Positions 1 through 64,000 of a stretch of 64,000 bases of DNA are shown here, in pieces. Source of the DNA: Bacillota bacterium. Lineage in GTDB: Bacteria > Bacillota > Clostridia > Ch29. A program made the translations under genes and the position numbers. The stretch covers positions 62,001 through 126,000 of the forward strand of contig JABVCK010000020.1 of NCBI GenBank assembly GCA_013540605.1, read 5' to 3'. Positions within the stretch are counted from its first letter, which is position 1, and each line of letters starts with the position of its first letter. The notes beneath the pieces are model-generated. The model searched no databases and had not been told where the DNA came from. It was given only the letters and a program-made list of their open reading frames with translations.

Positions 1-321
1 CAGCAGGGTATCTTCAGGCAAAAAACGAAAGAAGGACACCAGATCCAGTACATTTCGTTTCACACCTCTGATACCAATGCCGTTCAATAGTCTTATGATG
101 GCAAAATATTTCACAACGGTGCGATACTGAACCTGAATGGCTGAAAAATAGATGGATACAGTATGAGGGTATTCTGCAAAACTCCGTCTTCGTTTGTCGC
201 AGACCCATGTATCATCTTCAAAGCGAATGTTTGAGCCAAGCTCGTTTAGGAATTCGATATATCTTGCCTTTTGATACTCATCATAGGTTTCTGTTATTAA
301 CGGTTTTAATATCCCACTCAT
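1..321 (-). CDS. tnpC: Tn554-family TnpC-like protein, partial (3' end outside window)
   Basis: An uninterrupted frame of 107 codons starts at an ATG at 321 and runs off the left edge without a stop. The ATG overlaps the TGA of the upstream tnpB as ATGA, so the two are translationally coupled. In Tn554 the third transposition gene is a small protein of about 125 residues after TnpA (361) and TnpB (630), and the order and sizes here match (362, 624, more than 107). TnpC is known as an accessory factor that affects transposition frequency and orientation and is not itself a recombinase. The identification rests on position and size; I do not recognise a motif in the visible part. Confidence 0.6.
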   Translation of the reverse strand, partial: MSGILKPLITETYDEYQKARYIEFLNELGSNIRFEDDTWVCDKRRRSFAEYPHTVSIYFSAIQVQYRTVVKYFAIIRLLNGIGIRGVKRNVLDLVSFFRFLPEDTLL

Positions 322-2192
322 TTGTCCACCTCGCTGTCCACAATAGAATTTACAATGTTTTGATTGAAAACTTCCGCATAATATCTTGCAGTAGTACCAC
401 TGTTAAGATGCCCCAGCCAATAGGCAAGTTCTTCCACCGTTGCACCGTTTTCAATCAGCGTAACGGCAAGTGTCTTACGGTACTGTCTGCTGATAAAGCA
501 CCAAAGCTCTCCGGTTTCATCACAGATTTTGTATTTTTCAATCAGCTTGTTTATGAGCAGTGCAAAATACCATATATTGAGCATACTGGCTTTAAAGTTC
601 TCTCTTTTCCGGATAAAGATATATGGGAGACCATATTCATCCCGCAGCAGTTTCGTAGATTTGATTTGCCTCTCTATTTCATTGGCAAGAGAGCAGGAAA
701 TCAGTACCCGATGATAATCGGGGGCACCGACCTTGCGTCTTGCAGACAGCATCTTGTAGGGCTTATACTTCAGCAGTACATAACCCTCATATTTGGATTT
801 TTCAAGGCAATCCGCTTCGAGGAAAAGCACTTCCTTTGCCCGCATACCTGTATTGGAAAAGATTTTGAACAGCAGCTGGTAAACCTCCTGCAGCTCGCTT
901 ATATGAACTTTGAGCTGTTCCATCACACATTCCGGAATGACAGGGGTATTTTTGACATAATCCTTGGAGTTCCTAAAGATGAATTTCTCAAAGGGATTTT
1001 GATACGGCCGGGGGCTTTTGATGCTCTCGTCCCTCATATTGCCCATCAGGTAGGCGCATACGATTTTACAGGTGCTAAAGACTGTCATTATATTCCCCTG
1101 TGTTTTTTCCCTGCCACAGTTTGTCGTTTCTGCATTCTCAAGGGCAATGTGAAGCGCTTTCGCATCCACATCATCCACATCTGCAAAATATTTGATGTTT
1201 GGATTGTGCGTGGTCAGTAGATTAACCGCATAGGCAACCTGGGACAGGAACCGGTCTTTTATCCGATTGACCGCCATAAAGCGATGCTTCATGTAGTGTT
1301 TCACTTCCAACCGCATGGAAGGACTGTTGATGATGGTAAAATCCATCTTGTTGTAATACAGAGATGGACCGTGCTTACTGTACAGTACCCACACATCCCT
1401 GTTTACATCTAACTGGAGCCGGTTTTCCGCTATGAACTTTTGGGACTGCACCTCAGATTCATCTCTAGCAATGTCTTTTAGTACAGATTGGAACGCCTTG
1501 TCATATCCTTTAATACCTGTCCTTGCAACTGTTCCAAACAGCCATTCATTCAGTTTGTGAACACTTATTCTTTCACGTCGTTCTGTATAACCCTCGGCGA
1601 CAGAACGAAGATACGCGGTTGTAGCATCAAGCATTGCCATGCAATATCTTGCTACCCTCATGGCTCCGATTCGTGACGTAATATCCTGCAGGCTGTCTTT
1701 GCGCTCCATTGCTTCCTTGATTTTTTTCATCCAGAATGCTCCGAATTCTTCATTTACGATATCAACAAAAAGATGGCTGTTGTCTATCTCTTCAAGGATA
1801 TACATAAAATTGTACCGGATTGTATTTTCTTTACTGCAGAGCATTGTTTCAAACACATGACCTATGCCAACCTCTTTTGAATGAATGCATTTGTCGCTTT
1901 CGTACCATTCCATAACAAACTGCTTGGTGTAGTAACGAAACATTTTTAGAAAGTCTTCACGATAAGCCTTGTACCCAATGGCAACAAAGGAAATGCCTCC
2001 GAAGAACCGGAAGGCTTCACAGAGTGGAGCGTTGTCCTGTCTATAGGAGCCGCTTTGTAAGGCATCTCTATATGCTTCTATGCTGGCCATTGTCATATCA
2101 ACCGTGATATTTAACCGATGAAACATAGCTATTTCCGCGCCGTCGATATGCCATAGCGCCGAAGCCTGTTTGATTTCCAACCGTTTAATCAT
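318..2192 (-). CDS. tnpB: Tn554-family tyrosine recombinase TnpB
   Basis: Encodes 624 residues when started at the ATG at 2192, which overlaps the end of tnpA by 8 bases. A longer frame reaches 2240 but would run deep into tnpA. The C-terminal third holds the tyrosine recombinase fold: a TGMRAKEVLFLE segment with the first catalytic Arg, then RQYRKT, LGH (His about 595) and RYYAEV with the nucleophilic Tyr about 604. The first His of the usual HxxR box reads as Arg (RQYR), a deviation worth noting. The long N-terminal part is typical of TnpB (630 residues in Tn554). It should act with TnpA to excise and integrate the element by site-specific recombination without target duplication. The three-gene overlap chain implies one transcript. 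Confidence 0.85.
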   Translation of the reverse strand: MIKRLEIKQASALWHIDGAEIAMFHRLNITVDMTMASIEAYRDALQSGSYRQDNAPLCEAFRFFGGISFVAIGYKAYREDFLKMFRYYTKQFVMEWYESDKCIHSKEVGIGHVFETMLCSKENTIRYNFMYILEEIDNSHLFVDIVNEEFGAFWMKKIKEAMERKDSLQDITSRIGAMRVARYCMAMLDATTAYLRSVAEGYTERRERISVHKLNEWLFGTVARTGIKGYDKAFQSVLKDIARDESEVQSQKFIAENRLQLDVNRDVWVLYSKHGPSLYYNKMDFTIINSPSMRLEVKHYMKHRFMAVNRIKDRFLSQVAYAVNLLTTHNPNIKYFADVDDVDAKALHIALENAETTNCGREKTQGNIMTVFSTCKIVCAYLMGNMRDESIKSPRPYQNPFEKFIFRNSKDYVKNTPVIPECVMEQLKVHISELQEVYQLLFKIFSNTGMRAKEVLFLEADCLEKSKYEGYVLLKYKPYKMLSARRKVGAPDYHRVLISCSLANEIERQIKSTKLLRDEYGLPYIFIRKRENFKASMLNIWYFALLINKLIEKYKICDETGELWCFISRQYRKTLAVTLIENGATVEELAYWLGHLNSGTTARYYAEVFNQNIVNSIVDSEVDK

Positions 2193-3273
2193 TGCAGCCA
2201 CCCTTCCCCTTGTGAAGTTTTTCCATGACAGCCCTGGCAATCACTTGATTATTGTGATTGCGGTACGGCTCAATGGAATCGGTGCTGCGCCAGCCGAAGC
2301 ATTCCAGCATAATTGCATCGGTTAAGCCATCTTCCGGGTGGAGGATTTGGTGCTCAATGAATTCCATCGCTTTTGTGCTGCGGCCGCTATGTGTTCTGAT
2401 TTTTGCAGGGTCTATGCCTGCCCTCCGGGCACAGCCCTTAAGGATGGCGAGGTAGTTGCGGTAGGAGAGAGGCATTCCATAGCATCTTCCCTTTCTGAGA
2501 TTAAGGAAAAGGTACTGACTGATAATACCGCTTTCATTTTCGGCTATCATTCTCTCAGTTGCTATGTAGCTGTCCAGAAGTTCGCAGGTTTTTACCGGAA
2601 GTGCTACTGTTCTGAGGTGGTTGCGGCTGTCACCTATCACTGAGGCTCTGCCCTTGGAGCGTGTCGGCTGGATAATTCTTTCCACCGGATTGTAATTGTC
2701 CAGTTTGATACTCAGCGCTTCATCAATGCGGAATCCCTCCAGTGTAAGCCGAAATACCGCTTCATCCCGTAAGGTGAGAAAGCTTCCACATAATGCCTGC
2801 TTTTCGCTGTCATCATACCATTTAATATACTCTTTACCGCCCTTTAAGCTGGGCAGATACCTGTCTATGATGTATTTGTAGTCATAAGAGTATATCTGCC
2901 CATACAAAAAGGACTTTTTTGCCTTGAAGGTATCTGTCCTGGTCTTGAACTGCATATTGGTTTCGTAATTGTTATCCAGCCATTTGTAGAACTCAGTAAT
3001 AACGGTTATATACTGGCTCAGTGTAGCATAGGTAATAACCGTTTCAAGCGACCGGATTTTGAGGTCATTCAAGCTTCCGTAGATTAAGCTCTGAATGAAA
3101 GCGGCAACCTCTTTGTTAGTCGCCACGTCATATTCGACACCATAGCTGTTCAAGTAATTCAGATACACCGACAGTTTTTGTGCATACTTCCTGCCAGTGC
3201 TGACCTTTCTGAGGCTTTTTGCTTCGATCCACTGGTTTACCTTCCACATCGGCAAAAGGTTGTCTGTTATCAT
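2185..3273 (-). CDS. tnpA: Tn554-family tyrosine recombinase TnpA
   Basis: A 362-residue protein, almost the same length as Tn554 TnpA (361). Catalytic residues of a tyrosine recombinase are visible in order: Arg182 in GFRIDEALSI, His295 and Arg298 in THSGR, Trp328 in CFGWRST, and the nucleophile Tyr337 in EPYRN. The N-terminal 120 residues form the SAM-like core-binding region. It is the first gene of the leftward tnpA-tnpB-tnpC set, and its TAA lies inside the start region of tnpB. Upstream there are about 250 non-coding bases before mnmH, where the end of the element must lie. Nothing suggests inactivation. A plain phage integrase is a less good alternative because of the three-gene arrangement. 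Confidence 0.88.
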   Translation of the reverse strand: MITDNLLPMWKVNQWIEAKSLRKVSTGRKYAQKLSVYLNYLNSYGVEYDVATNKEVAAFIQSLIYGSLNDLKIRSLETVITYATLSQYITVITEFYKWLDNNYETNMQFKTRTDTFKAKKSFLYGQIYSYDYKYIIDRYLPSLKGGKEYIKWYDDSEKQALCGSFLTLRDEAVFRLTLEGFRIDEALSIKLDNYNPVERIIQPTRSKGRASVIGDSRNHLRTVALPVKTCELLDSYIATERMIAENESGIISQYLFLNLRKGRCYGMPLSYRNYLAILKGCARRAGIDPAKIRTHSGRSTKAMEFIEHQILHPEDGLTDAIMLECFGWRSTDSIEPYRNHNNQVIARAVMEKLHKGKGGCND

Positions 3274-3529
3274 ATACCTTTCGATAACCCTGCCGTTTTC
3301 TGTTTCAAACTAATATAAATTGAAACATAACAGTTGCATGTTGGAAAGTATTTGTAAAAGACGCGCAAAAAATTTTGCGCATTTTTTCAGATTACCTAAG
3401 GGATGCCTCAAGCAGTCTGAACTTCTATATTTGTTAATATTTTATCATACCCTGTTTTCCTTGTCAATGGATGCCAAAAATAACTGCCAAAAATAACTTC
3501 ACCAATCTTTTCAGCATCAGACCGGACCT
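3274..3529. other. Intergenic region holding the probable terminus of the Tn554-like element
   Basis: No open frame with a convincing start lies in these 256 bases between tnpA and the end of mnmH. The sequence is AT-rich beside tnpA and contains a run rich in AAAATTTTGCGC and TTTTGCGC. Tn554-type elements carry no terminal inverted repeats and make no target duplication, so the exact end cannot be read off. It must fall between tnpA and mnmH if the element ends here. Confidence 0.45.
3472..3497. repeat. 13-bp tandem duplication near the element boundary
   Basis: The 13-mer TGCCAAAAATAAC occurs twice head to tail (3472-3484 and 3485-3497), 33 bases from the 3' end of mnmH. It could be a recombination core/target remnant of the Tn554-like element or simple slippage. 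Confidence 0.7.
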
Positions 3530-4549
3530 CTATAGGTTTTGCCGAAGATAATTCATGATCCGGCATACGCAATCATCAATATTCTCGCTGCTCAAAGTCA
3601 GGTCGTAATCGTATTTTTTCTCTGAGTGGCGGTATTTGGGATCATAATGGTCCTCGAGGAGTATGCGAACCACTTCCCTGTATTTTTTCTCCTCAAGCAG
3701 CCCAAGGAGTTCTGCGGTTTTTTTCCTGCCTATTTCCCCCTCAAGCCTGTTGATGGAATCCTGAATCTCCGCAAGGGCTTCGCTGCTCTGAATTTTTATA
3801 TATTCATTGACAATACGTGTAATTCTGGTTTGCTCTGAGCATTCCACCAGTAAATGAATGCCCGTTTTCATTCCCTCCACAAGTTCATTGGGCAGGTAAA
3901 CCCTGCCCACCCGGGGGCTTTCCGATTCCACAATGATGTAATCCGCATCAATATCACGCAGCCTGTCATACAGCAGGGCGTCAAAATCCCTCTGTCCCCT
4001 GGCTTTGCCTAGCCCTACGGTACCAAAGATAGAGCCCCTGCTGTTGGCCATTTCCTCAAGGTCCACCGAAGGGAAGCCTTCCTTTTCAAGCCTTTTAAGG
4101 ATTTCTGTCTTTCCAACCCCGGTGTTCCCATGAATAACTACGACATTCTTCCCCCTAATCAACCCACCCAGGTTATCAAGTATATACCGCCTATACGCTT
4201 TATATCCTCCTTCAAGCTGTTCTACCCTATGTCCCAAAGCTTTCAGGAGCTGAACAAGGGAGCCGCTTCTCATGCCACCCTTCGAACAGAACAGCACCAT
4301 ATCCCTTCCCTTGATGTCATGCTGCTCAACTTTGCTGTATATGTCTGACAGCTTAGAAGAGACTATTTCGATGCCCCTCTTTTTTGCTTCCCGGGTTCCT
4401 ACCTTTTTGTACAGGGTTCCGATTACAGCCCTTTCCTCGTCATCAAATATGGGTATGTTTATTGCGCCGGGTATTGTACCGTCTTCGTATTCCCCCGGTG
4501 ACCGCACATCTATCATGATACAGTCCCTTTTAATGTCCTCTACCTTCAT
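3530..4549 (-). CDS. mnmH: tRNA 2-selenouridine synthase
   Basis: 339 residues with the two-part MnmH (SelU/YbbB) architecture. Residues 1-125 are a rhodanese domain with active-site Cys88 in FCSKGGMRSG. Residues 130-300 carry a P-loop GNTGVGKT at 141-148. The enzyme replaces sulfur of 2-thiouridine by selenium in the wobble position of certain tRNAs, using selenophosphate and going through a geranylated intermediate. An RBS (GAGAGG) sits 7 bases before the ATG. It stands alone between the serine operon terminator and the recombinase genes. Presence of mnmH implies that the host makes selenophosphate (selD elsewhere). Confidence 0.92.
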   Translation of the reverse strand: MKVEDIKRDCIMIDVRSPGEYEDGTIPGAINIPIFDDEERAVIGTLYKKVGTREAKKRGIEIVSSKLSDIYSKVEQHDIKGRDMVLFCSKGGMRSGSLVQLLKALGHRVEQLEGGYKAYRRYILDNLGGLIRGKNVVVIHGNTGVGKTEILKRLEKEGFPSVDLEEMANSRGSIFGTVGLGKARGQRDFDALLYDRLRDIDADYIIVESESPRVGRVYLPNELVEGMKTGIHLLVECSEQTRITRIVNEYIKIQSSEALAEIQDSINRLEGEIGRKKTAELLGLLEEKKYREVVRILLEDHYDPKYRHSEKKYDYDLTLSSENIDDCVCRIMNYLRQNL

Positions 4550-4583
4550 GCGTATCGCCTCTCAGTACCGTATAAAAGTGCCC

Positions 4584-4612
4584 GGCCAGAGCATATACCA
4601 TATACTCTGGCC
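4584..4612 (-). terminator. Probable terminator of the serine operon
   Basis: GGCCAGAG and CTCTGGCC arms with an AT-rich middle form a hairpin just downstream of serA on the minus strand. The following minus-strand bases are CGGGCACTTTTAT, a short T tract, so termination is plausible but not of the strongest type. Confidence 0.55.
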
Positions 4613-4648
4613 ATGACTAATCTTACTATTAGTATTATAACAGAAACG

Positions 4649-6226
4649 CTACAGTTTTATAAAGTTTACTTCGGTAACCCCGTCAACCTTCTTAACCATC
4701 TCTATGACGTCCCTTGGCACCACACTGTCCACGTTAAGCACCATCAGGGCTTTGCCTCCCTTTACATTTCTGCTGACCCTCATTGTTGCTATGTTAATCT
4801 TGCTGACACCCATAATCGTCCCTATGCACCCTATGACACCCGGTTTATCGTCGTTCTTAACCAGCAGCATATGGGAGCTGGGTTCCATGTCTATTTTGTA
4901 ACCGTTCAGGTCCACAATCCTCGGTTCCTTCATTCCAAACAGCGTACCGGCCATAACAAAGCTGCTCTCGCAGTTGCTTACCTTTACCTCAATAAGATCG
5001 GTATACTCGCTGGATGTGCTGTCCAGGCTTTCCAGCACGTCTATACCCCTGCTTTTGGCAAGGTGCTTGGCGTTCACGTAGTTAACCCTCTCCTTGACCA
5101 CCGGCTCGAGGAGTCCCTTCAGATATGCGAGGGTTAATGGGCCGGTCTTATGGTCAATAATGCCTCCCCTGTATTTTATCTCCACCTTGCTCACCGATTT
5201 TTTCTCTAGCTGATAGTATAATCTCCCCAGTTTTTCTGCAAGTACCATGTAGGGTTTCAGGTATTCCATATCCCTGTCGGGAAGGCTCGGCATGTTCACT
5301 GCGTTGGATACCAGCTTCCCCTCCAATGCGTTCAGCACCTGCCGGGCTATTGTGATGCCCACATTGTCCTGGGCCTCCACCGTATCGGCCCCCAGGTGAG
5401 GTGTCACTACGGTATTGTCCAGCTTGAACAGTGGGTTGTCAGGGCAGGGCTCCTCCTCAAAGACATCCAGCGCTGCGCTTGCCGCTTTGCCGCTCTCCAG
5501 CGCTTTGAGCAGCGCCCTCTCGGATATGATACCGCCCCGGGCACAGTTGACCAGCCTGACTCCGTCCTTCATCAAAGTGAATTCCTTTTCCCCCAGCATG
5601 CCATAGGTCTCCTCGGTTTTTGGGGTGTGTACGGTGATTATATCCGCTTCCCTGAGCAGGTCCTCAAGGCTATCCTTCTTTTCCACACCCAGGTACTTGA
5701 ACCTCTCATCCGGTATATAGGGGTCATAGGCCGTCACCTTCATGTTGAAGGCCAGAAGCCTTGCAGCTACAAGTCCCCCGATTCTTCCCAGACCAATTAT
5801 GCCGACCGTCTTACCGTTGAGTTCATTTCCCTTGAACTGGCTTCTTCCCCAGTTTCCTGCCTTAATAAAGCTGTTGGCCTGAGGCGTGTTCCTGATGGAA
5901 GCAAGCAGGAGCCCGATTGTGTGCTCAGCCGCCGATATTGAATTGCTCTCCGGCGTGTTTACCACCACTATTCCCTTTTCGGTAGCCGCATCGAGGTCGA
6001 TATTATCTATGCCGTTTCCGGCTCTCCCAATTACCTTCAGGTTTTTTCCCCTCTCGATCAGTTCCCTGTCTACCTTTGTGCTGCTGCGAACAACTATTGC
6101 GTTGTATTGTCCGATAGCATCCAGCAGCTCATCCCTGGATATATTGAGCTTTATATCAACATCGGCCTTTTCCCTGAGTATATCTATGCCCGCCTGGGCA
6201 ATCCTCTCGGTTATTATCACTTTCAT
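4649..6226 (-). CDS. serA: D-3-phosphoglycerate dehydrogenase (ACT-domain form)
   Basis: 525 residues from the ATG at 6226, chosen because GGAGGAGGG lies just upstream and because ATGA overlaps the stop of the preceding aminotransferase gene. A longer frame to 6250 has no RBS. Order of domains: catalytic and NAD-binding domain of D-2-hydroxyacid dehydrogenases (GIIGLGRIGG about residue 150, Arg in NCARGG, Glu in EEEPC, His in TPHLGA), an intervening substrate-binding region from about 310, then a C-terminal ACT domain. It oxidises 3-phosphoglycerate to 3-phosphohydroxypyruvate, the first step of serine synthesis; the ACT domain is the usual serine sensor. It is cotranscribed behind a T-box leader. 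Confidence 0.95.
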   Translation of the reverse strand: MKVIITERIAQAGIDILREKADVDIKLNISRDELLDAIGQYNAIVVRSSTKVDRELIERGKNLKVIGRAGNGIDNIDLDAATEKGIVVVNTPESNSISAAEHTIGLLLASIRNTPQANSFIKAGNWGRSQFKGNELNGKTVGIIGLGRIGGLVAARLLAFNMKVTAYDPYIPDERFKYLGVEKKDSLEDLLREADIITVHTPKTEETYGMLGEKEFTLMKDGVRLVNCARGGIISERALLKALESGKAASAALDVFEEEPCPDNPLFKLDNTVVTPHLGADTVEAQDNVGITIARQVLNALEGKLVSNAVNMPSLPDRDMEYLKPYMVLAEKLGRLYYQLEKKSVSKVEIKYRGGIIDHKTGPLTLAYLKGLLEPVVKERVNYVNAKHLAKSRGIDVLESLDSTSSEYTDLIEVKVSNCESSFVMAGTLFGMKEPRIVDLNGYKIDMEPSSHMLLVKNDDKPGVIGCIGTIMGVSKINIATMRVSRNVKGGKALMVLNVDSVVPRDVIEMVKKVDGVTEVNFIKL

Positions 6227-7371
6227 ATCTTTTCCCTCCTCCTGTCCCATACCTGCCGTGCCGTTTCCCAGGCCCTGCCTTTCTCCAGGCCGTACCCGTA
6301 TGATATAAGGGCGTCTTCAAGGGCGTTCAGCGCATCAAGCACATCTTCCTCAAAGATGTACCCCATGTGCGCTATCCTTATGATCTTACCCTTCAGGCTC
6401 TTGTTTCCACCTGCTATTATTATCCCGTGCCGCTGCTCCATGTGTTTCCTGATATCCCCTGCCTTAATCCCTTCCGGCACCTGTATTGCCGTGAGGGTTT
6501 CAGAGGCGGACCCCTCCTCTGCGAACAGGTGCAGTCCCATGGCCTTTACCCCTTCCCTGGTCATTTCCGCCATCCTGCTGTGCCTCTCCCAAACCCTTTC
6601 GATGCCCTCTTTCATTATGAGGCCGATAGCCTGCGAGGAAGCCATTACCAGGTTGACAGCCGGAGTAAACGGGGTTTCGGGCAGTTCCCTGTCCATGAAA
6701 TCAAGGGCTTTGCGAAAATCCCAATAATGCCTGAATGAGCCTTTGTTCCTTTTTGCTGCCTCCACCGCCCTTGGGCTTACACACAGGAAAGTCAATCCCG
6801 GAGGACACATAAGGGCCTTTTGTGAAGAAGTAACTACCACATCTATGTTCCATTCCTCCGGCCTCACTTCCATTCCCCCGAGCGAACTCACCGCATCCAC
6901 TACGTATAGTATATCCATACCCTTGAGCGCTTCACCGACGGCAGCAATGTCATTTTTCACTCCTGTGGAGGTCTCATTATGCGTCAGTATTACGCCCTTG
7001 ACACCGTTTCTTAACCGGCTTTTCACTTCCTCAGGCTGTACCGCTTTGCCCCAGGCTACATCCATTTTGTCAACGTCCAGCCCCATGGAAAGGCAGATGT
7101 CTGCGAACCGATCCCCGAACACCCCGGTGGAAATCAGCAGCACCCTGTCGCCGGGAGAGAAGCAGTTCACAACCGCCGCTTCCATCCCCCCGGTTCCGGA
7201 CGCCGTAAATGTGATAACAGGGTAATCCGCTGCAAATACGTACTTCAGGCCCTTGCACAGCTTATCGAAGGCCTCGCCGTATTCCTTTGTCCTGTGGTGC
7301 AATACCTGCCGTCCCATTGCATCGACCACCTGCGGAGGCAGTGGAGTTGGCCCTGGCGTCATTAATTTCAT
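6223..7371 (-). CDS. Class V aminotransferase (alanine-glyoxylate/phosphoserine type)
   Basis: 382 residues starting at the ATG at 7371 (MKLMTPGPTP); a GTG at 7377, better spaced from GGGGGT, is also possible. A longer frame to 7518 is an artefact that reads through the T-box terminator. The protein matches the fold type I serine-pyruvate/alanine-glyoxylate aminotransferase family: TPGPT opening, and the PLP lysine in SSQKALMCPPG. Its stop overlaps the serA start by four bases. Paired with serA and controlled by a probable serine T-box, it most likely converts 3-phosphohydroxypyruvate to phosphoserine in place of a classical SerC. A serine-glyoxylate role is the alternative. Confidence 0.88.
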   Translation of the reverse strand: MKLMTPGPTPLPPQVVDAMGRQVLHHRTKEYGEAFDKLCKGLKYVFAADYPVITFTASGTGGMEAAVVNCFSPGDRVLLISTGVFGDRFADICLSMGLDVDKMDVAWGKAVQPEEVKSRLRNGVKGVILTHNETSTGVKNDIAAVGEALKGMDILYVVDAVSSLGGMEVRPEEWNIDVVVTSSQKALMCPPGLTFLCVSPRAVEAAKRNKGSFRHYWDFRKALDFMDRELPETPFTPAVNLVMASSQAIGLIMKEGIERVWERHSRMAEMTREGVKAMGLHLFAEEGSASETLTAIQVPEGIKAGDIRKHMEQRHGIIIAGGNKSLKGKIIRIAHMGYIFEEDVLDALNALEDALISYGYGLEKGRAWETARQVWDRRREKI

Positions 7372-7472
7372 ATTCACTGATACATACCCCCTTTTATATA
7401 TTGGGGACATTCCTCCCACCCTAGAGCCCGGCTTCAATGAAGAGGTGTGTCCCCTAACCTTAAAAGCACAAA

Positions 7473-7700
7473 ACCCCGCCCTCAATAGGGCGGGGGTAGT
7501 TATCCCACGCGGTGCCACCTAATTTTGCATAGTTTCAGCAATCTCAAGACCTTCAACGGGGTCATCCGCCAGGGAATACTGAGCTTCATCCCCGGGGCTC
7601 CGGGACGGATTCCTGTGCTTAGGAGTACCGGTTTACACCACCCACCGGCTCTCTAAAACCCTTTGCACCGTACTATTTCCCTTCACAGCCTTGTTTCAGG
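7473..7700 (-). promoter_or_regulatory. T-box leader, probably serine-specific
   Basis: On the minus strand the leader contains the T-box core AGGTGGCACCGCG (about 7506-7520), followed by a GC-rich terminator (CCCCGCCCT/AGGGCGGGG, 7474-7495) and T-rich DNA. Upstream is a Stem I distal part with AGAGAGCCGG, GGTGTAAACCGG and then a GAATCCGTCCCGGAG segment. In the usual specifier-loop register UCC (serine) followed by a purine fits, which agrees with the serine biosynthesis genes behind it, but the register is my inference. Uncharged tRNA pairing with the T-box would stabilise the antiterminator and switch on the operon. Confidence 0.9.
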
Positions 7701-7714
7701 TAAATTTAAAAATT

Positions 7715-7743
7715 ATTATGCAGCATATCCGGGTAAATGTCAA
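7715..7743 (-). promoter_or_regulatory. Sigma-A promoter of the T-box/serine operon
   Basis: On the minus strand TTGACA (7743-7738) and CATAAT (7720-7715) are separated by exactly 17 bases. Transcription would start near 7707, directly ahead of T-box Stem I. Confidence 0.75.
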
Positions 7744-7771
7744 GAAAAAATTTTTTACCGGGCAATTTTTT

Positions 7772-8896
7772 TCATATCCCGGCAGCTCCCAGGAGAAGCC
7801 AGATTACTATACCAAGCTGGGGAGCAATTGGCACGGCATCCACAAAGCCGTGGACAAGCATGCCGGCCACTCCTCCCACGATACCCGCAGTCATGTCACA
7901 GCCGCTACCCTCCGGAGTTCTCAGCCTATGATATCCCCTGGCTATCCTTGAAGCGATGAAAACAACGAAGGCGGAAAGACCTACTACTCCTGTTTCCATG
8001 GCAAAATTCAAATAAAGGTTATGGGCATGTCCGACTAGAGCATCAATCTCCGGTGATATCGTGGGTATGATTTTCCACGATGTGCCGAACCCGCAGCCAA
8101 ATAGCGGATACCACCCGAAAACCTCTAAGGCTGTCCTCCATATCTCCACCCTGTAGCCAAAGGTGCTGTCGTTAAGCGCACCGTTGGCTCTTCCCGCGAT
8201 ATCTGCCCAGAATACGGCTGTTATGGCAGCCATGCAAAGGACGAAAACCGCGAGCGATTTTCTATCCCTTTTCAGTACAACCGTCGTCAGAACAGCTGCC
8301 ATAGCGCCTATCCATCCCCCCCGTGAAAAGGTGAAAAAGAGGCAGAGAAGCGCCAGGACCAGGCCTATCGTTTTAATTGCCTCTTTTCTGTTCAAAGAAG
8401 ATAGAGACAACGATATAATCAATATCAGGTAGCCTGCAAGAACATTCGGATTGAAAAAGGTGGAAAAAACCCTTTTGTAATGTTCCGGATTGTACAGTGT
8501 CCTGTCAAGCCACCTTTGGGGTATCGTAAAGTCTATGAAAAGATACTGGATTATGCCAATCAAGGATACAACGCTCCCCACAAGAAGGACATCATTTAAA
8601 AGCCTGTCTTGGAATTTACCGGCCAGCTTTCCGGCGATCACATAGGCAAACACCTGTATTGTGAAGATCGAAAAGGCCAGCAGGCTTATCAGTATATCCT
8701 GTGAAAATACAGTGGACAGCATCACACAAGCATAAAAGAACGTCAGAGGCCTGTCCCCTCTCATGCGTTCCCTAAGCCATCCTGAACCATCCTTAATCAA
8801 ACTGTAGACTGTATAGACGGCTATGACCGGATATAATACAACGGCACCCAGAGGGCCCAACGTTATAATTGTGTAAAACAACCTGCCCTTTGACAT
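7772..8896 (-). CDS. O-antigen ligase/polymerase-like membrane protein
   Basis: 374 residues from the ATG at 8896, which follows AGAGGT with good spacing. A frame reaching 9040 overlaps the terminator of the neighbouring peptidase gene and is not used. The protein is a chain of about ten hydrophobic segments with the Wzy/WaaL hallmarks: a large periplasmic loop with GRANGALND and VEIWRTALEVFGWYPLFGCGFG, followed by a HAHNLYLNFAMETG segment containing the conserved His. In Gram-positives such proteins polymerise or ligate surface polysaccharide at the membrane. It stands alone, separated from the M23 peptidase by a terminator. The substrate cannot be told. Confidence 0.85.
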   Translation of the reverse strand: MSKGRLFYTIITLGPLGAVVLYPVIAVYTVYSLIKDGSGWLRERMRGDRPLTFFYACVMLSTVFSQDILISLLAFSIFTIQVFAYVIAGKLAGKFQDRLLNDVLLVGSVVSLIGIIQYLFIDFTIPQRWLDRTLYNPEHYKRVFSTFFNPNVLAGYLILIISLSLSSLNRKEAIKTIGLVLALLCLFFTFSRGGWIGAMAAVLTTVVLKRDRKSLAVFVLCMAAITAVFWADIAGRANGALNDSTFGYRVEIWRTALEVFGWYPLFGCGFGTSWKIIPTISPEIDALVGHAHNLYLNFAMETGVVGLSAFVVFIASRIARGYHRLRTPEGSGCDMTAGIVGGVAGMLVHGFVDAVPIAPQLGIVIWLLLGAAGI

Positions 8897-8970
8897 CTTT
8901 ATACCTCTGCTTTCAATCGACCTGACCCCTATCTCTAATACTACCACAAACTCCCGGAAGTTGAATAAAA

Positions 8971-8993
8971 AAGATGGGTAATCATCCCATCTT
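8971..8993 (-). terminator. Intrinsic terminator of the M23 peptidase gene
   Basis: AAGATGGG and CCCATCTT form a perfect stem, followed on the minus strand by TTTTTTATT. It lies about 50 bases behind the stop of the peptidase gene. Confidence 0.85.
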
Positions 8994-9043
8994 TTCTCCT
9001 GCTGTTTGCCTATCCACCGTTCCTTCACGGTGCTCGACAATGG

Positions 9044-10030
9044 CTAGCTTTTACTATTCACAAACTTAACCGGGTCAACTACCTTGCCGTTTACATGGAC
9101 CTCAAAATGAACGTGGGGGCCTGTGCTCTGCCCTGTAGAGCCAACTCTACCTATAACCTGGCCCTTGCTCACCTTGTCGCCCACCTTCACAAGGTTTGCG
9201 CTATTATGTGCGTACACAGTCTTCAGCCCGTATCCATGACTAATTGCTATAACCTGGCCGTATCCTCCCTGCCACCCGGAGAATACCACCACTCCCTTGC
9301 CTGTCGCCTTAATCGGTGTGCCGGACTTTGCAGCAATATCAACGCCCTCATGGAACTGGTACGTTTTACTGAAGGGGTGCTTTCTTCCGCCGAACCTTGA
9401 AGTAATCTGGCCGTAAACCGGTAGAAAGGAAGGTCTTGCTTCGAGGTAGGCAAGCCTTGCATCAACATCGTTCAGCAGCGTCTCCAGTTCTTCTTCCTGT
9501 ACATCCATCTGGCTTGACAAAACATGTACGGAATCGTTCAACCAATTCACGGAACTCATCATCACCGGCTGTGCAGCTGTTTCGCTTACCATCTCAGCGG
9601 CTATTACTCCGGTTGGCCTGTTAACACCTCCCCTTGACGCAATAAGGGTGCCGTTAAACTCCTCAAGCCTCTTGTCGGCGTGGTCTTTCAGCCCCACCAT
9701 GTTCCGTACCTCACCGTCAAACTTAATCAGGTTTTCCATTTTGTCCCTTACTTCATTGCTGTAATTATAAAGGCTTGCTATCTCATTTTGCTGCCGCATA
9801 TTGTCCTCTGTCAGGTACTCGATCCGCTCCAGGGCGACATGATAGTTCTCGTTCAGAAACATGTACCCTGTGGTGGCTGCAATACTATAGGAAAGGGCAA
9901 TCGTTGTGAACAATGCCGTGGATTTTATTATGGTTTTGTTTAAACGGATCTTTTTTGCCTTTTTATCGGGGCTGGAAAAAAGCATAAGGGTTATGTGTTT
10001 GTCCTTGTTTTTGGTAAATGCCTTTTTCAT
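9044..10030 (-). CDS. M23 (LytM-type) metallopeptidase with N-terminal membrane anchor
   Basis: 328 residues. A basic cytoplasmic start (about 35 residues) leads into one membrane segment near 36-60, then a coiled-coil region (about 70-190), then the zinc peptidase domain from about 205 to the end. Metal ligands are visible in HEGVD (HxxxD) and in HVHFEVH, so the catalytic domain looks intact. The family cuts peptidoglycan cross-bridges outside the membrane; anchored forms act in growth, division or sporulation. A GGAGGT RBS precedes the ATG. It is a single-gene unit with its own terminator. The precise role is not visible. Confidence 0.92.
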   Translation of the reverse strand: MKKAFTKNKDKHITLMLFSSPDKKAKKIRLNKTIIKSTALFTTIALSYSIAATTGYMFLNENYHVALERIEYLTEDNMRQQNEIASLYNYSNEVRDKMENLIKFDGEVRNMVGLKDHADKRLEEFNGTLIASRGGVNRPTGVIAAEMVSETAAQPVMMSSVNWLNDSVHVLSSQMDVQEEELETLLNDVDARLAYLEARPSFLPVYGQITSRFGGRKHPFSKTYQFHEGVDIAAKSGTPIKATGKGVVVFSGWQGGYGQVIAISHGYGLKTVYAHNSANLVKVGDKVSKGQVIGRVGSTGQSTGPHVHFEVHVNGKVVDPVKFVNSKS

Positions 10031-10151
10031 GTTTACCTCCGGAAATGAAAATCAAACGGGAAGAACTATCCATTTTAAATATTGGACAAGTATTCTGGGA
10101 ATCCTCTAGAAATAAATGTAAATATGATTTTTTTTGAATTGAAAAATATGT

Positions 10152-10229
10152 TGGTGGGGCGAACAGGGATCGAACCTGCGAAACCTCTACCATGTCAAGG
10201 TAGCGCTCTCCCAACTGAGCTATCGCCCC
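10152..10229 (-). tRNA. tRNA-Val (GAC)
   Basis: Complete cloverleaf on the minus strand: acceptor GGGGCGA, D arm with AGCTCAGTTGGGAGAGC, anticodon stem CTACC/GGTAG with loop TTGACAT (anticodon GAC), T arm GGTTCGATCC and encoded CCA at 10154-10152. Confidence 0.97.
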
Positions 10230-10234
10230 GAATA

Positions 10235-10308
10235 TGGAGCGGGTAACGGGAATCGAACCCGCACCGCCGGCTTGGGAAGCCGGTGCTCTGCCATTGAGCT
10301 ATACCCGC
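10235..10308 (-). tRNA. tRNA-Gly (CCC)
   Basis: Complete cloverleaf on the minus strand: acceptor GCGGGTA, anticodon stem CCGGC/GCCGG with loop TTCCCAA (anticodon CCC), T arm GGGTTCGATTCCC and encoded CCA. It lies five bases from tRNA-Val and is probably cotranscribed with it. Confidence 0.97.
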
Positions 10309-10411
10309 ATTAACCGCGTATTTATATTATAACTTCTTTTATCTTTATTATCAATATTATTATTTGTCAAATATTATACTTAAGCGGTTTCAAAATTGCG
10401 CGCCGCACCCT

Positions 10412-10440
10412 TTGACAAAATTCCTTATTTGATGCATAAT
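10412..10440 (+). promoter_or_regulatory. Sigma-A promoter of the FMN riboswitch/ribU unit
   Basis: TTGACA (10412-10417), a 17-base spacer, then CATAAT (10435-10440). The riboswitch starts about 28 bases further on. Confidence 0.8.
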
Positions 10441-10467
10441 ATTATAGTAAACAAATATATTTATTAT

Positions 10468-10583
10468 GTATCTTCGGGGCAGGGTGAAATTCCCTACCGG
10501 CGGTAAAGCCCGCGAGTTGCCTTGGCAATTGACCCGGTGAGATTCCGGAGCCGACAGTTACAGTCTGGATGGGAGAAGATACG
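10468..10583 (+). promoter_or_regulatory. FMN riboswitch (RFN element)
   Basis: Closing stem GTATCTTC/GAAGATAC at 10468-10475 and 10576-10583 encloses the conserved RFN signature: GGGGCAGGGTGAAATTCCC, ACCGGCGGTAAAGCCCGCGAG, and CCGGTGAGATTCCGGAGCC. It binds FMN and is followed by an intrinsic terminator before a riboflavin transporter gene, so FMN excess should stop transcription. Confidence 0.97.
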
Positions 10584-10607
10584 AGGATGCCTGTATTTTG
10601 CATTCAG

Positions 10608-10634
10608 CCCCGGAGATTCCGGGGTTTTTTATTT
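10608..10634 (+). terminator. Riboswitch-controlled terminator
   Basis: CCCCGGA/TCCGGGG hairpin followed by a long T run, 25 bases behind the RFN element and before ribU. This is the expression platform. Confidence 0.9.
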
Positions 10635-10655
10635 ATTACAAGGGAGGTTAAGAAA

Positions 10656-11243
10656 ATGAATAAAAAATCAGTCACAGCAAATTTAACAAAAATATCGCTG
10701 CTTGGAGTAATCGGCTTCATCATCATGTACATCGAGTTTCCCATCCCGCTTTTCCCGGTGTTTTTGAAGCTTGATTTAAGCGACATGCCTGCGCTTCTGG
10801 GAGCCTTTGCAATAGGTCCTGTAGCCGGGGTACTGGTTGAAGTGGTGAAAAACGTTTTTCATCTGGTCTTTAAGTGGGGAATGGATTCCCCTGTGGGAGA
10901 ACTGGCAAACTTTATCGTCGGTTCATCCTTTGTTTTTACTGCGGGCCTGATCTACAGCAAAAATAAAACCCGGGCTACCGCAATAAAATCCATGGCTGCC
11001 GCAACCGTTGTTATGGGTATTGTCGGCGGGTTGGCAAACTATTATATTCTCATTCCCTTTTACTCGAAACTGTTTCCCCTGGATGTAATCATAGATATGG
11101 GCAAGCAGGCGAATTCCGCGGTCGTTGACTTGAAATCGCTGGTCATATACGGAATTGTACCGTTCAACCTGCTAAAGGGACTGGTCCTTTCAGCTATTAC
11201 CTTCATGGTATATAAACACCTTTCCGGCATACTTCACAGGTAA
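10656..11243 (+). CDS. ribU: Riboflavin ECF transporter, substrate-binding S component
   Basis: 195 residues from the ATG at 10656, which follows GGGAGG; an upstream in-frame extension to 10569 lies inside the riboswitch and is not used. The protein is hydrophobic with about six membrane segments and opens with the ECF S-component pattern (GVIGFIIMYIEFPIPLFP and LDLSDMPALLGAFAIGP). RibU binds riboflavin and works with the shared energising module EcfT-EcfA-EcfA' encoded elsewhere. Position directly behind the FMN riboswitch strongly supports the substrate. Confidence 0.93.
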   Translation: MNKKSVTANLTKISLLGVIGFIIMYIEFPIPLFPVFLKLDLSDMPALLGAFAIGPVAGVLVEVVKNVFHLVFKWGMDSPVGELANFIVGSSFVFTAGLIYSKNKTRATAIKSMAAATVVMGIVGGLANYYILIPFYSKLFPLDVIIDMGKQANSAVVDLKSLVIYGIVPFNLLKGLVLSAITFMVYKHLSGILHR

Positions 11244-11254
11244 TTCCGTTACGC

Positions 11255-11305
11255 TTTACCATAGTTTACCATAGTTTACCATGAAGGAATTATCCTAATG
11301 GTAAA
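11255..11305 (+). repeat. Three 10-bp tandem repeats with an inverted partner
   Basis: TTTACCATAG is repeated three times (11255-11284, the last copy ending GA) directly behind ribU, and ATGGTAAAG about 12 bases further is complementary to the CTTTACCAT unit. The region could fold into a hairpin. No T run follows, so it is not a clear terminator; it may be a protein-binding array ahead of the lipoprotein gene. Confidence 0.6.
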
Positions 11306-11347
11306 GAATACTATATAGTAAACATTGTCCGGGATGGAGGTAAATGC

Positions 11348-11956
11348 ATGAGGCTTATATTCAGGCCCGCCTTAGTGGCTGCACTGTCATTGGTTGTATT
11401 TATTGTGGCATCCTGCTCACATGAAGGCGGTGACCAGCTGGAAAGGATTGAGCGGCTTGGTTCCTGGGAAAAAAAAGAAGCCGCCTACAAGGATATTGTA
11501 AGCAGTTCCGGCGACAGAATCCTGGTATCCAGGGCAATATTTTCACTGGTCGAGGGATACCTGGAACAGGGTAAAAGAGCCGATGCCGAAACCTATTACG
11601 GCAAGCTAAAATCTACAACCCGTCCGACAAACGATGAGATTGAAAAGGCTGAGATTTATACCATTGCGTCCAGGGCTGCCGGGATCCTTGCGGAATCCTA
11701 TATGAGAAGTATGGACTATTTCAAAGCATCGGGTTATATTGAGGAAGAGATAAATTTCCTGGAAAGCTTCAATCAAAACATTTCAGACCAACTGCTGGTG
11801 TTGATTGATCTTCACACCAAGACCTGCAGCTATGACAAAGCTTTGGCTGTGTTTGACAAATGGTCCAACCTTTACGGGGATGCTTTTCCGGAACTTGCGG
11901 AAGCGACTAAAAGCAAGCTTATTGACAGTACCAATATAAGCGAAGTGGGAACCTGA
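11348..11956 (+). CDS. Predicted lipoprotein, helical/TPR-like
   Basis: 202 residues behind a GGAGGT RBS. The N-terminus is a lipoprotein signal (MRLIFRPALVAALSLVV, then lipobox VASC with Cys23). The mature part is helical and rich in Glu, Lys and Ala, with alternating helices of TPR-like spacing (GYLEQGKRADAETYYGKL; SRAAGILAESYMRSMDYFKA). It would be anchored outside the membrane and probably binds a partner. No catalytic motif is visible. It precedes a strong hairpin terminator, and the next gene is on the same strand but separated by over 300 bases. I do not recognise a named family. Confidence 0.75.
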   Translation: MRLIFRPALVAALSLVVFIVASCSHEGGDQLERIERLGSWEKKEAAYKDIVSSSGDRILVSRAIFSLVEGYLEQGKRADAETYYGKLKSTTRPTNDEIEKAEIYTIASRAAGILAESYMRSMDYFKASGYIEEEINFLESFNQNISDQLLVLIDLHTKTCSYDKALAVFDKWSNLYGDAFPELAEATKSKLIDSTNISEVGT

Positions 11957-12045
11957 CGGTTTAATTAGCTCCCGTTGGGAACTCACCCGGGGAACAAAGC
12001 ATCACAGACAGCGTCTAAGGATTATGTAAAACACAATTTTATTTT

Positions 12046-12110
12046 ATGGGCAGGTAAATACGAAAGCGATACTCCCTTCCCAATTCGCTTCCGTAACCTG
12101 CCCATTTTTT
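12046..12110 (+). terminator. Long hairpin terminator behind the lipoprotein gene
   Basis: ATGGGCAGGT (12046) pairs with ACCTGCCCAT (12095-12104), the inner part pairs partly as well (GAAAGCGA/TCGCTTCC), and a TTTTTT run follows. The stretch 11957-12276 holds no other gene that I can support. Confidence 0.8.
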
Positions 12111-12276
12111 ATTGCATAAAAAAGTATGCTTTCTTATGCAACGCCTTCGCCCGCCGAAGGCACAGCGCATACACGCGTTAATCCTATATGATATAATAAT
12201 AGGAGAGATAGAAAAAAGGCTCAGATGCAGGTATAATACACATAAGAAATCAACTAGAGGTCCGGGGAGGAATAAT

Positions 12277-15200
12277 ATGAGCACTTCTTTATCCAATCAG
12301 CTTTATAACAGAGTCTTGGATGCTGTTTCAAAACATATGGCAAGCTATCCTCTGGCCGACCGTTTGTCGGTTGAGAAACACGTGAATTCAGCGCAGTTCA
12401 TCAACGATGTGGCTTCAATCGTCAGCGGCAAGGACTACAGTTGCGCCGGAGTTCTAGGCTTATGCCGCAGTTTACTTGATGAAATTGCAGGAAGCGATGC
12501 GCCGGAGGACTGGTTGAATTATATATATCAATTCACAGTGGACATGTCTTTTCCCCAGGCACGGGAGATAGCGCTTAAGAAAAGCCTGGATAAAGCCTGC
12601 AGCTTGTATCTTGTTGTGTTAAGGGAGATTTGCGAATTTCAGAAAATCTCCAATGATGGCACATGGCAGAGTGCGTATCCCCTTCTGTTCCTTACCGACA
12701 GCGAGCGGGAGGCCCTGGAAAATCCATCCGAATACAGCCAGTTTATCAAAGCGTTCAAGGACGAATATATATACGAGATGATGAAACTAAACCAGGAGGT
12801 GCTGGGGCATAATACCCTTGACCATGTATGCGGCGTACATCACCTCGCGCTATCAATTGCCCGGCAGCTCCTCGCCCTCGGGCTTCCCCTCGACCTGGGA
12901 AGGGTATCGGGTGCAGCGGCGGGCCATGATATAGGAAAATACGGGTGCAAAGGCTCAGAGCTGAAGAGGGTTCCTTACCTTCATTATTACTATACCGACT
13001 TATGGTTCAGAAAGCATGACATCGTATACATCCGGAACATTGCCCTTAACCATTCCACCTGGGATTTGGAAATCGAAAACCTGCCTCTGGAATCCCTGCT
13101 GCTGATATATTCGGATTTCCGGGTGAAAAGAAATGGCGCGGGAAACATGCATATATTTTCCCTCGATGAATCCTTTGATATTGTGCTGGGTAAGCTGGAT
13201 AACGTAAATGAAGCTAAAGAGAAGAGATACCGTAGGGTTTTTGCCAAGCTGAAGGACTTCGAGGATTATATGGTTCACCTGGGAATACGGCTGAACGGCG
13301 ATGATACAGAATTACACGGGCCCCAACGGGAGACATCAGAAAAACACTACTCTCTGATGCATGGGGACGAGGTTGTCAAAAGTCTTAAGAACCTTTCAAT
13401 ATATCACAATATAAACCTCATGTATAAACTGAGGGATGAATCATCGCTTAACACAATCCTGGAGTCCGCCAGGAGCGAGAAAAACTGGAAAAACCTCAGG
13501 GAATACCTCAGAATATTCGAAGAATACTCAACCTACCTTACCCAGAAGCAAAAACTCATCACCCTTAAGTTCCTTTACGAAAACCTGATACACCCGGAGG
13601 ATGATATAAGAAGGCACTGCAGTGAGTTGATAGGGGCGCTGATCGCCACCTTTGACGAGGAATACAGAAAGGAAGTTCCGGCTGACGCAGACGTAGGGTC
13701 TCCTGAAATCACCAGCTGTGAACTCCTTGACCGGTACATGGATGCCTTTATTAACCCTGACCATAGGATAATCCCTGCCCACAGGTTGTGGATAGGCTAC
13801 GGGCTGGGTACCATGGTGGCATCGCTGTTCTTGAACTGCAAAAAAAGTATGGTCAACAGTTATATTAGAGTGATTCTCAAATACTACAGCGGCAGTCTTC
13901 CCTGGAAAAGCGGCGCACGGTTATACCTCCTGGAAGCGGCTAAGTTCATACCAGCATCATGCGAAGAAGGTGCTGCCGGGATGCTATTGGATTTTATTTT
14001 AAATATTCTTGGCAGCGATGATGCCAATCTGAAACTCTCCGCCCTGGATGCCCTGTGCAGGATTTTACCCGGTCTTTCTTATGGCCCTGAACAGGCTGAG
14101 CAATTGAAAAGCCTGCTCGTTGAGGATATTAAACCATCGGAATCACCGGCGGAGAACTATCTTAAACTGAAGCTGGCAAGAACACTCGGTGCGGAAGCCC
14201 AAACAATTGATAAACTTGAAAGCTTATGCTGTGAAGATAGAAAAAAAATATCGGACATTTTCCTGAGCAATCTTAAAACAGCAACCCACAGAGCAACCAA
14301 AAAAGTGCAGGTAGAGCTGCTCCTGGATTACTCCCTGTCAAAGGACGAGGGAAACGCCCTATACACAGCAATGCACTTTTGCAACCTTATTAAAGTAAGC
14401 CCGGTGGAAGATGTAAGGATCGCAGCGGGGGAAGCACTGGTAAAGCTTACTCCCCACCTATCCCTGGAGCAGCGAAACGATATTGCCATTGAACTTCTGC
14501 GCGCCCTTGAGATAGAAGGCTACCAGTTCACCAAATATATACCCTACTATCTCGGGCAGATTATTCTCTACCTTCAGCCCATCGAGCTTGACGAAGTACT
14601 GGACGATTTGATTGAAAAGATCAAGCAGTCCGGGCCTCAGATAAACTCTCTGCTTTTGAAAACCCTGGGGGTGACCGTATCCAATTATACAAAGTACAGG
14701 GAATTGTTCCCCCTGGATAACCCGTCCAATGAGAGAAGGCTGATAAGAATACTTGGAATTCTCCTGAACGGCCTTGTGAACTATAACCTGCAGATAAAGC
14801 AGGTTGCTTTCAGCGTTCTCGGCAAGGATATTTTTGGTTCACGGGCTCTTGACCTGGAGCAGAAAAAACATATATTTAACCTGACATCAAAAAAGATACT
14901 GACACTGCTGACCGACAGCAAGGATGAGGAACTGCTTTTTCTTACAAATTCCTCGGGCCTTAACCATATGTACAGGTTTATCTCGGATTATTCCTTTTTC
15001 AACGGGAAAATGGACCTAGAATATCCCGATAGAATAGCGTTCTTCCCCGGTACCTTTGACCCATTCTCCCTCAGTCATAAGGAAATAACCAAGGAAATTC
15101 GGAATATGGGGTTCGAAGTATACCTTGCGATAGACGAGTTTTCCTGGTCCAAAAGGACACAGCCCCACCTGATACGCAGGGACATAATAAACATGTCCAT

Positions 15201-17160
15201 AGCCGATGAACTCAACATATACCTTTTCCCGGAAGATATTCCGATAAACATAGCAAACCCCTGTGATTTGGCCACACTGAAGCAGAGCTTCCCCAACTCC
15301 AAGGTTTATATAGTTGTGGGAAGCGATGTGGTGCTCCACGCTTCCGGGTATAGGGCTTCCAAGGAAGAAAACTCTATACACCACTTCCCGCATATCATTT
15401 TCGACCGGCACAGCATTCACTCTTCTGAAGAGGATGACCGGAAGCTGGACCGGGAGATAGGCAAGTTGGAGGGAGAAATAATCCGGTTGTCCCTGCCTCC
15501 ACAGTATGAAGATATAAGCTCGACACAGATCAGGAACTATATAGATGAAAACAGGGATATATCGATACTGGTGGACCCCCTTGCTCAAAAATTCATCTAT
15601 AAAAACGGACTGTACAGGAGGGAGCCGCAGTATAAAACTTTGGTACAGCCTGTGTCGGTCGATGTGGAGATTGTAAATGAGCTTACACCTACCCTCATGG
15701 AGAAGCTGGCGTGTCAGTTTTTTGCCAACCGGGAAGAGGCCCTGGAAAGGCTTACCCAGTTTTCCCGCAAGCTCAATCCAAGGATTCTCCTGTTAAAGGA
15801 CCTGAGCGCAGGCGGTAGGATACTGGGATTCTCCGCGTTTCACTGGGTTAGACTTAGCATGCTTTTCAGTGAGTTTCAGAACAATATGGTTTCGGAGCAT
15901 ATCAGGGATAACGCAGTGGGAAGAATACTCGTAATGGACGGCATCTTTGCGGAAAGAAACCCGGGCATAGAAAATCTTGAACAGGTGATACTGACCGAAA
16001 CCTTAACATACTGCCTTACCAAAGACTACAACTATGCGGTTTTCAAAAATGCGATACAAAGCTATTCGTCGCCTTCCATGGGAGAAATTCTGGAGCTCCA
16101 GGGATTCCAGAGAATGATATTCGGGCATGAAAAGGAACCTATATATATAGTTAATATGAGCGCACCCTGTACTTTGAATTTGGACTGCGATACGGTAATA
16201 AAGGAACCCTTCAGAGGCCTGCCGGCGGTTAAGGATGCAATACACCGTGCCAGGCAGAGGCTGCAGAGGGCTTTGGCAGGCCTCTATCCGGGTCAGCTTA
16301 TTCTCTCCTTCGACAGGAATATGCTTCACCAAACCCTGGTCAAGAAGATATGCGCTGAGAACGAAGTGGATACAACCGTTCACTATCCTCGCAACCTCGG
16401 ACCGGCGATGTGCGTACCCTTTGGAACAATACTCAACAACCAGGTGGTGCCTAACACGGTGACCAAGTCAATGCATACCGAAAAGCTGTTCCGGCCGGAT
16501 ATGAGAAGCTTCACCATAGGACCTTTTCCATATTACCTTGACCTGGATGTGCAGATTAGGATGCTCCGGTCTTTCAACAGACCGGTAATACTCGTTGATG
16601 ATCTGCTCAACAAGGGCTACAGGATTAAAGCCCTGGACCCCCTGATAAAAAAGGAAGGCCTGGATGTGAGAAAGATAATCGTCGGGATATTATCAGGCCG
16701 CGGTAAAGAGCTGATGGACATACAGAACAGGGAGGTTGACAGCGCCTATTTCGTGCCCAGGCTGAAGGCATGGTTCAATGAAAGTTCAATGTATCCGTTC
16801 ATTGGAGGAGACTCCCTCTGGAGGGGGGTTTATCCGCAGTGGAACCTGATTCCATCGATCAACCTCATTATGCCCTATACTTCCCCCACCTTCATCAGCG
16901 ATGCCTCCAGCGAAGCCCTTTATCATCTTTCATGTACCTGCATAGAAAATGCAATCGATATAATCACAACCCTTGAGGAGGAATATCAATATTACAACGA
17001 AAGGGCCCTCACCCTTGATCTTTTGGGTGAAGTGATAAATCCCCCCAGGTGCCCCGACCATGGAAACAATATGATGTACGACCTGACCCTGAATCCATCC
17101 GGATACCTGTACAACGATCTGGAACTGCTTAAGCGCCTCCAGAAAATAATAGTCAAATAA
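12277..17160 (+). CDS. Giant fusion: HD domain, HEAT-like repeats, NadD-like nucleotidyltransferase, GNAT-like and phosphoribosyltransferase-like regions
   Basis: 1,627 residues from the ATG at 12277 behind GGGGAGG; an in-frame upstream ATG at 12112 overlaps the previous terminator. Visible order: an HD phosphohydrolase-type domain (His at 176 in GHNTLDH, HD at about 217 in AAGHDIGKYG, a later NHS near 258); a long helical region with HEAT-like spacing (about 380-900); a nucleotidyltransferase of the NadD family with GTFDPFSLSH near 922 and SSTQIR near 1083; a GNAT-like stretch (about 1125-1290) with GRILGFSAFHW; and a phosphoribosyltransferase-like fold (about 1310-1510) with VILVDDLLNKGY near 1438. 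All motifs look intact. The combination suggests a single protein acting on nucleotides or NAD precursors, but no function is known to me. It is monocistronic. Confidence 0.9.
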   Translation: MSTSLSNQLYNRVLDAVSKHMASYPLADRLSVEKHVNSAQFINDVASIVSGKDYSCAGVLGLCRSLLDEIAGSDAPEDWLNYIYQFTVDMSFPQAREIALKKSLDKACSLYLVVLREICEFQKISNDGTWQSAYPLLFLTDSEREALENPSEYSQFIKAFKDEYIYEMMKLNQEVLGHNTLDHVCGVHHLALSIARQLLALGLPLDLGRVSGAAAGHDIGKYGCKGSELKRVPYLHYYYTDLWFRKHDIVYIRNIALNHSTWDLEIENLPLESLLLIYSDFRVKRNGAGNMHIFSLDESFDIVLGKLDNVNEAKEKRYRRVFAKLKDFEDYMVHLGIRLNGDDTELHGPQRETSEKHYSLMHGDEVVKSLKNLSIYHNINLMYKLRDESSLNTILESARSEKNWKNLREYLRIFEEYSTYLTQKQKLITLKFLYENLIHPEDDIRRHCSELIGALIATFDEEYRKEVPADADVGSPEITSCELLDRYMDAFINPDHRIIPAHRLWIGYGLGTMVASLFLNCKKSMVNSYIRVILKYYSGSLPWKSGARLYLLEAAKFIPASCEEGAAGMLLDFILNILGSDDANLKLSALDALCRILPGLSYGPEQAEQLKSLLVEDIKPSESPAENYLKLKLARTLGAEAQTIDKLESLCCEDRKKISDIFLSNLKTATHRATKKVQVELLLDYSLSKDEGNALYTAMHFCNLIKVSPVEDVRIAAGEALVKLTPHLSLEQRNDIAIELLRALEIEGYQFTKYIPYYLGQIILYLQPIELDEVLDDLIEKIKQSGPQINSLLLKTLGVTVSNYTKYRELFPLDNPSNERRLIRILGILLNGLVNYNLQIKQVAFSVLGKDIFGSRALDLEQKKHIFNLTSKKILTLLTDSKDEELLFLTNSSGLNHMYRFISDYSFFNGKMDLEYPDRIAFFPGTFDPFSLSHKEITKEIRNMGFEVYLAIDEFSWSKRTQPHLIRRDIINMSIADELNIYLFPEDIPINIANPCDLATLKQSFPNSKVYIVVGSDVVLHASGYRASKEENSIHHFPHIIFDRHSIHSSEEDDRKLDREIGKLEGEIIRLSLPPQYEDISSTQIRNYIDENRDISILVDPLAQKFIYKNGLYRREPQYKTLVQPVSVDVEIVNELTPTLMEKLACQFFANREEALERLTQFSRKLNPRILLLKDLSAGGRILGFSAFHWVRLSMLFSEFQNNMVSEHIRDNAVGRILVMDGIFAERNPGIENLEQVILTETLTYCLTKDYNYAVFKNAIQSYSSPSMGEILELQGFQRMIFGHEKEPIYIVNMSAPCTLNLDCDTVIKEPFRGLPAVKDAIHRARQRLQRALAGLYPGQLILSFDRNMLHQTLVKKICAENEVDTTVHYPRNLGPAMCVPFGTILNNQVVPNTVTKSMHTEKLFRPDMRSFTIGPFPYYLDLDVQIRMLRSFNRPVILVDDLLNKGYRIKALDPLIKKEGLDVRKIIVGILSGRGKELMDIQNREVDSAYFVPRLKAWFNESSMYPFIGGDSLWRGVYPQWNLIPSINLIMPYTSPTFISDASSEALYHLSCTCIENAIDIITTLEEEYQYYNERALTLDLLGEVINPPRCPDHGNNMMYDLTLNPSGYLYNDLELLKRLQKIIVK

Positions 17161-17161
17161 C

Positions 17162-17207
17162 AGCAGTAATTGAATAAGGGGCATAAACCCCTTATTCAAT
17201 TACTGCT
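17162..17207. terminator. Bidirectional terminator between convergent genes
   Basis: A perfect 20-bp inverted repeat (AGCAGTAATTGAATAAGGGG and its complement, 17162-17181 and 17188-17207) with a 6-base loop lies between the giant gene and amt, which face each other. It has no classical long T run, but its position and perfection fit a shared transcription end. Confidence 0.7.
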
Positions 17208-17241
17208 AACATCCTGTTGAATTTTGTCTCTAATTATTTAA

Positions 17242-18504
17242 TTAGCTGAAGCTATGTGCGTGCACACCCCTGATTTCGAAATCCGCATAACCGTCAATAC
17301 CGTGTTCCTCCATGTCCAGCCCAAGCTCTTCTTCTTTCTGATTTACCCTGAGTCCAACCGTTGCCTTGATGCCGCTGAACAACAGGTATGTTGTCGCCAG
17401 TGTCCATATGGCTATTGTAATAACTCCAGCCGCTTGGACTAAGAGCAGCATTGCTCCGCCGCCGTACAGCAGTCCGCCTTCCAGAGCAAATATGCCCACC
17501 GCAATGGTGCCGGCCGCACCGCAAAGGCCGTGTACCGTCACTGCACCAACCGGATCATCAACCTTCAGAACCCTATCTATAAATGCAGCTCCGAACACAA
17601 CTATAAAACCGGCTAAAAAGCCTATCGCAACTGCACCGCCTGCGCTCACTATATCGGTTCCCGCGGTGATTGCGACCAAACCCCCAAGGGCTCCGTTCAA
17701 TGTTATGCCTACGTCGGGTTTGCCGTTTTTTACCCATGTAATTACCATTGCAGTCACAGCGGCCATTGCAGCCGCCAGATTTGTGGTTACAAATATGTGG
17801 GAAATACTATCAGCATCCATGCCCGATAGAGTAGACCCCGGATTAAAGCCAAACCACCCAAACCACAGTATAAATACCCCAAGGGCGCCTAAGGTTATGC
17901 TGTGGCCCGGAATGGTTACTGTTTTACCGTCTTTGGTATATTTGCCCATTCTTGGACCCACAATCCATGCACCTATAAGGGCTGACCATCCTCCAACCGA
18001 ATGAACCACTGTGGAGCCTGCAAAATCATGAAAGCCCAGGCTGCTCAGCCAGCCGCCTCCCCAGGCCCAGTGTCCCACTATCGGATAAATAACCGCACTT
18101 ATGAAAAAGCTGTATATCAGGTACGAAATGAACTTGGTTCTCTCCGCCATGGCTCCCGACACAATGGTCGCGGCAGTAGCGCAAAAAACCGTCTGGAAAA
18201 TAAGGAATGCTTCCTTTGAGATACCCAGTCCCAAATGTTCAAAGTTCCCGGATGAGAATAAATTGATTTCCCCGATAAGCCCCCCTTTAGAAACTCCGAA
18301 CATAATACTAAACCCCAAAAACCAGAATACCAAAGATCCTACGGCAAAATCCATAAGATTCTTCATAATAATGTTTCCCGCATTTTTGGCCCTTGTAAAA
18401 CCCGTCTCAACCATAGCAAAACCGGCTTGCATAAAGAATACCAATGCGGATGCTATCAATACCCATATGGTGTCGATCGCCTTGCCAATTTCAAGTAAAC
18501 TCAT
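17242..18504 (-). CDS. amt: Ammonium transporter Amt
   Basis: 420 residues behind GAGGAGGT. About eleven membrane segments with Amt hallmarks: FFMQAGFAMVETGFTRAKN near the start, DFAGSTVVHSVGGWSALIGAWIVGPR in the middle with one pore-type His, and later VTVHGLCGAAGTIAVGIFA with another His. It moves ammonium across the membrane. The C-terminal tail, usually the PII contact, is present. The gene diverges from the glutamate synthase genes, so ammonium entry and assimilation lie side by side. Expression appears to pass through an attenuator in the 180-base leader. No PII (glnK) gene is adjacent. Confidence 0.95.
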   Translation of the reverse strand: MSLLEIGKAIDTIWVLIASALVFFMQAGFAMVETGFTRAKNAGNIIMKNLMDFAVGSLVFWFLGFSIMFGVSKGGLIGEINLFSSGNFEHLGLGISKEAFLIFQTVFCATAATIVSGAMAERTKFISYLIYSFFISAVIYPIVGHWAWGGGWLSSLGFHDFAGSTVVHSVGGWSALIGAWIVGPRMGKYTKDGKTVTIPGHSITLGALGVFILWFGWFGFNPGSTLSGMDADSISHIFVTTNLAAAMAAVTAMVITWVKNGKPDVGITLNGALGGLVAITAGTDIVSAGGAVAIGFLAGFIVVFGAAFIDRVLKVDDPVGAVTVHGLCGAAGTIAVGIFALEGGLLYGGGAMLLLVQAAGVITIAIWTLATTYLLFSGIKATVGLRVNQKEEELGLDMEEHGIDGYADFEIRGVHAHSFS

Positions 18505-18601
18505 TTATAGACCTCCTCGTAATAATAATTGTACTTGAATTATGCCAAATTTTTTAGCAGCACATTATAGCCTTCCTCCTCTCATGCTTCAGCGGTAAAA
18601 T

Positions 18602-18644
18602 AAAAAGGCCCATATGTTCCCTAAGGGAAGATATAGACCTCTTT
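18602..18644 (-). terminator. Attenuator hairpin in the amt leader
   Basis: On the minus strand AAAGAGGTCTATATCTTCCC and GGGAACATATGGGCCTTTTT pair almost fully, counting G-U pairs and one mismatch, with a 3-base loop and a TTTTTATTTT tail. It lies after the amt promoter and about 100 bases before the amt start, so it must be bypassed for expression. ANTAR-type antitermination is a known mechanism for nitrogen genes in Clostridia, but I cannot show the required hexaloop pair here. Confidence 0.8.
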
Positions 18645-18689
18645 GCCTATTTTGGGTGCATATTTATTTGTTTGATTTTATATTTAGAA

Positions 18690-18718
18690 ATTATAGCCCC
18701 TTTTTCCTCCTTTGTCAA
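18690..18718 (-). promoter_or_regulatory. Consensus sigma-A promoter of amt
   Basis: On the minus strand TTGACA (18718-18713), a 17-base spacer and TATAAT (18695-18690): a perfect consensus. Start near 18683. Confidence 0.85.
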
Positions 18719-18850
18719 CATCAAAAAAAATTGAATAATCATTGCGCAGACAGGTTAAAAGTTCGTAATTTTTGGCAAACTGCAAATTAATTTGTTTTAC
18801 TTGCATATTTATAATACTTACACAATATTTACTGAAATTCAATAAAGTTA

Positions 18851-18878
18851 TTGAATTTATCCTAAACGCTGCTATAAT
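18851..18878 (+). promoter_or_regulatory. Probable promoter of the glutamate synthase operon
   Basis: TTGAAT (18851-18856), a 16-base spacer and TATAAT (18873-18878). A leader of about 150 bases follows before the first gene, in which I see no riboswitch. Confidence 0.6.
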
Positions 18879-19038
18879 ATACATCATATATTTATTTCCG
18901 CGGTATATAGATATATTTGTCATGATCGGCGCCAATTTTTGACTGTTAAGAAAATGCAATTTGTTATGCTCAAAATTTCATGTATATTTATTAATTAATT
19001 CATGATGCACCTAATCTAAACCGAGGAGGTAGAAAACA

Positions 19039-20169
19039 ATGCAGATAGAAGGCGAAGTAAGAATCCCATCGGGTTGTGCAATCAGCGGCATTATGAACAA
19101 GAAAGGGAAGGCCGTTCCCGGTGAATATATTATACGGTCCATATCGTTGATGCATGAGCGCTCCAACGGGTTGGGCGGCGGTTTTGCAGCCTATGGAATT
19201 TATCCTGAGTACAGGGACTATTACGCACTGCACTTATTTTTCGATAGTATCGCCAGTAAAAAAGATACCGAGCACTTTATTAACAGGCACTTCGATGTAA
19301 GTGATGCCGGAAAAATCCCCACCCGAAAAGTGCCTTCCATAAAAAATGCTCCCCTAATCTGGCGTTATTTTGTAAAGCCCAAAGCCGCCAGGCTTGACCA
19401 GTCAGAGCTGGATGAAGAGGAGTATGTAGTTCAGTGTGTGATGAGTGTGAACAAAAAAATAAAGGGCGCCTATGTCTTTTCCAGCGGCAAAAATATGGGA
19501 ACGTTCAAGGGAGTTGGGTATCCGGAGGATATAGGGGATTTTTACCGTCTCGATGAGTACAGGGGATACATATGGACAGCCCATGGCAGATTCCCAACAA
19601 ATACACCGGGCTGGTGGGGTGGAGCCCACCCGTTCTCGTTGCTTGACTGCTCAATAGTTCACAACGGGGAGCTGTCGTCCTATCAAACCAACAGGAGATA
19701 CCTCGAAGAGCTCGGGTATAGCTGTACCCTACAGACTGATACAGAGGTAATCACTTACCTTTTGGACTTACTCCTCAGAAAGCACAGGTTGCCTTTAGAT
19801 ATTGCATGCTCGATTATAGCACCCCCATTTTTCAAGGATATCGAAAGAATGGGCAGTAACGAAAGCGCGCTATACAAGACCCTTCGAATAATCTATGGAA
19901 AGGGGCTGATGAACGGACCCTTCTCTATCATTGCAGCATGGAATAACGGAATCATGGCCCTTAATGACCGGATCAAGCTTCGCTCTCTGGTTGCCGCAAC
20001 CAAGGACGACATGCTGTTCATAGCGAGTGAAGAAGCAGCGATACGCACCGTCTGTCCCCAACCCGAACACATATGGGCGCCAAGGGGTAGCGAGCCCGTG
20101 ATAGGCAGGCTGGAAACCGGGGAGACCGGATTTGGAACAGTGGATGTCAAGGAGGACAAAGCATGCTAA
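19039..20169 (+). CDS. Glutamate synthase, glutaminase (class II amidotransferase) subunit
   Basis: 376 residues behind GAGGAGG. This is the N-terminal amidotransferase domain of glutamate synthase as a separate protein: HGRFPTNTPGWWGGAHPF near 185, IVHNGELSSYQTN, and TDTEVITYLLDLL. The likely nucleophile is Cys13 in PSGCAISG, not Cys2, so a short propeptide would have to be removed, as in GltB, where the propeptide is longer. It releases ammonia from glutamine for the FMN subunit encoded next, whose ATG lies inside the end of this gene (7-base overlap). Split glutamate synthases occur in archaea and some clostridia. Confidence 0.9.
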   Translation: MQIEGEVRIPSGCAISGIMNKKGKAVPGEYIIRSISLMHERSNGLGGGFAAYGIYPEYRDYYALHLFFDSIASKKDTEHFINRHFDVSDAGKIPTRKVPSIKNAPLIWRYFVKPKAARLDQSELDEEEYVVQCVMSVNKKIKGAYVFSSGKNMGTFKGVGYPEDIGDFYRLDEYRGYIWTAHGRFPTNTPGWWGGAHPFSLLDCSIVHNGELSSYQTNRRYLEELGYSCTLQTDTEVITYLLDLLLRKHRLPLDIACSIIAPPFFKDIERMGSNESALYKTLRIIYGKGLMNGPFSIIAAWNNGIMALNDRIKLRSLVAATKDDMLFIASEEAAIRTVCPQPEHIWAPRGSEPVIGRLETGETGFGTVDVKEDKAC

Positions 20170-21665
20170 GCTTCCTGCAGCCTGAATTCTTGATACAACG
20201 GGACAAAGACCGGTGCAATAGCTGCGGATTATGTGTCAAGCAATGCTCCTTTGAAGTTCACCAACACGATAAAGTAAAAGGGACCGTACTATCGGATGAA
20301 ACGAAATGTATCTGCTGCCACCGCTGTGTAACCATGTGCCCTACCCGCGCGCTATCGGTACGGAAAAATACCCTTGCGTTCAGGCGGAACTCGAACTGGA
20401 CCGTAAAAGCGGTCAGAGAGATATACAAACAGGCAGAAACCGGGGGCATCCTGCTGTCGGGCATGGGAAACCCGGAAGATTATCCCATATACTGGGATCG
20501 CATTGTTATCAACGCAAGCCAGGTTACCAATCCTCCCATCGACCCATTGCGGGAGCCAATGGAGCTAAAAACCTTTCTCGGCAGAAAACCGGAAAGGGTC
20601 GATATAGACGCAAACGGAAACCTTCAGGTCAAGCTGCCCCCTCAACTCGAGTTGGAGGCTCCCATTCTGTTTTCAGCGATGTCCTTTGGCTCAATAAGCT
20701 TCAACGCGTGCAAAGCCCTGGCAATGGCTGCAGCTCAGCTTGGTATTTATTACAACGCGGGCGAAGGCGGGCTTCATAAAGACTTATACAACTACAGCAG
20801 AAATACCATTGCACAGGTTGCCTCGGGCAGGTTTGGAATCAACATAGAGTACCTGAATGCCTGTTCGGCGGTGGAGATAAAAATGGGGCAGGGAGCAAAA
20901 CCCGGTATAGGAGGCCATCTGCCGGGAGAAAAAGTTAACGAAGAGATTTCAAAAACCCGGATGATTCCCGTTGGAAGCGATGCCCTTTCACCGGCTCCGC
21001 ATCATGATATTTACTCCATCGAAGACCTGAAGCAGTTGATATATCTCCTGAGGGAAACAACCGGCTATGCGAAACCAATAGCGGTCAAGGTAGCTGCCGT
21101 CAACAACATCTCCTCTATTGCTTCAGGCATTGTTCGGGCAGGCGCCGACATTATAGTTATTGACGGCTTCCGGGGAGGCACAGGCGCCGCTCCCACACGT
21201 ATCCGCGACAACGTGGGGATACCCATTGAAATGGCCGTAGCTTCGGTGGATACCCGCTTAAAAAATGAAGGAATCCGCAGCCAGGTCTCCATAATAGCAT
21301 CCGGCAGCATGCGGAACAGCGCCGACATAATCAAGGCAATTGCCCTCGGCGCCGATGCAGTGTATATAGCAACCGGCGCCCTTATTGCTCTCGGGTGTCA
21401 CGTATGCCAGAAATGTTATACAGGCAAATGCAGCTGGGGTATAGCTACCCAGAATCCGGACCTTGTAAAACGCCTGAATCCTGACATAGGGTCAAAACGT
21501 CTCATAAACCTGATAACCGCATGGATAAACGAGATAAAGGAATTTCTTGGCGGTATGGGCATTAATTCTATTGACAGCCTCCGTGGCAATCGTGATATGC
21601 TGAGGGGTATAGGCTTAAACCAGAAAGAACTTGACATCTTGGGAATAAAAACAGCAGGTGAATAG
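20163..21665 (+). CDS. Glutamate synthase, ferredoxin-type FMN subunit
   Basis: 500 residues. The N-terminus carries a two-cluster ferredoxin unit (CNSCGLCVKQC and CICCHRCVTMCP, residues about 16-60). The rest is the glutamate synthase alpha/beta barrel: SAMSFGSIS, YYNAGEGG, GQGAKPGIGGHLPGEK, DGFRGGTGAAPT, and the 3Fe-4S cysteines in CHVCQKCYTGKCSWG. It reduces 2-oxoglutarate with channelled ammonia to glutamate; the fused clusters suggest electrons from ferredoxin or a flavoprotein rather than a GltD partner, which is absent here. It lies between the amidotransferase and GXGXG genes in one operon. Confidence 0.95.
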   Translation: MLSFLQPEFLIQRDKDRCNSCGLCVKQCSFEVHQHDKVKGTVLSDETKCICCHRCVTMCPTRALSVRKNTLAFRRNSNWTVKAVREIYKQAETGGILLSGMGNPEDYPIYWDRIVINASQVTNPPIDPLREPMELKTFLGRKPERVDIDANGNLQVKLPPQLELEAPILFSAMSFGSISFNACKALAMAAAQLGIYYNAGEGGLHKDLYNYSRNTIAQVASGRFGINIEYLNACSAVEIKMGQGAKPGIGGHLPGEKVNEEISKTRMIPVGSDALSPAPHHDIYSIEDLKQLIYLLRETTGYAKPIAVKVAAVNNISSIASGIVRAGADIIVIDGFRGGTGAAPTRIRDNVGIPIEMAVASVDTRLKNEGIRSQVSIIASGSMRNSADIIKAIALGADAVYIATGALIALGCHVCQKCYTGKCSWGIATQNPDLVKRLNPDIGSKRLINLITAWINEIKEFLGGMGINSIDSLRGNRDMLRGIGLNQKELDILGIKTAGE

Positions 21666-21710
21666 CAGGCAATGAGTCAAATATGAAGCAGGGTATCAGG
21701 GGGTGAAATC

Positions 21711-22445
21711 GTGATAATAGTGGATTCAAGGAACTTAAACTTCCGGGAGATTAATGAGCAGATTAAGCTGGCAGCTCAAAAAAGCAAGTATATAAACTTA
21801 ATCAATGTTAACGGCCAGCGTTACATCGGAACCGGATTGTCCAGTAGTGTAAATATTACTATCGAGGGGCTTCCCGGCAATGACCTGGCCGCTTTCTTAA
21901 ACGGACCCAGAATAACTGTCAATGGCAACGGCCAGGACGCCATTGCCAATACCATGAACGCAGGCGAAGTGATTATCCACGGTATGGCCGGCGACACGGC
22001 AGGGTATGCAATGCGGGGAGGCTCTGTTTATATAAGCGGCAACGCAGGCTATAGAGTGGGAATTCATATGAAAGAGTATAAGAGCAGCATTCCTGCCATT
22101 ATAATCGGCAATAAGGCCGGCGATTTTTTGGGGGAATACATGGCAGGCGGAATAGTGGCTGTCCTGGGCCTGAACCTTGGAAAAGGTGATTCTATCGTCG
22201 GAAATTACTGTGGGACAGGTATGCACGGAGGTGTCATATATGTACGGGGGCATGTGGGAAACCACCAGTTAGGCGCAGAGGTTGTACGTAAAGAGATGAA
22301 AGAAAATGATTACAAAAAATTGGAACCCCTTTTGAGAAAATTCTGCAGCTACTTTAAAAACGACTATAAAGATATAGTTAAAGGTCCCTTTACTAAGCTG
22401 GTATCTGTAAACAAAAGGCCCTATGGCAGCCTTTATGCCTACTAA
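21711..22445 (+). CDS. Glutamate synthase, GXGXG (C-terminal) subunit
   Basis: 244 residues from a GTG at 21711 behind GGGGGTG. It is the beta-helix GXGXG domain that closes the glutamate synthase core, with repeats such as NGPRITVNGNGQDAIANTM, GEVIIHGMAGDTAGYAMRGG, and GNKAGDFLGEYMAGG. It has a structural role in holding the amidotransferase and synthase domains. It is the third gene of the split enzyme, 45 bases behind the FMN subunit. Confidence 0.93.
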   Translation: MIIVDSRNLNFREINEQIKLAAQKSKYINLINVNGQRYIGTGLSSSVNITIEGLPGNDLAAFLNGPRITVNGNGQDAIANTMNAGEVIIHGMAGDTAGYAMRGGSVYISGNAGYRVGIHMKEYKSSIPAIIIGNKAGDFLGEYMAGGIVAVLGLNLGKGDSIVGNYCGTGMHGGVIYVRGHVGNHQLGAEVVRKEMKENDYKKLEPLLRKFCSYFKNDYKDIVKGPFTKLVSVNKRPYGSLYAY

Positions 22446-22528
22446 AAACCTTCTGCGCTGACTTAGGTTCGCCTTTCATTCTTTTATTATTTAGCCTGTT
22501 TGTTTATAATATCACCGAGAGGTGATTG

Positions 22529-23776
22529 ATGATGTTCTTTTATCAATTTAGAAATAGAATATTGATTTCAGATGTGCAATATCCGCAATTTAACACTATA
22601 CCTGAAGATGAAGCAAAAAAGACCGGGGAAACTGTCTACGTCCTTACAAGCCTTGACCCTGCAAAATCCAGGAGGAGTTTTTCCATATCGGAGCCATCCT
22701 TGATGTTTCTAAAAGAAGAAGGGGTAAAACTATTAAAAATCGATGCAAATTACAGTTGTAAACTTCCCCAGTGGCTAACCGCCAAAATCCGCTCAAGAAA
22801 GGCGACCTCCGTTAATACCGGATACCCCAATTGGCAGGAAGTATTATATCACTCCTTTCCTGATAAATGGAGAATCAATATTGCGGGCCTTGGAGACGTA
22901 GGTGGTATGCTTCTTATCGGATTAAAACTGTTGGGCGGAGACCATATTTCAAAGATAGGAATATGGGGTAGAAACAAAGAGAACCTCAAGAGATGGGAAT
23001 ATGAGGCAAACCAAATATCCGTTCCCTGCTGTAATAAAACCCTTCCCGGGGTCCATATGATAAACGAAGACGAAATTTTCGACTGCGATATGTTGGTGTT
23101 TTGTATTTCGGTAGGAGTACCTGAGATAGGCAGTGCTGTAAAAGATGTGAGAATGGTCCAGTTTGAGGGCAACTCACAGATAATAAGCGAGTTTGCAAGG
23201 GAAGCACGGCAGAAAAGCTTCAAAGGGATATTCGCAGTGGTATCGGACCCCGTGGACCTCCTGTGCAAAACCGCCTTTATTGCGAGTAATACCGACAGGG
23301 CAGGAAACCTGGATTATAAGGGTTTGGCTCCTGAACAGATCCGCGGATACGGGCTGGGTGTTATGCATGCCCGTGCTGCGTATTATGCGGCGCAGTCTCC
23401 CCGGACATCTCACTACCTTGAAGAAGGAAGGGCCTTCGGTCCGCACGGAGAGGGCCTGGTCATAGCAGACAGCATAGAGAACTACAGCGAGGAGATTTCC
23501 CTGTACCTGACCGAAAAGGCCAGAAAGGCAAACCTGGACGTCCGGGCAACGGGATACAAGCCCTATATAGCTCCAGCCCTGTCCTCCGGAAGCCTTTCCC
23601 TGATAGCAACAATGAGCGGCCAATGGCACTACAGCGCAACTTTTATAGGCGGGGTATATATGGGCTCGCTTAACAGGTTGAACAAATCAGGAACGGAAAT
23701 CGAAAGGCTGGGCCTGCCTGAACCTTTATTTCAAAGGATTAGAAATACCTATAAGAATTTGGGTGATATTGTATGA
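22529..23776 (+). CDS. Lactate/malate dehydrogenase-like protein
   Basis: 415 residues from an ATG at 22529 behind GAGAGGTG; a TTG one codon earlier is in frame. Residues about 110-145 form a Rossmann fold with AGLGDVGGMLLIGLKLLGG, followed by IWGRN, and VSDPVDLLCKTAF resembles the NPVD segment of the LDH/MDH superfamily. It carries an extra N-terminal domain of about 105 residues and lacks the short ordinary length (about 310). Substrate unknown. It follows the glutamate synthase genes after 80 bases and overlaps the next gene by four bases, so the two probably work as a pair. Confidence 0.75.
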   Translation: MMFFYQFRNRILISDVQYPQFNTIPEDEAKKTGETVYVLTSLDPAKSRRSFSISEPSLMFLKEEGVKLLKIDANYSCKLPQWLTAKIRSRKATSVNTGYPNWQEVLYHSFPDKWRINIAGLGDVGGMLLIGLKLLGGDHISKIGIWGRNKENLKRWEYEANQISVPCCNKTLPGVHMINEDEIFDCDMLVFCISVGVPEIGSAVKDVRMVQFEGNSQIISEFAREARQKSFKGIFAVVSDPVDLLCKTAFIASNTDRAGNLDYKGLAPEQIRGYGLGVMHARAAYYAAQSPRTSHYLEEGRAFGPHGEGLVIADSIENYSEEISLYLTEKARKANLDVRATGYKPYIAPALSSGSLSLIATMSGQWHYSATFIGGVYMGSLNRLNKSGTEIERLGLPEPLFQRIRNTYKNLGDIV

Positions 23777-24822
23777 GCGAAATATATCTGATAATGCCGG
23801 GGAAGGTATCTCGCCGCCTGATGTCCATGGCAGAAGCTGCTACCTCCTGCGCTGCTGCAAGGATTATCGAAACACCGTCCAACCTTCCCGACCTGAAGGG
23901 TAAAAAAATACTATTCGCGGTTGAACTGGATGACTTAGGAAACAGCATACCAATGCTGGAGGCTGTTGCCTGCATAGCAAGGAGAGGCAACACCTCTCTG
24001 TACGGGTCTACGGGTGCCGTTCTTGTCCACAGCAGCAGCGAACTCTATACGAAAAGTGCCGCCCAAAACCTGATATTCCTGGCCAATACATTGGGATGCC
24101 GTTTCCCGGGAAATCCCCTCGTTGAAGCCACAGCAAGCCTAAGCAATCTGAAAACCTGGCAGAAGAAAACCTCCATGTCCCTGGAGGAAATATGTCTTGA
24201 ACTCTGCGTTTCCCTTGGCAGCAGGCTATTAGATGATAATCCTATAACCGTGAAGAATCCGAAAATACTTGCCCTCCACTCCAGCTCCCATGAAACCTCA
24301 AACACCCTCATGCTCTGGAATATGGTGAAAAAACACCTCTGTGAACATGAGATTGTAGAACTGCACGTGGAAAACGGCACTGTCCTCGACTGTAAAGGCT
24401 GCTCATACAGGACATGCAAGCACTACAGCCTTCAGAGCAGCTGCTTTTACGGAGGTGTTATGGTCGAAGAAATACTACCGGCCATAGAAAACTCCGATGC
24501 GGTGGTATGGATTTGTCCCAACTATAACGATTCGATATCCGCGAATCTGATGGCGGTAATAAACAGGCTGACAGCCCTGTACCGCAAGACCAAGTTCTTT
24601 GATAAGAGCGTGTTTGGCATTATAGTGTCCGGTAACTCGGGGAGCGACTCCGTTGCCAAGCAGCTTATTGGTTCCCTCAACATTAACAAAAGCTTCAGGC
24701 TTCCACCGTATTTTGCACTAATGGCAACGGCCAACGACCCCGGTTCAATAAAGAGGGTTCCGGGAATAGAAGAAAGAGCCCGTATTTTTGCTGAAAATCT
24801 TGCCGGGGAGATAAAATCATGA
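23773..24822 (+). CDS. Flavodoxin-like NAD(P)H-dependent FMN reductase family protein
   Basis: 349 residues, start overlapping the previous stop (ATGA). The C-terminal 200 residues resemble NADPH-dependent FMN reductases and iron-sulfur flavoproteins: LALHSSSHETSNTLMLWN, then a cysteine-rich CKGCSYRTCKHYSLQSSC, then VWICPNYNDSISANLMAVINR and GIIVSGNSGSD. The four cysteines between 210 and 230 could hold an Fe-S cluster. The N-terminal 150 residues are unfamiliar. With its dehydrogenase-like partner it may move electrons from a hydroxyacid to FMN or ferredoxin, possibly serving the adjacent glutamate synthase; that link is inference. Confidence 0.7.
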   Translation: MSEIYLIMPGKVSRRLMSMAEAATSCAAARIIETPSNLPDLKGKKILFAVELDDLGNSIPMLEAVACIARRGNTSLYGSTGAVLVHSSSELYTKSAAQNLIFLANTLGCRFPGNPLVEATASLSNLKTWQKKTSMSLEEICLELCVSLGSRLLDDNPITVKNPKILALHSSSHETSNTLMLWNMVKKHLCEHEIVELHVENGTVLDCKGCSYRTCKHYSLQSSCFYGGVMVEEILPAIENSDAVVWICPNYNDSISANLMAVINRLTALYRKTKFFDKSVFGIIVSGNSGSDSVAKQLIGSLNINKSFRLPPYFALMATANDPGSIKRVPGIEERARIFAENLAGEIKS

Positions 24823-24827
24823 TTCAA

Positions 24828-25313
24828 TTATACCAAGCCTATTATAAGCGGCATTGTCAGCAGTGAAAGCATTGTTGAAACAAATACTATCTTTGATCCC
24901 AATTCTGAATCGCCGCCGTATTTTTCTGCCATTATGGCGGCGTTGGCGGCCGCGGGCATCGCAGTTATTAACACCGGTATTGCCACGAGAAGCCCTTCAA
25001 AGCCGATGACCCTTAGAATAAAGAACACAGCCACCGGGAGCAGGATTAGCCTGATGGCGGATACCCAAAATACCTTCAGGTCCTCGAACATCTTTCTCAC
25101 ATCTATGTTTGCCAGTATGGATCCTACCACTATCATCGAAAGGGGTGTCGTGGTGCTGCCCAGGATTTCCAGCGATCTATACAGCGGCCATGGCAGTTTT
25201 ATCGAAAGGAGAAACAGCATCAACCCCAATACTGCTCCAACGATGCCCGGGTTCATCAAGTTTTTGAAATCAATCTTCTCATTATTATCATTTCCGATTA
25301 TCATAACCCCCAA
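24828..25313 (-). pseudogene. AEC (auxin efflux carrier) family transporter, 5'-truncated
   Basis: Only 161 residues are left, about half of the usual 300. They match the C-terminal five-helix half: LGLMLFLLSIKLPWPLYRSL, LGSTTTPLSMIVVGSILA, then AMPAAANAAIMAEKYGGD. The N-terminal half is missing, and upstream lies only the terminator of the chemotaxis receptor gene. The start (TTG at 25313 or ATG at 25304, behind GGGGG) could still be used, so a short protein cannot be excluded. AEC carriers export or import organic acids. It is convergent with the flavoprotein gene, 5 bases away. Confidence 0.8.
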
Positions 25314-25366
25314 CGTCCAAATGCTATTATACTATAAATACACAGGAATCTCATAAAATAATTAAA

Positions 25367-25392
25367 GGAACTGTCACACCACCAGACAGTCC
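25367..25392 (-). terminator. Terminator of the chemotaxis receptor gene
   Basis: ACTGTC/GACAGT stem flanked by GG/CC, followed on the minus strand by TTTAATTATTTT, 38 bases behind the receptor stop. Confidence 0.7.
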
Positions 25393-25430
25393 CAAAGCCG
25401 TACCGTTTGTATAATCAAGGCGGGCCTGGA

Positions 25431-26789
25431 TTAACTCAGTGCAACTTCTCCCACTACCACACCCGTAATCCTGTCCCTCTGTTTTATTGGGCAGGATACT
25501 GTGATATTGTATACATAATACGGCACGCTAATTCTAGGCTCGGATTTATATTCGTTACCTTTTATTGCTTCCTTGAAGTAATCCCTATGGGAAAAGTCCA
25601 AACCCCTTTCCAAACCCTCAATATCATTGCAGTAAATTCCTTTTTCATCCATGATTCCCAAATGAATAAATTGACTGTGCTTCTCCCGGTATTTCTTTAT
25701 TATGGCATTGCTGGCATCCCAACTCTTATTGCCAAGGGCTGGGTCCCTGGCAACTTCTTTAATTATCTCCATTGAGTCTTTTACGAGTTTCTGAGATTCT
25801 TCAGTATATTTGAAATTTTTGATTAAACTGTTTGATACATCAAATATCTCCTGTGTCATGGTGTTGAGTTGTTTTATTGAACTGAATATTTGCTCCATTG
25901 AAGCAGTCTGCTCTTCTGCCGATGCAGAGGTCTCCTGGGTATTTGCAGCGAACTGCTCTACAACAGCAGATATCTCTTCCATTATACCGTCAATACTCTT
26001 AGCCTCCCTGGCTTCGTCCAAAGCAAGGCTGTGTATGCTTGCGACTGCATCCATTGCCTTTTGGGCGGATACCTGTATCTGGTTGAACGAGGCTCTTGCA
26101 CTATCCGCAAACTCTATACTGTCATTCGCAGAAGCTACCTGAAGCTCCATTTCCTTTACTATCTCATTAATCTCCGACATAATACCCTCAACTAGCACCT
26201 TAATCTTTCCGGCAAAACCGGTTGATTGCTCTGCCAGCTTCCGGACTTCATCCGCGACGACACTGAAGCCCCGGCCTGCTTCTCCCGCCCTTGCGGCTTC
26301 TATCGCAGCATTCAAAGACAGAAGGTTGGTCTAATCGCTAATATATGATACCGCTGTGGTTATCTCATTGATCTCTTTTACCTTGCCCTTCAACTCCGCT
26401 ATACTTCCTGATAGCTTAATTCCCAATTCCGATATTACACCAATCTCATCGTTCCGTTCAACCCTTATTACTTTGTGGAATGCTCCGCCAGTAATCTCTA
26501 CAAGTGTGTGTTTCAATCCGCGCAGTCTCCCCACGGTCATTTTAGATAAGGTTATATAGGATATACAGGCCAGTAAGAGAAGCAGTACTGCCATGGGTGG
26601 TATAGTGCTTGCTCCTACTCCTTTAACTGTTGTATTAACAATATCAATCTCTTGCTCGGAAAGAACTGAGTTTTGGTTGATTAGTTCCTTATATACCGAA
26701 GATGGCACCCATATTGCGCTGTACACGCTTACTAGAATTACAGCTGCAATAGAATAAATGCAAACCGTAACAAATATTCCCCTTCTCAT
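25431..26789 (-). pseudogene. Methyl-accepting chemotaxis protein broken by one in-frame amber codon
   Basis: The frame runs 452 codons from an ATG at 26789 (behind AAGGAGGG) with a single TAG at 26333-26331, codon 153. Before it are two membrane segments, a short outside loop of about 50 residues and a HAMP-like linker; after it, in the same frame, the signalling hairpin continues ([32 protein letters not shown]). Homologues have Gln at the stop position (ISDQTNLL), so CAG to TAG explains it. The C-terminus is unusual: behind the hairpin is a Cache/PDC-like stretch ([40 protein letters not shown]) that would lie in the cytoplasm. Without suppression only a 152-residue anchor is made. Confidence 0.88.
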
Positions 26790-26911
26790 ATAGGCCCTCC
26801 TTAACATTTGTGAATAATACCTGGTACAGGTTACATCATATATAATATTCGGCAAAAACTGCCATTTCCTTTATAAATGTCAAATTTTTTTATATTATTT
26901 CACAATAAAAT

Positions 26912-26955
26912 TCAAGCAGACTTAAGAGAACCTCCATTCTCGTCAGCCTGCTTGA
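26912..26955 (-). terminator. Terminator of traX
   Basis: TCAAGCAG/CTGCTTGA outer arms and GAGAA/TTCTC inner arms, followed on the minus strand by ATTTTATT, 20 bases behind the traX stop. Confidence 0.75.
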
Positions 26956-26976
26956 CCATATTGCATCTTATGATTA

Positions 26977-27879
26977 TTAATAATTGGTTAAGTAAGCAAT
27001 GGTTACCAAAATCCCAATATGCACTGGATAGAACCAATAGCCCACGTATTTGTTAAGCTTGACCTTATCATTGAAATGATATGAGCCATATATGGGAATC
27101 AGCGCAAAAATACTCCTTGCCTGAAAGAAATACCCCTCCAATCTAACCAAACCGTTATTATATCTTGTAATATTCTGCCATACAAAACTGAACCTTGCAA
27201 GGCTTTCCCAGATATCCAAGGGCCTTCCCACCCACCGTACCGAATTGGCGGACAATATCTTAGCCCCCAACAGGTATGTGTAGGCAAAGGTAAGTATTAT
27301 ATAGCTGGCAACCGTTTTAAGCTTGCTATCCCTGTGCAGGTGGAATATGAGTACCAGAACAAGACCATAAAACCCATAGTCCAGGCTGAAATCCTTATAT
27401 CTTATACTCAACGCCTCAGGAACAAATATTATGATACAAACTGACACCTGTATTGCCAAACCGTAAAACAGATGCTTAACGCCTTTGTTTTCGCTATATT
27501 TTTTTATCTTTGACACACCCGAATCATAAAGATGGACTACCCCAAGGGCCAGCAGCAGGGTAAACATTATATTCAGGTGTAAAGGTTTGAATGCCAAATC
27601 CGGTGAAAAAAAAGAATAGGGTACCTGGGATATGAGGCCAAATATAAACAGCCTCTTTGCATAATCCTTTAGGCTTGAGGTCTTCGCATACCCTATGGCC
27701 AGTTGATAGGCAAATATTGGAAATGCTAGCCTTCCAATCGACCTCAAAAATCGGTACTGCGGAAAAAGCATGTGCCCGATATGATCTATCAGCATGGTTA
27801 TCATGGCAAACAGTTTAAGTGCATCGTTTCTTGATACTTCTACCGGTTTATTACCCTCTCCCGCTGGCGTCATCTGCAA
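26977..27879 (-). CDS. traX: TraX family membrane protein
   Basis: 300 residues behind GGAGGGA. The opening after a short tail (DALKLFAMITMLIDHIGHML, FLRSIGRLAFPIFAYQLAIGY) is the hallmark of TraX, followed by about eight more hydrophobic segments. In F plasmids TraX N-acetylates pilin; chromosomal Firmicute homologues are of unknown function and resemble acyltransferase-3 type membrane proteins. It stands alone with its own terminator beside mobile DNA, but nothing else of a conjugation system is nearby. Confidence 0.9.
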   Translation of the reverse strand: MQMTPAGEGNKPVEVSRNDALKLFAMITMLIDHIGHMLFPQYRFLRSIGRLAFPIFAYQLAIGYAKTSSLKDYAKRLFIFGLISQVPYSFFSPDLAFKPLHLNIMFTLLLALGVVHLYDSGVSKIKKYSENKGVKHLFYGLAIQVSVCIIIFVPEALSIRYKDFSLDYGFYGLVLVLIFHLHRDSKLKTVASYIILTFAYTYLLGAKILSANSVRWVGRPLDIWESLARFSFVWQNITRYNNGLVRLEGYFFQARSIFALIPIYGSYHFNDKVKLNKYVGYWFYPVHIGILVTIAYLTNY

Positions 27880-28108
27880 AAATATTCCCTCCAGTCTTCA
27901 ACAGATCAACTATTAGATCTATTAGACTATTTCTACAAACAACCCGCTTTTCCTTTCAATCCGGCTGATTTATAAAATAATTGATTGTTTGCATATGTGT
28001 GATAATTCTTCGGCATATACATATTAGATAAAAGGGGCTGTCTAAAAAGGCAGTCTCTTTTCTGATTATATAGTTTACATAAAATAGTATTTATGGTATG
28101 ATATAACT

Positions 28109-28207
28109 ATAGAACAGATTAATTTATTTAATGACAATACCCCTGAAAAGAAGCTTAAGAAAAAGCTTCACAACAAAGTGACCTTCAAGGAATATCAGCA
28201 GGATTAG
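28109..28207 (+). pseudogene. Decayed 5' end of the IS1182 transposase gene
   Basis: In frame with the transposase, 32 sense codons (reading E-Q-I-N-L-F onward to F-K-E-Y-Q-Q-D) precede a TAG at 28205-28207. Family members normally read through here with Gln after the QQD, and begin with Met where this copy has ATA at 28109. So both the start codon and one Gln codon appear changed by G-to-A or C-to-T transitions. A shorter protein can still start at 28208. Confidence 0.65.
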
Positions 28208-29719
28208 ATGATGCTACCTATGAATCTTTCCGACATCATTCCTAAAAACCACACGGTAAGGGTTGTAAACAATGCGATTGAAAGGATGGATATTAAACCC
28301 CTGCTTTCAAAGTACGAAGGTGGTGGGACTTCAAGCTTCAACCCGATTATGATGTTGAAAGTCCTGGTATATGCATACATCGAAAAGACATTTTCATCAA
28401 GGAAAATCGCTAAAGCCCTTTACGAGAATATATATTTCATGTGGTTAAGTGGTGGGAACAAGCCTGACTTCAGAACGATTAACCGTTTTCGCTCCACCAT
28501 TTTAAAAGATGTCATGGATGAGGTGTTTGCAAGTGTCCTGGAGCTTTTAATCGATGAAGGATATATTGTCAAATTCGAGAACTACTTTCTGGACGGAACA
28601 AAGATTGAAGCCAATGCCAATAAATATACCTTCGTCTGGGGTAAGAGTGTTGCAAAGAACCGGGAGAAGCTTAAAGAAAAGGTAAAAAAGCTGCTTTCAG
28701 AAATCGATAAGTTAAACGCTGCTGAAGATAAGGCATATGGAAATGATGCTCTGGATGGATTGGGCAAGGAGCCTATATCCTCGGAAAAATTGGAGGAAAT
28801 GGTCAAGCAACTGGATGAGAGGCTTTCTTCCACGCCTGATAACAGGAAACTTAAAAAGACGGTAAAGACTCTCAAGGAAGATTGTCTACCCCGCTGCAAA
28901 AAGTATGAAGAGCACGAAAAAAACCTGGGGGACCGGAATAACTACTGCAAAACAGATGTAGATACCACATTCATGAGGATGAAGGAAGACCACATGAAGA
29001 ACGGGCAGCTAAAACCCGGTTACAATGTGCAAATGGGAACAGAGGGACAGTTTGTGCTAGGTTACAGCATACACCAGTCAGCTACGGATACAGAGTGCAT
29101 GAAGGAACATCTGGACCATGTTGAGAAGGTAAGTGGTACACTACCGGAAAATGTGGTTACGGATGGAGGTTACGGTAGTGAAGAGAATTACGAGTACCTT
29201 AAGGGAAAAGGGCTTGGAAATTATGTCAAATACAATATGTTTAACCCGGAGCAAAAGAGAAGCTTCAAGAAAAAGAAGTTCCGGTATGAGAATTTTCAGT
29301 ATGACACTCAAAATGATGAGTTTATCTGTCCGGAAAATAAAAGACTTCTCTTTAGTTATACCTATGAAGAAAAAAGCAAACGGGGGTACAAATCAACAAT
29401 TCGTGTGTACGAGTGCGAAGATTGCAGCAGCTGTCCGTTTCATGATGAATGCACCAAATCTAAAGGAAATCGTAAAATCCGATATAATCCTCGATTGGAC
29501 GAACTCAAGACAAAAGCCAGAGACAACCTGAACTCGGAAAAAGGGCTCAAACTCCGGTCCATGCGAGGAATAGAGGTGGAGTCTGTCTTTGGACGAATAA
29601 AAAACAACTGGGGGTTCCGACGATTTCTTCTCCGAGGTCTTGAAAAGGTAAAAACTGAATGGGGACTCATATGCATAGCACATAATATGGCAAAGATGGC
29701 CACCATCCTGGCAAGATAA
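28208..29719 (+). CDS. IS1182-family transposase (possibly N-terminally shortened)
   Basis: 503 residues from ATG ATG at 28208. N-terminal DUF772-type domain (NHTVRVVNNAIERMD, FNPIMMLKVLVYAYIEK, SGGNKPDFRTINRFR), a charged helical insertion (about 150-235), and the DDE domain with the first Asp in FLDGTKIEANANKYT, the second in VVTDGGYGSEENYEYL, and a C-terminal ECEDCSSCPFHDECTKS cysteine cluster with ESVFGRIKNNWGFRRFLLRG holding the Glu. All catalytic segments are present. The normal N-terminal 33 residues are cut off by a TAG just ahead, so activity is doubtful. Confidence 0.92.
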   Translation: MMLPMNLSDIIPKNHTVRVVNNAIERMDIKPLLSKYEGGGTSSFNPIMMLKVLVYAYIEKTFSSRKIAKALYENIYFMWLSGGNKPDFRTINRFRSTILKDVMDEVFASVLELLIDEGYIVKFENYFLDGTKIEANANKYTFVWGKSVAKNREKLKEKVKKLLSEIDKLNAAEDKAYGNDALDGLGKEPISSEKLEEMVKQLDERLSSTPDNRKLKKTVKTLKEDCLPRCKKYEEHEKNLGDRNNYCKTDVDTTFMRMKEDHMKNGQLKPGYNVQMGTEGQFVLGYSIHQSATDTECMKEHLDHVEKVSGTLPENVVTDGGYGSEENYEYLKGKGLGNYVKYNMFNPEQKRSFKKKKFRYENFQYDTQNDEFICPENKRLLFSYTYEEKSKRGYKSTIRVYECEDCSSCPFHDECTKSKGNRKIRYNPRLDELKTKARDNLNSEKGLKLRSMRGIEVESVFGRIKNNWGFRRFLLRGLEKVKTEWGLICIAHNMAKMATILAR

Positions 29720-29800
29720 CGGCCATTTTTTTATAAAAAGCGGAAGGGGCTGCCCTCCAGGTTAATTACCTTTTGGGTCAGGCCCTTTTGCACTATAGAT

Positions 29801-30781
29801 CTAATATCTAACTAAATGTTTAGGTGTTTCATTGTGCAAAACTGAAATTACATCTTTAGATACATCTTCGGCCATCCTGACAAGCGCTTCATTTGTCATT
29901 GCTGCTATATGAGGGGTAACCAGAATGTTGTCCAACTCAAATAACGGATGTTTATCAGAAGGAGGTTCCTTTTCATAGACATCAATTGCCGCTCCTGCTA
30001 TTTTTCTATTCTTAAGAGCTTTGTATAAATCATCCTCATTGACAATTCCTCCCCTTGAAGCATTTATCAGATATGCACCTGGTTTCATCAACTTAAGTTC
30101 TCTTTCTGAAATAAGGTTTTTTGTATTCTCTGTTAAAGGGACATGTATTGAAACATAATCCGACTTGACAAAAACTTTTTCAAAGCTACAAGGCTCAATG
30201 CCAAACTTTTTTATTGTATCGGCGTCTATATATGCATCATAACCACAGACTTTCATTTCAAATCCATTGATACAAATCGATGCAACTTTTCGAGCTATTT
30301 TCCCTACACCTATCAAACCTAAAACTTTGCCCTGAAGTTCTTTTGTGGTATACCCCTTTTGGGTTACCATTCCAGGCAATGAACCTGCTCCAGAGAATTC
30401 CCCGTTACGCAAAGCACTATCAGCTTCTTTTAATCTCTTACTCAAACAAAGCATGGATGCAATAACATGTTCAGCTACAGATAATATATTGGCATCCGGT
30501 GTATTAACAATTACAATTGAATGTTCTTGTGCAGCCTTCAAATCAATATTATCGACACCAATGCCATGCCTCCCTATTACTTTTAATTTCTTACCGGCTT
30601 CTATAATACTTTTCGTTACTGCAGTGCTTCTAACAATTAATGCATCGGCATCAGCAATGCTGTTAATAATTGTATTCTCATTTGCATCTGGACATATTTC
30701 AACAATGTTGTCGTCATTTCTCAGTATATATATACCTGAACAATCGATTGCTTCACTGAGTACAATTTTAAACCCGCTCAT
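29801..30781 (-). CDS. D-2-hydroxyacid dehydrogenase (phosphoglycerate dehydrogenase-like)
   Basis: 326 residues from the ATG at 30781 behind CAGGGGGT. It lacks the ACT and intervening domains of the serA product in this window. NAD-binding motif GLIGVGKIARKVA (about 145), catalytic Arg in NASRGG, Glu in YEKEPP, His in TPHIAAMT. It oxidises or reduces a 2-hydroxy/2-oxo acid; which one is unknown. It is the last gene of the LacI-linked cluster, 30 bases behind the FAD oxidoreductase, and its stop is only 12 bases from the IS1182 end. Given the cluster, a catabolic hydroxyacid is more likely than serine synthesis. Confidence 0.85.
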   Translation of the reverse strand: MSGFKIVLSEAIDCSGIYILRNDDNIVEICPDANENTIINSIADADALIVRSTAVTKSIIEAGKKLKVIGRHGIGVDNIDLKAAQEHSIVIVNTPDANILSVAEHVIASMLCLSKRLKEADSALRNGEFSGAGSLPGMVTQKGYTTKELQGKVLGLIGVGKIARKVASICINGFEMKVCGYDAYIDADTIKKFGIEPCSFEKVFVKSDYVSIHVPLTENTKNLISERELKLMKPGAYLINASRGGIVNEDDLYKALKNRKIAGAAIDVYEKEPPSDKHPLFELDNILVTPHIAAMTNEALVRMAEDVSKDVISVLHNETPKHLVRY

Positions 30782-30811
30782 CAATACTACCCCCTGTATC
30801 AATAATTTTAG

Positions 30812-32005
30812 CTAATGTGTAGATAGGCTTTGGCCTTTTCTTATAAGGCTAAGTTTTTGTCCTACATTATCCAAACTGCCAATAGACACGTATCCTTTAA
30901 GGATGCCTTCTTGTGACAGGATGTTCTTAACATAAATGTTATTATCAATGTCACATCTCTCAATAAATTCTATATCGTTTTCTTCTTTTACTGTTACACC
31001 GGCAGTCAAAAAGGGTAACCCGAAAACGCGGACCGAATTTCTTCCAAATCCGCCCTCATATTTCATTTCATAGCCTGCCATGTTCAAAGCGGCTATCCTC
31101 CCCTGATGAGTGGCAACAGGCCAGATAGGGAGATTTACAAGGGCTCCGGTCGAATGGCTCTTTGCTATTGTTACATCCCCGGCTGCATATATATCCGCCA
31201 CATTTGTCCTCATATAATCATCCACTACTATGCCTCTCCCCTGCATTGTGTCCACCGGGGTATCCTTCAAAAATCCAATACTGGGCCTTACTCCTACAGA
31301 CAGAATTACCAGTTCGGCATCCAGCGTTGAACCATCATCCAACACTACGCCTTTGGCCCTGCCGTCCTGTTCTAATATTTCGGTAACTCCCTTATTGGTA
31401 GCAACCGATATGTTGTGTTGCTCCAAAAGCCTTGTCAATATCCCTGCGGCCGAGCTGTCCAATACCTTGCCCAGTATTTGTGGCAGCTTCTCAACGATTA
31501 CAACCTGCTTCCCCAACTGGCTTAAAGATTCTGCAACCTTAATACCTATAAAGCCGCCTCCGACTATTACCGCCCTTGAAACTGAGTTCAAATCCTTCTT
31601 AATACCGACAACGTCGGATAATTGTCTTATACCATAGACGCCCTTGGATTTGACTCCTTTAATCGGTATCATTATTGGATCGGCGCCGGTAGCGATAAGC
31701 AGTTTGTCATACTCAATTTCATGGTTGCCACCGAACACAATCTTGTTTTCGGTATCTATACTTTTTACCGTGGTACCCAGGTATTGATTTATCCCGTACT
31801 CCTCACACCACGAGTCATCTCTAAGCTTGATATTTATATCTTCTTCTACAAGGATCTCCGGCAAGATGCATCTAGAGTAGCTTTCACAGGGTTCGGATGA
31901 AACCACCAATATGCTGTCCTTGCTTACCTTCCTTAAGATTTCCGCAGCGTATATCCCGGCCGGTCCATTTCCTATGATTGTATATTTAAAATGCTCTCCA
32001 TTCAT
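30812..32005 (-). CDS. NAD(P)/FAD oxidoreductase, AorC-like electron-transfer subunit
   Basis: 397 residues from the ATG at 32005 behind GGGAGA. Two dinucleotide folds: FAD motif IIGNGPAGIYAAEILRK at about 10 and NAD motif VIVGGGFIGIKVAESL near 145; a C-terminal FAD segment reads TNVADIYAAGDV. There is no redox cysteine pair of the CxxxxC type, so it resembles ferredoxin/rubredoxin-NAD reductases. In the AorABC complex known from Aromatoleum, AorC is such an FAD subunit passing electrons between NAD and the tungsten enzyme. Here it lies four genes from, and downstream of, the AOR gene in the same transcript. Start of the operon remains far upstream. Confidence 0.85.
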   Translation of the reverse strand: MNGEHFKYTIIGNGPAGIYAAEILRKVSKDSILVVSSEPCESYSRCILPEILVEEDINIKLRDDSWCEEYGINQYLGTTVKSIDTENKIVFGGNHEIEYDKLLIATGADPIMIPIKGVKSKGVYGIRQLSDVVGIKKDLNSVSRAVIVGGGFIGIKVAESLSQLGKQVVIVEKLPQILGKVLDSSAAGILTRLLEQHNISVATNKGVTEILEQDGRAKGVVLDDGSTLDAELVILSVGVRPSIGFLKDTPVDTMQGRGIVVDDYMRTNVADIYAAGDVTIAKSHSTGALVNLPIWPVATHQGRIAALNMAGYEMKYEGGFGRNSVRVFGLPFLTAGVTVKEENDIEFIERCDIDNNIYVKNILSQEGILKGYVSIGSLDNVGQKLSLIRKGQSLSTH

Positions 32006-32037
32006 AAACAATCTCCCTTCATTCTCCAAACCATGTC

Positions 32038-32781
32038 CTATTGGTTGTTGCTTAATTCTATAATCCTTCCGCCCGAGCTTGAATTTAGCAATTCATTGAT
32101 AATGGCCAAAAACCGGCGGTTAATCTTTATCGGTAAAGGTAATTCGGCAACAACGGTAAAGCCAGCAGCCCCAAACCCGCATAAAATTGGCCATATACTC
32201 CAATCAGGCTTATCACAGATTAGGGCTATGCCATCTTTAGAATTAATGAAATCATCGGCGCCAAGCAGCGAAGATACTGTATTCTGCGAGGCCTCTTTAC
32301 AGTTCTGCAGTTTGTCTTTCAGAATATTTTTGTCAATATTAATACCTTCATTTTTAATACAATATATTGATTCATACTCAGAATCAATCTTATCTGCTCT
32401 GCCGGATTTATAATTGTACAAGCTGGCATCAAGCAAGATACGCGATGCCTTTATAAATAGATCCACGCCTTCCATCTCATCGGCCTCTCCCCCCTGGGAT
32501 ACCCATTTTACCGATTTGGCGATGGTATCATTCGGCAGATTCATGTTCATCTGTTCATCAGACAGACTATCATCTAATAGCTTTCCCAGTTGGTAGTTGC
32601 ACTTTAAAAGCAAGTCAGCTATCGTAATCTTCAAACGGTTGAAATCGCACTTTCCATGTTGTGCCTCTGTGAACGGATCCAACCTGCATGGCCCTAAGAA
32701 GCATATATTACAACAGTTCCCCGATACTCCAAATCCACAGCCTTTAAATGTTTTTTTAAGCTCATCCACTGGAGAATTCAT
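32038..32781 (-). CDS. Small protein resembling the N-terminus of Ni carbon monoxide dehydrogenase
   Basis: 247 residues, preceded by AAGAAGTGA. The first 60 residues follow the CooS N-terminal pattern: GCGFGVSGNCCNICFLGPCRLD, written in parts as NCCNIC and GPCR, then a HGKCDFNRLKITIADLLL segment corresponding to the CGADADTIVARN region. In CooS these cysteines hold the B and D iron-sulfur clusters. The nickel (C-cluster) domains of the full 620-residue enzyme are absent, and the C-terminal part (PDWSIWPILCGFGAAGFT) is unfamiliar. It is encoded between the polyferredoxin and the FAD subunit of the AOR set, so a role as an electron-transfer or assembly partner is inferred. Confidence 0.7.
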   Translation of the reverse strand: MNSPVDELKKTFKGCGFGVSGNCCNICFLGPCRLDPFTEAQHGKCDFNRLKITIADLLLKCNYQLGKLLDDSLSDEQMNMNLPNDTIAKSVKWVSQGGEADEMEGVDLFIKASRILLDASLYNYKSGRADKIDSEYESIYCIKNEGINIDKNILKDKLQNCKEASQNTVSSLLGADDFINSKDGIALICDKPDWSIWPILCGFGAAGFTVVAELPLPIKINRRFLAIINELLNSSSGGRIIELSNNQ

Positions 32782-32831
32782 CTTGTATCACTTCTTTCCA
32801 TAAAAATATGTTTATGCGCCCGGTATTGAGA

Positions 32832-33338
32832 TCAGATGATATCATTGACATCAAATTGTAAAGACAGGTGTTTGCCATAAGCCTTCCTTCTCTTTGATGT
32901 CAACTTTTCAACATCTTCAAAATAGAGCGCTCCGGTAGGACATATTGCCGAGCAAACCGGATTTGACCAGTCTTTACAGCCGTCACATCTGACTGTAGCC
33001 TGTCCATCATCCTTTGCCTTTATTGAGTCAAAGGGGCAGGCCATAATACAAGACCAGCAGGCGGCACACTTCTCGGTATCGTAGCTAATACATCCGTCTT
33101 TATTGTGAATTGCACCCATTATACAAATCTCCACACATGCCGGATATTCGCACCTATGACAATAACGGGCTTCGATACAGTTTACACCATCTTTTCTAAT
33201 TTCAATCCGTGAAGGCAATTTCTCAAACTCACAAAGACAATCGACTATGTCTTTGCCGTTTGAATGGGCCAACGAACATGCCAGCTCGCATAATCCGCAA
33301 TCCATACATTTGTCGCTATCGAAATTAAGCTTTTTCAT
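32832..33338 (-). CDS. 4Fe-4S polyferredoxin, AorA-like subunit
   Basis: 168 residues with sixteen cysteines arranged for four 4Fe-4S clusters: CMDCGLCELAC, CHRCEYPACVEIC, CAACWSCIMAC and CDGCKDWSNPVCSAIC, in the HycB/CooF/AorA pattern. It would wire the tungsten enzyme to the FAD subunit. Its start lies 15 bases behind the AOR stop, so the two are certainly cotranscribed. The pairing AOR plus a four-cluster ferredoxin plus an FAD/NAD protein is that of the AorABC aldehyde oxidoreductase complex. Confidence 0.9.
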   Translation of the reverse strand: MKKLNFDSDKCMDCGLCELACSLAHSNGKDIVDCLCEFEKLPSRIEIRKDGVNCIEARYCHRCEYPACVEICIMGAIHNKDGCISYDTEKCAACWSCIMACPFDSIKAKDDGQATVRCDGCKDWSNPVCSAICPTGALYFEDVEKLTSKRRKAYGKHLSLQFDVNDII

Positions 33339-33353
33339 CTCTACAGCACTTCC

Positions 33354-35228
33354 CTATTCAATCTCTAGTTCACTTATTTTCTTTTCGGTGGGCCTGCCTT
33401 CTTTATCCCATCCATGAGCTTCATAATAGTCGTCAAGAAGTTTCCCGTATTCCACACTATCAAGTTTAATACCCTTCCCGGGGCCTCTTTTTAAAGGTTC
33501 ATCGAAGAATCTCTGCGGAGGATAGTCGTCCTTCCTTCTGACGCCGTTTTCATAATTAAACAAGCGCTCAACATTATAAACCCTTTCCCCGCATTTTAAG
33601 AAGTCTTCATCGGTCATCTCTATCCCTGTTGCCGCGGTGAATAGCTTGGCCGGCAAGGTTATACCTCTATCAATAAGCTTTGTGAACTGCCTTGACCTGT
33701 ACCATGCAAACTTACATATGCCTAACATGTCGGACAGCGATACCCAGTTTTCGGTCCAGGCAATCAGTTTGCCTTTCCCGGTAATAGTTGCCGCGTTTGA
33801 AACCTCGGGCTCCCCAAACCATTCTTCCGCTTCCTCCCTTGTGATGAATTCATCAACATAAGGATAGCTTCTCAGATGGCAGGAACCCCTTGTGGATACT
33901 CCGTATGCCAGGGCTCTTGTTACGAATCTTCTTGGGTCGGTAGCATCAATCTCCAATCCCTTTATATCAGCTGAATAGTATCCGGCATTGAGTTTTTGTC
34001 CCATAATTCTGCCACCCTCAGCCAATAAATCCCCTATGCCTTCTCTGGATGCTATCATTCGGAAGGCCTCCATCATAACTTCAGCGTCTCCGAATCTGAA
34101 TTCCAAACCACCGGTCATCTCTTTGGTTAAAATACCACGCTCATACAGTTCCATAGCCATGGCAATGGTAGAACCTGCAGTTTGGGCATCAATACCCAAT
34201 TCATCGCACAGATGGTTTCCATAGATAAGCGCATCGGAATCGGTCACAAGCGTCTTTGCCGAAAGTGCATTTATTACGTCATACTCGGGCCCCTTGGTCA
34301 GGCATTCATTGCCATGGTAATTGGCATGGGACCATCTTTTGCATCTCACCATACATCCCATACATCCCATTATTCGTTCTACATGCTCGTTATTAATTTT
34401 CTCAGGCCCTACATTTTCCCAATTATCCAAAAGGTCATCCTGGAAATTTTTCGCACCCCACAGCCCTAACTTCTGTCTGTGAACAACCAGGTTGGATGTG
34501 CCATAATCGGTTAACCCTTTGCTCCAACCCTCATTTGAAATATCCTTTACATACTCATCAAGAAGATCGTGGAAGGCCTCGGGGTCGTAAAGTTTTATAT
34601 CCTGCGTCCCTCTGACAGCTATCGCTTTGAGGTTTTTGTCGCCCATAACCGCACCTATGCCGCATCTTCCGGCTGCGCCATGCCCATCGGTTATAACACA
34701 GGCATACCTGACCCTTTTTTCGCCTCCAGGCCCTATGGCAGCAATGTGAATATCTTCATCATCCAACTCCTCTTTTATCAGGCTACAGGTCTGATTCACC
34801 GTTTTCCCCCATATGTGTGAAGCATCTCTTAATGTAACCCTATCATCGTCGATCCAGATATAGACAGGCTTGTCGGATTTGCCTTTTACAATGATGGCAT
34901 CATATCCGGCCCATTTGAGCTCCGGCGTCCAGAAGCCGCCGGCGTTCGCATCTCCAAGGATGCCGGTCATCGGTGATTTGGATGCTACTACCAACCTACC
35001 CGATGACGGTAATGGGGTACCGCTCAACAGGCCTGCCGAAAATATAAGCAGATTCTCTTCGTCAAAGGGAGCTACATCACGGCCTACTTCCTTCCACAAA
35101 AAGTATGAAGAAAAGCCTCTCCCTCCGATATATTTGCTGACCAAATCCACCGGTGTAGGTTGTTTCTCAACCTTGCCGGTACTTAGATTGATTCTCAGTA
35201 TTTTACCTGCATAACCCTTAGTTTCCAC
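33354..35228 (-). CDS. aor: Tungsten-containing aldehyde:ferredoxin oxidoreductase (AOR family)
   Basis: 624 residues, normal for the family. It opens with GYAGKILRINLSTGKVE and YIGGRGFSSYFLW, the tungstopterin-binding AOR N-domain, and continues with AIGPGGEKRVRYACVITDGH and GRCGIGAVMGDKNLKAIAVRG. The 4Fe-4S cluster ligands are in MGCMGCMVRC plus a later Cys in LGICKFAW. AORs oxidise aldehydes to acids, or reduce acids when coupled to low-potential donors, in the cytoplasm. Directly behind the TRAP permease gene (12 bases) and before its polyferredoxin. Two MoaD-like proteins in the same cluster fit the need for pterin cofactor. Substrate unknown. Confidence 0.93.
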   Translation of the reverse strand: METKGYAGKILRINLSTGKVEKQPTPVDLVSKYIGGRGFSSYFLWKEVGRDVAPFDEENLLIFSAGLLSGTPLPSSGRLVVASKSPMTGILGDANAGGFWTPELKWAGYDAIIVKGKSDKPVYIWIDDDRVTLRDASHIWGKTVNQTCSLIKEELDDEDIHIAAIGPGGEKRVRYACVITDGHGAAGRCGIGAVMGDKNLKAIAVRGTQDIKLYDPEAFHDLLDEYVKDISNEGWSKGLTDYGTSNLVVHRQKLGLWGAKNFQDDLLDNWENVGPEKINNEHVERIMGCMGCMVRCKRWSHANYHGNECLTKGPEYDVINALSAKTLVTDSDALIYGNHLCDELGIDAQTAGSTIAMAMELYERGILTKEMTGGLEFRFGDAEVMMEAFRMIASREGIGDLLAEGGRIMGQKLNAGYYSADIKGLEIDATDPRRFVTRALAYGVSTRGSCHLRSYPYVDEFITREEAEEWFGEPEVSNAATITGKGKLIAWTENWVSLSDMLGICKFAWYRSRQFTKLIDRGITLPAKLFTAATGIEMTDEDFLKCGERVYNVERLFNYENGVRRKDDYPPQRFFDEPLKRGPGKGIKLDSVEYGKLLDDYYEAHGWDKEGRPTEKKISELEIE

Positions 35229-35240
35229 TGTATATCCTCC

Positions 35241-37100
35241 TTATACCGTGATTGAAGTATGAGTTTTTCTGTAAAGACTGGCGGCGATTACAATCAGTAT
35301 GCCGACCGCAATCAAATCAACCATTATGGATGGGACAAATAACATGGCGGTAATTGCTGCAAAAACCAGCCTTTCTATAACATTTAATTTGCGGAACAGC
35401 CATCCTTGCATTGCAGCGGAAAAAGTAAATGTGGCTATCAAATGGGCAATAAGGATTTCCAATATATCACCGATAGCGCCGATTAACAGCAGCTGCGGCA
35501 GGTATACAAAAACAAAGGGCATTATATATAGATACATCCCCAACCTGAAAGCAGCAAAACCGGTCTTCATCGGCTCAGCATCTGCCAGACTGGCCCCCGC
35601 AAACGCAGCCACGCAAACAGGGGGCGTTATATTTGATGCCATGGACAGCCAGAAACAGGCCAGATGCGCCTGAACCGGGGCAACACCCAAATGTATCAGA
35701 GACGGCGCTGCAAGAATAGAAAGTACTATATAAGAAGCTGTTGTCGGCAGCCCCATGCCGATTATAGTGGCAACCAAGCTAATCAAAATAATATTGAGAA
35801 TAAGGTTTCCATGGGACAGGGCTAATATCATGGCCGAGAACTTAACTCCAAGGCCCGACAAAGTGATGCCTCCCATAACCAGACCCAGGGTGCCTGCTGT
35901 GGCTCCTACAACCAATGAGCTTCTGGCGGCCTCGTTAAGGGCTTCTATGAAGTCATTCATCGTAAAACGGTTCTCTTTACGCACCAAGGCGCAGACGATT
36001 AGAAAAATCGTTGTCCAGAAAGCAGTTAGGGCCGGTGAGTATCCAGACATAATCAGTACTATCGCAATAACTACCGCAAAGCTGAAATACCAACCTTTTC
36101 TAAATACTTCCGATGCTTTTGGTAACTCCTCTTTTTTGAGACCCTGCAGACCATTCTTTCTCGCATTGAAGTAGACCATGGAAATAAGACTGATATAATA
36201 AAGAAGCGCCGGTACTATTGCCATAATCACAATCTTTGAATAGGGAGTTTCGGTAACAGTGGCAAGTATAAAGGCCCCGGCTCCCATAACCGGCGGCATA
36301 AACTGCCCCCCCGTAGAAGCTGCTGCTTCTACTGCTGCAGCAAACTCCGGTTTAAAACCTACCCGTTTCATCATAGGGATTGTAAAGGAGCCTGTTGCCA
36401 CCACATTTGCAACAGGACTGCCGGATATGCTGCCGAATAGACAACTTCCGCCAACAGCTATTAATGCAGGACCTCCTGATATGCGCCCGGCTAAAGCCCT
36501 GGCCAGATCGATGAAGAATTCCCCGCCGCCCGTCTTATTAAGGAAAGCTCCAAATATCAGGAATGGCATAACATATGTAGCAAAAACCGAAGCTATTGTG
36601 CCAAATATACCTTCCATTGTCGAAAAATTAAATTCAATAATCCGGCTTATGGTAAACCCCTTATGGGCGAAAATGCCCGGCAGATAAGGTCCGAGGTATA
36701 ACTGCACAACAAAAACAAACCCTAAAACCATCAAAACATTACCGGTAACCCTTCTGGTAACTTCTAGAGACACAATGACTAAAATCACACCAAACAATAA
36801 ATCCCATTGGTTCGGCATGCCGGACCTAAACTGGCAGTATTTACTATATTGGTTGATCCAATATATTATGGAGGCCGAACCCAAAATCAGGACTAGCAGA
36901 TCAATAATAGCTAAAACCTTGCTATCAGCTTTCTTCTTATTGGCAGGATACAACAGCAAACAAAGGGAATTGACGAACAACAAAAATAAACCCCGGTTGC
37001 TCTCTGTCGATATAATTCCAAACCCTGCTGAATAAAAGTAAAACAAAGCAAACACAATGGCAATTATCTTGATTATTTTGTCTTTACTGGGATTTGACAT
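35241..37100 (-). CDS. TRAP transporter fused permease (4TM/12TM, TAXI type)
   Basis: 619 residues, almost entirely membrane segments. The first four helices correspond to the small DctQ-like part and the rest to the large DctM part, with the family signatures GGGEFFIDLARALAGRISGG, LFGSISGSPVANVVATGSFT, FMPPVMGAGAFILA and GMGLPTTASYIVLSILAAP. It takes up an organic acid by sodium or proton symport together with the TAXI binding protein encoded 87 bases upstream. Its gene lies directly ahead of aor, which suggests that the imported compound or a product of it is the AOR substrate. Confidence 0.93.
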   Translation of the reverse strand: MSNPSKDKIIKIIAIVFALFYFYSAGFGIISTESNRGLFLLFVNSLCLLLYPANKKKADSKVLAIIDLLVLILGSASIIYWINQYSKYCQFRSGMPNQWDLLFGVILVIVSLEVTRRVTGNVLMVLGFVFVVQLYLGPYLPGIFAHKGFTISRIIEFNFSTMEGIFGTIASVFATYVMPFLIFGAFLNKTGGGEFFIDLARALAGRISGGPALIAVGGSCLFGSISGSPVANVVATGSFTIPMMKRVGFKPEFAAAVEAAASTGGQFMPPVMGAGAFILATVTETPYSKIVIMAIVPALLYYISLISMVYFNARKNGLQGLKKEELPKASEVFRKGWYFSFAVVIAIVLIMSGYSPALTAFWTTIFLIVCALVRKENRFTMNDFIEALNEAARSSLVVGATAGTLGLVMGGITLSGLGVKFSAMILALSHGNLILNIILISLVATIIGMGLPTTASYIVLSILAAPSLIHLGVAPVQAHLACFWLSMASNITPPVCVAAFAGASLADAEPMKTGFAAFRLGMYLYIMPFVFVYLPQLLLIGAIGDILEILIAHLIATFTFSAAMQGWLFRKLNVIERLVFAAITAMLFVPSIMVDLIAVGILIVIAASLYRKTHTSITV

Positions 37101-37187
37101 ATAAACTGCCTCCTCCTGGCAATTCTATCAAGGGGCAAGATAAACTTGCACCTATTCCATTATTTGGTTAGTTGCAGCATAATTACA

Positions 37188-38165
37188 TTATTTACCCCAG
37201 TATTTTTTTGCTCCCGGATGGTATGGAATTTCAATGAGCGCCAGCCCTTCCGGATTGTCTCTCAACGTCTTCCATTGAGGATGTACGTCGGACAAATATT
37301 TCAAGCCTTCAGAACTGAATGAAGTTTCAAGAACGCTATTTACAATATCTTCCGGAACATCCTGATGGGCTATCCAATAAACACTGAAGAAAAAGGTTGG
37401 AACCGGTTGATCCTGGCCTTCGTATGTATTAGCCGGCAGTTCTCCCCTTTCAAAGTAAGGTGCCAGATCCACAATCTTATCCAATTCTTCATCGTTAAAC
37501 GGGATTATCAGTATATCCTTAGATGCTGCCAGTTCAACCACGCCTGCAGCCGGAGCTCCACCCTGGCCCAATGCATCAATCCTTCCATCCTGTATTGCCT
37601 GTGCTGCATCAGCAAATGAAAGTTCAACCCCTTCCACTTCAATACCCAGTGCTTCCAGCACACGTCGGGAATTATCGCTTGTGCCGGACCCAGGAGCCCC
37701 CAATGCCACTTTTTTACCGGCTAGATCGCTCATCGACTTTATGTTCTTGCCTTTCAGGGTGACAAAGTAGTGTGGACTATTATATACTTCACATAATGCA
37801 GTAATAGTCTGCTTAGTATTGCCTTCAAAGTTACCCTTGCCATTCCAGGCTTCATACATATGTGAAGAATATGCAAACCCAAATTCAGCCTCTCCGGTCA
37901 ATACGCGTCTTGTATTTTCAACAGAACCGCCCGTGGCTTCTATAGAAAAATTAACTCCGGGAATATTCTCATTGAACAGTGCGACCGCTCCACCGACCAT
38001 GTTGTACCACGTACCCCCAGGATTGCTGCTCACAAACGAGTAGTGCTCTACCTTTTGAGACCCTTGATCGTTACTTCCTGTATCTTGTCCTGAGCAGCCG
38101 GTAACCGCTATCATACTGAGAACTATTAACCCCATTATAAATCTCTTTACCAGTCTGTTTTTCAT
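37188..38165 (-). CDS. TAXI family TRAP transporter solute-binding lipoprotein
   Basis: 325 residues from the ATG at 38165 behind GAGGAGGG; the GTG at 38180 overlaps that RBS. A lipoprotein signal with lipobox VTGC (Cys about 24) anchors it outside the cell. Family features: SFVSSNPGGTWYNMVGGAVA near 45, FGFAYSSHMYEAW, and GKKVALGAPGSGTSDNSRRVLEALG. It captures the substrate for the fused permease. TAXI proteins bind various carboxylates including glutamate and dicarboxylates; the ligand here is not readable. Confidence 0.92.
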   Translation of the reverse strand: MKNRLVKRFIMGLIVLSMIAVTGCSGQDTGSNDQGSQKVEHYSFVSSNPGGTWYNMVGGAVALFNENIPGVNFSIEATGGSVENTRRVLTGEAEFGFAYSSHMYEAWNGKGNFEGNTKQTITALCEVYNSPHYFVTLKGKNIKSMSDLAGKKVALGAPGSGTSDNSRRVLEALGIEVEGVELSFADAAQAIQDGRIDALGQGGAPAAGVVELAASKDILIIPFNDEELDKIVDLAPYFERGELPANTYEGQDQPVPTFFFSVYWIAHQDVPEDIVNSVLETSFSSEGLKYLSDVHPQWKTLRDNPEGLALIEIPYHPGAKKYWGK

Positions 38166-38268
38166 AAATACCCTCCTCACCTATTCTATAGTTTTTCAAT
38201 CATGGTTCTTGTCTCCACATCATCTGCTTGGTCAGTAACTGTGATTTTTGGCAAGATACCGGTATAGG

Positions 38269-38751
38269 CTATTCCTGATTTTCCTTTATTGCCCTTGCAT
38301 ATCTCTTTTTCTTAGTGTTTGATAGTTGTTGATCGGTACCAAACTTTAACACCTTTGCAGGGCAGTATTTGACGCATTGAGGGTCTCCGTTGCACAAATC
38401 ACATTTTTGAGACACCCCAATCCTTTTATCAACAGTTATTGCCCCAACGGGACATACATTGACACAGGTGCTGCATCCGATACACCTGCCCTCATCTACC
38501 ATTACCGGAGATTCCTTGTCCTTTCTTGACAGAGCGCCGGTAGGGCATGCTTTGATACAGGGAGCGTCAGCACAGTGCTGACATACCACCGGAATCCTGG
38601 TTCCGTCATCAAACTCCACAATTTTTATCTTTGATTTCTTTGCATTACCCACCTTAAAATGCTCAAAAGCGCATATTAATTCGCAGAGCCTGCATCCGGA
38701 ACACATGTTTTTTACATCATCAAGATTTTCAATAAAAATTACCTTTTCCAA
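38269..38751 (-). CDS. 4Fe-4S polyferredoxin
   Basis: 160 residues from a TTG at 38751 with AGAGGGTG just upstream; a GTG at 38784 has no RBS. Sixteen cysteines for four clusters: CSGCRLCELIC, CQHCADAPCIKAC, CIGCSTCVNVC and CDLCNGDPQCVKYC. It is a second member of the HycB/AorA group in this cluster. It follows the flavin reductase gene by about 40 bases and may be its electron donor or acceptor, or serve the tungsten enzyme together with the other polyferredoxin. Confidence 0.85.
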   Translation of the reverse strand: MEKVIFIENLDDVKNMCSGCRLCELICAFEHFKVGNAKKSKIKIVEFDDGTRIPVVCQHCADAPCIKACPTGALSRKDKESPVMVDEGRCIGCSTCVNVCPVGAITVDKRIGVSQKCDLCNGDPQCVKYCPAKVLKFGTDQQLSNTKKKRYARAIKENQE

Positions 38752-38793
38752 CCTATACACCCTCTTCCATATGAGTAGCCCCACTAAATCTGC

Positions 38794-40797
38794 TTAAAAA
38801 GCATCCTGATGGATTATCTCCCGCGCCGCATCGTAAGCACTGTGTATGGCATCAATTACTCTGCGTGGTTTAACACAGTCGCCAATGTAGAAAACTTTCA
38901 CTTCTTTATTGCCAGATTTAATCTCTGCTGGTCTGCTGCTCAAATCCAGTACTTCTGGCAGAGTTGCTTGGGAACCTATGGAGATAATAGCTGCATTAGC
39001 CTTAACTCTATATGTTTCATCTCCTGTAACGATATCGACGGATTCGCCATTTACTCCAGATATTCGCGAATTGGTGAACACTTTCACATTAAATCGTTCA
39101 AATTTCTTCTTTAAGAATTCCCTTTCTTCCGGTAATGCGTCTAACGCAACGTCTCCCATTATTTCTACCAAACTCACATTGAGACCTTTCTGAGCCAAAT
39201 AATCCGCTGTCTCACACCCAACCAGGCCTGCTCCAACAATAAGAACATGCTGAGCATCAAACTTCTTGCCTGCCAACACGTCATTGGCATATAATACCTG
39301 CATATCTTTAAAATCGATCTGATTCATTTCCCTCGGATGAGCCCCTGTAGCACAAATTAAAATATCAGGCATAGCATCTTCCAGCAAGTCCATAGTTAAT
39401 TCGGTGTTCAATCTAATATCCACTTTGAGTTGAGTAAGTTCACGCTCTAAATATTTCACCAGAAGCACCAGTTCTCCCCGGTCTGGAGGTACCGAAGCAA
39501 TATTGATCTGTCCGCCCAGTTTGTCGGTTTTTTCGAGTAGAATAACTTCATGACCTTTCATCGAACACAGGCGAGCGCACTCCATCCCGGAAACCCCTCC
39601 ACCAACAATCAGGATCTTCTTCTTATCAACTGTCTGAGTGAAATCGATCAATTCTTTATCAACCAAACCGATTTCAGCATTTACAGCGCAACATATCTTT
39701 TCCTGCTTTAATATTTTTGTGTAGCATCCCTGATTGCACCCAATGCATGGACGAATCGTTTCCTCTTTCCCTGCCGCGGCTTTATTAACCCATTGCGGAT
39801 CAGCTAATAAAGGCCTTCCCAGAGCAACTAAATCCGCCTTGTTATTACTTATGATTTCTTCTGCAAGTTCCGGCGTATTGATACGGCCTAGTGCAATCAC
39901 CGGGAGATCTGTATGCTTTTTCAGTTCCTCTGCCAGGTATACCAGGCATCCTTGGCTGGTACCAAGGGGTAGTGTCCGCATAAAAGTATGGGGATTATCT
40001 AACGACCATAGATTATTGTCGCCTGGTGCCCCTGCAGAAGCTTGGATACCGTCAGCCCCTGCGTCTTCAAGAAATTTCACCAGTTGAGCACTATCGTTTA
40101 GTGTTAATCCATTCATCTGATATTCATCAACGCTTATCTTGATGGTTACTGGGAAATCCTTCCCTACAGCGCTTTTTATTGCCTTTACAACTTCCACTAA
40201 AAACCTTGACCTATTCTCAATACTGCCTCCCCATTTATCGGTTCTAAAGTTCGATAATGGAGAGAGAAAGTTTGCAGGCAGATATCCATGGGCGGAATGA
40301 ATATCTATACCGTCAAACCCAGCGCTTTGCGCTCTCTTTGCAGCTTCAGCGAATTTTTTGATAGTCTCTTCTATTTCATCATTGGTCATCTCTCTAGGCA
40401 CATCCGCTTCACTGTTATAGGGTACCGCACTAGCACCTATCGGCTGCAGGCCTGTCAGTTTAATTTTAGACCGCCTTCCGCAATGCTGTATTTGCATAAA
40501 TACCTTGCACCCATGCTTCTTTATTGTATCCGCCAAGCTGCTGAGACCGGCAATGGTTTCATCTCTGTCAATACCTATCTGATACACATATCCTTTACCT
40601 TCTTGGGAAATATAGCTTCCCTCTACTATCACCAGACCCACACCGCTTGCTGCTTTCTGATCATAAAATTTCAGCAATTGTTCTGTGACTATTCCATCCG
40701 GGCTTGCATAGTTAGCAGTTGTGGGAGACGAAACCAATCGATTTTTTATCTCAACCTTTCCAATGCTAATTGGTGACAACATTTTTTTGTTATACAT
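38794..40797 (-). CDS. Old-yellow-enzyme family reductase with FAD/NAD domain (FadH/2-enoate reductase type)
   Basis: 667 residues, typical for this family. The N-terminal barrel binds FMN (RLVSSPTTANYASPDG, HCGRRSKIKL, HSAHGYLPANFLSPLSN). A 4Fe-4S site follows (CIGCNQGCYTK and a later Cys in ICCAVN), then an FAD fold (ILIVGGGVSGMECARL) and a pyridine nucleotide fold (VLIVGAGLVGCETADYL). Such enzymes reduce carbon-carbon double bonds of dienoyl-CoA or enoates, or demethylate amines. In this catabolic cluster reduction of an unsaturated acid intermediate is the best guess. It lies between the M29-like gene and the second polyferredoxin. Confidence 0.9.
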   Translation of the reverse strand: MYNKKMLSPISIGKVEIKNRLVSSPTTANYASPDGIVTEQLLKFYDQKAASGVGLVIVEGSYISQEGKGYVYQIGIDRDETIAGLSSLADTIKKHGCKVFMQIQHCGRRSKIKLTGLQPIGASAVPYNSEADVPREMTNDEIEETIKKFAEAAKRAQSAGFDGIDIHSAHGYLPANFLSPLSNFRTDKWGGSIENRSRFLVEVVKAIKSAVGKDFPVTIKISVDEYQMNGLTLNDSAQLVKFLEDAGADGIQASAGAPGDNNLWSLDNPHTFMRTLPLGTSQGCLVYLAEELKKHTDLPVIALGRINTPELAEEIISNNKADLVALGRPLLADPQWVNKAAAGKEETIRPCIGCNQGCYTKILKQEKICCAVNAEIGLVDKELIDFTQTVDKKKILIVGGGVSGMECARLCSMKGHEVILLEKTDKLGGQINIASVPPDRGELVLLVKYLERELTQLKVDIRLNTELTMDLLEDAMPDILICATGAHPREMNQIDFKDMQVLYANDVLAGKKFDAQHVLIVGAGLVGCETADYLAQKGLNVSLVEIMGDVALDALPEEREFLKKKFERFNVKVFTNSRISGVNGESVDIVTGDETYRVKANAAIISIGSQATLPEVLDLSSRPAEIKSGNKEVKVFYIGDCVKPRRVIDAIHSAYDAAREIIHQDAF

Positions 40798-40817
40798 ATT
40801 TATCTCCCTTTCTCAAA

Positions 40818-41911
40818 GTTAGATCATAACTTTACCCTTATCCATAACCACCTTGCCGTCAAACTCAATCACAGCATCCTTGAATATGGCATCAATGTGG
40901 CACGGTGCTTTGACCTTTCCCCCTATGCTATAGTTGCTTCCTATCCCGATATGGGCATTGCCCAAACGGCCTAAGTCTTCCAAGTTCGTTGAGTATAGCC
41001 TTGCACAGGGATTGAGCCCTATTGCGAACTCCGCTATGTTATATGCCGTCGGGTCGTTCAGGTTCTTTAATATGGCCTTGAAATCTTCTGCCTGAGATCC
41101 GCCTTTAATGTCTGTAATATTACCCGACTTCACTTCTATAGTTACAGGGGTTTCCCTGGTAACTCCCACAGACATTATTCTCACATCGGCAACAATTACT
41201 CCTTCAGCAGTCCCTTCTATTGGCGAAATATTTATCTCACTGTCCGGAAATGCCCCAAATCTGCCCGGCTCACGGAACAATCCCGTCTCATACTGCACCG
41301 GACGTCCTTTTATAACGCCTTTTATGTCGGTACCGCGTTCGGTTCGGATCCTTACCTCGGTGGTCTTATCCAGGATAGCTCCAAGTTTCCTCCCAAGTCG
41401 ATCACATTCTTCAAAATCTCCCAGTATGGCACCCGTACATAAGGCATCTTCCGTAACATCACACATGGTCGCTCCCCTAGCTCCGTTTTTTATCGCTTCT
41501 ATCCTTGCGTCTGTGTGAGTCTGGGAGTATGATGTCGGGAGAAAGAATACATCTGCTTCTCTGCATGCAGCCACTACAGGTTGTGGAAGCTGCGCTCCAT
41601 GTACCCCTGGAGGTACTATTGCTACTATGATCGGTACGCCTCCTGCCGTTACGGTAGCTGCTGCAAGCGCCTCTGCAATTCGCATCTTATTGGTATCTGT
41701 CGAAATAACTACCTTTTCCCCAGGTTTCACAGCGGCACACTGTACTACAGCCTTTGTCGCTCCTTTCATCAGTTCTATAAAGCTCGATGATGCCGGAACA
41801 TAATGTGGATATGTTATTGGCCAATTCTCACTTGCCAATTTCACTACCTCCTTCTTATTTTTGTAGTTTTTATTTTAGTAAATCGTTTGCTTAATTGGGC
41901 AAAAAATATAT
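40818..41911. repeat. Direct duplication of 1,094 bp, left copy
   Basis: This segment, holding a whole M29/NicX-like gene and 67 bases of its 5' flank, recurs at 42999-44092 with no difference that I can see in either DNA or protein. The offset is 2,181 bases. Identity starts abruptly at GTTAGATC just past the stop codon and ends at AAAAAATATAT, so the copying event is recent or identity is maintained by gene conversion. Confidence 0.93.
40819..41844 (-). CDS. M29 aminopeptidase/NicX-like metalloenzyme, copy 1
   Basis: 341 residues, behind AAGGAGGT. The family unites M29 aminopeptidases (AmpS/AmpT) and 2,5-dihydroxypyridine 5,6-dioxygenase NicX. Family features include KPGEKVVISTDTNK, an ARGATMCDVTEDALC segment, RIRTERGTDI, GEIF-like Glu-rich strand replaced by EINISPIEGTAEG, and the terminal HIDAIFKD with the HxD pair that serves as metal ligand in this group. 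An anaerobe is unlikely to use the dioxygenase reaction, so hydrolysis of an amide or peptide-like bond, or a ring-opening hydrolysis, is more plausible. An identical copy lies 2.2 kb upstream. It precedes the flavin reductase gene. Confidence 0.85.
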   Translation of the reverse strand: MKLASENWPITYPHYVPASSSFIELMKGATKAVVQCAAVKPGEKVVISTDTNKMRIAEALAAATVTAGGVPIIVAIVPPGVHGAQLPQPVVAACREADVFFLPTSYSQTHTDARIEAIKNGARGATMCDVTEDALCTGAILGDFEECDRLGRKLGAILDKTTEVRIRTERGTDIKGVIKGRPVQYETGLFREPGRFGAFPDSEINISPIEGTAEGVIVADVRIMSVGVTRETPVTIEVKSGNITDIKGGSQAEDFKAILKNLNDPTAYNIAEFAIGLNPCARLYSTNLEDLGRLGNAHIGIGSNYSIGGKVKAPCHIDAIFKDAVIEFDGKVVMDKGKVMI

Positions 41912-41937
41912 TCGTACTTTTCTGTTTGATGCTCGGG

Positions 41938-42237
41938 TTAGCCCCCATCCATTACGTTTAAGATGCATATACTGGCATTCCCGATTATCCTATAATCTTC
42001 AGCTTTCTTCCTGCAATCCAGCACGTAGCCATCCATAATAAATACTAGAGACTTATTCAAGTGCCCTTGTTTATCTTCGGTTAAAAAAGTTATTATCCAG
42101 TCTCCGTATCTTATTGATAGTTCCTCAAACACTTTGTTCAGACTGACAACATCATCATGGAACAATAGCACTGTCTGAATACTTTGACGCCCTTCCACCA
42201 TTGGGATTTCAACGGAAACTTTTATTGTCTTATCCAT
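41938..42237 (-). CDS. Small beta-grasp (ubiquitin-like/MoaD-type) protein ending in Gly-Gly
   Basis: 99 residues behind GCAGGG. The sequence alternates strands and one helix (SLNKVFEELSIRYGDWI) and ends ILNVMDGG, a terminal di-glycine as in MoaD and ThiS sulfur carriers. It follows the other MoaD-like gene by five bases, so both are made together. A sulfur-carrier role for the pterin cofactor of AOR, or as a protein modifier, is inferred. Sequence similarity to MoaD proper is weak, so it could also be a structural beta-grasp protein. Confidence 0.6.
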   Translation of the reverse strand: MDKTIKVSVEIPMVEGRQSIQTVLLFHDDVVSLNKVFEELSIRYGDWIITFLTEDKQGHLNKSLVFIMDGYVLDCRKKAEDYRIIGNASICILNVMDGG

Positions 42238-42242
42238 GATTT

Positions 42243-42551
42243 TTACCCTGCAACTATGGGGGGCATCAATGTTACTGTATTGCCTTCTTGAAGCTTAGTG
42301 AAGCATAATTCATCATAATCTAATATCCTCTTCCCGTTTAACAAGATTACGCAAGAACTTATATCTTTTTTTTCTATAATACTCTTCTTGATTAAATCTA
42401 AAGCTTCACTATCATAATCATAGTTCACGCTTATTCTTTCTATCAAATCTAGCAGTGAACTACCTGAAGCAAAACATACTTTTATCAATCTGTTTCCCGG
42501 TTTATTATGAATAGGTCCAAATAACTCAACATTAATTTCTATCTGTTCCAT
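42243..42551 (-). CDS. MoaD/ThiS-like sulfur carrier protein
   Basis: 102 residues from the ATG at 42551 behind GGGAGG. It reads like MoaD family proteins: VELFGPIHN at the start, SGSSLLDLIERI, ILLNGKRI, then LQEGNTVTLMPPIVAG. MoaD normally ends PPVAGG with an adenylated last glycine; here one glycine is missing, so the tail is AG. In tungsten and molybdenum cofactor synthesis the carrier donates sulfur to form the dithiolene. The gene sits between the cupin and the second beta-grasp gene in the AOR cluster. Confidence 0.75.
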   Translation of the reverse strand: MEQIEINVELFGPIHNKPGNRLIKVCFASGSSLLDLIERISVNYDYDSEALDLIKKSIIEKKDISSCVILLNGKRILDYDELCFTKLQEGNTVTLMPPIVAG

Positions 42552-42629
42552 TTTTCCTCCCAAACCTTTAAACTACCAAAATTCTATTTAGAACTTGTAC
42601 ATTTTCAATTCTTTTTAGTATCTTATAAT

Positions 42630-42980
42630 TCATTCTCGGTCAGGTGGGCTCTTAATTATAATTGCCTTTAGCGGCTCTTCGAAAGGATTATACGTCTCAT
42701 GTTCGATTCCTGCCGGAATTAAAACCACATCTCCTACGCCAAAGGTCTTTCGGGAGTATTTTGTGCTTGAGATACCTTTTCCGGATAAAGTTATAATTAT
42801 TTCGTCCTGCTCTTCATGAATATGCGGTTTATGTATATAACCGGGAAGGTATTCTGTTATCTTTACCATAACTTTGTCTGAGAGACCCTTTCCATCTTTG
42901 CCAATAAGTACTTTTGTAAGACCCCAGTCCACATTTATGTAATCAGCTTCAGATTCTTTAAATACTGTTATATCATCCAT
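42630..42980 (-). CDS. Single-domain cupin protein
   Basis: 116 residues. Cupin motif 1 is visible as PHIHEEQDEIIITLSGKG (His, His, Glu ligands) and motif 2 as VLIPAGIEHETYNP with the last His. Such proteins bind a metal and act as isomerases, dioxygenases, decarboxylases or sensors. It is encoded 19 bases behind the stop of M29-like copy 2 and thus inside the duplicated neighbourhood. Its specific activity is unknown. Confidence 0.88.
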   Translation of the reverse strand: MDDITVFKESEADYINVDWGLTKVLIGKDGKGLSDKVMVKITEYLPGYIHKPHIHEEQDEIIITLSGKGISSTKYSRKTFGVGDVVLIPAGIEHETYNPFEEPLKAIIIKSPPDRE

Positions 42981-42998
42981 CTCTAGTCGGCCTCCTAT

Positions 42999-44092
42999 GT
43001 TAGATCATAACTTTACCCTTATCCATAACCACCTTGCCGTCAAACTCAATCACAGCATCCTTGAATATGGCATCAATGTGGCACGGTGCTTTGACCTTTC
43101 CCCCTATGCTATAGTTGCTTCCTATCCCGATATGGGCATTGCCCAAACGGCCTAAGTCTTCCAAGTTCGTTGAGTATAGCCTTGCACAGGGATTGAGCCC
43201 TATTGCGAACTCCGCTATGTTATATGCCGTCGGGTCGTTCAGGTTCTTTAATATGGCCTTGAAATCTTCTGCCTGAGATCCGCCTTTAATGTCTGTAATA
43301 TTACCCGACTTCACTTCTATAGTTACAGGGGTTTCCCTGGTAACTCCCACAGACATTATTCTCACATCGGCAACAATTACTCCTTCAGCAGTCCCTTCTA
43401 TTGGCGAAATATTTATCTCACTGTCCGGAAATGCCCCAAATCTGCCCGGCTCACGGAACAATCCCGTCTCATACTGCACCGGACGTCCTTTTATAACGCC
43501 TTTTATGTCGGTACCGCGTTCGGTTCGGATCCTTACCTCGGTGGTCTTATCCAGGATAGCTCCAAGTTTCCTCCCAAGTCGATCACATTCTTCAAAATCT
43601 CCCAGTATGGCACCCGTACATAAGGCATCTTCCGTAACATCACACATGGTCGCTCCCCTAGCTCCGTTTTTTATCGCTTCTATCCTTGCGTCTGTGTGAG
43701 TCTGGGAGTATGATGTCGGGAGAAAGAATACATCTGCTTCTCTGCATGCAGCCACTACAGGTTGTGGAAGCTGCGCTCCATGTACCCCTGGAGGTACTAT
43801 TGCTACTATGATCGGTACGCCTCCTGCCGTTACGGTAGCTGCTGCAAGCGCCTCTGCAATTCGCATCTTATTGGTATCTGTCGAAATAACTACCTTTTCC
43901 CCAGGTTTCACAGCGGCACACTGTACTACAGCCTTTGTCGCTCCTTTCATCAGTTCTATAAAGCTCGATGATGCCGGAACATAATGTGGATATGTTATTG
44001 GCCAATTCTCACTTGCCAATTTCACTACCTCCTTCTTATTTTTGTAGTTTTTATTTTAGTAAATCGTTTGCTTAATTGGGCAAAAAATATAT
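42999..44092. repeat. Direct duplication of 1,094 bp, right copy
   Basis: Second copy of the segment at 40818-41911. The 1,087 bases between the copies hold the cupin and the two beta-grasp genes. The 5' flank included in the repeat (AGTAAATCGTTTGC and neighbours) may carry the same operator or promoter in front of both copies. Confidence 0.93.
43000..44025 (-). CDS. M29 aminopeptidase/NicX-like metalloenzyme, copy 2
   Basis: 341 residues, identical to copy 1 at 40819-41844, with the same RBS AAGGAGGT. See copy 1 for motifs. It is the first structural gene behind the LacI-type regulator gene and probably the first of the operon; 19 bases separate it from the cupin gene. Both copies look functional. 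Two equal copies may reflect selection for dosage or simply a recent tandem duplication. Confidence 0.85.
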   Translation of the reverse strand: MKLASENWPITYPHYVPASSSFIELMKGATKAVVQCAAVKPGEKVVISTDTNKMRIAEALAAATVTAGGVPIIVAIVPPGVHGAQLPQPVVAACREADVFFLPTSYSQTHTDARIEAIKNGARGATMCDVTEDALCTGAILGDFEECDRLGRKLGAILDKTTEVRIRTERGTDIKGVIKGRPVQYETGLFREPGRFGAFPDSEINISPIEGTAEGVIVADVRIMSVGVTRETPVTIEVKSGNITDIKGGSQAEDFKAILKNLNDPTAYNIAEFAIGLNPCARLYSTNLEDLGRLGNAHIGIGSNYSIGGKVKAPCHIDAIFKDAVIEFDGKVVMDKGKVMI

Positions 44093-44240
44093 AACTTACG
44101 ATTCGAATATATATAATAAATTGATAAATATCAAGTCTGTAAAATCTTATCAAAGTCTGTTGTGTTTAAATATCTCTTGGTTTATCAAATTTTCTCGCTG
44201 AATTGCTTATTTTTATATATAAATAAGATTCTCAACGTTT

Positions 44241-45251
44241 CTAAACGATTGACTTAGTTGATTCTCTTACAACCAATTCCGGTCTTAGAATTATTTTGTT
44301 TATATAATTCTTTTCTCCTTTTATTTCTTTTATTAAAATATCCGCAGCAATATAGCCCATTTCATGAAGCGGAACTTTGACAGTCGTCAAACTAGGGCTT
44401 GTTTTATCAGCTACTGGAAGGTCATCAAATCCCACTAAAGAAAAATCTTCAGGAATTTTCAAACCTTTTTCTTTTGCTGCAGTCATCAAGCCTACTGCAA
44501 TTAAATCGTTTGCAGCATATACTGCGGTAAAATCCACTCGTTTTTTTACCAATTCATAGAAGGCTTTGTAACCACCCTCTTCTGTCATTTCGCTTTCTAC
44601 CACTAAATCAGGATTATAGCATAAATCATTTCTTTCTAGTGAAAATTTATAACCTTCAAACCTTTTAAATGCTGTATCAACAGAAGATGGCCCCGAAATA
44701 TGCGCAATTTTTGAGTGTCCTAAAGCTACCAGATGTTCCATAGCTAAGGTCGTCCCTAAAAAGTTATCTACTATCACATAACTTTCAATTTCATTATTTA
44801 AATGCCTATTGACAAAAACATGAGGGTATTTGTTGACATTCATACTATGCAAAGTATCATCACTGATATGTGTGGTAGCAAGCAGCAAACCGTCAACCTG
44901 TCTTTGCCTCATATTGTTTATAAGTTTTTCAGCCTTAGCAAGATTATCATCGGTATTAGCTAGAATAATACTAAAACCCTTCTCAGAAGCTAATTTTTCA
45001 GCTCCTTTAAATAGAGCCGAAAAAAAGCTGTTAGTTATATCCGGTATTATCATTCCTAATGTATTAGTGGATTTAATCCTTAAACTTCTTGCTATAACAT
45101 TTGGCTTGTAATCCAATTTTTCTATAGTGTCTAATATCCTTTGCCTTGTTTCATCTTTTATATTAAGGTCCTTGGATTTTGTTATAACCCTTGATACAGT
45201 AGAAGGGCTGACACCTGCCATTTTGGCAACATCCTTAAGTGTAATCTTCAT
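44241..45251 (-). CDS. LacI-family transcription regulator
   Basis: 336 residues. Helix-turn-helix TLKDVAKMAGVSPSTVSRVI at the start, the hinge helix KPNVIARSLR near 50, then a periplasmic-binding-protein-like effector domain (TLGMIIPDITNSFFSALFKGAE; GFDDLPVADKTSPSLTTVKVP). It most likely represses the catabolic cluster downstream and responds to the imported compound or an intermediate. It lies 215 bases upstream of M29-like copy 2 on the same strand. A palindrome CGTTTCTAAACG lies at its own 3' end, and AAATCGTTTGC in both repeat copies could be an operator; both are only suggestive. Confidence 0.93.
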   Translation of the reverse strand: MKITLKDVAKMAGVSPSTVSRVITKSKDLNIKDETRQRILDTIEKLDYKPNVIARSLRIKSTNTLGMIIPDITNSFFSALFKGAEKLASEKGFSIILANTDDNLAKAEKLINNMRQRQVDGLLLATTHISDDTLHSMNVNKYPHVFVNRHLNNEIESYVIVDNFLGTTLAMEHLVALGHSKIAHISGPSSVDTAFKRFEGYKFSLERNDLCYNPDLVVESEMTEEGGYKAFYELVKKRVDFTAVYAANDLIAVGLMTAAKEKGLKIPEDFSLVGFDDLPVADKTSPSLTTVKVPLHEMGYIAADILIKEIKGEKNYINKIILRPELVVRESTKSIV

Positions 45252-45353
45252 TTAAGAAAGTTCCTCCCCGGATGACTAGTTTATTATGCATGTACAGTAA
45301 TATTATTGAAAAGAATATTAAAATTAATTCTGCATAATTATCGAATATCCTCC

Positions 45354-46184
45354 TTAGAAGTATATTTTTCCTGAGTTTATCAGTTGACAGGGTTCAAATC
45401 CGCATGAAACCTGAAGCCTTCGGCGGATGTCGAAGCGTTCCTTGAGCGCTGCCAGAGCGCGATCCAGGGTTTTACCGTCAAAGGTGTTGCCCGGGAACAG
45501 TTCGTAGCCGATTGGTCTGCCCTCGCAGTCGATCATCAGGCCCATGACCACCTGAACCTCTTTGAACTTGCCGTTCTTGCTGAAGCCGAAATCCATCAGG
45601 GAATCGGCTCGCACGCTCTCGAAGGAGAAGGTAGTAACGTTGTAAAAGACCATGTCGATCTGCATGTTGAACAGGTTGCGGTTGGCCTGAAACAGTGCCT
45701 CTTCCAACTGCTCCTTGTATTCACAGAGCAGATCCAGCGACCGGTACAACTGGTTTAAGGAGACCTTTGGCAGGTTCACAAAGTGCGTCTGATGGTTGTA
45801 CGTGGCCAGCTTGCTTCTCGGCTGCAACAGGTGCTGCACTACCATCAGAAAGGAGGCATCGCTTAAGCTAAACTGCACCTTTCTATTCCTGGTGAGGTGC
45901 GATAGCAATTTGTCCAGGTTGTACTCTTTCCATATTCTCTGGTAGATAAGGTAGCCCCAGTTAACGATGTCGGCCTCGGAGCAATCCTTGATGTCCGCTG
46001 ACTTCTGAACTTTGGAGATCTCCACCAAGCGCTTGGCCAGCCGCTGAAAGCTGGGGTTGTTCTCGATCTGTTCCAGCTTGCCCAGGTTTAAGACGACCTT
46101 GTGCTTGATGCGGCCATCTTCCCGGTAGGACCTGACGAGTTGTACATATTGATTTGTTTTGGCTTTGGTAATCTTGATGAACAT
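45354..46184 (-). pseudogene. IS1634-type transposase, 3'-truncated
   Basis: 276 codons remain from an ATG at 46184 of a protein normally near 550. The kept part is the N-terminal region and the first catalytic segment: MFIKITKAKTNQYVQLVRSY, RIKHKVVLNLGKLEQIENNP, FYNVTTFSFES, FGFSKNGKFKEVQVVMGLM, PIGYELFPGNTFDGKT. After RFDIRRR the frame leaves the family sequence and ends just outside the element. The rest of the DDE domain is missing, so it is inactive. Confidence 0.88.
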
Positions 46185-46359
46185 GGGTAGAGTATAACAT
46201 ATTATATTTTCTATGTCCAGTGTTATCAGCAAATATTTGTATTAAGGTTGCCACTACGGTTTTTGGGATTTTTGATCACCCCTAACCTGAAAGTGCCGGT
46301 ATTATAGGATTTTTGTTATAGGTTCAGACGAAAATTGGGGGGTAACTGATAAACTCAGG
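45370..46359 (-). mobile_element. Internally deleted IS1634-type element with intact ends
   Basis: A perfect 16-bp inverted repeat, CCTGAGTTTATCAGTT at 45370-45385 and its complement at 46344-46359, bounds 990 bp holding only the 5' half of a transposase gene. The 3' half has been deleted while both ends remain, so it could be moved by a transposase in trans. No target duplication is evident. On the far side an RBS and ATG at 46392 lead into the element, so it may have cut a small reading frame. Confidence 0.85.
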
Positions 46360-46551
46360 TGGCAGGGTAGGATTGGTGTAATGACTATCCATGTCGTAAC
46401 TCCTTTCGTAACTATAATTAATACCGGACATTCGGCATAGATTTATTTTACGATAGAGTTACACACCATACATTATCCGAAAAGTTTTGTTTTGCATGTA
46501 TATAAATGGATGATAAACACATTTTTACTCGGATAAGCATTTCTCTCGGAT

Positions 46552-46659
46552 AATTCAGATTCCACGTCACCATGGACACCCTTGCCTTTGGCTAATGGTT
46601 CCCACTGTCAAGCCCATGGCGGACTTTCACCGCCAAGCTACCGCTCATGCCGGGCGCAC
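46552..46659 (-). other. Group II intron 5' fragment
   Basis: On the minus strand the sequence begins with the intron 5' consensus GTGCG and continues GCCCGGCATG, GGCGGTGAAAGTCCGCC, GGGCTTG, GTGGGAACC and GCCAAAGGCAAGGGTGTCC, which I recognise as the start of domain I of a bacterial group II intron. After about 108 bases the match stops. No reverse transcriptase gene is nearby. It begins 8 bases behind the stem of an intrinsic terminator, the preferred site of class C introns. Confidence 0.75.
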
Positions 46660-46666
46660 AATAAAA

Positions 46667-46699
46667 ACAGGATTATACGTCAGTGGCGTATAACCCTGT
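46667..46699 (-). terminator. Intrinsic terminator, intron target
   Basis: ACAGGGTTATACG/CGTATAATCCTGT stem (one G-U pair) with a 7-base loop, followed on the minus strand by TTTTTATT. It is the second hairpin behind the hydro-lyase operon. Confidence 0.85.
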
Positions 46700-46744
46700 G
46701 TCTTTTATCATGCGAGTAAATCTATAAGCCGAGTTATAGAACCT

Positions 46745-46793
46745 CTTGCCAAAAGCCTAGTAAAAATAATGCTTACAAAAGACTTTTGGCAAG
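46745..46793 (-). terminator. Hairpin directly behind the hydro-lyase operon
   Basis: CTTGCCAAAAG and CTTTTGGCAAG form a perfect 11-bp stem with a 27-base AT-rich loop, 21 bases behind the last stop. No long T run follows, so it may be an mRNA-stabilising or processing structure, with true termination at 46667-46699. The rest of 46360-46551 holds no gene that I can support. Confidence 0.6.
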
Positions 46794-46813
46794 GGGTTGT
46801 GGAAAAAGCTTAT

Positions 46814-47437
46814 TTAGTAAAGCTTAGTGTATTGAAAATCTTTAGGAATTGAAAGCATCTCATAAGCCTTTTCTTTATTCTCACCGATGATAACATCAAG
46901 TCTGTTGTATAGATTGTTGCCTTCACAATCAATATCTACAACAAAGGGACCCAGCTTATCCAACTGCATATGCCAAGATGCCTCAATTGATCCTAGTTCA
47001 TCAAAAAGGTAGACATCCTCTATTTTAATAGAATCCACCCACAGGTTTGGACTAACGCATTGGGGAGAAACATGAACACATTTTTTTTCTTTCATCATGG
47101 CAGCAGTTTTCTCACCCATGGTGGTTTTGCCAACAATCATTTTTAGATTCCAGTCAGCAACCGATTGTGCGCCCCATTTCTCGAAACGAATACTGGAAGT
47201 TGGCATGAACGAAACCAGTTCCCATTTACCTTGTTCCTTTATAACAATAGGGCCTACATGAATCAAGCAGTTCCTATCTTTGGTTGAGAAAGGTAATGTG
47301 TGACCTTCATCAAAAATATACCTCTGTAGCCGCGAGCGGCAAGTAAAAATCGGACCGCTTATATAAACCAGATCATTCAACTTTAAATCTTCCGTATCCT
47401 CATTTTTTAAAGGAATATTCAAATAATGCACTGCCAT
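46814..47437 (-). CDS. Class I fumarase/tartrate dehydratase-like hydro-lyase, beta subunit
   Basis: 207 residues from the ATG at 47437 behind AAGGGAG. It aligns with the beta (C-terminal) domain: LKLNDLVYISGPIFTCRSR, GPIVIKEQGKWELVSFMPTSS, VGKTTMGEKTAAMMKEKKCVHVS in short segments. The usual catalytic TGRDxAHKR of fumarase and tartrate dehydratase is replaced by a TCRSRLQRY stretch, with no His in the expected place. So the substrate or the acid-base chemistry may differ. It is the last gene of the AtuA/DUF4387/TRAP operon, four bases behind the alpha gene. Confidence 0.85.
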   Translation of the reverse strand: MAVHYLNIPLKNEDTEDLKLNDLVYISGPIFTCRSRLQRYIFDEGHTLPFSTKDRNCLIHVGPIVIKEQGKWELVSFMPTSSIRFEKWGAQSVADWNLKMIVGKTTMGEKTAAMMKEKKCVHVSPQCVSPNLWVDSIKIEDVYLFDELGSIEASWHMQLDKLGPFVVDIDCEGNNLYNRLDVIIGENKEKAYEMLSIPKDFQYTKLY

Positions 47438-47441
47438 ATGA

Positions 47442-48359
47442 TTATCTCCCTTCAAACCAATTTGGACTATCTAAAGCTTCAACCTTATTATCATTGTATA
47501 TTCTACTAGTGGCACGGCGGGCAACCATGCAATTACTGCTAGTTGCCACAGCAATACCGGCAATATGTGTATAGGCATATTCGACATTTACAGCAAACAC
47601 TGAGACCTTCCCTCCAGTTCCCATAGCACCAATTCCTAAGTTATTTAGAGCCTCATATAATTCGTCTTCAATTTTATGAATCATGGGTTCTGGATGAACC
47701 GAGCCAATGGTCCTAAGACAGGCAGCTTCCTTAGCCAGGTTGGCAGCCACATTGGCGGTGCCGCCGATACCAACACCTAAAATAGAAGGTGGACAAATAG
47801 CACCAGCACGCGTAGAAGCAATGTAGCAATCGATAATAAATTTTTCAATACCAGTGATACCATCTGCGAAGGCAATTACCCTATGTCGCGTACCGCCGAA
47901 GCATTCGGAGCCGCCACCTTTGGCAACATAGGTAACCTCAATATTTGTGCCGTTAACAAACTTATACGTAAAAGCAGGAATATTCATGCCCACATTATCG
48001 CCAGGGTCATACCCAGTCAAGGGATGCTTCATAGTTGCCCGAAGATAACCTTGTTTGGTTGCCTTTTTTACAGCCTCTCTTGTGGCTTCCTCCAAAGCCA
48101 TGAAACCACCCTCTAACTCACATTCATTACCAACTTTGAAGTAAAAAAGTGGCCAGCCAGTGTCTGGACAAGCAGGGTTATCCTTTTCAACAGACAACTC
48201 AATGCTTTTTAGTGTTTTTTCCAAGCCTTCCTTGGCCGCTGAAGCAGTTTCTATAGCAATCGATCGTTCAAAAGCTTCTTTAACATCTTTTGAGATTACC
48301 GTAGCACCTTTCTTGATGGTTTCAAAGATAACCTCTTGATACAATTCTCTTTTAATCAA
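47442..48359 (-). CDS. Class I fumarase/tartrate dehydratase-like hydro-lyase, alpha subunit
   Basis: 305 residues behind GGAGG. It holds the 4Fe-4S cluster domain of oxygen-labile hydro-lyases: the cluster cysteines are likely those in NPACPDTGWP, GGGSECFGG and AICPPSILGVGIGGT. It adds or removes water on a 2-hydroxy dicarboxylate such as malate, tartrate or a methylated relative. The complete alpha/beta pair is kept together and coupled. The presence of AtuA and DUF4387 genes in the same operon points to a substrate other than plain fumarate. Confidence 0.9.
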   Translation of the reverse strand: MIKRELYQEVIFETIKKGATVISKDVKEAFERSIAIETASAAKEGLEKTLKSIELSVEKDNPACPDTGWPLFYFKVGNECELEGGFMALEEATREAVKKATKQGYLRATMKHPLTGYDPGDNVGMNIPAFTYKFVNGTNIEVTYVAKGGGSECFGGTRHRVIAFADGITGIEKFIIDCYIASTRAGAICPPSILGVGIGGTANVAANLAKEAACLRTIGSVHPEPMIHKIEDELYEALNNLGIGAMGTGGKVSVFAVNVEYAYTHIAGIAVATSSNCMVARRATSRIYNDNKVEALDSPNWFEGR

Positions 48360-48408
48360 GTTATTAGCCTCCTTAAAAATATAGATAAAGTTTAGGACAC
48401 GAATTGCC

Positions 48409-48717
48409 TTAAGGAATCATCACATTGGATAGCGGAACATGCTGCTGGCAGCCGTAAACATCCGTATCTAACAAGGAGCCACTGATTTCCTTACGAGGAA
48501 TGGTTATCTTTAGAGATGTAACTATATCATACGTTATTATTGATACATCCTTAGGATTTACATCGTAAATATCCGCAATCAAATCCTGAGTTAATACACC
48601 CGAGTTCTTCACCCTTTCATAATCCTCTTGGTTATCAAACATTACATCAAAGGTTACAAATAAAGGTCCTGCATTTTTGCTTCGTAGTATGGTAGCCAAA
48701 TCAATTAATCTGGCCAT
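48409..48717 (-). CDS. DUF4387 family protein
   Basis: 102 residues from the ATG at 48717, which lies one base behind the AtuA stop; GTG at 48729 is an alternative. The family signature is clear: LATILRSKNAGPLFVTFDVM near the start and SGSLLDTDVYGCQQHVPLSN near the end. DUF4387 genes usually stand next to AtuA/DUF1446 genes or are fused to them, as here. The biochemical role is unknown; a small partner subunit of AtuA is the natural inference. Confidence 0.9.
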   Translation of the reverse strand: MARLIDLATILRSKNAGPLFVTFDVMFDNQEDYERVKNSGVLTQDLIADIYDVNPKDVSIITYDIVTSLKITIPRKEISGSLLDTDVYGCQQHVPLSNVMIP

Positions 48718-48718
48718 T

Positions 48719-50068
48719 TTATTCACCAACCTTTACATAGTTAATCGAAGATGTCTCACAAAGATCATCTACTTTGGCCAAATGATATATTCCAAAAGTA
48801 TAAACTGGTCCACAGATGATATCGGAAGGTGAATAGGGAAAGGCGAGATTGCCGGCTGTACTTTTACGTCCCTGATAATCTGTATGTAGCAACCGTGCCC
48901 TAGCGAGAGCACAGATAGTGTTAGCAATATTCTGAGTCTTAGCTACTACATCCACAATAATTCCCAGATTACAACTTGGAGTATGTTGGGGGATACTATC
49001 TGGTAAGGCCTCTCCATACTTACGCAAAGTAATAACATAATCTTCGGAAGATATCTTGCCTTTCATATTACTAGCGATAAATTCTTTAGCTTCACCAAAA
49101 ATGGTATCTACTCGTTTAATGGTTTCCGGGTCATTAATTCCAGCAATAGTAATAGTCCTATATCCAGCCAGCATCGTTCCTTCTAGTTTCAAAGTCTTTA
49201 CCTCTGCTTCTATAAACTGGCTGTTGGCAACCCGAACTGCTCGATCCGAAATCTGCTCATACCGAGTTTCTTTTAGATCGATAACTCCATCTGGCTCATA
49301 GATATAATAAGGATTGTTTTGCTCATACATAGTATGAGCCGCTACTCTCTCGATAGTACAGCGACGGATGGGGTTTGCCGGTTCCAATGTAAAGCTGTCT
49401 TTTTCTATTTCGGCCACCATAATATCTGATGCTGCCATGGGGATTGAGCATAATGCACCACATTCTATAATCTTTGCCATATGGAAGGCTAGACCCCAAT
49501 CCATCCCAGCCTTAATTGCAGGAGCTGCAAAAATAGCCGTATCACAGGACCTACCCGCCAAAATCACATCTGCATCCGATTCCAGAGCTTTTAAGTATGG
49601 GTCTATACCAATCTGAGAAACGATACGGTTGCAACGGTCTATTATTTCCTCCGTTAACTCTAATCCTGGTCCCATATTAATAATTTTACCGGCTCGCAGT
49701 TTTTCTTTGACATATTCCCTTGTAACTTCACTTTGGATTATTGCCATTTTAAAGCTAAGTTTTTGTTCGATAGCAATTTCTTCAATAATTTCCCTCATCC
49801 ATTGAACATGTACATTACCGCCTGAGCCTCCCGCAGTACCGATGATTAATGGAATTTTCTTATTTAAGGCATATGGCAAAACCAGTTCCACATCTCGTTT
49901 TACTGCATCACGGTTGGTAAATGAGGTTCCATTACCAAGGTAGAAAGGCCCTGGGTCCGAAGAACCAGCATCAACTCCTATATAATCAATATCCATGGTC
50001 ATAGCTCGTTCTAATCCTTCAATGGCATATCCATAGCCTAATAAACCATTTAGAGAAACGATTTTCAT
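48719..50068 (-). CDS. Acyclic terpene utilisation AtuA family protein (DUF1446)
   Basis: 449 residues. Family features: IDYIGVDAGSSDPGPFYLGNG near 30, IGTAGGSGGNVHVQW near 95, INMGPGLELTEEIIDRC near 155, DVILAGRSCDTAIFAAPAIKAG near 205 in pieces. AtuA is required for citronellol/geraniol breakdown in Pseudomonas, but most homologues lie in other catabolic loci and no reaction is firmly known. Here it sits between a TRAP transporter and a hydro-lyase with its usual partner DUF4387, suggesting a step in dicarboxylate or hydroxyacid breakdown. Confidence 0.9.
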   Translation of the reverse strand: MKIVSLNGLLGYGYAIEGLERAMTMDIDYIGVDAGSSDPGPFYLGNGTSFTNRDAVKRDVELVLPYALNKKIPLIIGTAGGSGGNVHVQWMREIIEEIAIEQKLSFKMAIIQSEVTREYVKEKLRAGKIINMGPGLELTEEIIDRCNRIVSQIGIDPYLKALESDADVILAGRSCDTAIFAAPAIKAGMDWGLAFHMAKIIECGALCSIPMAASDIMVAEIEKDSFTLEPANPIRRCTIERVAAHTMYEQNNPYYIYEPDGVIDLKETRYEQISDRAVRVANSQFIEAEVKTLKLEGTMLAGYRTITIAGINDPETIKRVDTIFGEAKEFIASNMKGKISSEDYVITLRKYGEALPDSIPQHTPSCNLGIIVDVVAKTQNIANTICALARARLLHTDYQGRKSTAGNLAFPYSPSDIICGPVYTFGIYHLAKVDDLCETSSINYVKVGE

Positions 50069-50092
50069 ATTAAGACTCTCCTTCTACAATCA

Positions 50093-51367
50093 TTATTTCA
50101 TCAAATTTGGCAAAAACATTGTGAATGCTGGTACATAGGTAATAAAAACCAGCAAAACCAACAATAAGATCAAATAAGGCATGACATGTTTAATGACGTT
50201 TTCAACAGGTACCTTACCGATAGAACCAGCTATGTAAAGGTCTACACCTACCGGTGGTGTAATATAGCCGATAGACAAATTGACAATCATCAAAGCACCC
50301 AAAAAAATTGGATCAATGCCATAACCTACAGCCACAGGTAACAAGATAGGTGCTAAAATTGAAACTGCACCTGAACCGGTAACCAAACAACCCGTAACCA
50401 GTAAAAGTAGATTAACCAATATCAAGAATATAACTTTGCTGTCTCCTAGAGATGCACTCAATTCACCCAATAGATGCGGAACTCGAGCGTTGGTCAGAAC
50501 CCAGCTAAACCCGGCAGCAGTCTGCATAACGAACAATACCACTGCTGTATTTACAATTGATTTCAATAAAACCTCTTTCATCACTTTCCAAGGCAAAGCT
50601 TTGTCTTTAAACTTTGTTAGTATATAGGCATAAACTGCGGCCACTACAGAAGCTTCGTTAGGAGTAAATACTCCCCCATAAATACCGCCTAGGACAATCG
50701 CTGGCATAATAAGTACAAATATCCCTTCCCTTGTTGTCTCCCATAACTTTTTCAGGCTAAATTCCTGTATTTGACCAAAATTATTTTTTTTGGATATAAA
50801 ATAACTCAGTACACACATGGCCGCACTCATGAGAATTCCGGGAGCAATACCAGCAGCAAAAAGCTTTCTAACAGAGGTACCGGTTACTACACCATAAACC
50901 ACCAAAGTTACGCTGGGAGGAATTACAATACCTGTAATACCAGATGAAGCGATGACACCCGAAGAATAATCTCTCGGATACCCTCTTTGCTCCATTTTCC
51001 CTATCATAATCGTGCCGATGGAAGCACAAGTTGCAGCTGAGGAACCAGAAAGAGCGGAAAAAAAACCAGCTGCCACACCACCGGCAATAGCCAATCCACC
51101 TCTTATATGTCCAACCAACGCTTCAGCCCAACTGATCAATTTCTCCGTCATGGTACCTTTGCACATTATTTCGCCAGAAAGCATAAAAAACAGTATTGCC
51201 ATTACTGTAAACGTATTAATTTGAGTCATCATCCTTTGCACCATCATGAACAAAGGGATTTCATCAAGAACTAAAGTAACTGCTGTAGCAATGCCTAATC
51301 CAGCTGCTACCGGCACAGAGAGGCAGATTGTGACAGCAAACACCAGCAATAAGATGATTGCAGTCAT
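50093..51367 (-). CDS. dctM: TRAP transporter large permease DctM
   Basis: 424 residues with twelve or so membrane segments and DctM signatures: TEKLISWAEALVGHIRGGLA, SGSSAATCASIGTIM, GVIASSGITGIVIPPSVTLVVYG, SIGYITPPVGVDLYIAGS in short stretches. It is the transport channel for an organic acid using the sodium gradient. Its start overlaps the DctQ stop by four bases, and AtuA begins 25 bases downstream. Confidence 0.95.
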   Translation of the reverse strand: MTAIILLLVFAVTICLSVPVAAGLGIATAVTLVLDEIPLFMMVQRMMTQINTFTVMAILFFMLSGEIMCKGTMTEKLISWAEALVGHIRGGLAIAGGVAAGFFSALSGSSAATCASIGTIMIGKMEQRGYPRDYSSGVIASSGITGIVIPPSVTLVVYGVVTGTSVRKLFAAGIAPGILMSAAMCVLSYFISKKNNFGQIQEFSLKKLWETTREGIFVLIMPAIVLGGIYGGVFTPNEASVVAAVYAYILTKFKDKALPWKVMKEVLLKSIVNTAVVLFVMQTAAGFSWVLTNARVPHLLGELSASLGDSKVIFLILVNLLLLVTGCLVTGSGAVSILAPILLPVAVGYGIDPIFLGALMIVNLSIGYITPPVGVDLYIAGSIGKVPVENVIKHVMPYLILLLVLLVFITYVPAFTMFLPNLMK

Positions 51368-51846
51368 TCTGTTACCCCCTTTAGCTTATTCAAACAATTA
51401 TATAAATTCTCAACAAAAACCAAGATACTTAAAGCGGCCCCGAAGGGAATACAGGCGTAAAACAAAGCCATAGACCACTCTAGATACTCAGAAACCTGTC
51501 GTATTCCCATTTGGGTCATCTGGGTACCAGCTTTGATGACTACAACCATGAAACCTATTAGAAGAGTATTGACTAAAACCTCTAAATAGATTCTATTATT
51601 GTTTGACAATTTATTAGCCAGGTAAGTAATACCCATATGTGCCTTTTTTCGAAAAGCTAGAGCACTGCCAATTGATACTACCCAAACAAAGGCTAGTCGG
51701 GTAATCTCATCCAGCCCGGCATAAGAAAACTTTAGAAAATAACGCATCATCAGTTGAATAAAAGCCACAGTTGTCAATGCATATAGCAATATAGCGATAG
51801 TATTTTCCAGTCCTTTAAACAAAGCTTCATTGAATTTTGTTATCAT
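51364..51846 (-). CDS. dctQ: TRAP transporter small permease DctQ
   Basis: 160 residues with four membrane segments and the family pattern YAGLDEITRLAFVWVVSIGSALAFRKKAHMG read in parts (GLDEITRL, FRKKAHMGI). It helps the large permease bind the solute-loaded receptor. Coupled by ATGA overlap to dctM and 28 bases behind dctP. Confidence 0.93.
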   Translation of the reverse strand: MITKFNEALFKGLENTIAILLYALTTVAFIQLMMRYFLKFSYAGLDEITRLAFVWVVSIGSALAFRKKAHMGITYLANKLSNNNRIYLEVLVNTLLIGFMVVVIKAGTQMTQMGIRQVSEYLEWSMALFYACIPFGAALSILVFVENLYNCLNKLKGVTE

Positions 51847-51873
51847 CTAGCAAAAGTCTCCTTCCCAAATGCT

Positions 51874-52893
51874 CTATTTTATTGCCTGAATAGCAGAAAC
51901 AAGTTTGGGATCGCCATGCTTAGCCAATACAGGAGCTGTCATCTCCTGAATTTGGGCCAACACATCATCAGAAATTTCTGTAACAATAACACCCTCATCG
52001 ATCATTTGCTGCAGCGCTTCTTTGTCCATTTGCTTGTTCAATTCGCGCTGATAGTCTCTCGCCTCTTGGCAGGCTTCCATAATAATTTGCTGTTGTTCTG
52101 TTGTTAACTCGTTCCAGGTTTTTAGGCTCATTACAACTGGTTCAGCACCATATTGTACAGTCAGATTTGAAGAATAATATTTCTGGACTTCGTGAATTTT
52201 ACTTTCTACCATAGTAGAAGGAGGATTAAACTGAGCATCCGCAGTACCCTGAGACAGTGCGATATAGGTTTCACTCCAGGGTATGCTAATAGCACTAGCA
52301 CCCAAGGCCTCAATAGTTGCTGCAAGGCTGGCACCACCTGCATAACGGATTTTTAAGTTCTTTATATCATCCACACTTTGAATGTCTAGCTTATTATTGC
52401 TCAAATTCTTAAATCCGGTATCCCAGAAAGCTAAAAGTTTTAAGCCAACTTCCTCGCATAGAGGAGCATAGTATTCCATTCCTACGGTGTCTAAGGCTTT
52501 GAAAGCATGATCATAATCTCGGAACAGAAAAGGCAGATCTAGCGCACCCATTTCTGGGATAAAGCCTGATAAAGTAGCAGGTGCATTTAATACAAAGTCA
52601 ACAACACCAATTTGAGCTGCTTCGGTCATTTCCTTTTGATCTCCTAACTGAGAATTAGGATAAATCTCAATAATTAACTCTCCATTAGTTCTTTCTTTTA
52701 CTAATTCTGCAAATTTTTCTGAACCTAATTGCCAAGAATGGGTATCGCTAGACTTATGTCCTAACTTTAAGATGCGTGGTTCCACTTCTCCTTCGTTCGC
52801 TGTCTGGGGCTTACTCCCTCCACAGCCAGTCAATACTAAAGATAAGGCGAACACAAGAATTAAGATTACCGATAAACACTTACTTTTTTTCAT
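51874..52893 (-). CDS. dctP: TRAP transporter solute-binding lipoprotein DctP
   Basis: 339 residues from the ATG at 52893 behind AAAGGAGG. Lipobox LTGC at the end of a hydrophobic signal. Family pattern: KLGHKSSDTHSWQLGSEKFA, ERTNGELIIEIYPNSQLGDQ, LDLPFLFRDYDHAFKAL, LLAFWDTGFKNLSN, KIRYAGGASLAATIEALGAS in pieces. The Arg in KIRYAG is the usual carboxylate-binding residue, so the substrate is a carboxylic acid. It is the first transporter gene of the operon. Confidence 0.94.
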   Translation of the reverse strand: MKKSKCLSVILILVFALSLVLTGCGGSKPQTANEGEVEPRILKLGHKSSDTHSWQLGSEKFAELVKERTNGELIIEIYPNSQLGDQKEMTEAAQIGVVDFVLNAPATLSGFIPEMGALDLPFLFRDYDHAFKALDTVGMEYYAPLCEEVGLKLLAFWDTGFKNLSNNKLDIQSVDDIKNLKIRYAGGASLAATIEALGASAISIPWSETYIALSQGTADAQFNPPSTMVESKIHEVQKYYSSNLTVQYGAEPVVMSLKTWNELTTEQQQIIMEACQEARDYQRELNKQMDKEALQQMIDEGVIVTEISDDVLAQIQEMTAPVLAKHGDPKLVSAIQAIK

Positions 52894-53029
52894 TTTACTT
52901 CCTCCTTTTTTGGCAATTGCATTTTGCAATCGCCCATTATATTTTTTGTGAACACAGTATATCGAATTTCGGCTACAGGTGGTTTTTGAAATTACAATTT
53001 TATTGGCAACTCAACAAAGTAGTATTATG

Positions 53030-53100
53030 TAGATTACGATGAAAGAATCACACGGTAAACATATCCATGCAAATAACCATATAATCTGTAGTATTACATT
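53030..53100. repeat. Degenerate direct repeat, copy A
   Basis: This 71-base AT-rich segment between dctP and the VOC gene resembles 54649-54720: both begin TAGATTACGAT and share ATCACA, GGTAAA and ATATCCAT at equal spacing, roughly three quarters identical. It may be a remnant of an insertion end or a shared control site flanking the VOC-gntR pair. Confidence 0.7.
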
Positions 53101-53102
53101 AG

Positions 53103-53495
53103 CTAATCCTTCTCAATAATCTGATTAATAAACCCAAAGCCGTATGCATTATTAAGATCCGCTATCGTCCAATCACCAACATTACTCTTTCTAGACTCAG
53201 ATAATGCCCCTTGGGGGAGAACTTCCCTAGCCTGCTGAATACTGTCAACCAGAAGAGCTATGTGATGAAACCCCTCTCCATTTTTACTAATAAAGCTGTT
53301 CAGGGGAGAGCCTTCAGAAGTAGGCGCCAAATATTCCAAAAAAGCGTCTCCCATTTTAAACAATACGGCCTCCATCTGGCGGTCCTTTATTTCTATCCTT
53401 CTATAGACCTTTAATCCATACGTTTTTTCCATTAGATTAATAATCTTATCCAATTCCCGAACGGCAAAAGCAATATGTTGAACCTGTTTGAACAT
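53103..53495 (-). CDS. VOC superfamily protein (methylmalonyl-CoA epimerase/glyoxalase-like)
   Basis: 130 residues from the ATG at 53495 behind AAGGAG; an upstream extension to 53639 has no RBS or similarity. Two beta-alpha-beta-beta-beta units: QVQHIAFAVRELDKIINLM with the first metal His, AFLEYLAP with a Glu, GFHHIALLVDSIQQAREVL with the second His, and a closing strand. Size and pattern fit methylmalonyl-CoA epimerase or lactoylglutathione lyase relatives. In this operon an epimerase step on a CoA or hydroxyacid intermediate is possible. It lies between gntR and dctP. Confidence 0.85.
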   Translation of the reverse strand: MFKQVQHIAFAVRELDKIINLMEKTYGLKVYRRIEIKDRQMEAVLFKMGDAFLEYLAPTSEGSPLNSFISKNGEGFHHIALLVDSIQQAREVLPQGALSESRKSNVGDWTIADLNNAYGFGFINQIIEKD

Positions 53496-53769
53496 AGAAT
53501 GTCGCTCCTTAACCTCTAAAGTTTTATGAAGCCTTGCTCTTCCTAACTTACACACTGGTATAGGTATACTGTATAGAACCATTGATATTACAGCGTTCCC
53601 AATGTGTGTTGAAGTTACTTTTTTGGTAAATGTCGTCAATTATTACATAGGCGACAATACAAAATCTTTTGTATTCTCGATTTCTTTGATAGAATAATTT
53701 CTATCAAGAAGCTCCAGCATGTATTGTGTCCCCTCATACTTTTATTACAAACCACCCCCTTGTACATTT

Positions 53770-54468
53770 CTAAATTTTTAGTCCCGATAGCAATGCCTCC
53801 TTTCCTTTTGTTAAGTGGTTTCTCATATGCTTCCCTACCAGTTGTTTGTTTCTGCTTTTTATAGCAGATATAATCTCTCTGTGTTCAATACACGATTCCT
53901 CAAAACGACCTTCTTTAACAAATGAAATGGATTGAAAAACCTGTATTTGAATCCAGATATCTCTGATTATCTTTTCCAGCCTATCGTTATTTGCAGCTTT
54001 GACAATATGCATATGCACATTTGAATTTGTGCGAATGATATTTATCTTATCGTTTGGTTTTGAGGTTTCCAGCTGAGTTTGAATTTCGTTGAGTATCGAA
54101 ATATCCTGGTCCGTCATATTGTCCACTGCTTTTTCGGCCGCCATCACTTCAAGGGCATATCTTACCTCCCATAAGTTGTCAATATCCTCCAGGGAAACTG
54201 GCGTAACCATAACTCCTTGATGTGACGTATAGGTCAGCAACCCCTCCGACTGCAGAATACGGTAGGCTTCACGCAAAGGGGTTCTACTAATATTTAACTC
54301 CTCACAAATGTCTTTCTCTCTCAGTTTGTCACCTGGCTTATAGTATCCATTTATCATAGCGTTACGCAAAAAACTGGCTATAGAAGCAGCAACCGATTCT
54401 TTTTTAAATTCTGGAATTGCCTCTGTTTTTTCTGCACCCAATCCATTGTCGAGGTTTAGTGAAGACAT
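53770..54468 (-). CDS. GntR-family regulator (FadR/FCD subfamily)
   Basis: 232 residues. Winged helix with REKDICEELNISRTPLREAYRIL at 50-75 and LLTYTSHQGVMVTPV, then an all-helical FCD domain (YALEVMAAEKAVDN; NVHMHIVKAANNDRLEKII; ESCIEHREIISAIKSRN) with the Asp/His metal-ligand pattern. It likely controls the hydro-lyase/AtuA/TRAP operon downstream and itself, with an organic acid effector. Three 14-bp repeats upstream may be its operators. Confidence 0.93.
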   Translation of the reverse strand: MSSLNLDNGLGAEKTEAIPEFKKESVAASIASFLRNAMINGYYKPGDKLREKDICEELNISRTPLREAYRILQSEGLLTYTSHQGVMVTPVSLEDIDNLWEVRYALEVMAAEKAVDNMTDQDISILNEIQTQLETSKPNDKINIIRTNSNVHMHIVKAANNDRLEKIIRDIWIQIQVFQSISFVKEGRFEESCIEHREIISAIKSRNKQLVGKHMRNHLTKGKEALLSGLKI

Positions 54469-54516
54469 ATTATCATTCTCCTTATTAATTATTTAACATC
54501 ACTTTTGAATTTTGTG

Positions 54517-54558
54517 TTTTGTATTATGTATTTTGTATTATGTATTTTGTATACATTA
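54517..54558. promoter_or_regulatory. Three 14-bp tandem repeats, candidate GntR operator
   Basis: TTTTGTATTATGTA occurs twice (54517-54530, 54531-54544), followed by the variant TTTTGTATACATTA (54545-54558), which contains the palindrome TGTATACA. They lie 49 bases upstream of the gntR start. GntR regulators bind short palindromes in such positions, so autoregulation is plausible. The remaining 54559-54754 is AT-rich without a gene. Confidence 0.55.
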
Positions 54559-54648
54559 TACTAAATAATTATTCGACCTATATATAAAAATTCCTGCTTG
54601 TTTTATAAACTTTTAAAAAAATATTTTTACTGAGAAATTATATTTATA

Positions 54649-54720
54649 TAGATTACGATAAAGGTATCACAAGGTAAAAATATCCATACCACAAACCATG
54701 CATTTTATTGTATTATGTTA
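54649..54720. repeat. Degenerate direct repeat, copy B
   Basis: Partner of 53030-53100. It lies just upstream of the IS630/IS1634 remnants. Together the copies bracket the VOC and gntR genes. Confidence 0.7.
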
Positions 54721-54754
54721 ACTATAAACATTTTATAGGATGGTGGTTAACACA

Positions 54755-54950
54755 ATGGCAAGGATTGATAAAATATTCGAAGCTGATAACAGTAACCCTG
54801 AAATCCAAGCTGTAAAGGAGGCTATTAAGAAAACCAAGGATAAACGGATTACCAGCGTTATATGGTTATACTTTATCACCTTAAAGGATATATCAATGTA
54901 GATATATCCAAGATGGTTGACCTATGCCAGCATACGATAGGTATATTAAA
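54755..54950 (+). pseudogene. IS630-type transposase N-terminal remnant
   Basis: Begins MARIDKIFEADNSNPEIQAV and breaks at about 54850, where one T seems lost: restoring it gives KRIYQRYMVILYHLKGYIN and then DISKMVDLCQHTIG, the helix-turn-helix start of IS630-like transposases. It stops where the IS1634-type reading begins (54924-54950), so the two fragments are joined. The rest of the IS630 gene is absent. Confidence 0.7.
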
Positions 54951-56310
54951 GTAACTAAAGCCGGTAAATATGAATACGTGAATATCGTACGTTCCTTCAG
55001 GGAAAATGGCAAGGTTAAACATGAGGTTCTCTTTAATCTGGGAAGGAGAGATGAAATCGAAAATAATCCTGCCTTCCAGCGTATGGCGCAGAGGTTGGCG
55101 GAATTATCAGGATTGAAGGACATCCGAAAAGATATGGATGAGTGTTCGGAAGCCATTATCCGGAACTGGGGATACGTAGTATACAAACGAATCTGGAAAG
55201 ACCTTGACATGTGCGTTTGAAAGTGCAGAACAGGACGAACTGAGGGATTTTGGTTACAGCAAGGATAACAAATATAATGAAGTACAGGTAGTAATGGGAA
55301 TGCTGATAGACTGTGACGGGTGTCCCATCGGGTATGAATTATACAAAGGCAGTACATTTGACGGAAAGACCATGGCAGGAGCGTTGGAGAATCTGAAAAG
55401 ACGGTTTGGGATTCGTCATGTGGTGATTGTTGCAGACAGGGGGCTGAACAGCAAACTGAACCTAAAACTTATACGTGACGCGGGATGCGGATATATTGTG
55501 GCTAGTAGAATCAAGAATATGAGCCGGAAGGTACAGCAGCAGGTGCTTGACAGTGCAGGGTATTCCGATATAGCAGGGCCATGCAGGCAGGATGGTAAGC
55601 CGGAACAACTGCGTTATAAAATATTGGAATATGTAAACAAGATAAAAGATGAGCAAGGAGAAGAACATGAACTTAGGGAACATCTGATAGTAACATATTC
55701 AGAGAAGCGGGCCCAAAAAGACCGTGCAGACCGGGAGCGACTTATTGAAAAAGCTAAAAAGCTGGTTGAAGACCCAGGTAAAATCAAAGCATCAATAAAA
55801 CGGGGCGGACGTAAGTATTTGAAGAAAGAAAGCGAAGAAGTCAGCGAACACTGGATGATTGATGAAGATAAAATCAGGCAGGATGAAAAGTTTGACGGTT
55901 ACTACGGTATTCAAACCAGCGAGTTAGAGATGAAGCCCAATGATATACTGGCAGCATATCACACACTTTGGAAGATCGAAGAGTCATTCCGGATAATGAA
56001 GAGTACGCTGGAGGTGAGGCCAATTTTTCACTGGACAGAAAAACGCATAAAGGGGCATTTTGTAATATGCTTCCTGGCGTTTCTGCTTGAAAGGAAGCTT
56101 GAGCAACAACTTCATAAAAGTGGTATTGAAGATGCTTCGCCAGAAAAGATAAGAGAAGCCATAAACCGGATGGAGTTTGCAGAAGTAGATTTGAAAGGTC
56201 AAAGCTTCTATATCAAAACCAAGGGGACTGAATTAAGCAACAAAATATTGAAGGCTATGCATATACAGCCTCCTAAAAATTTCCTTCCTGTTTCAGAATT
56301 TCGTCCTTGA
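54924..56310 (+). pseudogene. IS1634-type transposase with internal deletion and frameshift
   Basis: Two pieces of one transposase. The first (54924-55220) reads RYIKVTKAGKYEYVNIVRSF to VVYKRIWKDLD. The second, in another frame, resumes at CAFESAEQDELRDFGYSK (about 55210) and continues to the end, including GMLIDCDGCPIGYELYKG, VIVADRGLNSKLNLKL, WKIEESFRIMKSTLEVRP and the terminal region. Compared with the related copy at 45354-46184, about 110 residues between KRIWK and TFAFES, with the first catalytic Asp region, are missing. Not active. A candidate right end resembling the IS1634-type terminus lies at 56381-56397. Confidence 0.87.
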
Positions 56311-56334
56311 GGCAGGTTGTAGGGACAAATTTGA

Positions 56335-56415
56335 CATTTTTCAGAATAAGAATGCCCATTTCATGCGGCTTTCAAGATATCATCTGTCAAACTCGGGATA
56401 GGTTTTCATAAAAGC
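56335..56415 (-). pseudogene. Decayed start of an unknown gene
   Basis: On the minus strand AAGAAAGGAGG precedes an ATG at 56415 that reads MKTYPEFDR and then stops. Allowing small frame changes, DILKAA and EMGILILKNVKFV follow, as if a normal gene had decayed. The candidate end of the neighbouring IS1634-type element falls inside it. I do not recognise the family. The following 56416-56754 holds no other gene that I can support. Confidence 0.35.
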
Positions 56416-56754
56416 AAAGCCTCCTTTCTTGATTTTGGGTAAAAGAAAAAGGCACTGATTTTTCAGCACCCGCATCATAGATTAAATGGATTTATATTTC
56501 TATTCATTTTTATCACTTTAAAAAGTACAAGTAAACTCAAAATCTCGATGATATAGAGTCGTTGAAAATGAGTGCTCGCGGGGGATTTCAGAGTGCTTTT
56601 CGTGGCGTTTCGGAGCGGGAAAAATGCTCAATTCATGCGGGTTTGAGGGTGATAATCGAGTTGGTTGGCGGCTTCGGGGAAAATGCTCACACGAGCTGTT
56701 TTTCGGATAAATGTGAGCATGGTGTTAGCAAAACCAGCTTTGCCCCCTTGCACA

Positions 56755-57645
56755 TTACCACGAGGTGGTCTGGCAATGCCAGTTTTTATGCCATTCATCT
56801 TCATTCACAATTGCACTCCAAATCCCGCCGAGAAACGTATTCAACAAGCCTGTAACCTTACGAAATTCAATATCCGGCAGTTTTGTGCGTCTGAGAAATT
56901 GCCGCCACTTGACCAGCATGGCGTCATTTCCCGAGAAACTGATAAGCTCATCAAAGCTGTTGCGGTCATAATCAGTACCGCGATTCTGCAGCGTCTGCAT
57001 GATGGCTTCCTGCAGCTTGCGGCCGTCAAAGTCAAAGGTGCGGGCGATAAAGTAAAGGTCATAATAATCTTTCATCCGGCTGGTCAGTTCCATCCGCTGC
57101 AACATGGCATCGAACTTCTCGGCCACGGTACTTTCCAGAGAATATGTAATAACTTCGGGCGGAGTAAACGTATCGAGCTGGGTAGGTATAAGCCGTTTTT
57201 CCGCTTTAGGAACAATCACATCTCCGATGCCAAAATCGACATTGAAGGGTGTTTTTGTATTCTTTATTTTGCCTATCAACTGAAAACTGATGCCCTTGTA
57301 TTTTCTTTGAGGCGTGATTTCCTCGAAGCTACTCATGTCAAACGTGATGAAGTCATTGCCGCTTGGGGTGTTAATGATTTCCGAAACAATCCGCCGTGCA
57401 TCTTCCACGCTGCCGGGGATCTGTCGCAAAAGGAAATCGATGTCAATAGTAGCACGGCTTTCAAAGCCGGTCAGAACAAAAAGAAAAAGTCCGCCTTTTA
57501 ATACCAGATTGTCTGCATATTTTGAAAGCGAAAGCCTCCGCAAAAACTCTTCCTGACAGAACAACCGCAGATGAACCTGAAAGGACATCCCGGAGCTTTG
57601 CGCTTTGTTTTTCAGTTTCGCAATCACTGAAGCACCCATATCCAT
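56755..57645 (-). CDS. abiEii: AbiEii/AbiGii-family nucleotidyltransferase toxin
   Basis: 296 residues from the ATG at 57645 that overlaps the antitoxin stop (TAATG); an in-frame GTG lies three codons earlier. Nucleotidyltransferase core: VLKGGLFLFV followed by ATIDIDFLLR with the Asp pair, then a later FNVDFGIGD and VAEKFDAMLQRMEL with SRMKDYYDLYFIA, the typical AbiEii pattern. These toxins transfer nucleotides to tRNA acceptor stems and stop growth, giving phage abortive infection or element stability. All motifs look intact. The pair sits on the mobilizable accessory segment. Confidence 0.92.
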   Translation of the reverse strand: MDMGASVIAKLKNKAQSSGMSFQVHLRLFCQEEFLRRLSLSKYADNLVLKGGLFLFVLTGFESRATIDIDFLLRQIPGSVEDARRIVSEIINTPSGNDFITFDMSSFEEITPQRKYKGISFQLIGKIKNTKTPFNVDFGIGDVIVPKAEKRLIPTQLDTFTPPEVITYSLESTVAEKFDAMLQRMELTSRMKDYYDLYFIARTFDFDGRKLQEAIMQTLQNRGTDYDRNSFDELISFSGNDAMLVKWRQFLRRTKLPDIEFRKVTGLLNTFLGGIWSAIVNEDEWHKNWHCQTTSW

Positions 57646-58241
57646 TACAGCCACACTCCAATCACATCGTGTACTCGTTTTATCGCCTTTCGGCGTTTCG
57701 CATAGGTCAGCAGGTTTCTGATATTTTTCTTCGGGTCGGCAATGTATGCCTGAATCGCTTTATTAAATGTTTCTTTGTCCATGTCGGATTCATATTTGAG
57801 GCACTCGCAGATGAGCCTGTCGCGGTCAAAAATGTTCATGGTGCATCCCTCAATTTCGATGGTTGTCACACCGTAAGAGAGCCGTTCCGGAGCTACAAAA
57901 AACGGGTTTATATGAGGATAATCAATTTCGAACCGGGAAGGAGAAGCATTTTTGCTTATGATAATATCCCATTGCATAGGCGTTCTGTCGCTGTATCCAT
58001 AATAAAAAAGAGCGGTATTAAGCCAAAGCACTCCGTCAGGAAAGAGACGGGATACAATGGAAGCCTCACCTGTATCATCATCAGATAGAAAACGATAGTA
58101 TCCGGTTTTAATTTTCTCAATCGTGCCGTCTGAAATCAGGCGCTTAATGCCACGAGAGTCGATTTTGAGCGCAGAAAGCTGCGAGGTTTTGAGAACCCCG
58201 TTGTTGCTTGCAAAAGCCTTTTCAAGTTCTTTTATGTCCAT
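57645..58241 (-). CDS. abiEi: AbiEi-family antitoxin/regulator
   Basis: 198 residues from the ATG at 58241. N-terminal winged helix (NNGVLKTSQLSALKIDSRGI, LISDGTIEKIKTGYYRF) and a C-terminal domain typical of AbiEi (PDGVLWLNTALFYYG, RDRLICECLKYESDMD). In type IV systems the antitoxin represses the promoter and counters the toxin without contacting it. The promoter region upstream has GTCGGTAT (58281) and TACCGACA (58334) as an inverted pair, a likely binding site. Confidence 0.9.
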   Translation of the reverse strand: MDIKELEKAFASNNGVLKTSQLSALKIDSRGIKRLISDGTIEKIKTGYYRFLSDDDTGEASIVSRLFPDGVLWLNTALFYYGYSDRTPMQWDIIISKNASPSRFEIDYPHINPFFVAPERLSYGVTTIEIEGCTMNIFDRDRLICECLKYESDMDKETFNKAIQAYIADPKKNIRNLLTYAKRRKAIKRVHDVIGVWL

Positions 58242-58280
58242 CAAAATCACCACTCGATTGCCGACAGAATAATAAAAACG

Positions 58281-58341
58281 TCGGTATGTTAGTGCTATTA
58301 TAACAAGGAACCCATGGCGATGTCAACACTAAATTACCGAC
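58281..58341. promoter_or_regulatory. Candidate AbiEi operator
   Basis: CGTCGGTA near 58281 and TACCGACA near 58334 form an inverted pair about 50 bases apart, and TTAGTGCTA occurs next to each half region. AbiEi proteins bind such inverted repeats ahead of their operon. The rest of 58342-58450 holds no gene. Confidence 0.4.
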
Positions 58342-58450
58342 AAAATTATAAATATTTCCGTTATTTAGTGCTAAATTTTGTACAATCATGCTACACAATT
58401 AAGAGTTTTGAAGCATGGTTGTACAGAAATAAATTGGTTTAAGTGTATGA

Positions 58451-58474
58451 TGGCTGCCCTTCGGGGCGGTTTTT
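58451..58474 (+). terminator. Short intrinsic terminator at the start of the mobilization segment
   Basis: GCTGCCC/GGGCGGT stem around TTCG, followed by TTTTTT. Behind it an AAAGGAGG RBS leads to a five-codon frame at 58497 ending in TAG; whether that is translated is unknown. Confidence 0.7.
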
Positions 58475-58626
58475 TCATGTTCAAAAGGAGGTTACTATGA
58501 CGGGATTAAAATAGGCAAACCTGTGCTTTTATGAATGATACCATGCTGCGCCGTTTCCTGGTTTTTGCCGCAACGGTACATAACCACAAAGGGCAAGCGG
58601 CAAAAACCGCGGCGAAGCGAAGGCAG

Positions 58627-58653
58627 AAAAAAGGCGCGGGCAGCGCCTTTTTT
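58627..58653. terminator. Bidirectional terminator in the oriT region
   Basis: AAAAAAGGCGC and GCGCCTTTTTT form a perfect inverted repeat, giving a hairpin with a T run in either direction. The surrounding 58500-58936 is GC-rich and rich in hairpins, without a supported gene. Confidence 0.75.
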
Positions 58654-58730
58654 ACTGCCAAAGCGAAGCCGCGGAAACGGGGTGCCGGGGTGTCCCCGGC
58701 CGCACACCTTGCAGCCCCACCGGGGCGCAA

Positions 58731-58748
58731 GGTATAGTGCGTTATACC
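58731..58748 (+). other. oriT: oriT of pMV158/MobV type
   Basis: GGTATAGTGCGTTATACC is a hairpin that matches the nick region of pMV158 (GTATAGTGTG/TTATAC) with one change. By analogy MobV would cut between G58741 and T58742. It lies about 190 bases ahead of the relaxase gene, as expected, in a segment full of inverted repeats. Confidence 0.85.
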
Positions 58749-58936
58749 GCCCCGACAACCGATCGATAAAATGACCGGCCCGCCTTGATGGGGCCGGGCA
58801 TTTTGGCGGGCGGGAAAACGCAGCCGGCAAGCTGCTCAACATGACGGGAAAGCCGGCTGCGGTTTCAGCATGGCGGGGCGGTATGTGAAACTGACGATCA
58901 CCGCCGTTACTACGGCAGAAAGGAGATGTTTAAATT

Positions 58937-59912
58937 ATGCCATATGCGATTTTGCGTTTTGAAAAGAGAAGAGGAGGACCAGCGTCCGCTCTGGAGAAGC
59001 ACCACGAAAGAAAAAAGCAGCAGTATGCCAGCAATCCCGACATTGATAAAGAGCGCTCGGAGATGAATTTCCATCTTGTTAAACCGAGAGCGAAGTATTA
59101 CAAGCGAAATACAGACCCGCATCGAAAAAGCACAGAAAGAAAATCCGAAGTGCAAGGTACGAAAGGACAGCGTCAAGTTCATCGACACCATCATTACCGC
59201 CAGCCCTGAGTTTTTTGACCGCCGCTCAGCAGAGGAAACGGAAAAGTATTTTAAACATGCGCTGGAGTTTTTACAGGAAGAAGTCGGCGCGGACAATATC
59301 TTTTCGGCAGTCGTTCATATGGACGAGCGGAATCCGCACATGCATCTGTGCTTTGTGCCGCTGACAAAAGATAAGCGCCTGTCCGCGAAGGATGTAATCG
59401 GAGACCGCAACAAGCTCATTGAGTGGCAGGACAAGTTTCATGAACACATGTCGAAGGAGTTTTCCGAGCTGGAGCGCGGAGAATCAGCCGCAATCACCAA
59501 ACGCAAACACGTTCCGACCTGGCTGTTCAAACAAGCCAACCGCCTGACAGAGCAGATGGAACAGATGAAGCGGGAGATTGAGGGCATCGGAGCTTTTAAC
59601 GCACAGAAAAAGAAGGAGAGCCTTCTGGATATGTTCTGCAAATGGTACCCTCGCATCAATGCTTTTGAAAACCAGCTAAAGCCTTACGCCCAGCAGCTTG
59701 AGATCCTGCAGCATAACGAGGAGGCGCTGGAAGCGAAGATGAAGCAAGCCCAGCGTAATGCACAGATCGTGCAGAATGAAAACAGCTCGCTAATTTATCA
59801 GCTGCGAGAGTATCAGGAGTTTGTGGAGTCCATTCCGGAAGAGCTGAGAAAGGAGCTGAACGAGCGATATGAGCAGAAGCAAGCCGGACAGACGCAGGAT
59901 TTGCAACTATAA
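58937..59912 (+). pseudogene. mobV: MobV-family relaxase with a frameshift
   Basis: The relaxase is read in two frames. The first part (58937-59100) has YAILRFEKRRGGPASALEKHHERK in pieces and ends near YYKR; the second frame takes over at EIQTRIEKAQ and continues through HMDERNPHMHLCFVPLT, the MobV metal-binding motif, to a coiled-coil end at 59912. Two bases seem lost near 59105 in AAGCGAAATA, best explained by loss of one CG from CGCG. Intact MobV nicks oriT and stays attached to the strand. As it stands the gene cannot make a full relaxase, although a sequencing error is possible. Confidence 0.85.
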
Positions 59913-59931
59913 TTTTTGGAGGCATGTGAAA

Positions 59932-60153
59932 ATGAAGAAAATCAGTTATGTAATTACTGTGGACGAGAATAACGTCCGCATCGAGAAGAGGCCCATTGGC
60001 GCAATCCGCATCGGGGATGAGACGGAGGATGCGCTTATCGCCCATCGGGCGAAGACTATGAGATGGAGGCAGATGAAGCTACCGATGTGGTTTGAGGCTG
60101 TGCTTTGCTGGGGCTTTAAGAGAGTATGGAAGCTTTTTCATGAAGTAAAGTAA
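59932..60153 (+). CDS. Small hypothetical protein of the mobilization segment
   Basis: 73 residues from an ATG behind GGAGG, 20 bases after the relaxase stop, so probably cotranscribed with it. Basic and Trp-rich toward the end (RWRQMKLPMWFEAVLCWGFKR in parts). No domain recognised. A terminator follows. Confidence 0.65.
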   Translation: MKKISYVITVDENNVRIEKRPIGAIRIGDETEDALIAHRAKTMRWRQMKLPMWFEAVLCWGFKRVWKLFHEVK

Positions 60154-60166
60154 TTGTTGTACGAAC

Positions 60167-60193
60167 AGGGGTGCCGTATTTTGCGGCGCCCCT
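60167..60193. terminator. Terminator behind the mob genes
   Basis: AGGGGTGCCG and CGGCGCCCCT pair with one G-U, 14 bases behind the small ORF. It lies between convergent genes and may serve both. Confidence 0.65.
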
Positions 60194-60212
60194 GCTTTCG
60201 GCATTTTCATAG

Positions 60213-60959
60213 TTATTGACCGGATGATGTGGTGTTCGGCTTATAGGCAGGCGGTGTGCTGTTCTTTTCGGGTACTTCAGCAAACTTGATGTATTTGACA
60301 TCGCCTTCAGGCTCTGGCACTTCAGCCGATGGAAAAGTGGCTTTTCCTGCATGAGGTTCATCGCCGCCCATAATGCCGATTTTATTGCCGTTCTCGTACA
60401 TATCCTCGGCAACTGACCCGCAGCCACCCATTATGCCAACTTTATGGCCAGTAAGTTCATCACCGGGATTGCCAACTCTCGTTCCGCCGCCCATGACGCC
60501 AACCTGTTTATTTATATCCCCTTCTCCGTCAACTGTAATCCCAACACTTCCGCTGCCGTGATCCTCGATCCATCCGAAGCCCGGAATCCACACATGCGGT
60601 TTACCGTCAATAACGGTCTTTGATCCGGGCTTGGGGTCGGATGATGGCTGGGCAGGCGATGAAGCCGAATTTGATGCTGGTTTAGCGGGTTGGGGCGGCT
60701 CGAATTTTTCAACTATTGTCGTCACAACCTCTTTTAGTGGCTCAATTTCTGCGACAAGCTTCGGCTCAGGAGTGTTATTTTGGGTAGAAAGAATAATCTG
60801 CTGCCGTTCTCCCGACTTTGCTTCAATTTCGGCGATTACGGCGGGTTCCATCGGCTCGGCGGATATATTCCTGTACTCGGCGCCCTGTGGCCACACAGCG
60901 GAGCACAGGACGACACAAGCGGCGAGGATGATGCTGGTGCTGGTGATAATCTTCTTCAT
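60213..60959 (-). CDS. Secreted protein with three IMGG repeats (DUF6550-like)
   Basis: 248 residues behind GGGAGGT. A signal peptide or membrane anchor (MKKIITSTSIILAACVVLCS) leads to a Glu/Pro/Ser-rich linker (about 30-115), then HVWIPGFGWIEDHG and three repeats of a V/I-G-V/I-MGG unit (VGVMGGG, VGIMGGCG, IGIMGGDE) at 25-residue spacing, and a disordered end. Proteins of this shape occur on clostridial mobile elements; their function is unknown. The repeats with Met and Gly could bind a cell-wall or protein partner. Confidence 0.7.
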   Translation of the reverse strand: MKKIITSTSIILAACVVLCSAVWPQGAEYRNISAEPMEPAVIAEIEAKSGERQQIILSTQNNTPEPKLVAEIEPLKEVVTTIVEKFEPPQPAKPASNSASSPAQPSSDPKPGSKTVIDGKPHVWIPGFGWIEDHGSGSVGITVDGEGDINKQVGVMGGGTRVGNPGDELTGHKVGIMGGCGSVAEDMYENGNKIGIMGGDEPHAGKATFPSAEVPEPEGDVKYIKFAEVPEKNSTPPAYKPNTTSSGQ

Positions 60960-61036
60960 TGAAATTACCTCCCTTCAGCCACATAGACTACCACAGACTA
61001 AGGGAGATAGCTATCAAAAGATTGAATCTAAGAAAA

Positions 61037-62464
61037 TTATTCTGTATAATGCGATAAAAGCTTTGAAATAAGTCTATTGTCAGAGCGTTTGTCTACAAAG
61101 ACATTATCACCAATCAGGCTCTTGAATTCAGCGAGTGAATTTGTATCAAGTTGGCAAAACAACTCATTCCAACGGTCGGTATTACCATTTTCAATATTTT
61201 CATTTCTATAAATGATATATTTTTCTGGCATCCAGATAAGTTTATTGAATTCATCGATGTTTTCTCCGAAAGCTTTTTTAAAAAAGGCATGCTTGGGGCC
61301 TACAACACCATGGGTAGCATTTAAGATGCATTGAATACCCCTAAGCTGCTTTCTCACCCATTTTTTACCTAAGAACTTTCGCCCTTTAGCTTCCTCACCA
61401 AAAATCGGAGAAAATCTCATTGGGAATGACCATATCCTTGTACGATATCCGGCGTTTTCAAATTGTGTATTTAGCAGGACGTTGATTTCAAGCCTTTTAT
61501 ATAAATCATTCGGTTCATCTTCAAAATTGAACAAGATATAGTTTGATACATCTTTAATATTATTTTCGGCTGCCAGCCACATACACCGTGTGTATATCTT
61601 TACAAACTCATCGTCAGCATGGTCAAAGGCTATTCGAAGCGGCTTTACCGCAACTCGACTTAATAGTTCCATTTTTTCAGGATGCTCATACAGTAACCGT
61701 GCATCTAATCCCTGATTAAAGTCTACATATCGCTTTTTAGTCCGCTCTTTGCCATCTTTGATATATTTATAATCATTGTTATTAACGCCAAATCCGCAAT
61801 CAATAATATCTTGAACAATTTGCTCCAAGTCTGGTGAAGCTAATATGTTATTATCCATAATCATTAGATCGCGCCTATCTCCAAATTGCTTGATAACATT
61901 CTCGATATTTGGTTTAATGTCCACATATTTTTTAAAATTTGGCTCGATTTTGGGTACAGCACAAAATTCACATTTTCTTATACAACCACGGGTCGAATGT
62001 ATAAAAAAAGCATCACTCACAGGATAGTTGTAAGTGAGATAATCATTTTTAGTGGTGTCTATGATAGAATAGTCTGGAACCATGTTATCAACGATATGTT
62101 CATTTTCATCCAGCATATTTGGTTTATTCAAAAGTCCCCTTAAAATAGTAATTTCTTCGAGACCCTTTTGAGCAAGAATTTCTTCTGCCATAATTGTGGC
62201 CATCGGACCACCAACAAAAATATGCTTGGTGTTATCAACACTTTTTAAATAGTATTTGATCGTTTTAATCGTTGTGTTCCAATAAAACGTAAAAAGTGAT
62301 GTTATATAAATCCTGTCCCATTTTTCCTGTCGCAAGGACAGGTTTGTGCCTTTACAAAAAACAACTTCATCTCCAAGCATTTTATGATAAGCACTGATCT
62401 TCATTAACCCGAGCGGTGGGTATTTATTTCTATATGACGGTTCGATTAAGAGTATTCTTCTCAT
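61037..62464 (-). CDS. Cobalamin-type radical SAM protein
   Basis: 475 residues behind GAGGGAC. The N-terminal 140 residues look like a B12-binding domain (ILLIEPSYRNKYPPLGLMKI; HIFVGGPMATIMAEEIL). The radical SAM cluster motif is STRGCIRKCEFCAVPKIEP near 165 with the CxxxCxxC cysteines. A Lys/Arg-rich middle (KERTKKRYVDF) and a long C-terminal domain follow. It carries out a radical reaction with SAM, maybe methylation or modification of nucleic acid or peptide. It is the last gene of a helicase-ParB-radical SAM operon on accessory DNA, 19 bases behind the ParB gene. Confidence 0.88.
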   Translation of the reverse strand: MRRILLIEPSYRNKYPPLGLMKISAYHKMLGDEVVFCKGTNLSLRQEKWDRIYITSLFTFYWNTTIKTIKYYLKSVDNTKHIFVGGPMATIMAEEILAQKGLEEITILRGLLNKPNMLDENEHIVDNMVPDYSIIDTTKNDYLTYNYPVSDAFFIHSTRGCIRKCEFCAVPKIEPNFKKYVDIKPNIENVIKQFGDRRDLMIMDNNILASPDLEQIVQDIIDCGFGVNNNDYKYIKDGKERTKKRYVDFNQGLDARLLYEHPEKMELLSRVAVKPLRIAFDHADDEFVKIYTRCMWLAAENNIKDVSNYILFNFEDEPNDLYKRLEINVLLNTQFENAGYRTRIWSFPMRFSPIFGEEAKGRKFLGKKWVRKQLRGIQCILNATHGVVGPKHAFFKKAFGENIDEFNKLIWMPEKYIIYRNENIENGNTDRWNELFCQLDTNSLAEFKSLIGDNVFVDKRSDNRLISKLLSHYTE

Positions 62465-62482
62465 TTATGTATAGTCCCTCGC

Positions 62483-63475
62483 TTATTCGCCGATATCTTT
62501 AAGTAATTTCTCAACGGCTTGCTTGATTTTCTTTAGCTCAAAGGCAATATCTTTTGTCGTTGCAGCTTCTGTTTTAATTTTCTTTTGAAAATCATCATCA
62601 GTGAAAGTTTCTCTGAACTTTTTTACTTTCGTATATGCTCCACCGGTTTTTCCAGTGGCCTCAAAACGCTCGTGTGCATCATAAATTGAAGTTTTACCTT
62701 CAATTATTTCGTTCATAAGTCTCTTGGCTGTTTTATCAGTTCCTTTTGCAACAGTGCCAAGAAGGTCTCTAACGTCAACTGCTTGTTTTATTTCACCAGT
62801 TTTTACCTGAGAAACAAAGGTTTCATCAATTTTGGGATTTGTATCTCGATATTTTTTAATCCCTCTATTTTTTAAGTATTCATCGTAATAACTCCACCTA
62901 TCTGGACGCAAATCATCATTATCACGCATAAAGGTATAAACTCTTAAATACTGCTCTACTGTTCCAGTAGATAGGCCAACACTTTTTGCAAGAATGTCGT
63001 TATCAAGTTTAGAGGAATTCTTTTTTCGAAATACGTATGCGGCTTGTTCAAACTTACTCCAGTCTTTTCTGCCAATCAGATGATACTGTCCTAACAGAGT
63101 AAAAATATCATCATCAGTTATGTCCTCGGATAAAACAGAGCATTTAACGTCTTTCCATTTTGATGGGTCCTTTCTTGCAAGAAGACGATATGCTGCCAAA
63201 CGGCTGTTACCTTCCAGTACAATATAATTGCCTTTTCGATTAAGGACAATTAGCGGGTCAATAATTCCGCCATTCTGTTCGATGGAAACACGTAATTGTT
63301 TTACGTGATCCATAGTTGTTAAGATATCCTCAATTCCTTCTTGTGAAGGCACATTTCCATCCGAATTGATAATGGAATAAATTCTTGGGTTCTCTTCATA
63401 AAAAAGCAATTCGCTTTGATTGAGTATTCTTTCTTCGGCATCGAATTCCTTTTTACCAATGGTAATCTTACTCAT
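62483..63475 (-). CDS. ParB/Spo0J-like nuclease-domain protein
   Basis: 330 residues. ParB N-terminal domain: VKQLRVSIEQNGGIIDPLIV with the later EGNSRLAAYRLL, the signature of ParB/Srx-type nucleotidases and nucleases; then a helix-turn-helix stretch (LDNDILAKSVGLSTGTVEQYLRV) and a helical end. ParB-like proteins on mobile DNA act as CTPases, nucleases or DNA-binding adaptors. The start overlaps the helicase stop by 8 bases, so they are coupled. A role in plasmid partition is less likely as no ParA is seen. Confidence 0.88.
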   Translation of the reverse strand: MSKITIGKKEFDAEERILNQSELLFYEENPRIYSIINSDGNVPSQEGIEDILTTMDHVKQLRVSIEQNGGIIDPLIVLNRKGNYIVLEGNSRLAAYRLLARKDPSKWKDVKCSVLSEDITDDDIFTLLGQYHLIGRKDWSKFEQAAYVFRKKNSSKLDNDILAKSVGLSTGTVEQYLRVYTFMRDNDDLRPDRWSYYDEYLKNRGIKKYRDTNPKIDETFVSQVKTGEIKQAVDVRDLLGTVAKGTDKTAKRLMNEIIEGKTSIYDAHERFEATGKTGGAYTKVKKFRETFTDDDFQKKIKTEAATTKDIAFELKKIKQAVEKLLKDIGE

Positions 63476-64000
63476 AGCGTAATTCCTCCTGACAAGCTTG
63501 AATATTTAATATTTTTTTTACTATATCGCCAAAGCTGTAATCTACTTTAAATTTATATTCATCTAGCGATATGTCCCCTTGGACAAGTGATGCGGCATTC
63601 TGTTTTGCTTCCAGTAGTACATCAATCCATTCGTCTATTGTTCCACGTGCGATAATGTTATGAACATAGCAAGTCTTTGTTTGAGATATTCGATGGATTC
63701 TATCCTGCGCCTGCAAGTAATCATCAAGACTAAATCCACGGTCATAAAAAATAACGTGGTTTGCTTCTGTTAGTGTAAGGCCTTCTTTCGCAGATGCTGG
63801 AGTTGCAAAGAGAACCTTGTGCTCCTGTAACCTAAACTTTTCTACGGAGCGGTTCCTTTCTGTTATTTTCATACCGCCATGTATTTTTACCGACCCGAAT
63901 TGAGAATATAGCTTATTAAAATAATCAACATTTTCAATGAAGCTTGTCCAGACAATACATTTTTCATCTTTTGCTAAAATACCTTTAATCAACTCATCCA
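63468..64000 (-). CDS. SNF2/DEAD-type helicase, C-terminal part (cut by the window edge)
   Basis: The open frame enters from the right edge and ends at 63468; 176 or so codons are visible. They form the second RecA-like domain of an SNF2 helicase: CIVWTSFIENVDYF, IHGGMKITERNRSVEKF, LFATPASAKEGLTLTEANHVIFYDRGFS and the arginine-finger motif QAQDRIHRISQTKTC, plus IIARGTIDEWIDVLLEAK. It uses ATP to move on or remodel DNA. The N-terminal domain lies outside. It is the first visible gene of the operon with parB-like and radical SAM genes. Confidence 0.9.
   Translation of the reverse strand, partial: DELIKGILAKDEKCIVWTSFIENVDYFNKLYSQFGSVKIHGGMKITERNRSVEKFRLQEHKVLFATPASAKEGLTLTEANHVIFYDRGFSLDDYLQAQDRIHRISQTKTCYVHNIIARGTIDEWIDVLLEAKQNAASLVQGDISLDEYKFKVDYSFGDIVKKILNIQACQEELRYE

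Follow-up and report, generated by a model that had tools for sequence, protein, structure and literature searches.

In DndCDEA-PbeABCD, a modification part adjoins an exchangeable restriction part, and in experiments PbeABCD acted only together with a mark on the DNA, the phosphorothioation by DndCDEA (PMC6459918). Homologues of PbeAC without a modification component have also been reported, 165 in number (PMC6459918), and several CxC/PbeABCD systems have no phosphorothioate genes, of which some might mediate entirely different modifications (PMC10853773). DISARM combines drmA and drmB with a methylase. The GHKL ATPases known as paraMORCs, with which the domain HATPase_c_3 is linked, belong to restriction-modification loci (PMC2292703, PMC8011034); neither paper mentions a radical SAM enzyme. 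A phage radical SAM locus of another make-up has been speculated to modify DNA (PMC11437467). We found no literature that joins the radical SAM family described here to restriction modules; many subscription papers lie outside the coverage of that search, so an earlier mention is possible.

Here we compare with these systems an operon at the end of a 64,000-nucleotide stretch of DNA (the window, contig C24:62001-126000). Its radical SAM protein (rSAM), predicted to be of the cobalamin type, recurs in at least 18 phyla beside differing anti-virus gene sets. The pairing of one such enzyme with varied sets suggests an undescribed way to mark a cell's own DNA and attack DNA that is unmarked. Like DndCDEA-PbeABCD, the locus appears to join a modification part to an exchangeable restriction part.

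The operon and its surroundings

The window closes with three leftward genes, for rSAM, a ParB-like protein (ParB2) and the end of an SNF2 translocase, at the places given in the initial annotation. The 8-base overlap it described between the SNF2 and ParB2 genes is there; the gap between ParB2 and rSAM is 18 bases rather than the 19 it gave. The contig ends at position 128520, 2,520 bases beyond the window, and this extension reveals a five-gene operon in the order ParB1-Nuc-SNF2-ParB2-rSAM, the added genes overlapping or abutting (Table 1). Methylase, nuclease or 7-deazaguanine genes had been suspected upstream. What lies there is a gene for a predicted PD-(D/E)xK nuclease and, beyond it, another for a ParB-like protein, with no methylase and no 7-deazaguanine genes. 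All five genes look complete, because in L024, a relative 82-83% identical that extends further upstream, ParB1 is preceded by a divergent tyrosine-integrase-like gene. The contig ends with an inverted repeat, examined as a clue to the break, of which the window holds no copy.

Table 1. Positions of the operon genes and their neighbours, in window coordinates or their equivalents beyond the window end
Feature	Position	Strand	Basis
rSAM (radical SAM protein, predicted B12 type, 475 aa)	61037..62464	-	ORF list and Pfam
ParB2 (ParB-like protein, 330 aa)	62483..63475	-	weak profile matches and conservation
SNF2 translocase, C-terminal 176 aa inside window	63468..64000	-	Helicase_C
SNF2, full gene, 504 aa	to window-equivalent 64982 (contig position C24:126982)	-	contig extension
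Small nuclease (predicted PD-(D/E)xK), 135 aa	window-equivalent 64961-65368, outside window		motif
ParB1 (second ParB-like protein, 343 aa)	window-equivalent 65371-66402, outside window		contig extension
AbiEi	57645-58253		
AbiEii	56755-57654		
Mob_Pre relaxase	59076-59912	+	Pfam

Relative to L023, which is 89% identical, dN/dS is about 0.05 for ParB1 and rSAM, 0.1 for SNF2 and ParB2 and 0.3 for the nuclease, so all five genes are under purifying selection. As the order of the block is also kept across phyla, the arrangement is not due to chance.

The neighbours named in the initial annotation, AbiE and a MobV relaxase, are both present, the latter apparently in altered form. MobV is probably frameshifted: the Pfam match of the tabulated ORF begins only at profile position 53, and the N-terminal part apparently reads in another frame, in an ORF at 58937-59209 on the plus strand. 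As L024 has the operon and AbiE but no Mob segment, that segment is probably an insertion between the two. A contig labelled as a Desulfobacterales MAG (L022, JASEIZ010000014.1) is 99.8-100% identical to the accessory block of the window and to contig C29 of the window's own genome, the two meeting close to an IS element at positions 54641-56310 of the window. Horizontal transfer is disfavoured because that genome contains both parts; L022 more probably belongs to the same species and was misbinned, and its differing junction may stem from IS-mediated rearrangement or from assembly.

The proteins and their nearest relatives

rSAM matches the Radical_SAM profile (PF04055, 4e-7) and, at 28.4 bits, the B12-binding profile PF02310, under the curated cut-off of 32.1. 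Its CxxxCxxC cysteines, C161, C165 and C168, are invariant among 57 aligned relatives; this motif and a confident AF2 model (pLDDT 95.8) that matches OxsB and MiaB place it in the radical SAM superfamily. The nearest folds among solved structures are MiaB, RimO and the cobalamin-dependent OxsB; AerR and a photocobilin, both of them cobalamin binders, match weakly. With the MiaB/RimO methylthiotransferases and OxsB the predicted fold has in common an N-terminal Rossmann-type domain and a radical SAM barrel, but the sequences are only 11-13% identical. The similarity to MiaB-like folds, TM about 0.46-0.5, is at the level of the superfamily only, and would equally fit a tRNA or a protein as the substrate. 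The N-terminal domain has a single cysteine, too few for the three-cysteine auxiliary cluster of MiaB/RimO, and fits better as a B12-binding-like domain. The genome contains three cobalamin riboswitches.

The full SNF2 protein matches SNF2-rel_dom (1.2e-28) and Helicase_C (4.4e-20; 3.5e-20 for the part inside the window). Its Walker A (G50-K51), Walker B (D144-E145) and motif VI (Q424..R428) residues are invariant in 33 relatives, and the closest PDB structure by sequence is 1z63, a Snf2/Rad54-family helicase. It is weakly PbeA-like. Its ATPase domain is of one superfamily with those of Zorya ZorD (PADLOC, 9.8e-48 over the ATPase part) and DpdE, but the N-terminal half of both is missing from the 504-aa protein, and no other Zorya or Dpd gene occurs in the operon. 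We rejected assignment of the locus to PbeABCD, DISARM, Zorya, Dpd or BREX through SNF2, as the ATPase domain alone matches. The operon fits none of the system models searched.

We read the small 135-aa protein as a PD-(D/E)xK nuclease on the grounds of its motif, P50-D51...E64-A-K66, in which P50, D51 and E64 are invariant and K66, like Q79, nearly so. The AF2 model is a confident alpha-beta fold (pLDDT 93) with helices and strands in the order expected for such nucleases. Foldseek returned no significant match for it (best E about 0.01), the weak ones including XPF, Hjc and Mus81. ParB_N (PF02195) gives 8.3e-5 for ParB1 and 0.07 for ParB2, both under the cut-off. The profile matches that point to a ParB identity for ParB2 are weak, and include NCBIfam parB_part at 1.3e-5, again under the cut-off, and phrog ParB-like families. 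The residues N29-P30-R31 and E88-G89-N90-x-R92 of ParB2 are invariant; both proteins keep the NPR and GNxR motifs and are related to one another, with 34% identity over a local stretch.

One radical SAM family beside interchangeable modules

By tblastn, full-length rSAM relatives were found on alphaproteobacterial plasmids, where the annotation places the same quartet (ParB1, the predicted nuclease, SNF2 and ParB2) beside DGQHR, rSAM and GHKL ATPase genes. The DGQHR partners match DndB (PF14072). A scan of 84,980 species genomes gave 513 rSAM relatives, of which the best 80 were taken with flanks of up to 10 kb. In the annotated set the quartet and rSAM occur together in 36 loci from at least 11 named phyla, most commonly as ParB1-Nuc-SNF2-ParB2-(DGQHR)-rSAM-(GHKL1), and the median distance from rSAM to the annotated upstream gene on the same strand is 4 bases. 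The genes are thus co-conserved across genomes, and the ordinary conjugative-element operon that the initial annotation had named as counter-evidence is not what the extension holds. All seven plasmid records with ParB1, among 72,556 searched, also have rSAM. A quartet without rSAM was found neither in these plasmids nor in 398 genomes, in which three weak nuclease matches proved to be lone genes. In one quartet locus from Brocadia, DGQHR and rSAM are separated by a gene of the metallo-beta-lactamase fold that weakly resembles Apyc1 (L035:8716-9990).

rSAM is often followed by a GHKL (paraMORC-like) ATPase in other lineages, and the GHKL1 that accompanies most long rSAMs contains HATPase_c_3, the paraMORC-linked domain. 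In contrast, the short rSAM clade of the window has no GHKL1, and in the window's lineage DGQHR is missing too. A search of the window's genome with one distant query found no GHKL1 elsewhere.

At least one of seven interchangeable modules accompanies rSAM in 68 of the 80 best loci: the quartet (31), PbeABCD (12), DGQHR-HEPN (9), NurA-HerA-GHKL (7), DrmA-DrmB with helicases (6), PIN-GHKL (5) and PD-Lambda-5_A (4). Most of the 12 loci without a recognised module are on short or cut contigs. The modules were named from Pfam and PADLOC matches, the latter comprising PbeA (1.6e-223), PbeC (7.4e-158), PbeD (1.9e-5), DrmA (4e-165), DrmB (1.2e-56) and PD-Lambda-5_A (3.9e-60); we infer the names NurA and HerA from weak HerA matches and from how genes next to the same rSAM are annotated in a phage. 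Because the 80 loci had been picked by similarity, we also searched 398 genomes sampled evenly from the window's phylum. rSAM occurs in eight, every time in a module operon: four with Pbe, three with NurA-HerA and one, the window's own, with the quartet.

At least 23 changes of module label are needed on the rSAM tree, against a possible minimum of 6 and a mean of 42.9 after shuffling; none of 200 shuffles was as low. Labels are therefore clustered and yet have been exchanged many times, as between the near neighbours L078 (quartet) and L069 (DGQHR-HEPN), which makes rSAM the constant partner.

PbeA, PbeC and PbeD homologues occur in the operons of the relatives L037, L044 and L200, and in some relatives rSAM stands directly behind genuine ones. 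The window differs from these in its ParB1-nuclease-SNF2-ParB2 partners, and its genome has no PbeC at E<=1e-60. PbeC is present in 11 of the 398 genomes; four of these operons have rSAM, four have DndC or a PP-loop relative together with a gene resembling cysteine desulfurase, and three have neither. rSAM and phosphorothioate genes are never together, an exclusion that is suggestive only, given 11 operons and a probability of about 0.11 that no overlap would arise by chance. In the position held by the modification genes, rSAM would most simply be the modification enzyme. The three Pbe-like operons with neither (L245, L246 and L250, all from the window's phylum) have no recognisable modification gene nearby, so modules of the Pbe type may not always need one. 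DndC (TIGR03183) was not found in the window's genome, nor above the cut-off in 11 rSAM genomes, and the locus does not class as Dnd.

Relatives such as L066 and L097 resemble DISARM in having DrmA and DrmB homologues adjoining rSAM; the operon of the window, in contrast, matches neither. NERD helicase and rSAM genes come after DrmB in these relatives. The six DrmA-DrmB operons (L066, L097, L061, L092, L064 and L026) contain UvrD/NERD helicases and rSAM, and no methylase domain in the members scanned; they would represent a DISARM-like arrangement with rSAM in the place of the methyltransferase. Neither PF01555 (N6/N4) nor PF00145 (C5) methylases were found near rSAM in eight sampled rSAM genomes or anywhere on contig C24, the matches in the window's genome sitting on other contigs. 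The operon is accordingly without the methyltransferase beside a restriction gene that defines classical restriction-modification. We also considered a hidden methylase: a search for DPPY motifs flagged three ORFs, all outside the conserved modules, and Pfam found none in the members scanned.

Proposed working and alternatives

The initial annotation had proposed a DNA-modification or defence module. That reading gains support, by association, from the co-conserved genes and from the place of rSAM in the modification slot of PbeABCD and DrmAB operons. Our best explanation, which we consider fairly likely, is an anti-invader system similar to restriction-modification, with rSAM marking self DNA and the module acting on unmarked DNA. 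The putatively cobalamin-type rSAM would mark the cell's own DNA chemically, the ParB-like proteins would be DNA-bound sensors or clamps, SNF2 would move along duplex DNA as a translocase, and cleavage of DNA without the mark would fall to the small PD-(D/E)xK protein. The sequences themselves show the genes and their order, the intact motifs, the co-conservation, the exchange of modules and, in the genomes examined, the lack of methylase or DndC neighbours; the division of labour is inferred. In other lineages the same rSAM would drive PbeABCD, NurA-HerA, DrmA-DrmB, PIN-GHKL, DGQHR-HEPN or PD-Lambda-5_A. The association with known defence modules makes it quite probable that the system is antiviral, and on balance DNA is the likely substrate of rSAM. 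In its proposed working the operon resembles restriction-modification, and it belongs to none of the known systems tested.

The exchange of modules would also be expected if rSAM were a shared effector or signal enzyme, making an antiviral nucleotide or small molecule in the manner of viperin, with the swapped modules as sensors or co-effectors. Antiviral radical SAM effectors do exist among the prokaryotic viperins (PMC12926258). However, the partners of rSAM are mostly DNA motors and nucleases, would-be effectors themselves; in PbeABCD operons rSAM takes the place held elsewhere by phosphorothioate genes; and PADLOC scans gave no match for the rSAM family, viperin included. We regard this alternative as unlikely. 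Equally unlikely, to our mind, is a guard system, in which rSAM would modify RNA such as tRNA, or a partner protein, and the modules would sense the loss of that modification after phage attack. The best structural matches, MiaB and RimO, modify tRNA and a ribosomal protein, and the HEPN and PIN partners could suit RNA-directed effectors. Most partners are nevertheless directed at DNA (SNF2, HerA-NurA, PbeABCD, DrmAB and PD-(D/E)xK), and distant phage relatives of rSAM adjoin DNA methyltransferases in two annotated phages. Housekeeping of a plasmid or mobile element, by ParB-based partition or conjugation with a metabolic rSAM, is very improbable: the operon does adjoin a Mob relaxase and AbiE, has relatives on conjugative plasmids and is flanked by the tyrosine-integrase-like gene in L024, but it has no ParA partner, the block is also chromosomal and found in many phyla, the L024 operon lies beside AbiE without the Mob segment, and rSAM swaps partners among nuclease and helicase modules.

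If self DNA is indeed what rSAM marks, bacterial immunity would gain a DNA mark made by radical chemistry and a widespread defence family. The rSAM family is a concrete candidate for the open modification of some Dnd-like (CxC/PbeABCD) systems. A broader proposal, which we put forward tentatively and at slightly less than even chances, is that a single, widespread rSAM family marks self DNA by new chemistry. It would act for at least seven restriction modules that are otherwise unrelated, and would provide the modification step that many PbeABCD-type and DISARM-like operons lack. Such a mark would be a fourth principle of self-marking beside methylation, phosphorothioation and 7-deazaguanine. 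Cultured carriers include Jannaschia seohaensis, Novosphingobium aromaticivorans (pNL1 strain) and Rhizobium leguminosarum WSM1325.

Adjoining a complete quartet-rSAM locus, L040:14361-15845 encodes a second, distant rSAM (18% identity to that of the window), together with a gene for an 802-aa partner. SNF2 genes adjoin or lie near rSAM on the viral contigs L145, L152 and L173. In Bacteroides phage BI-TP1 (L182) and Dulem virus 39 (L211), rSAM relatives of about 300 aa are located between or beside DNA methyltransferase genes, where a use in DNA modification or anti-restriction is possible.
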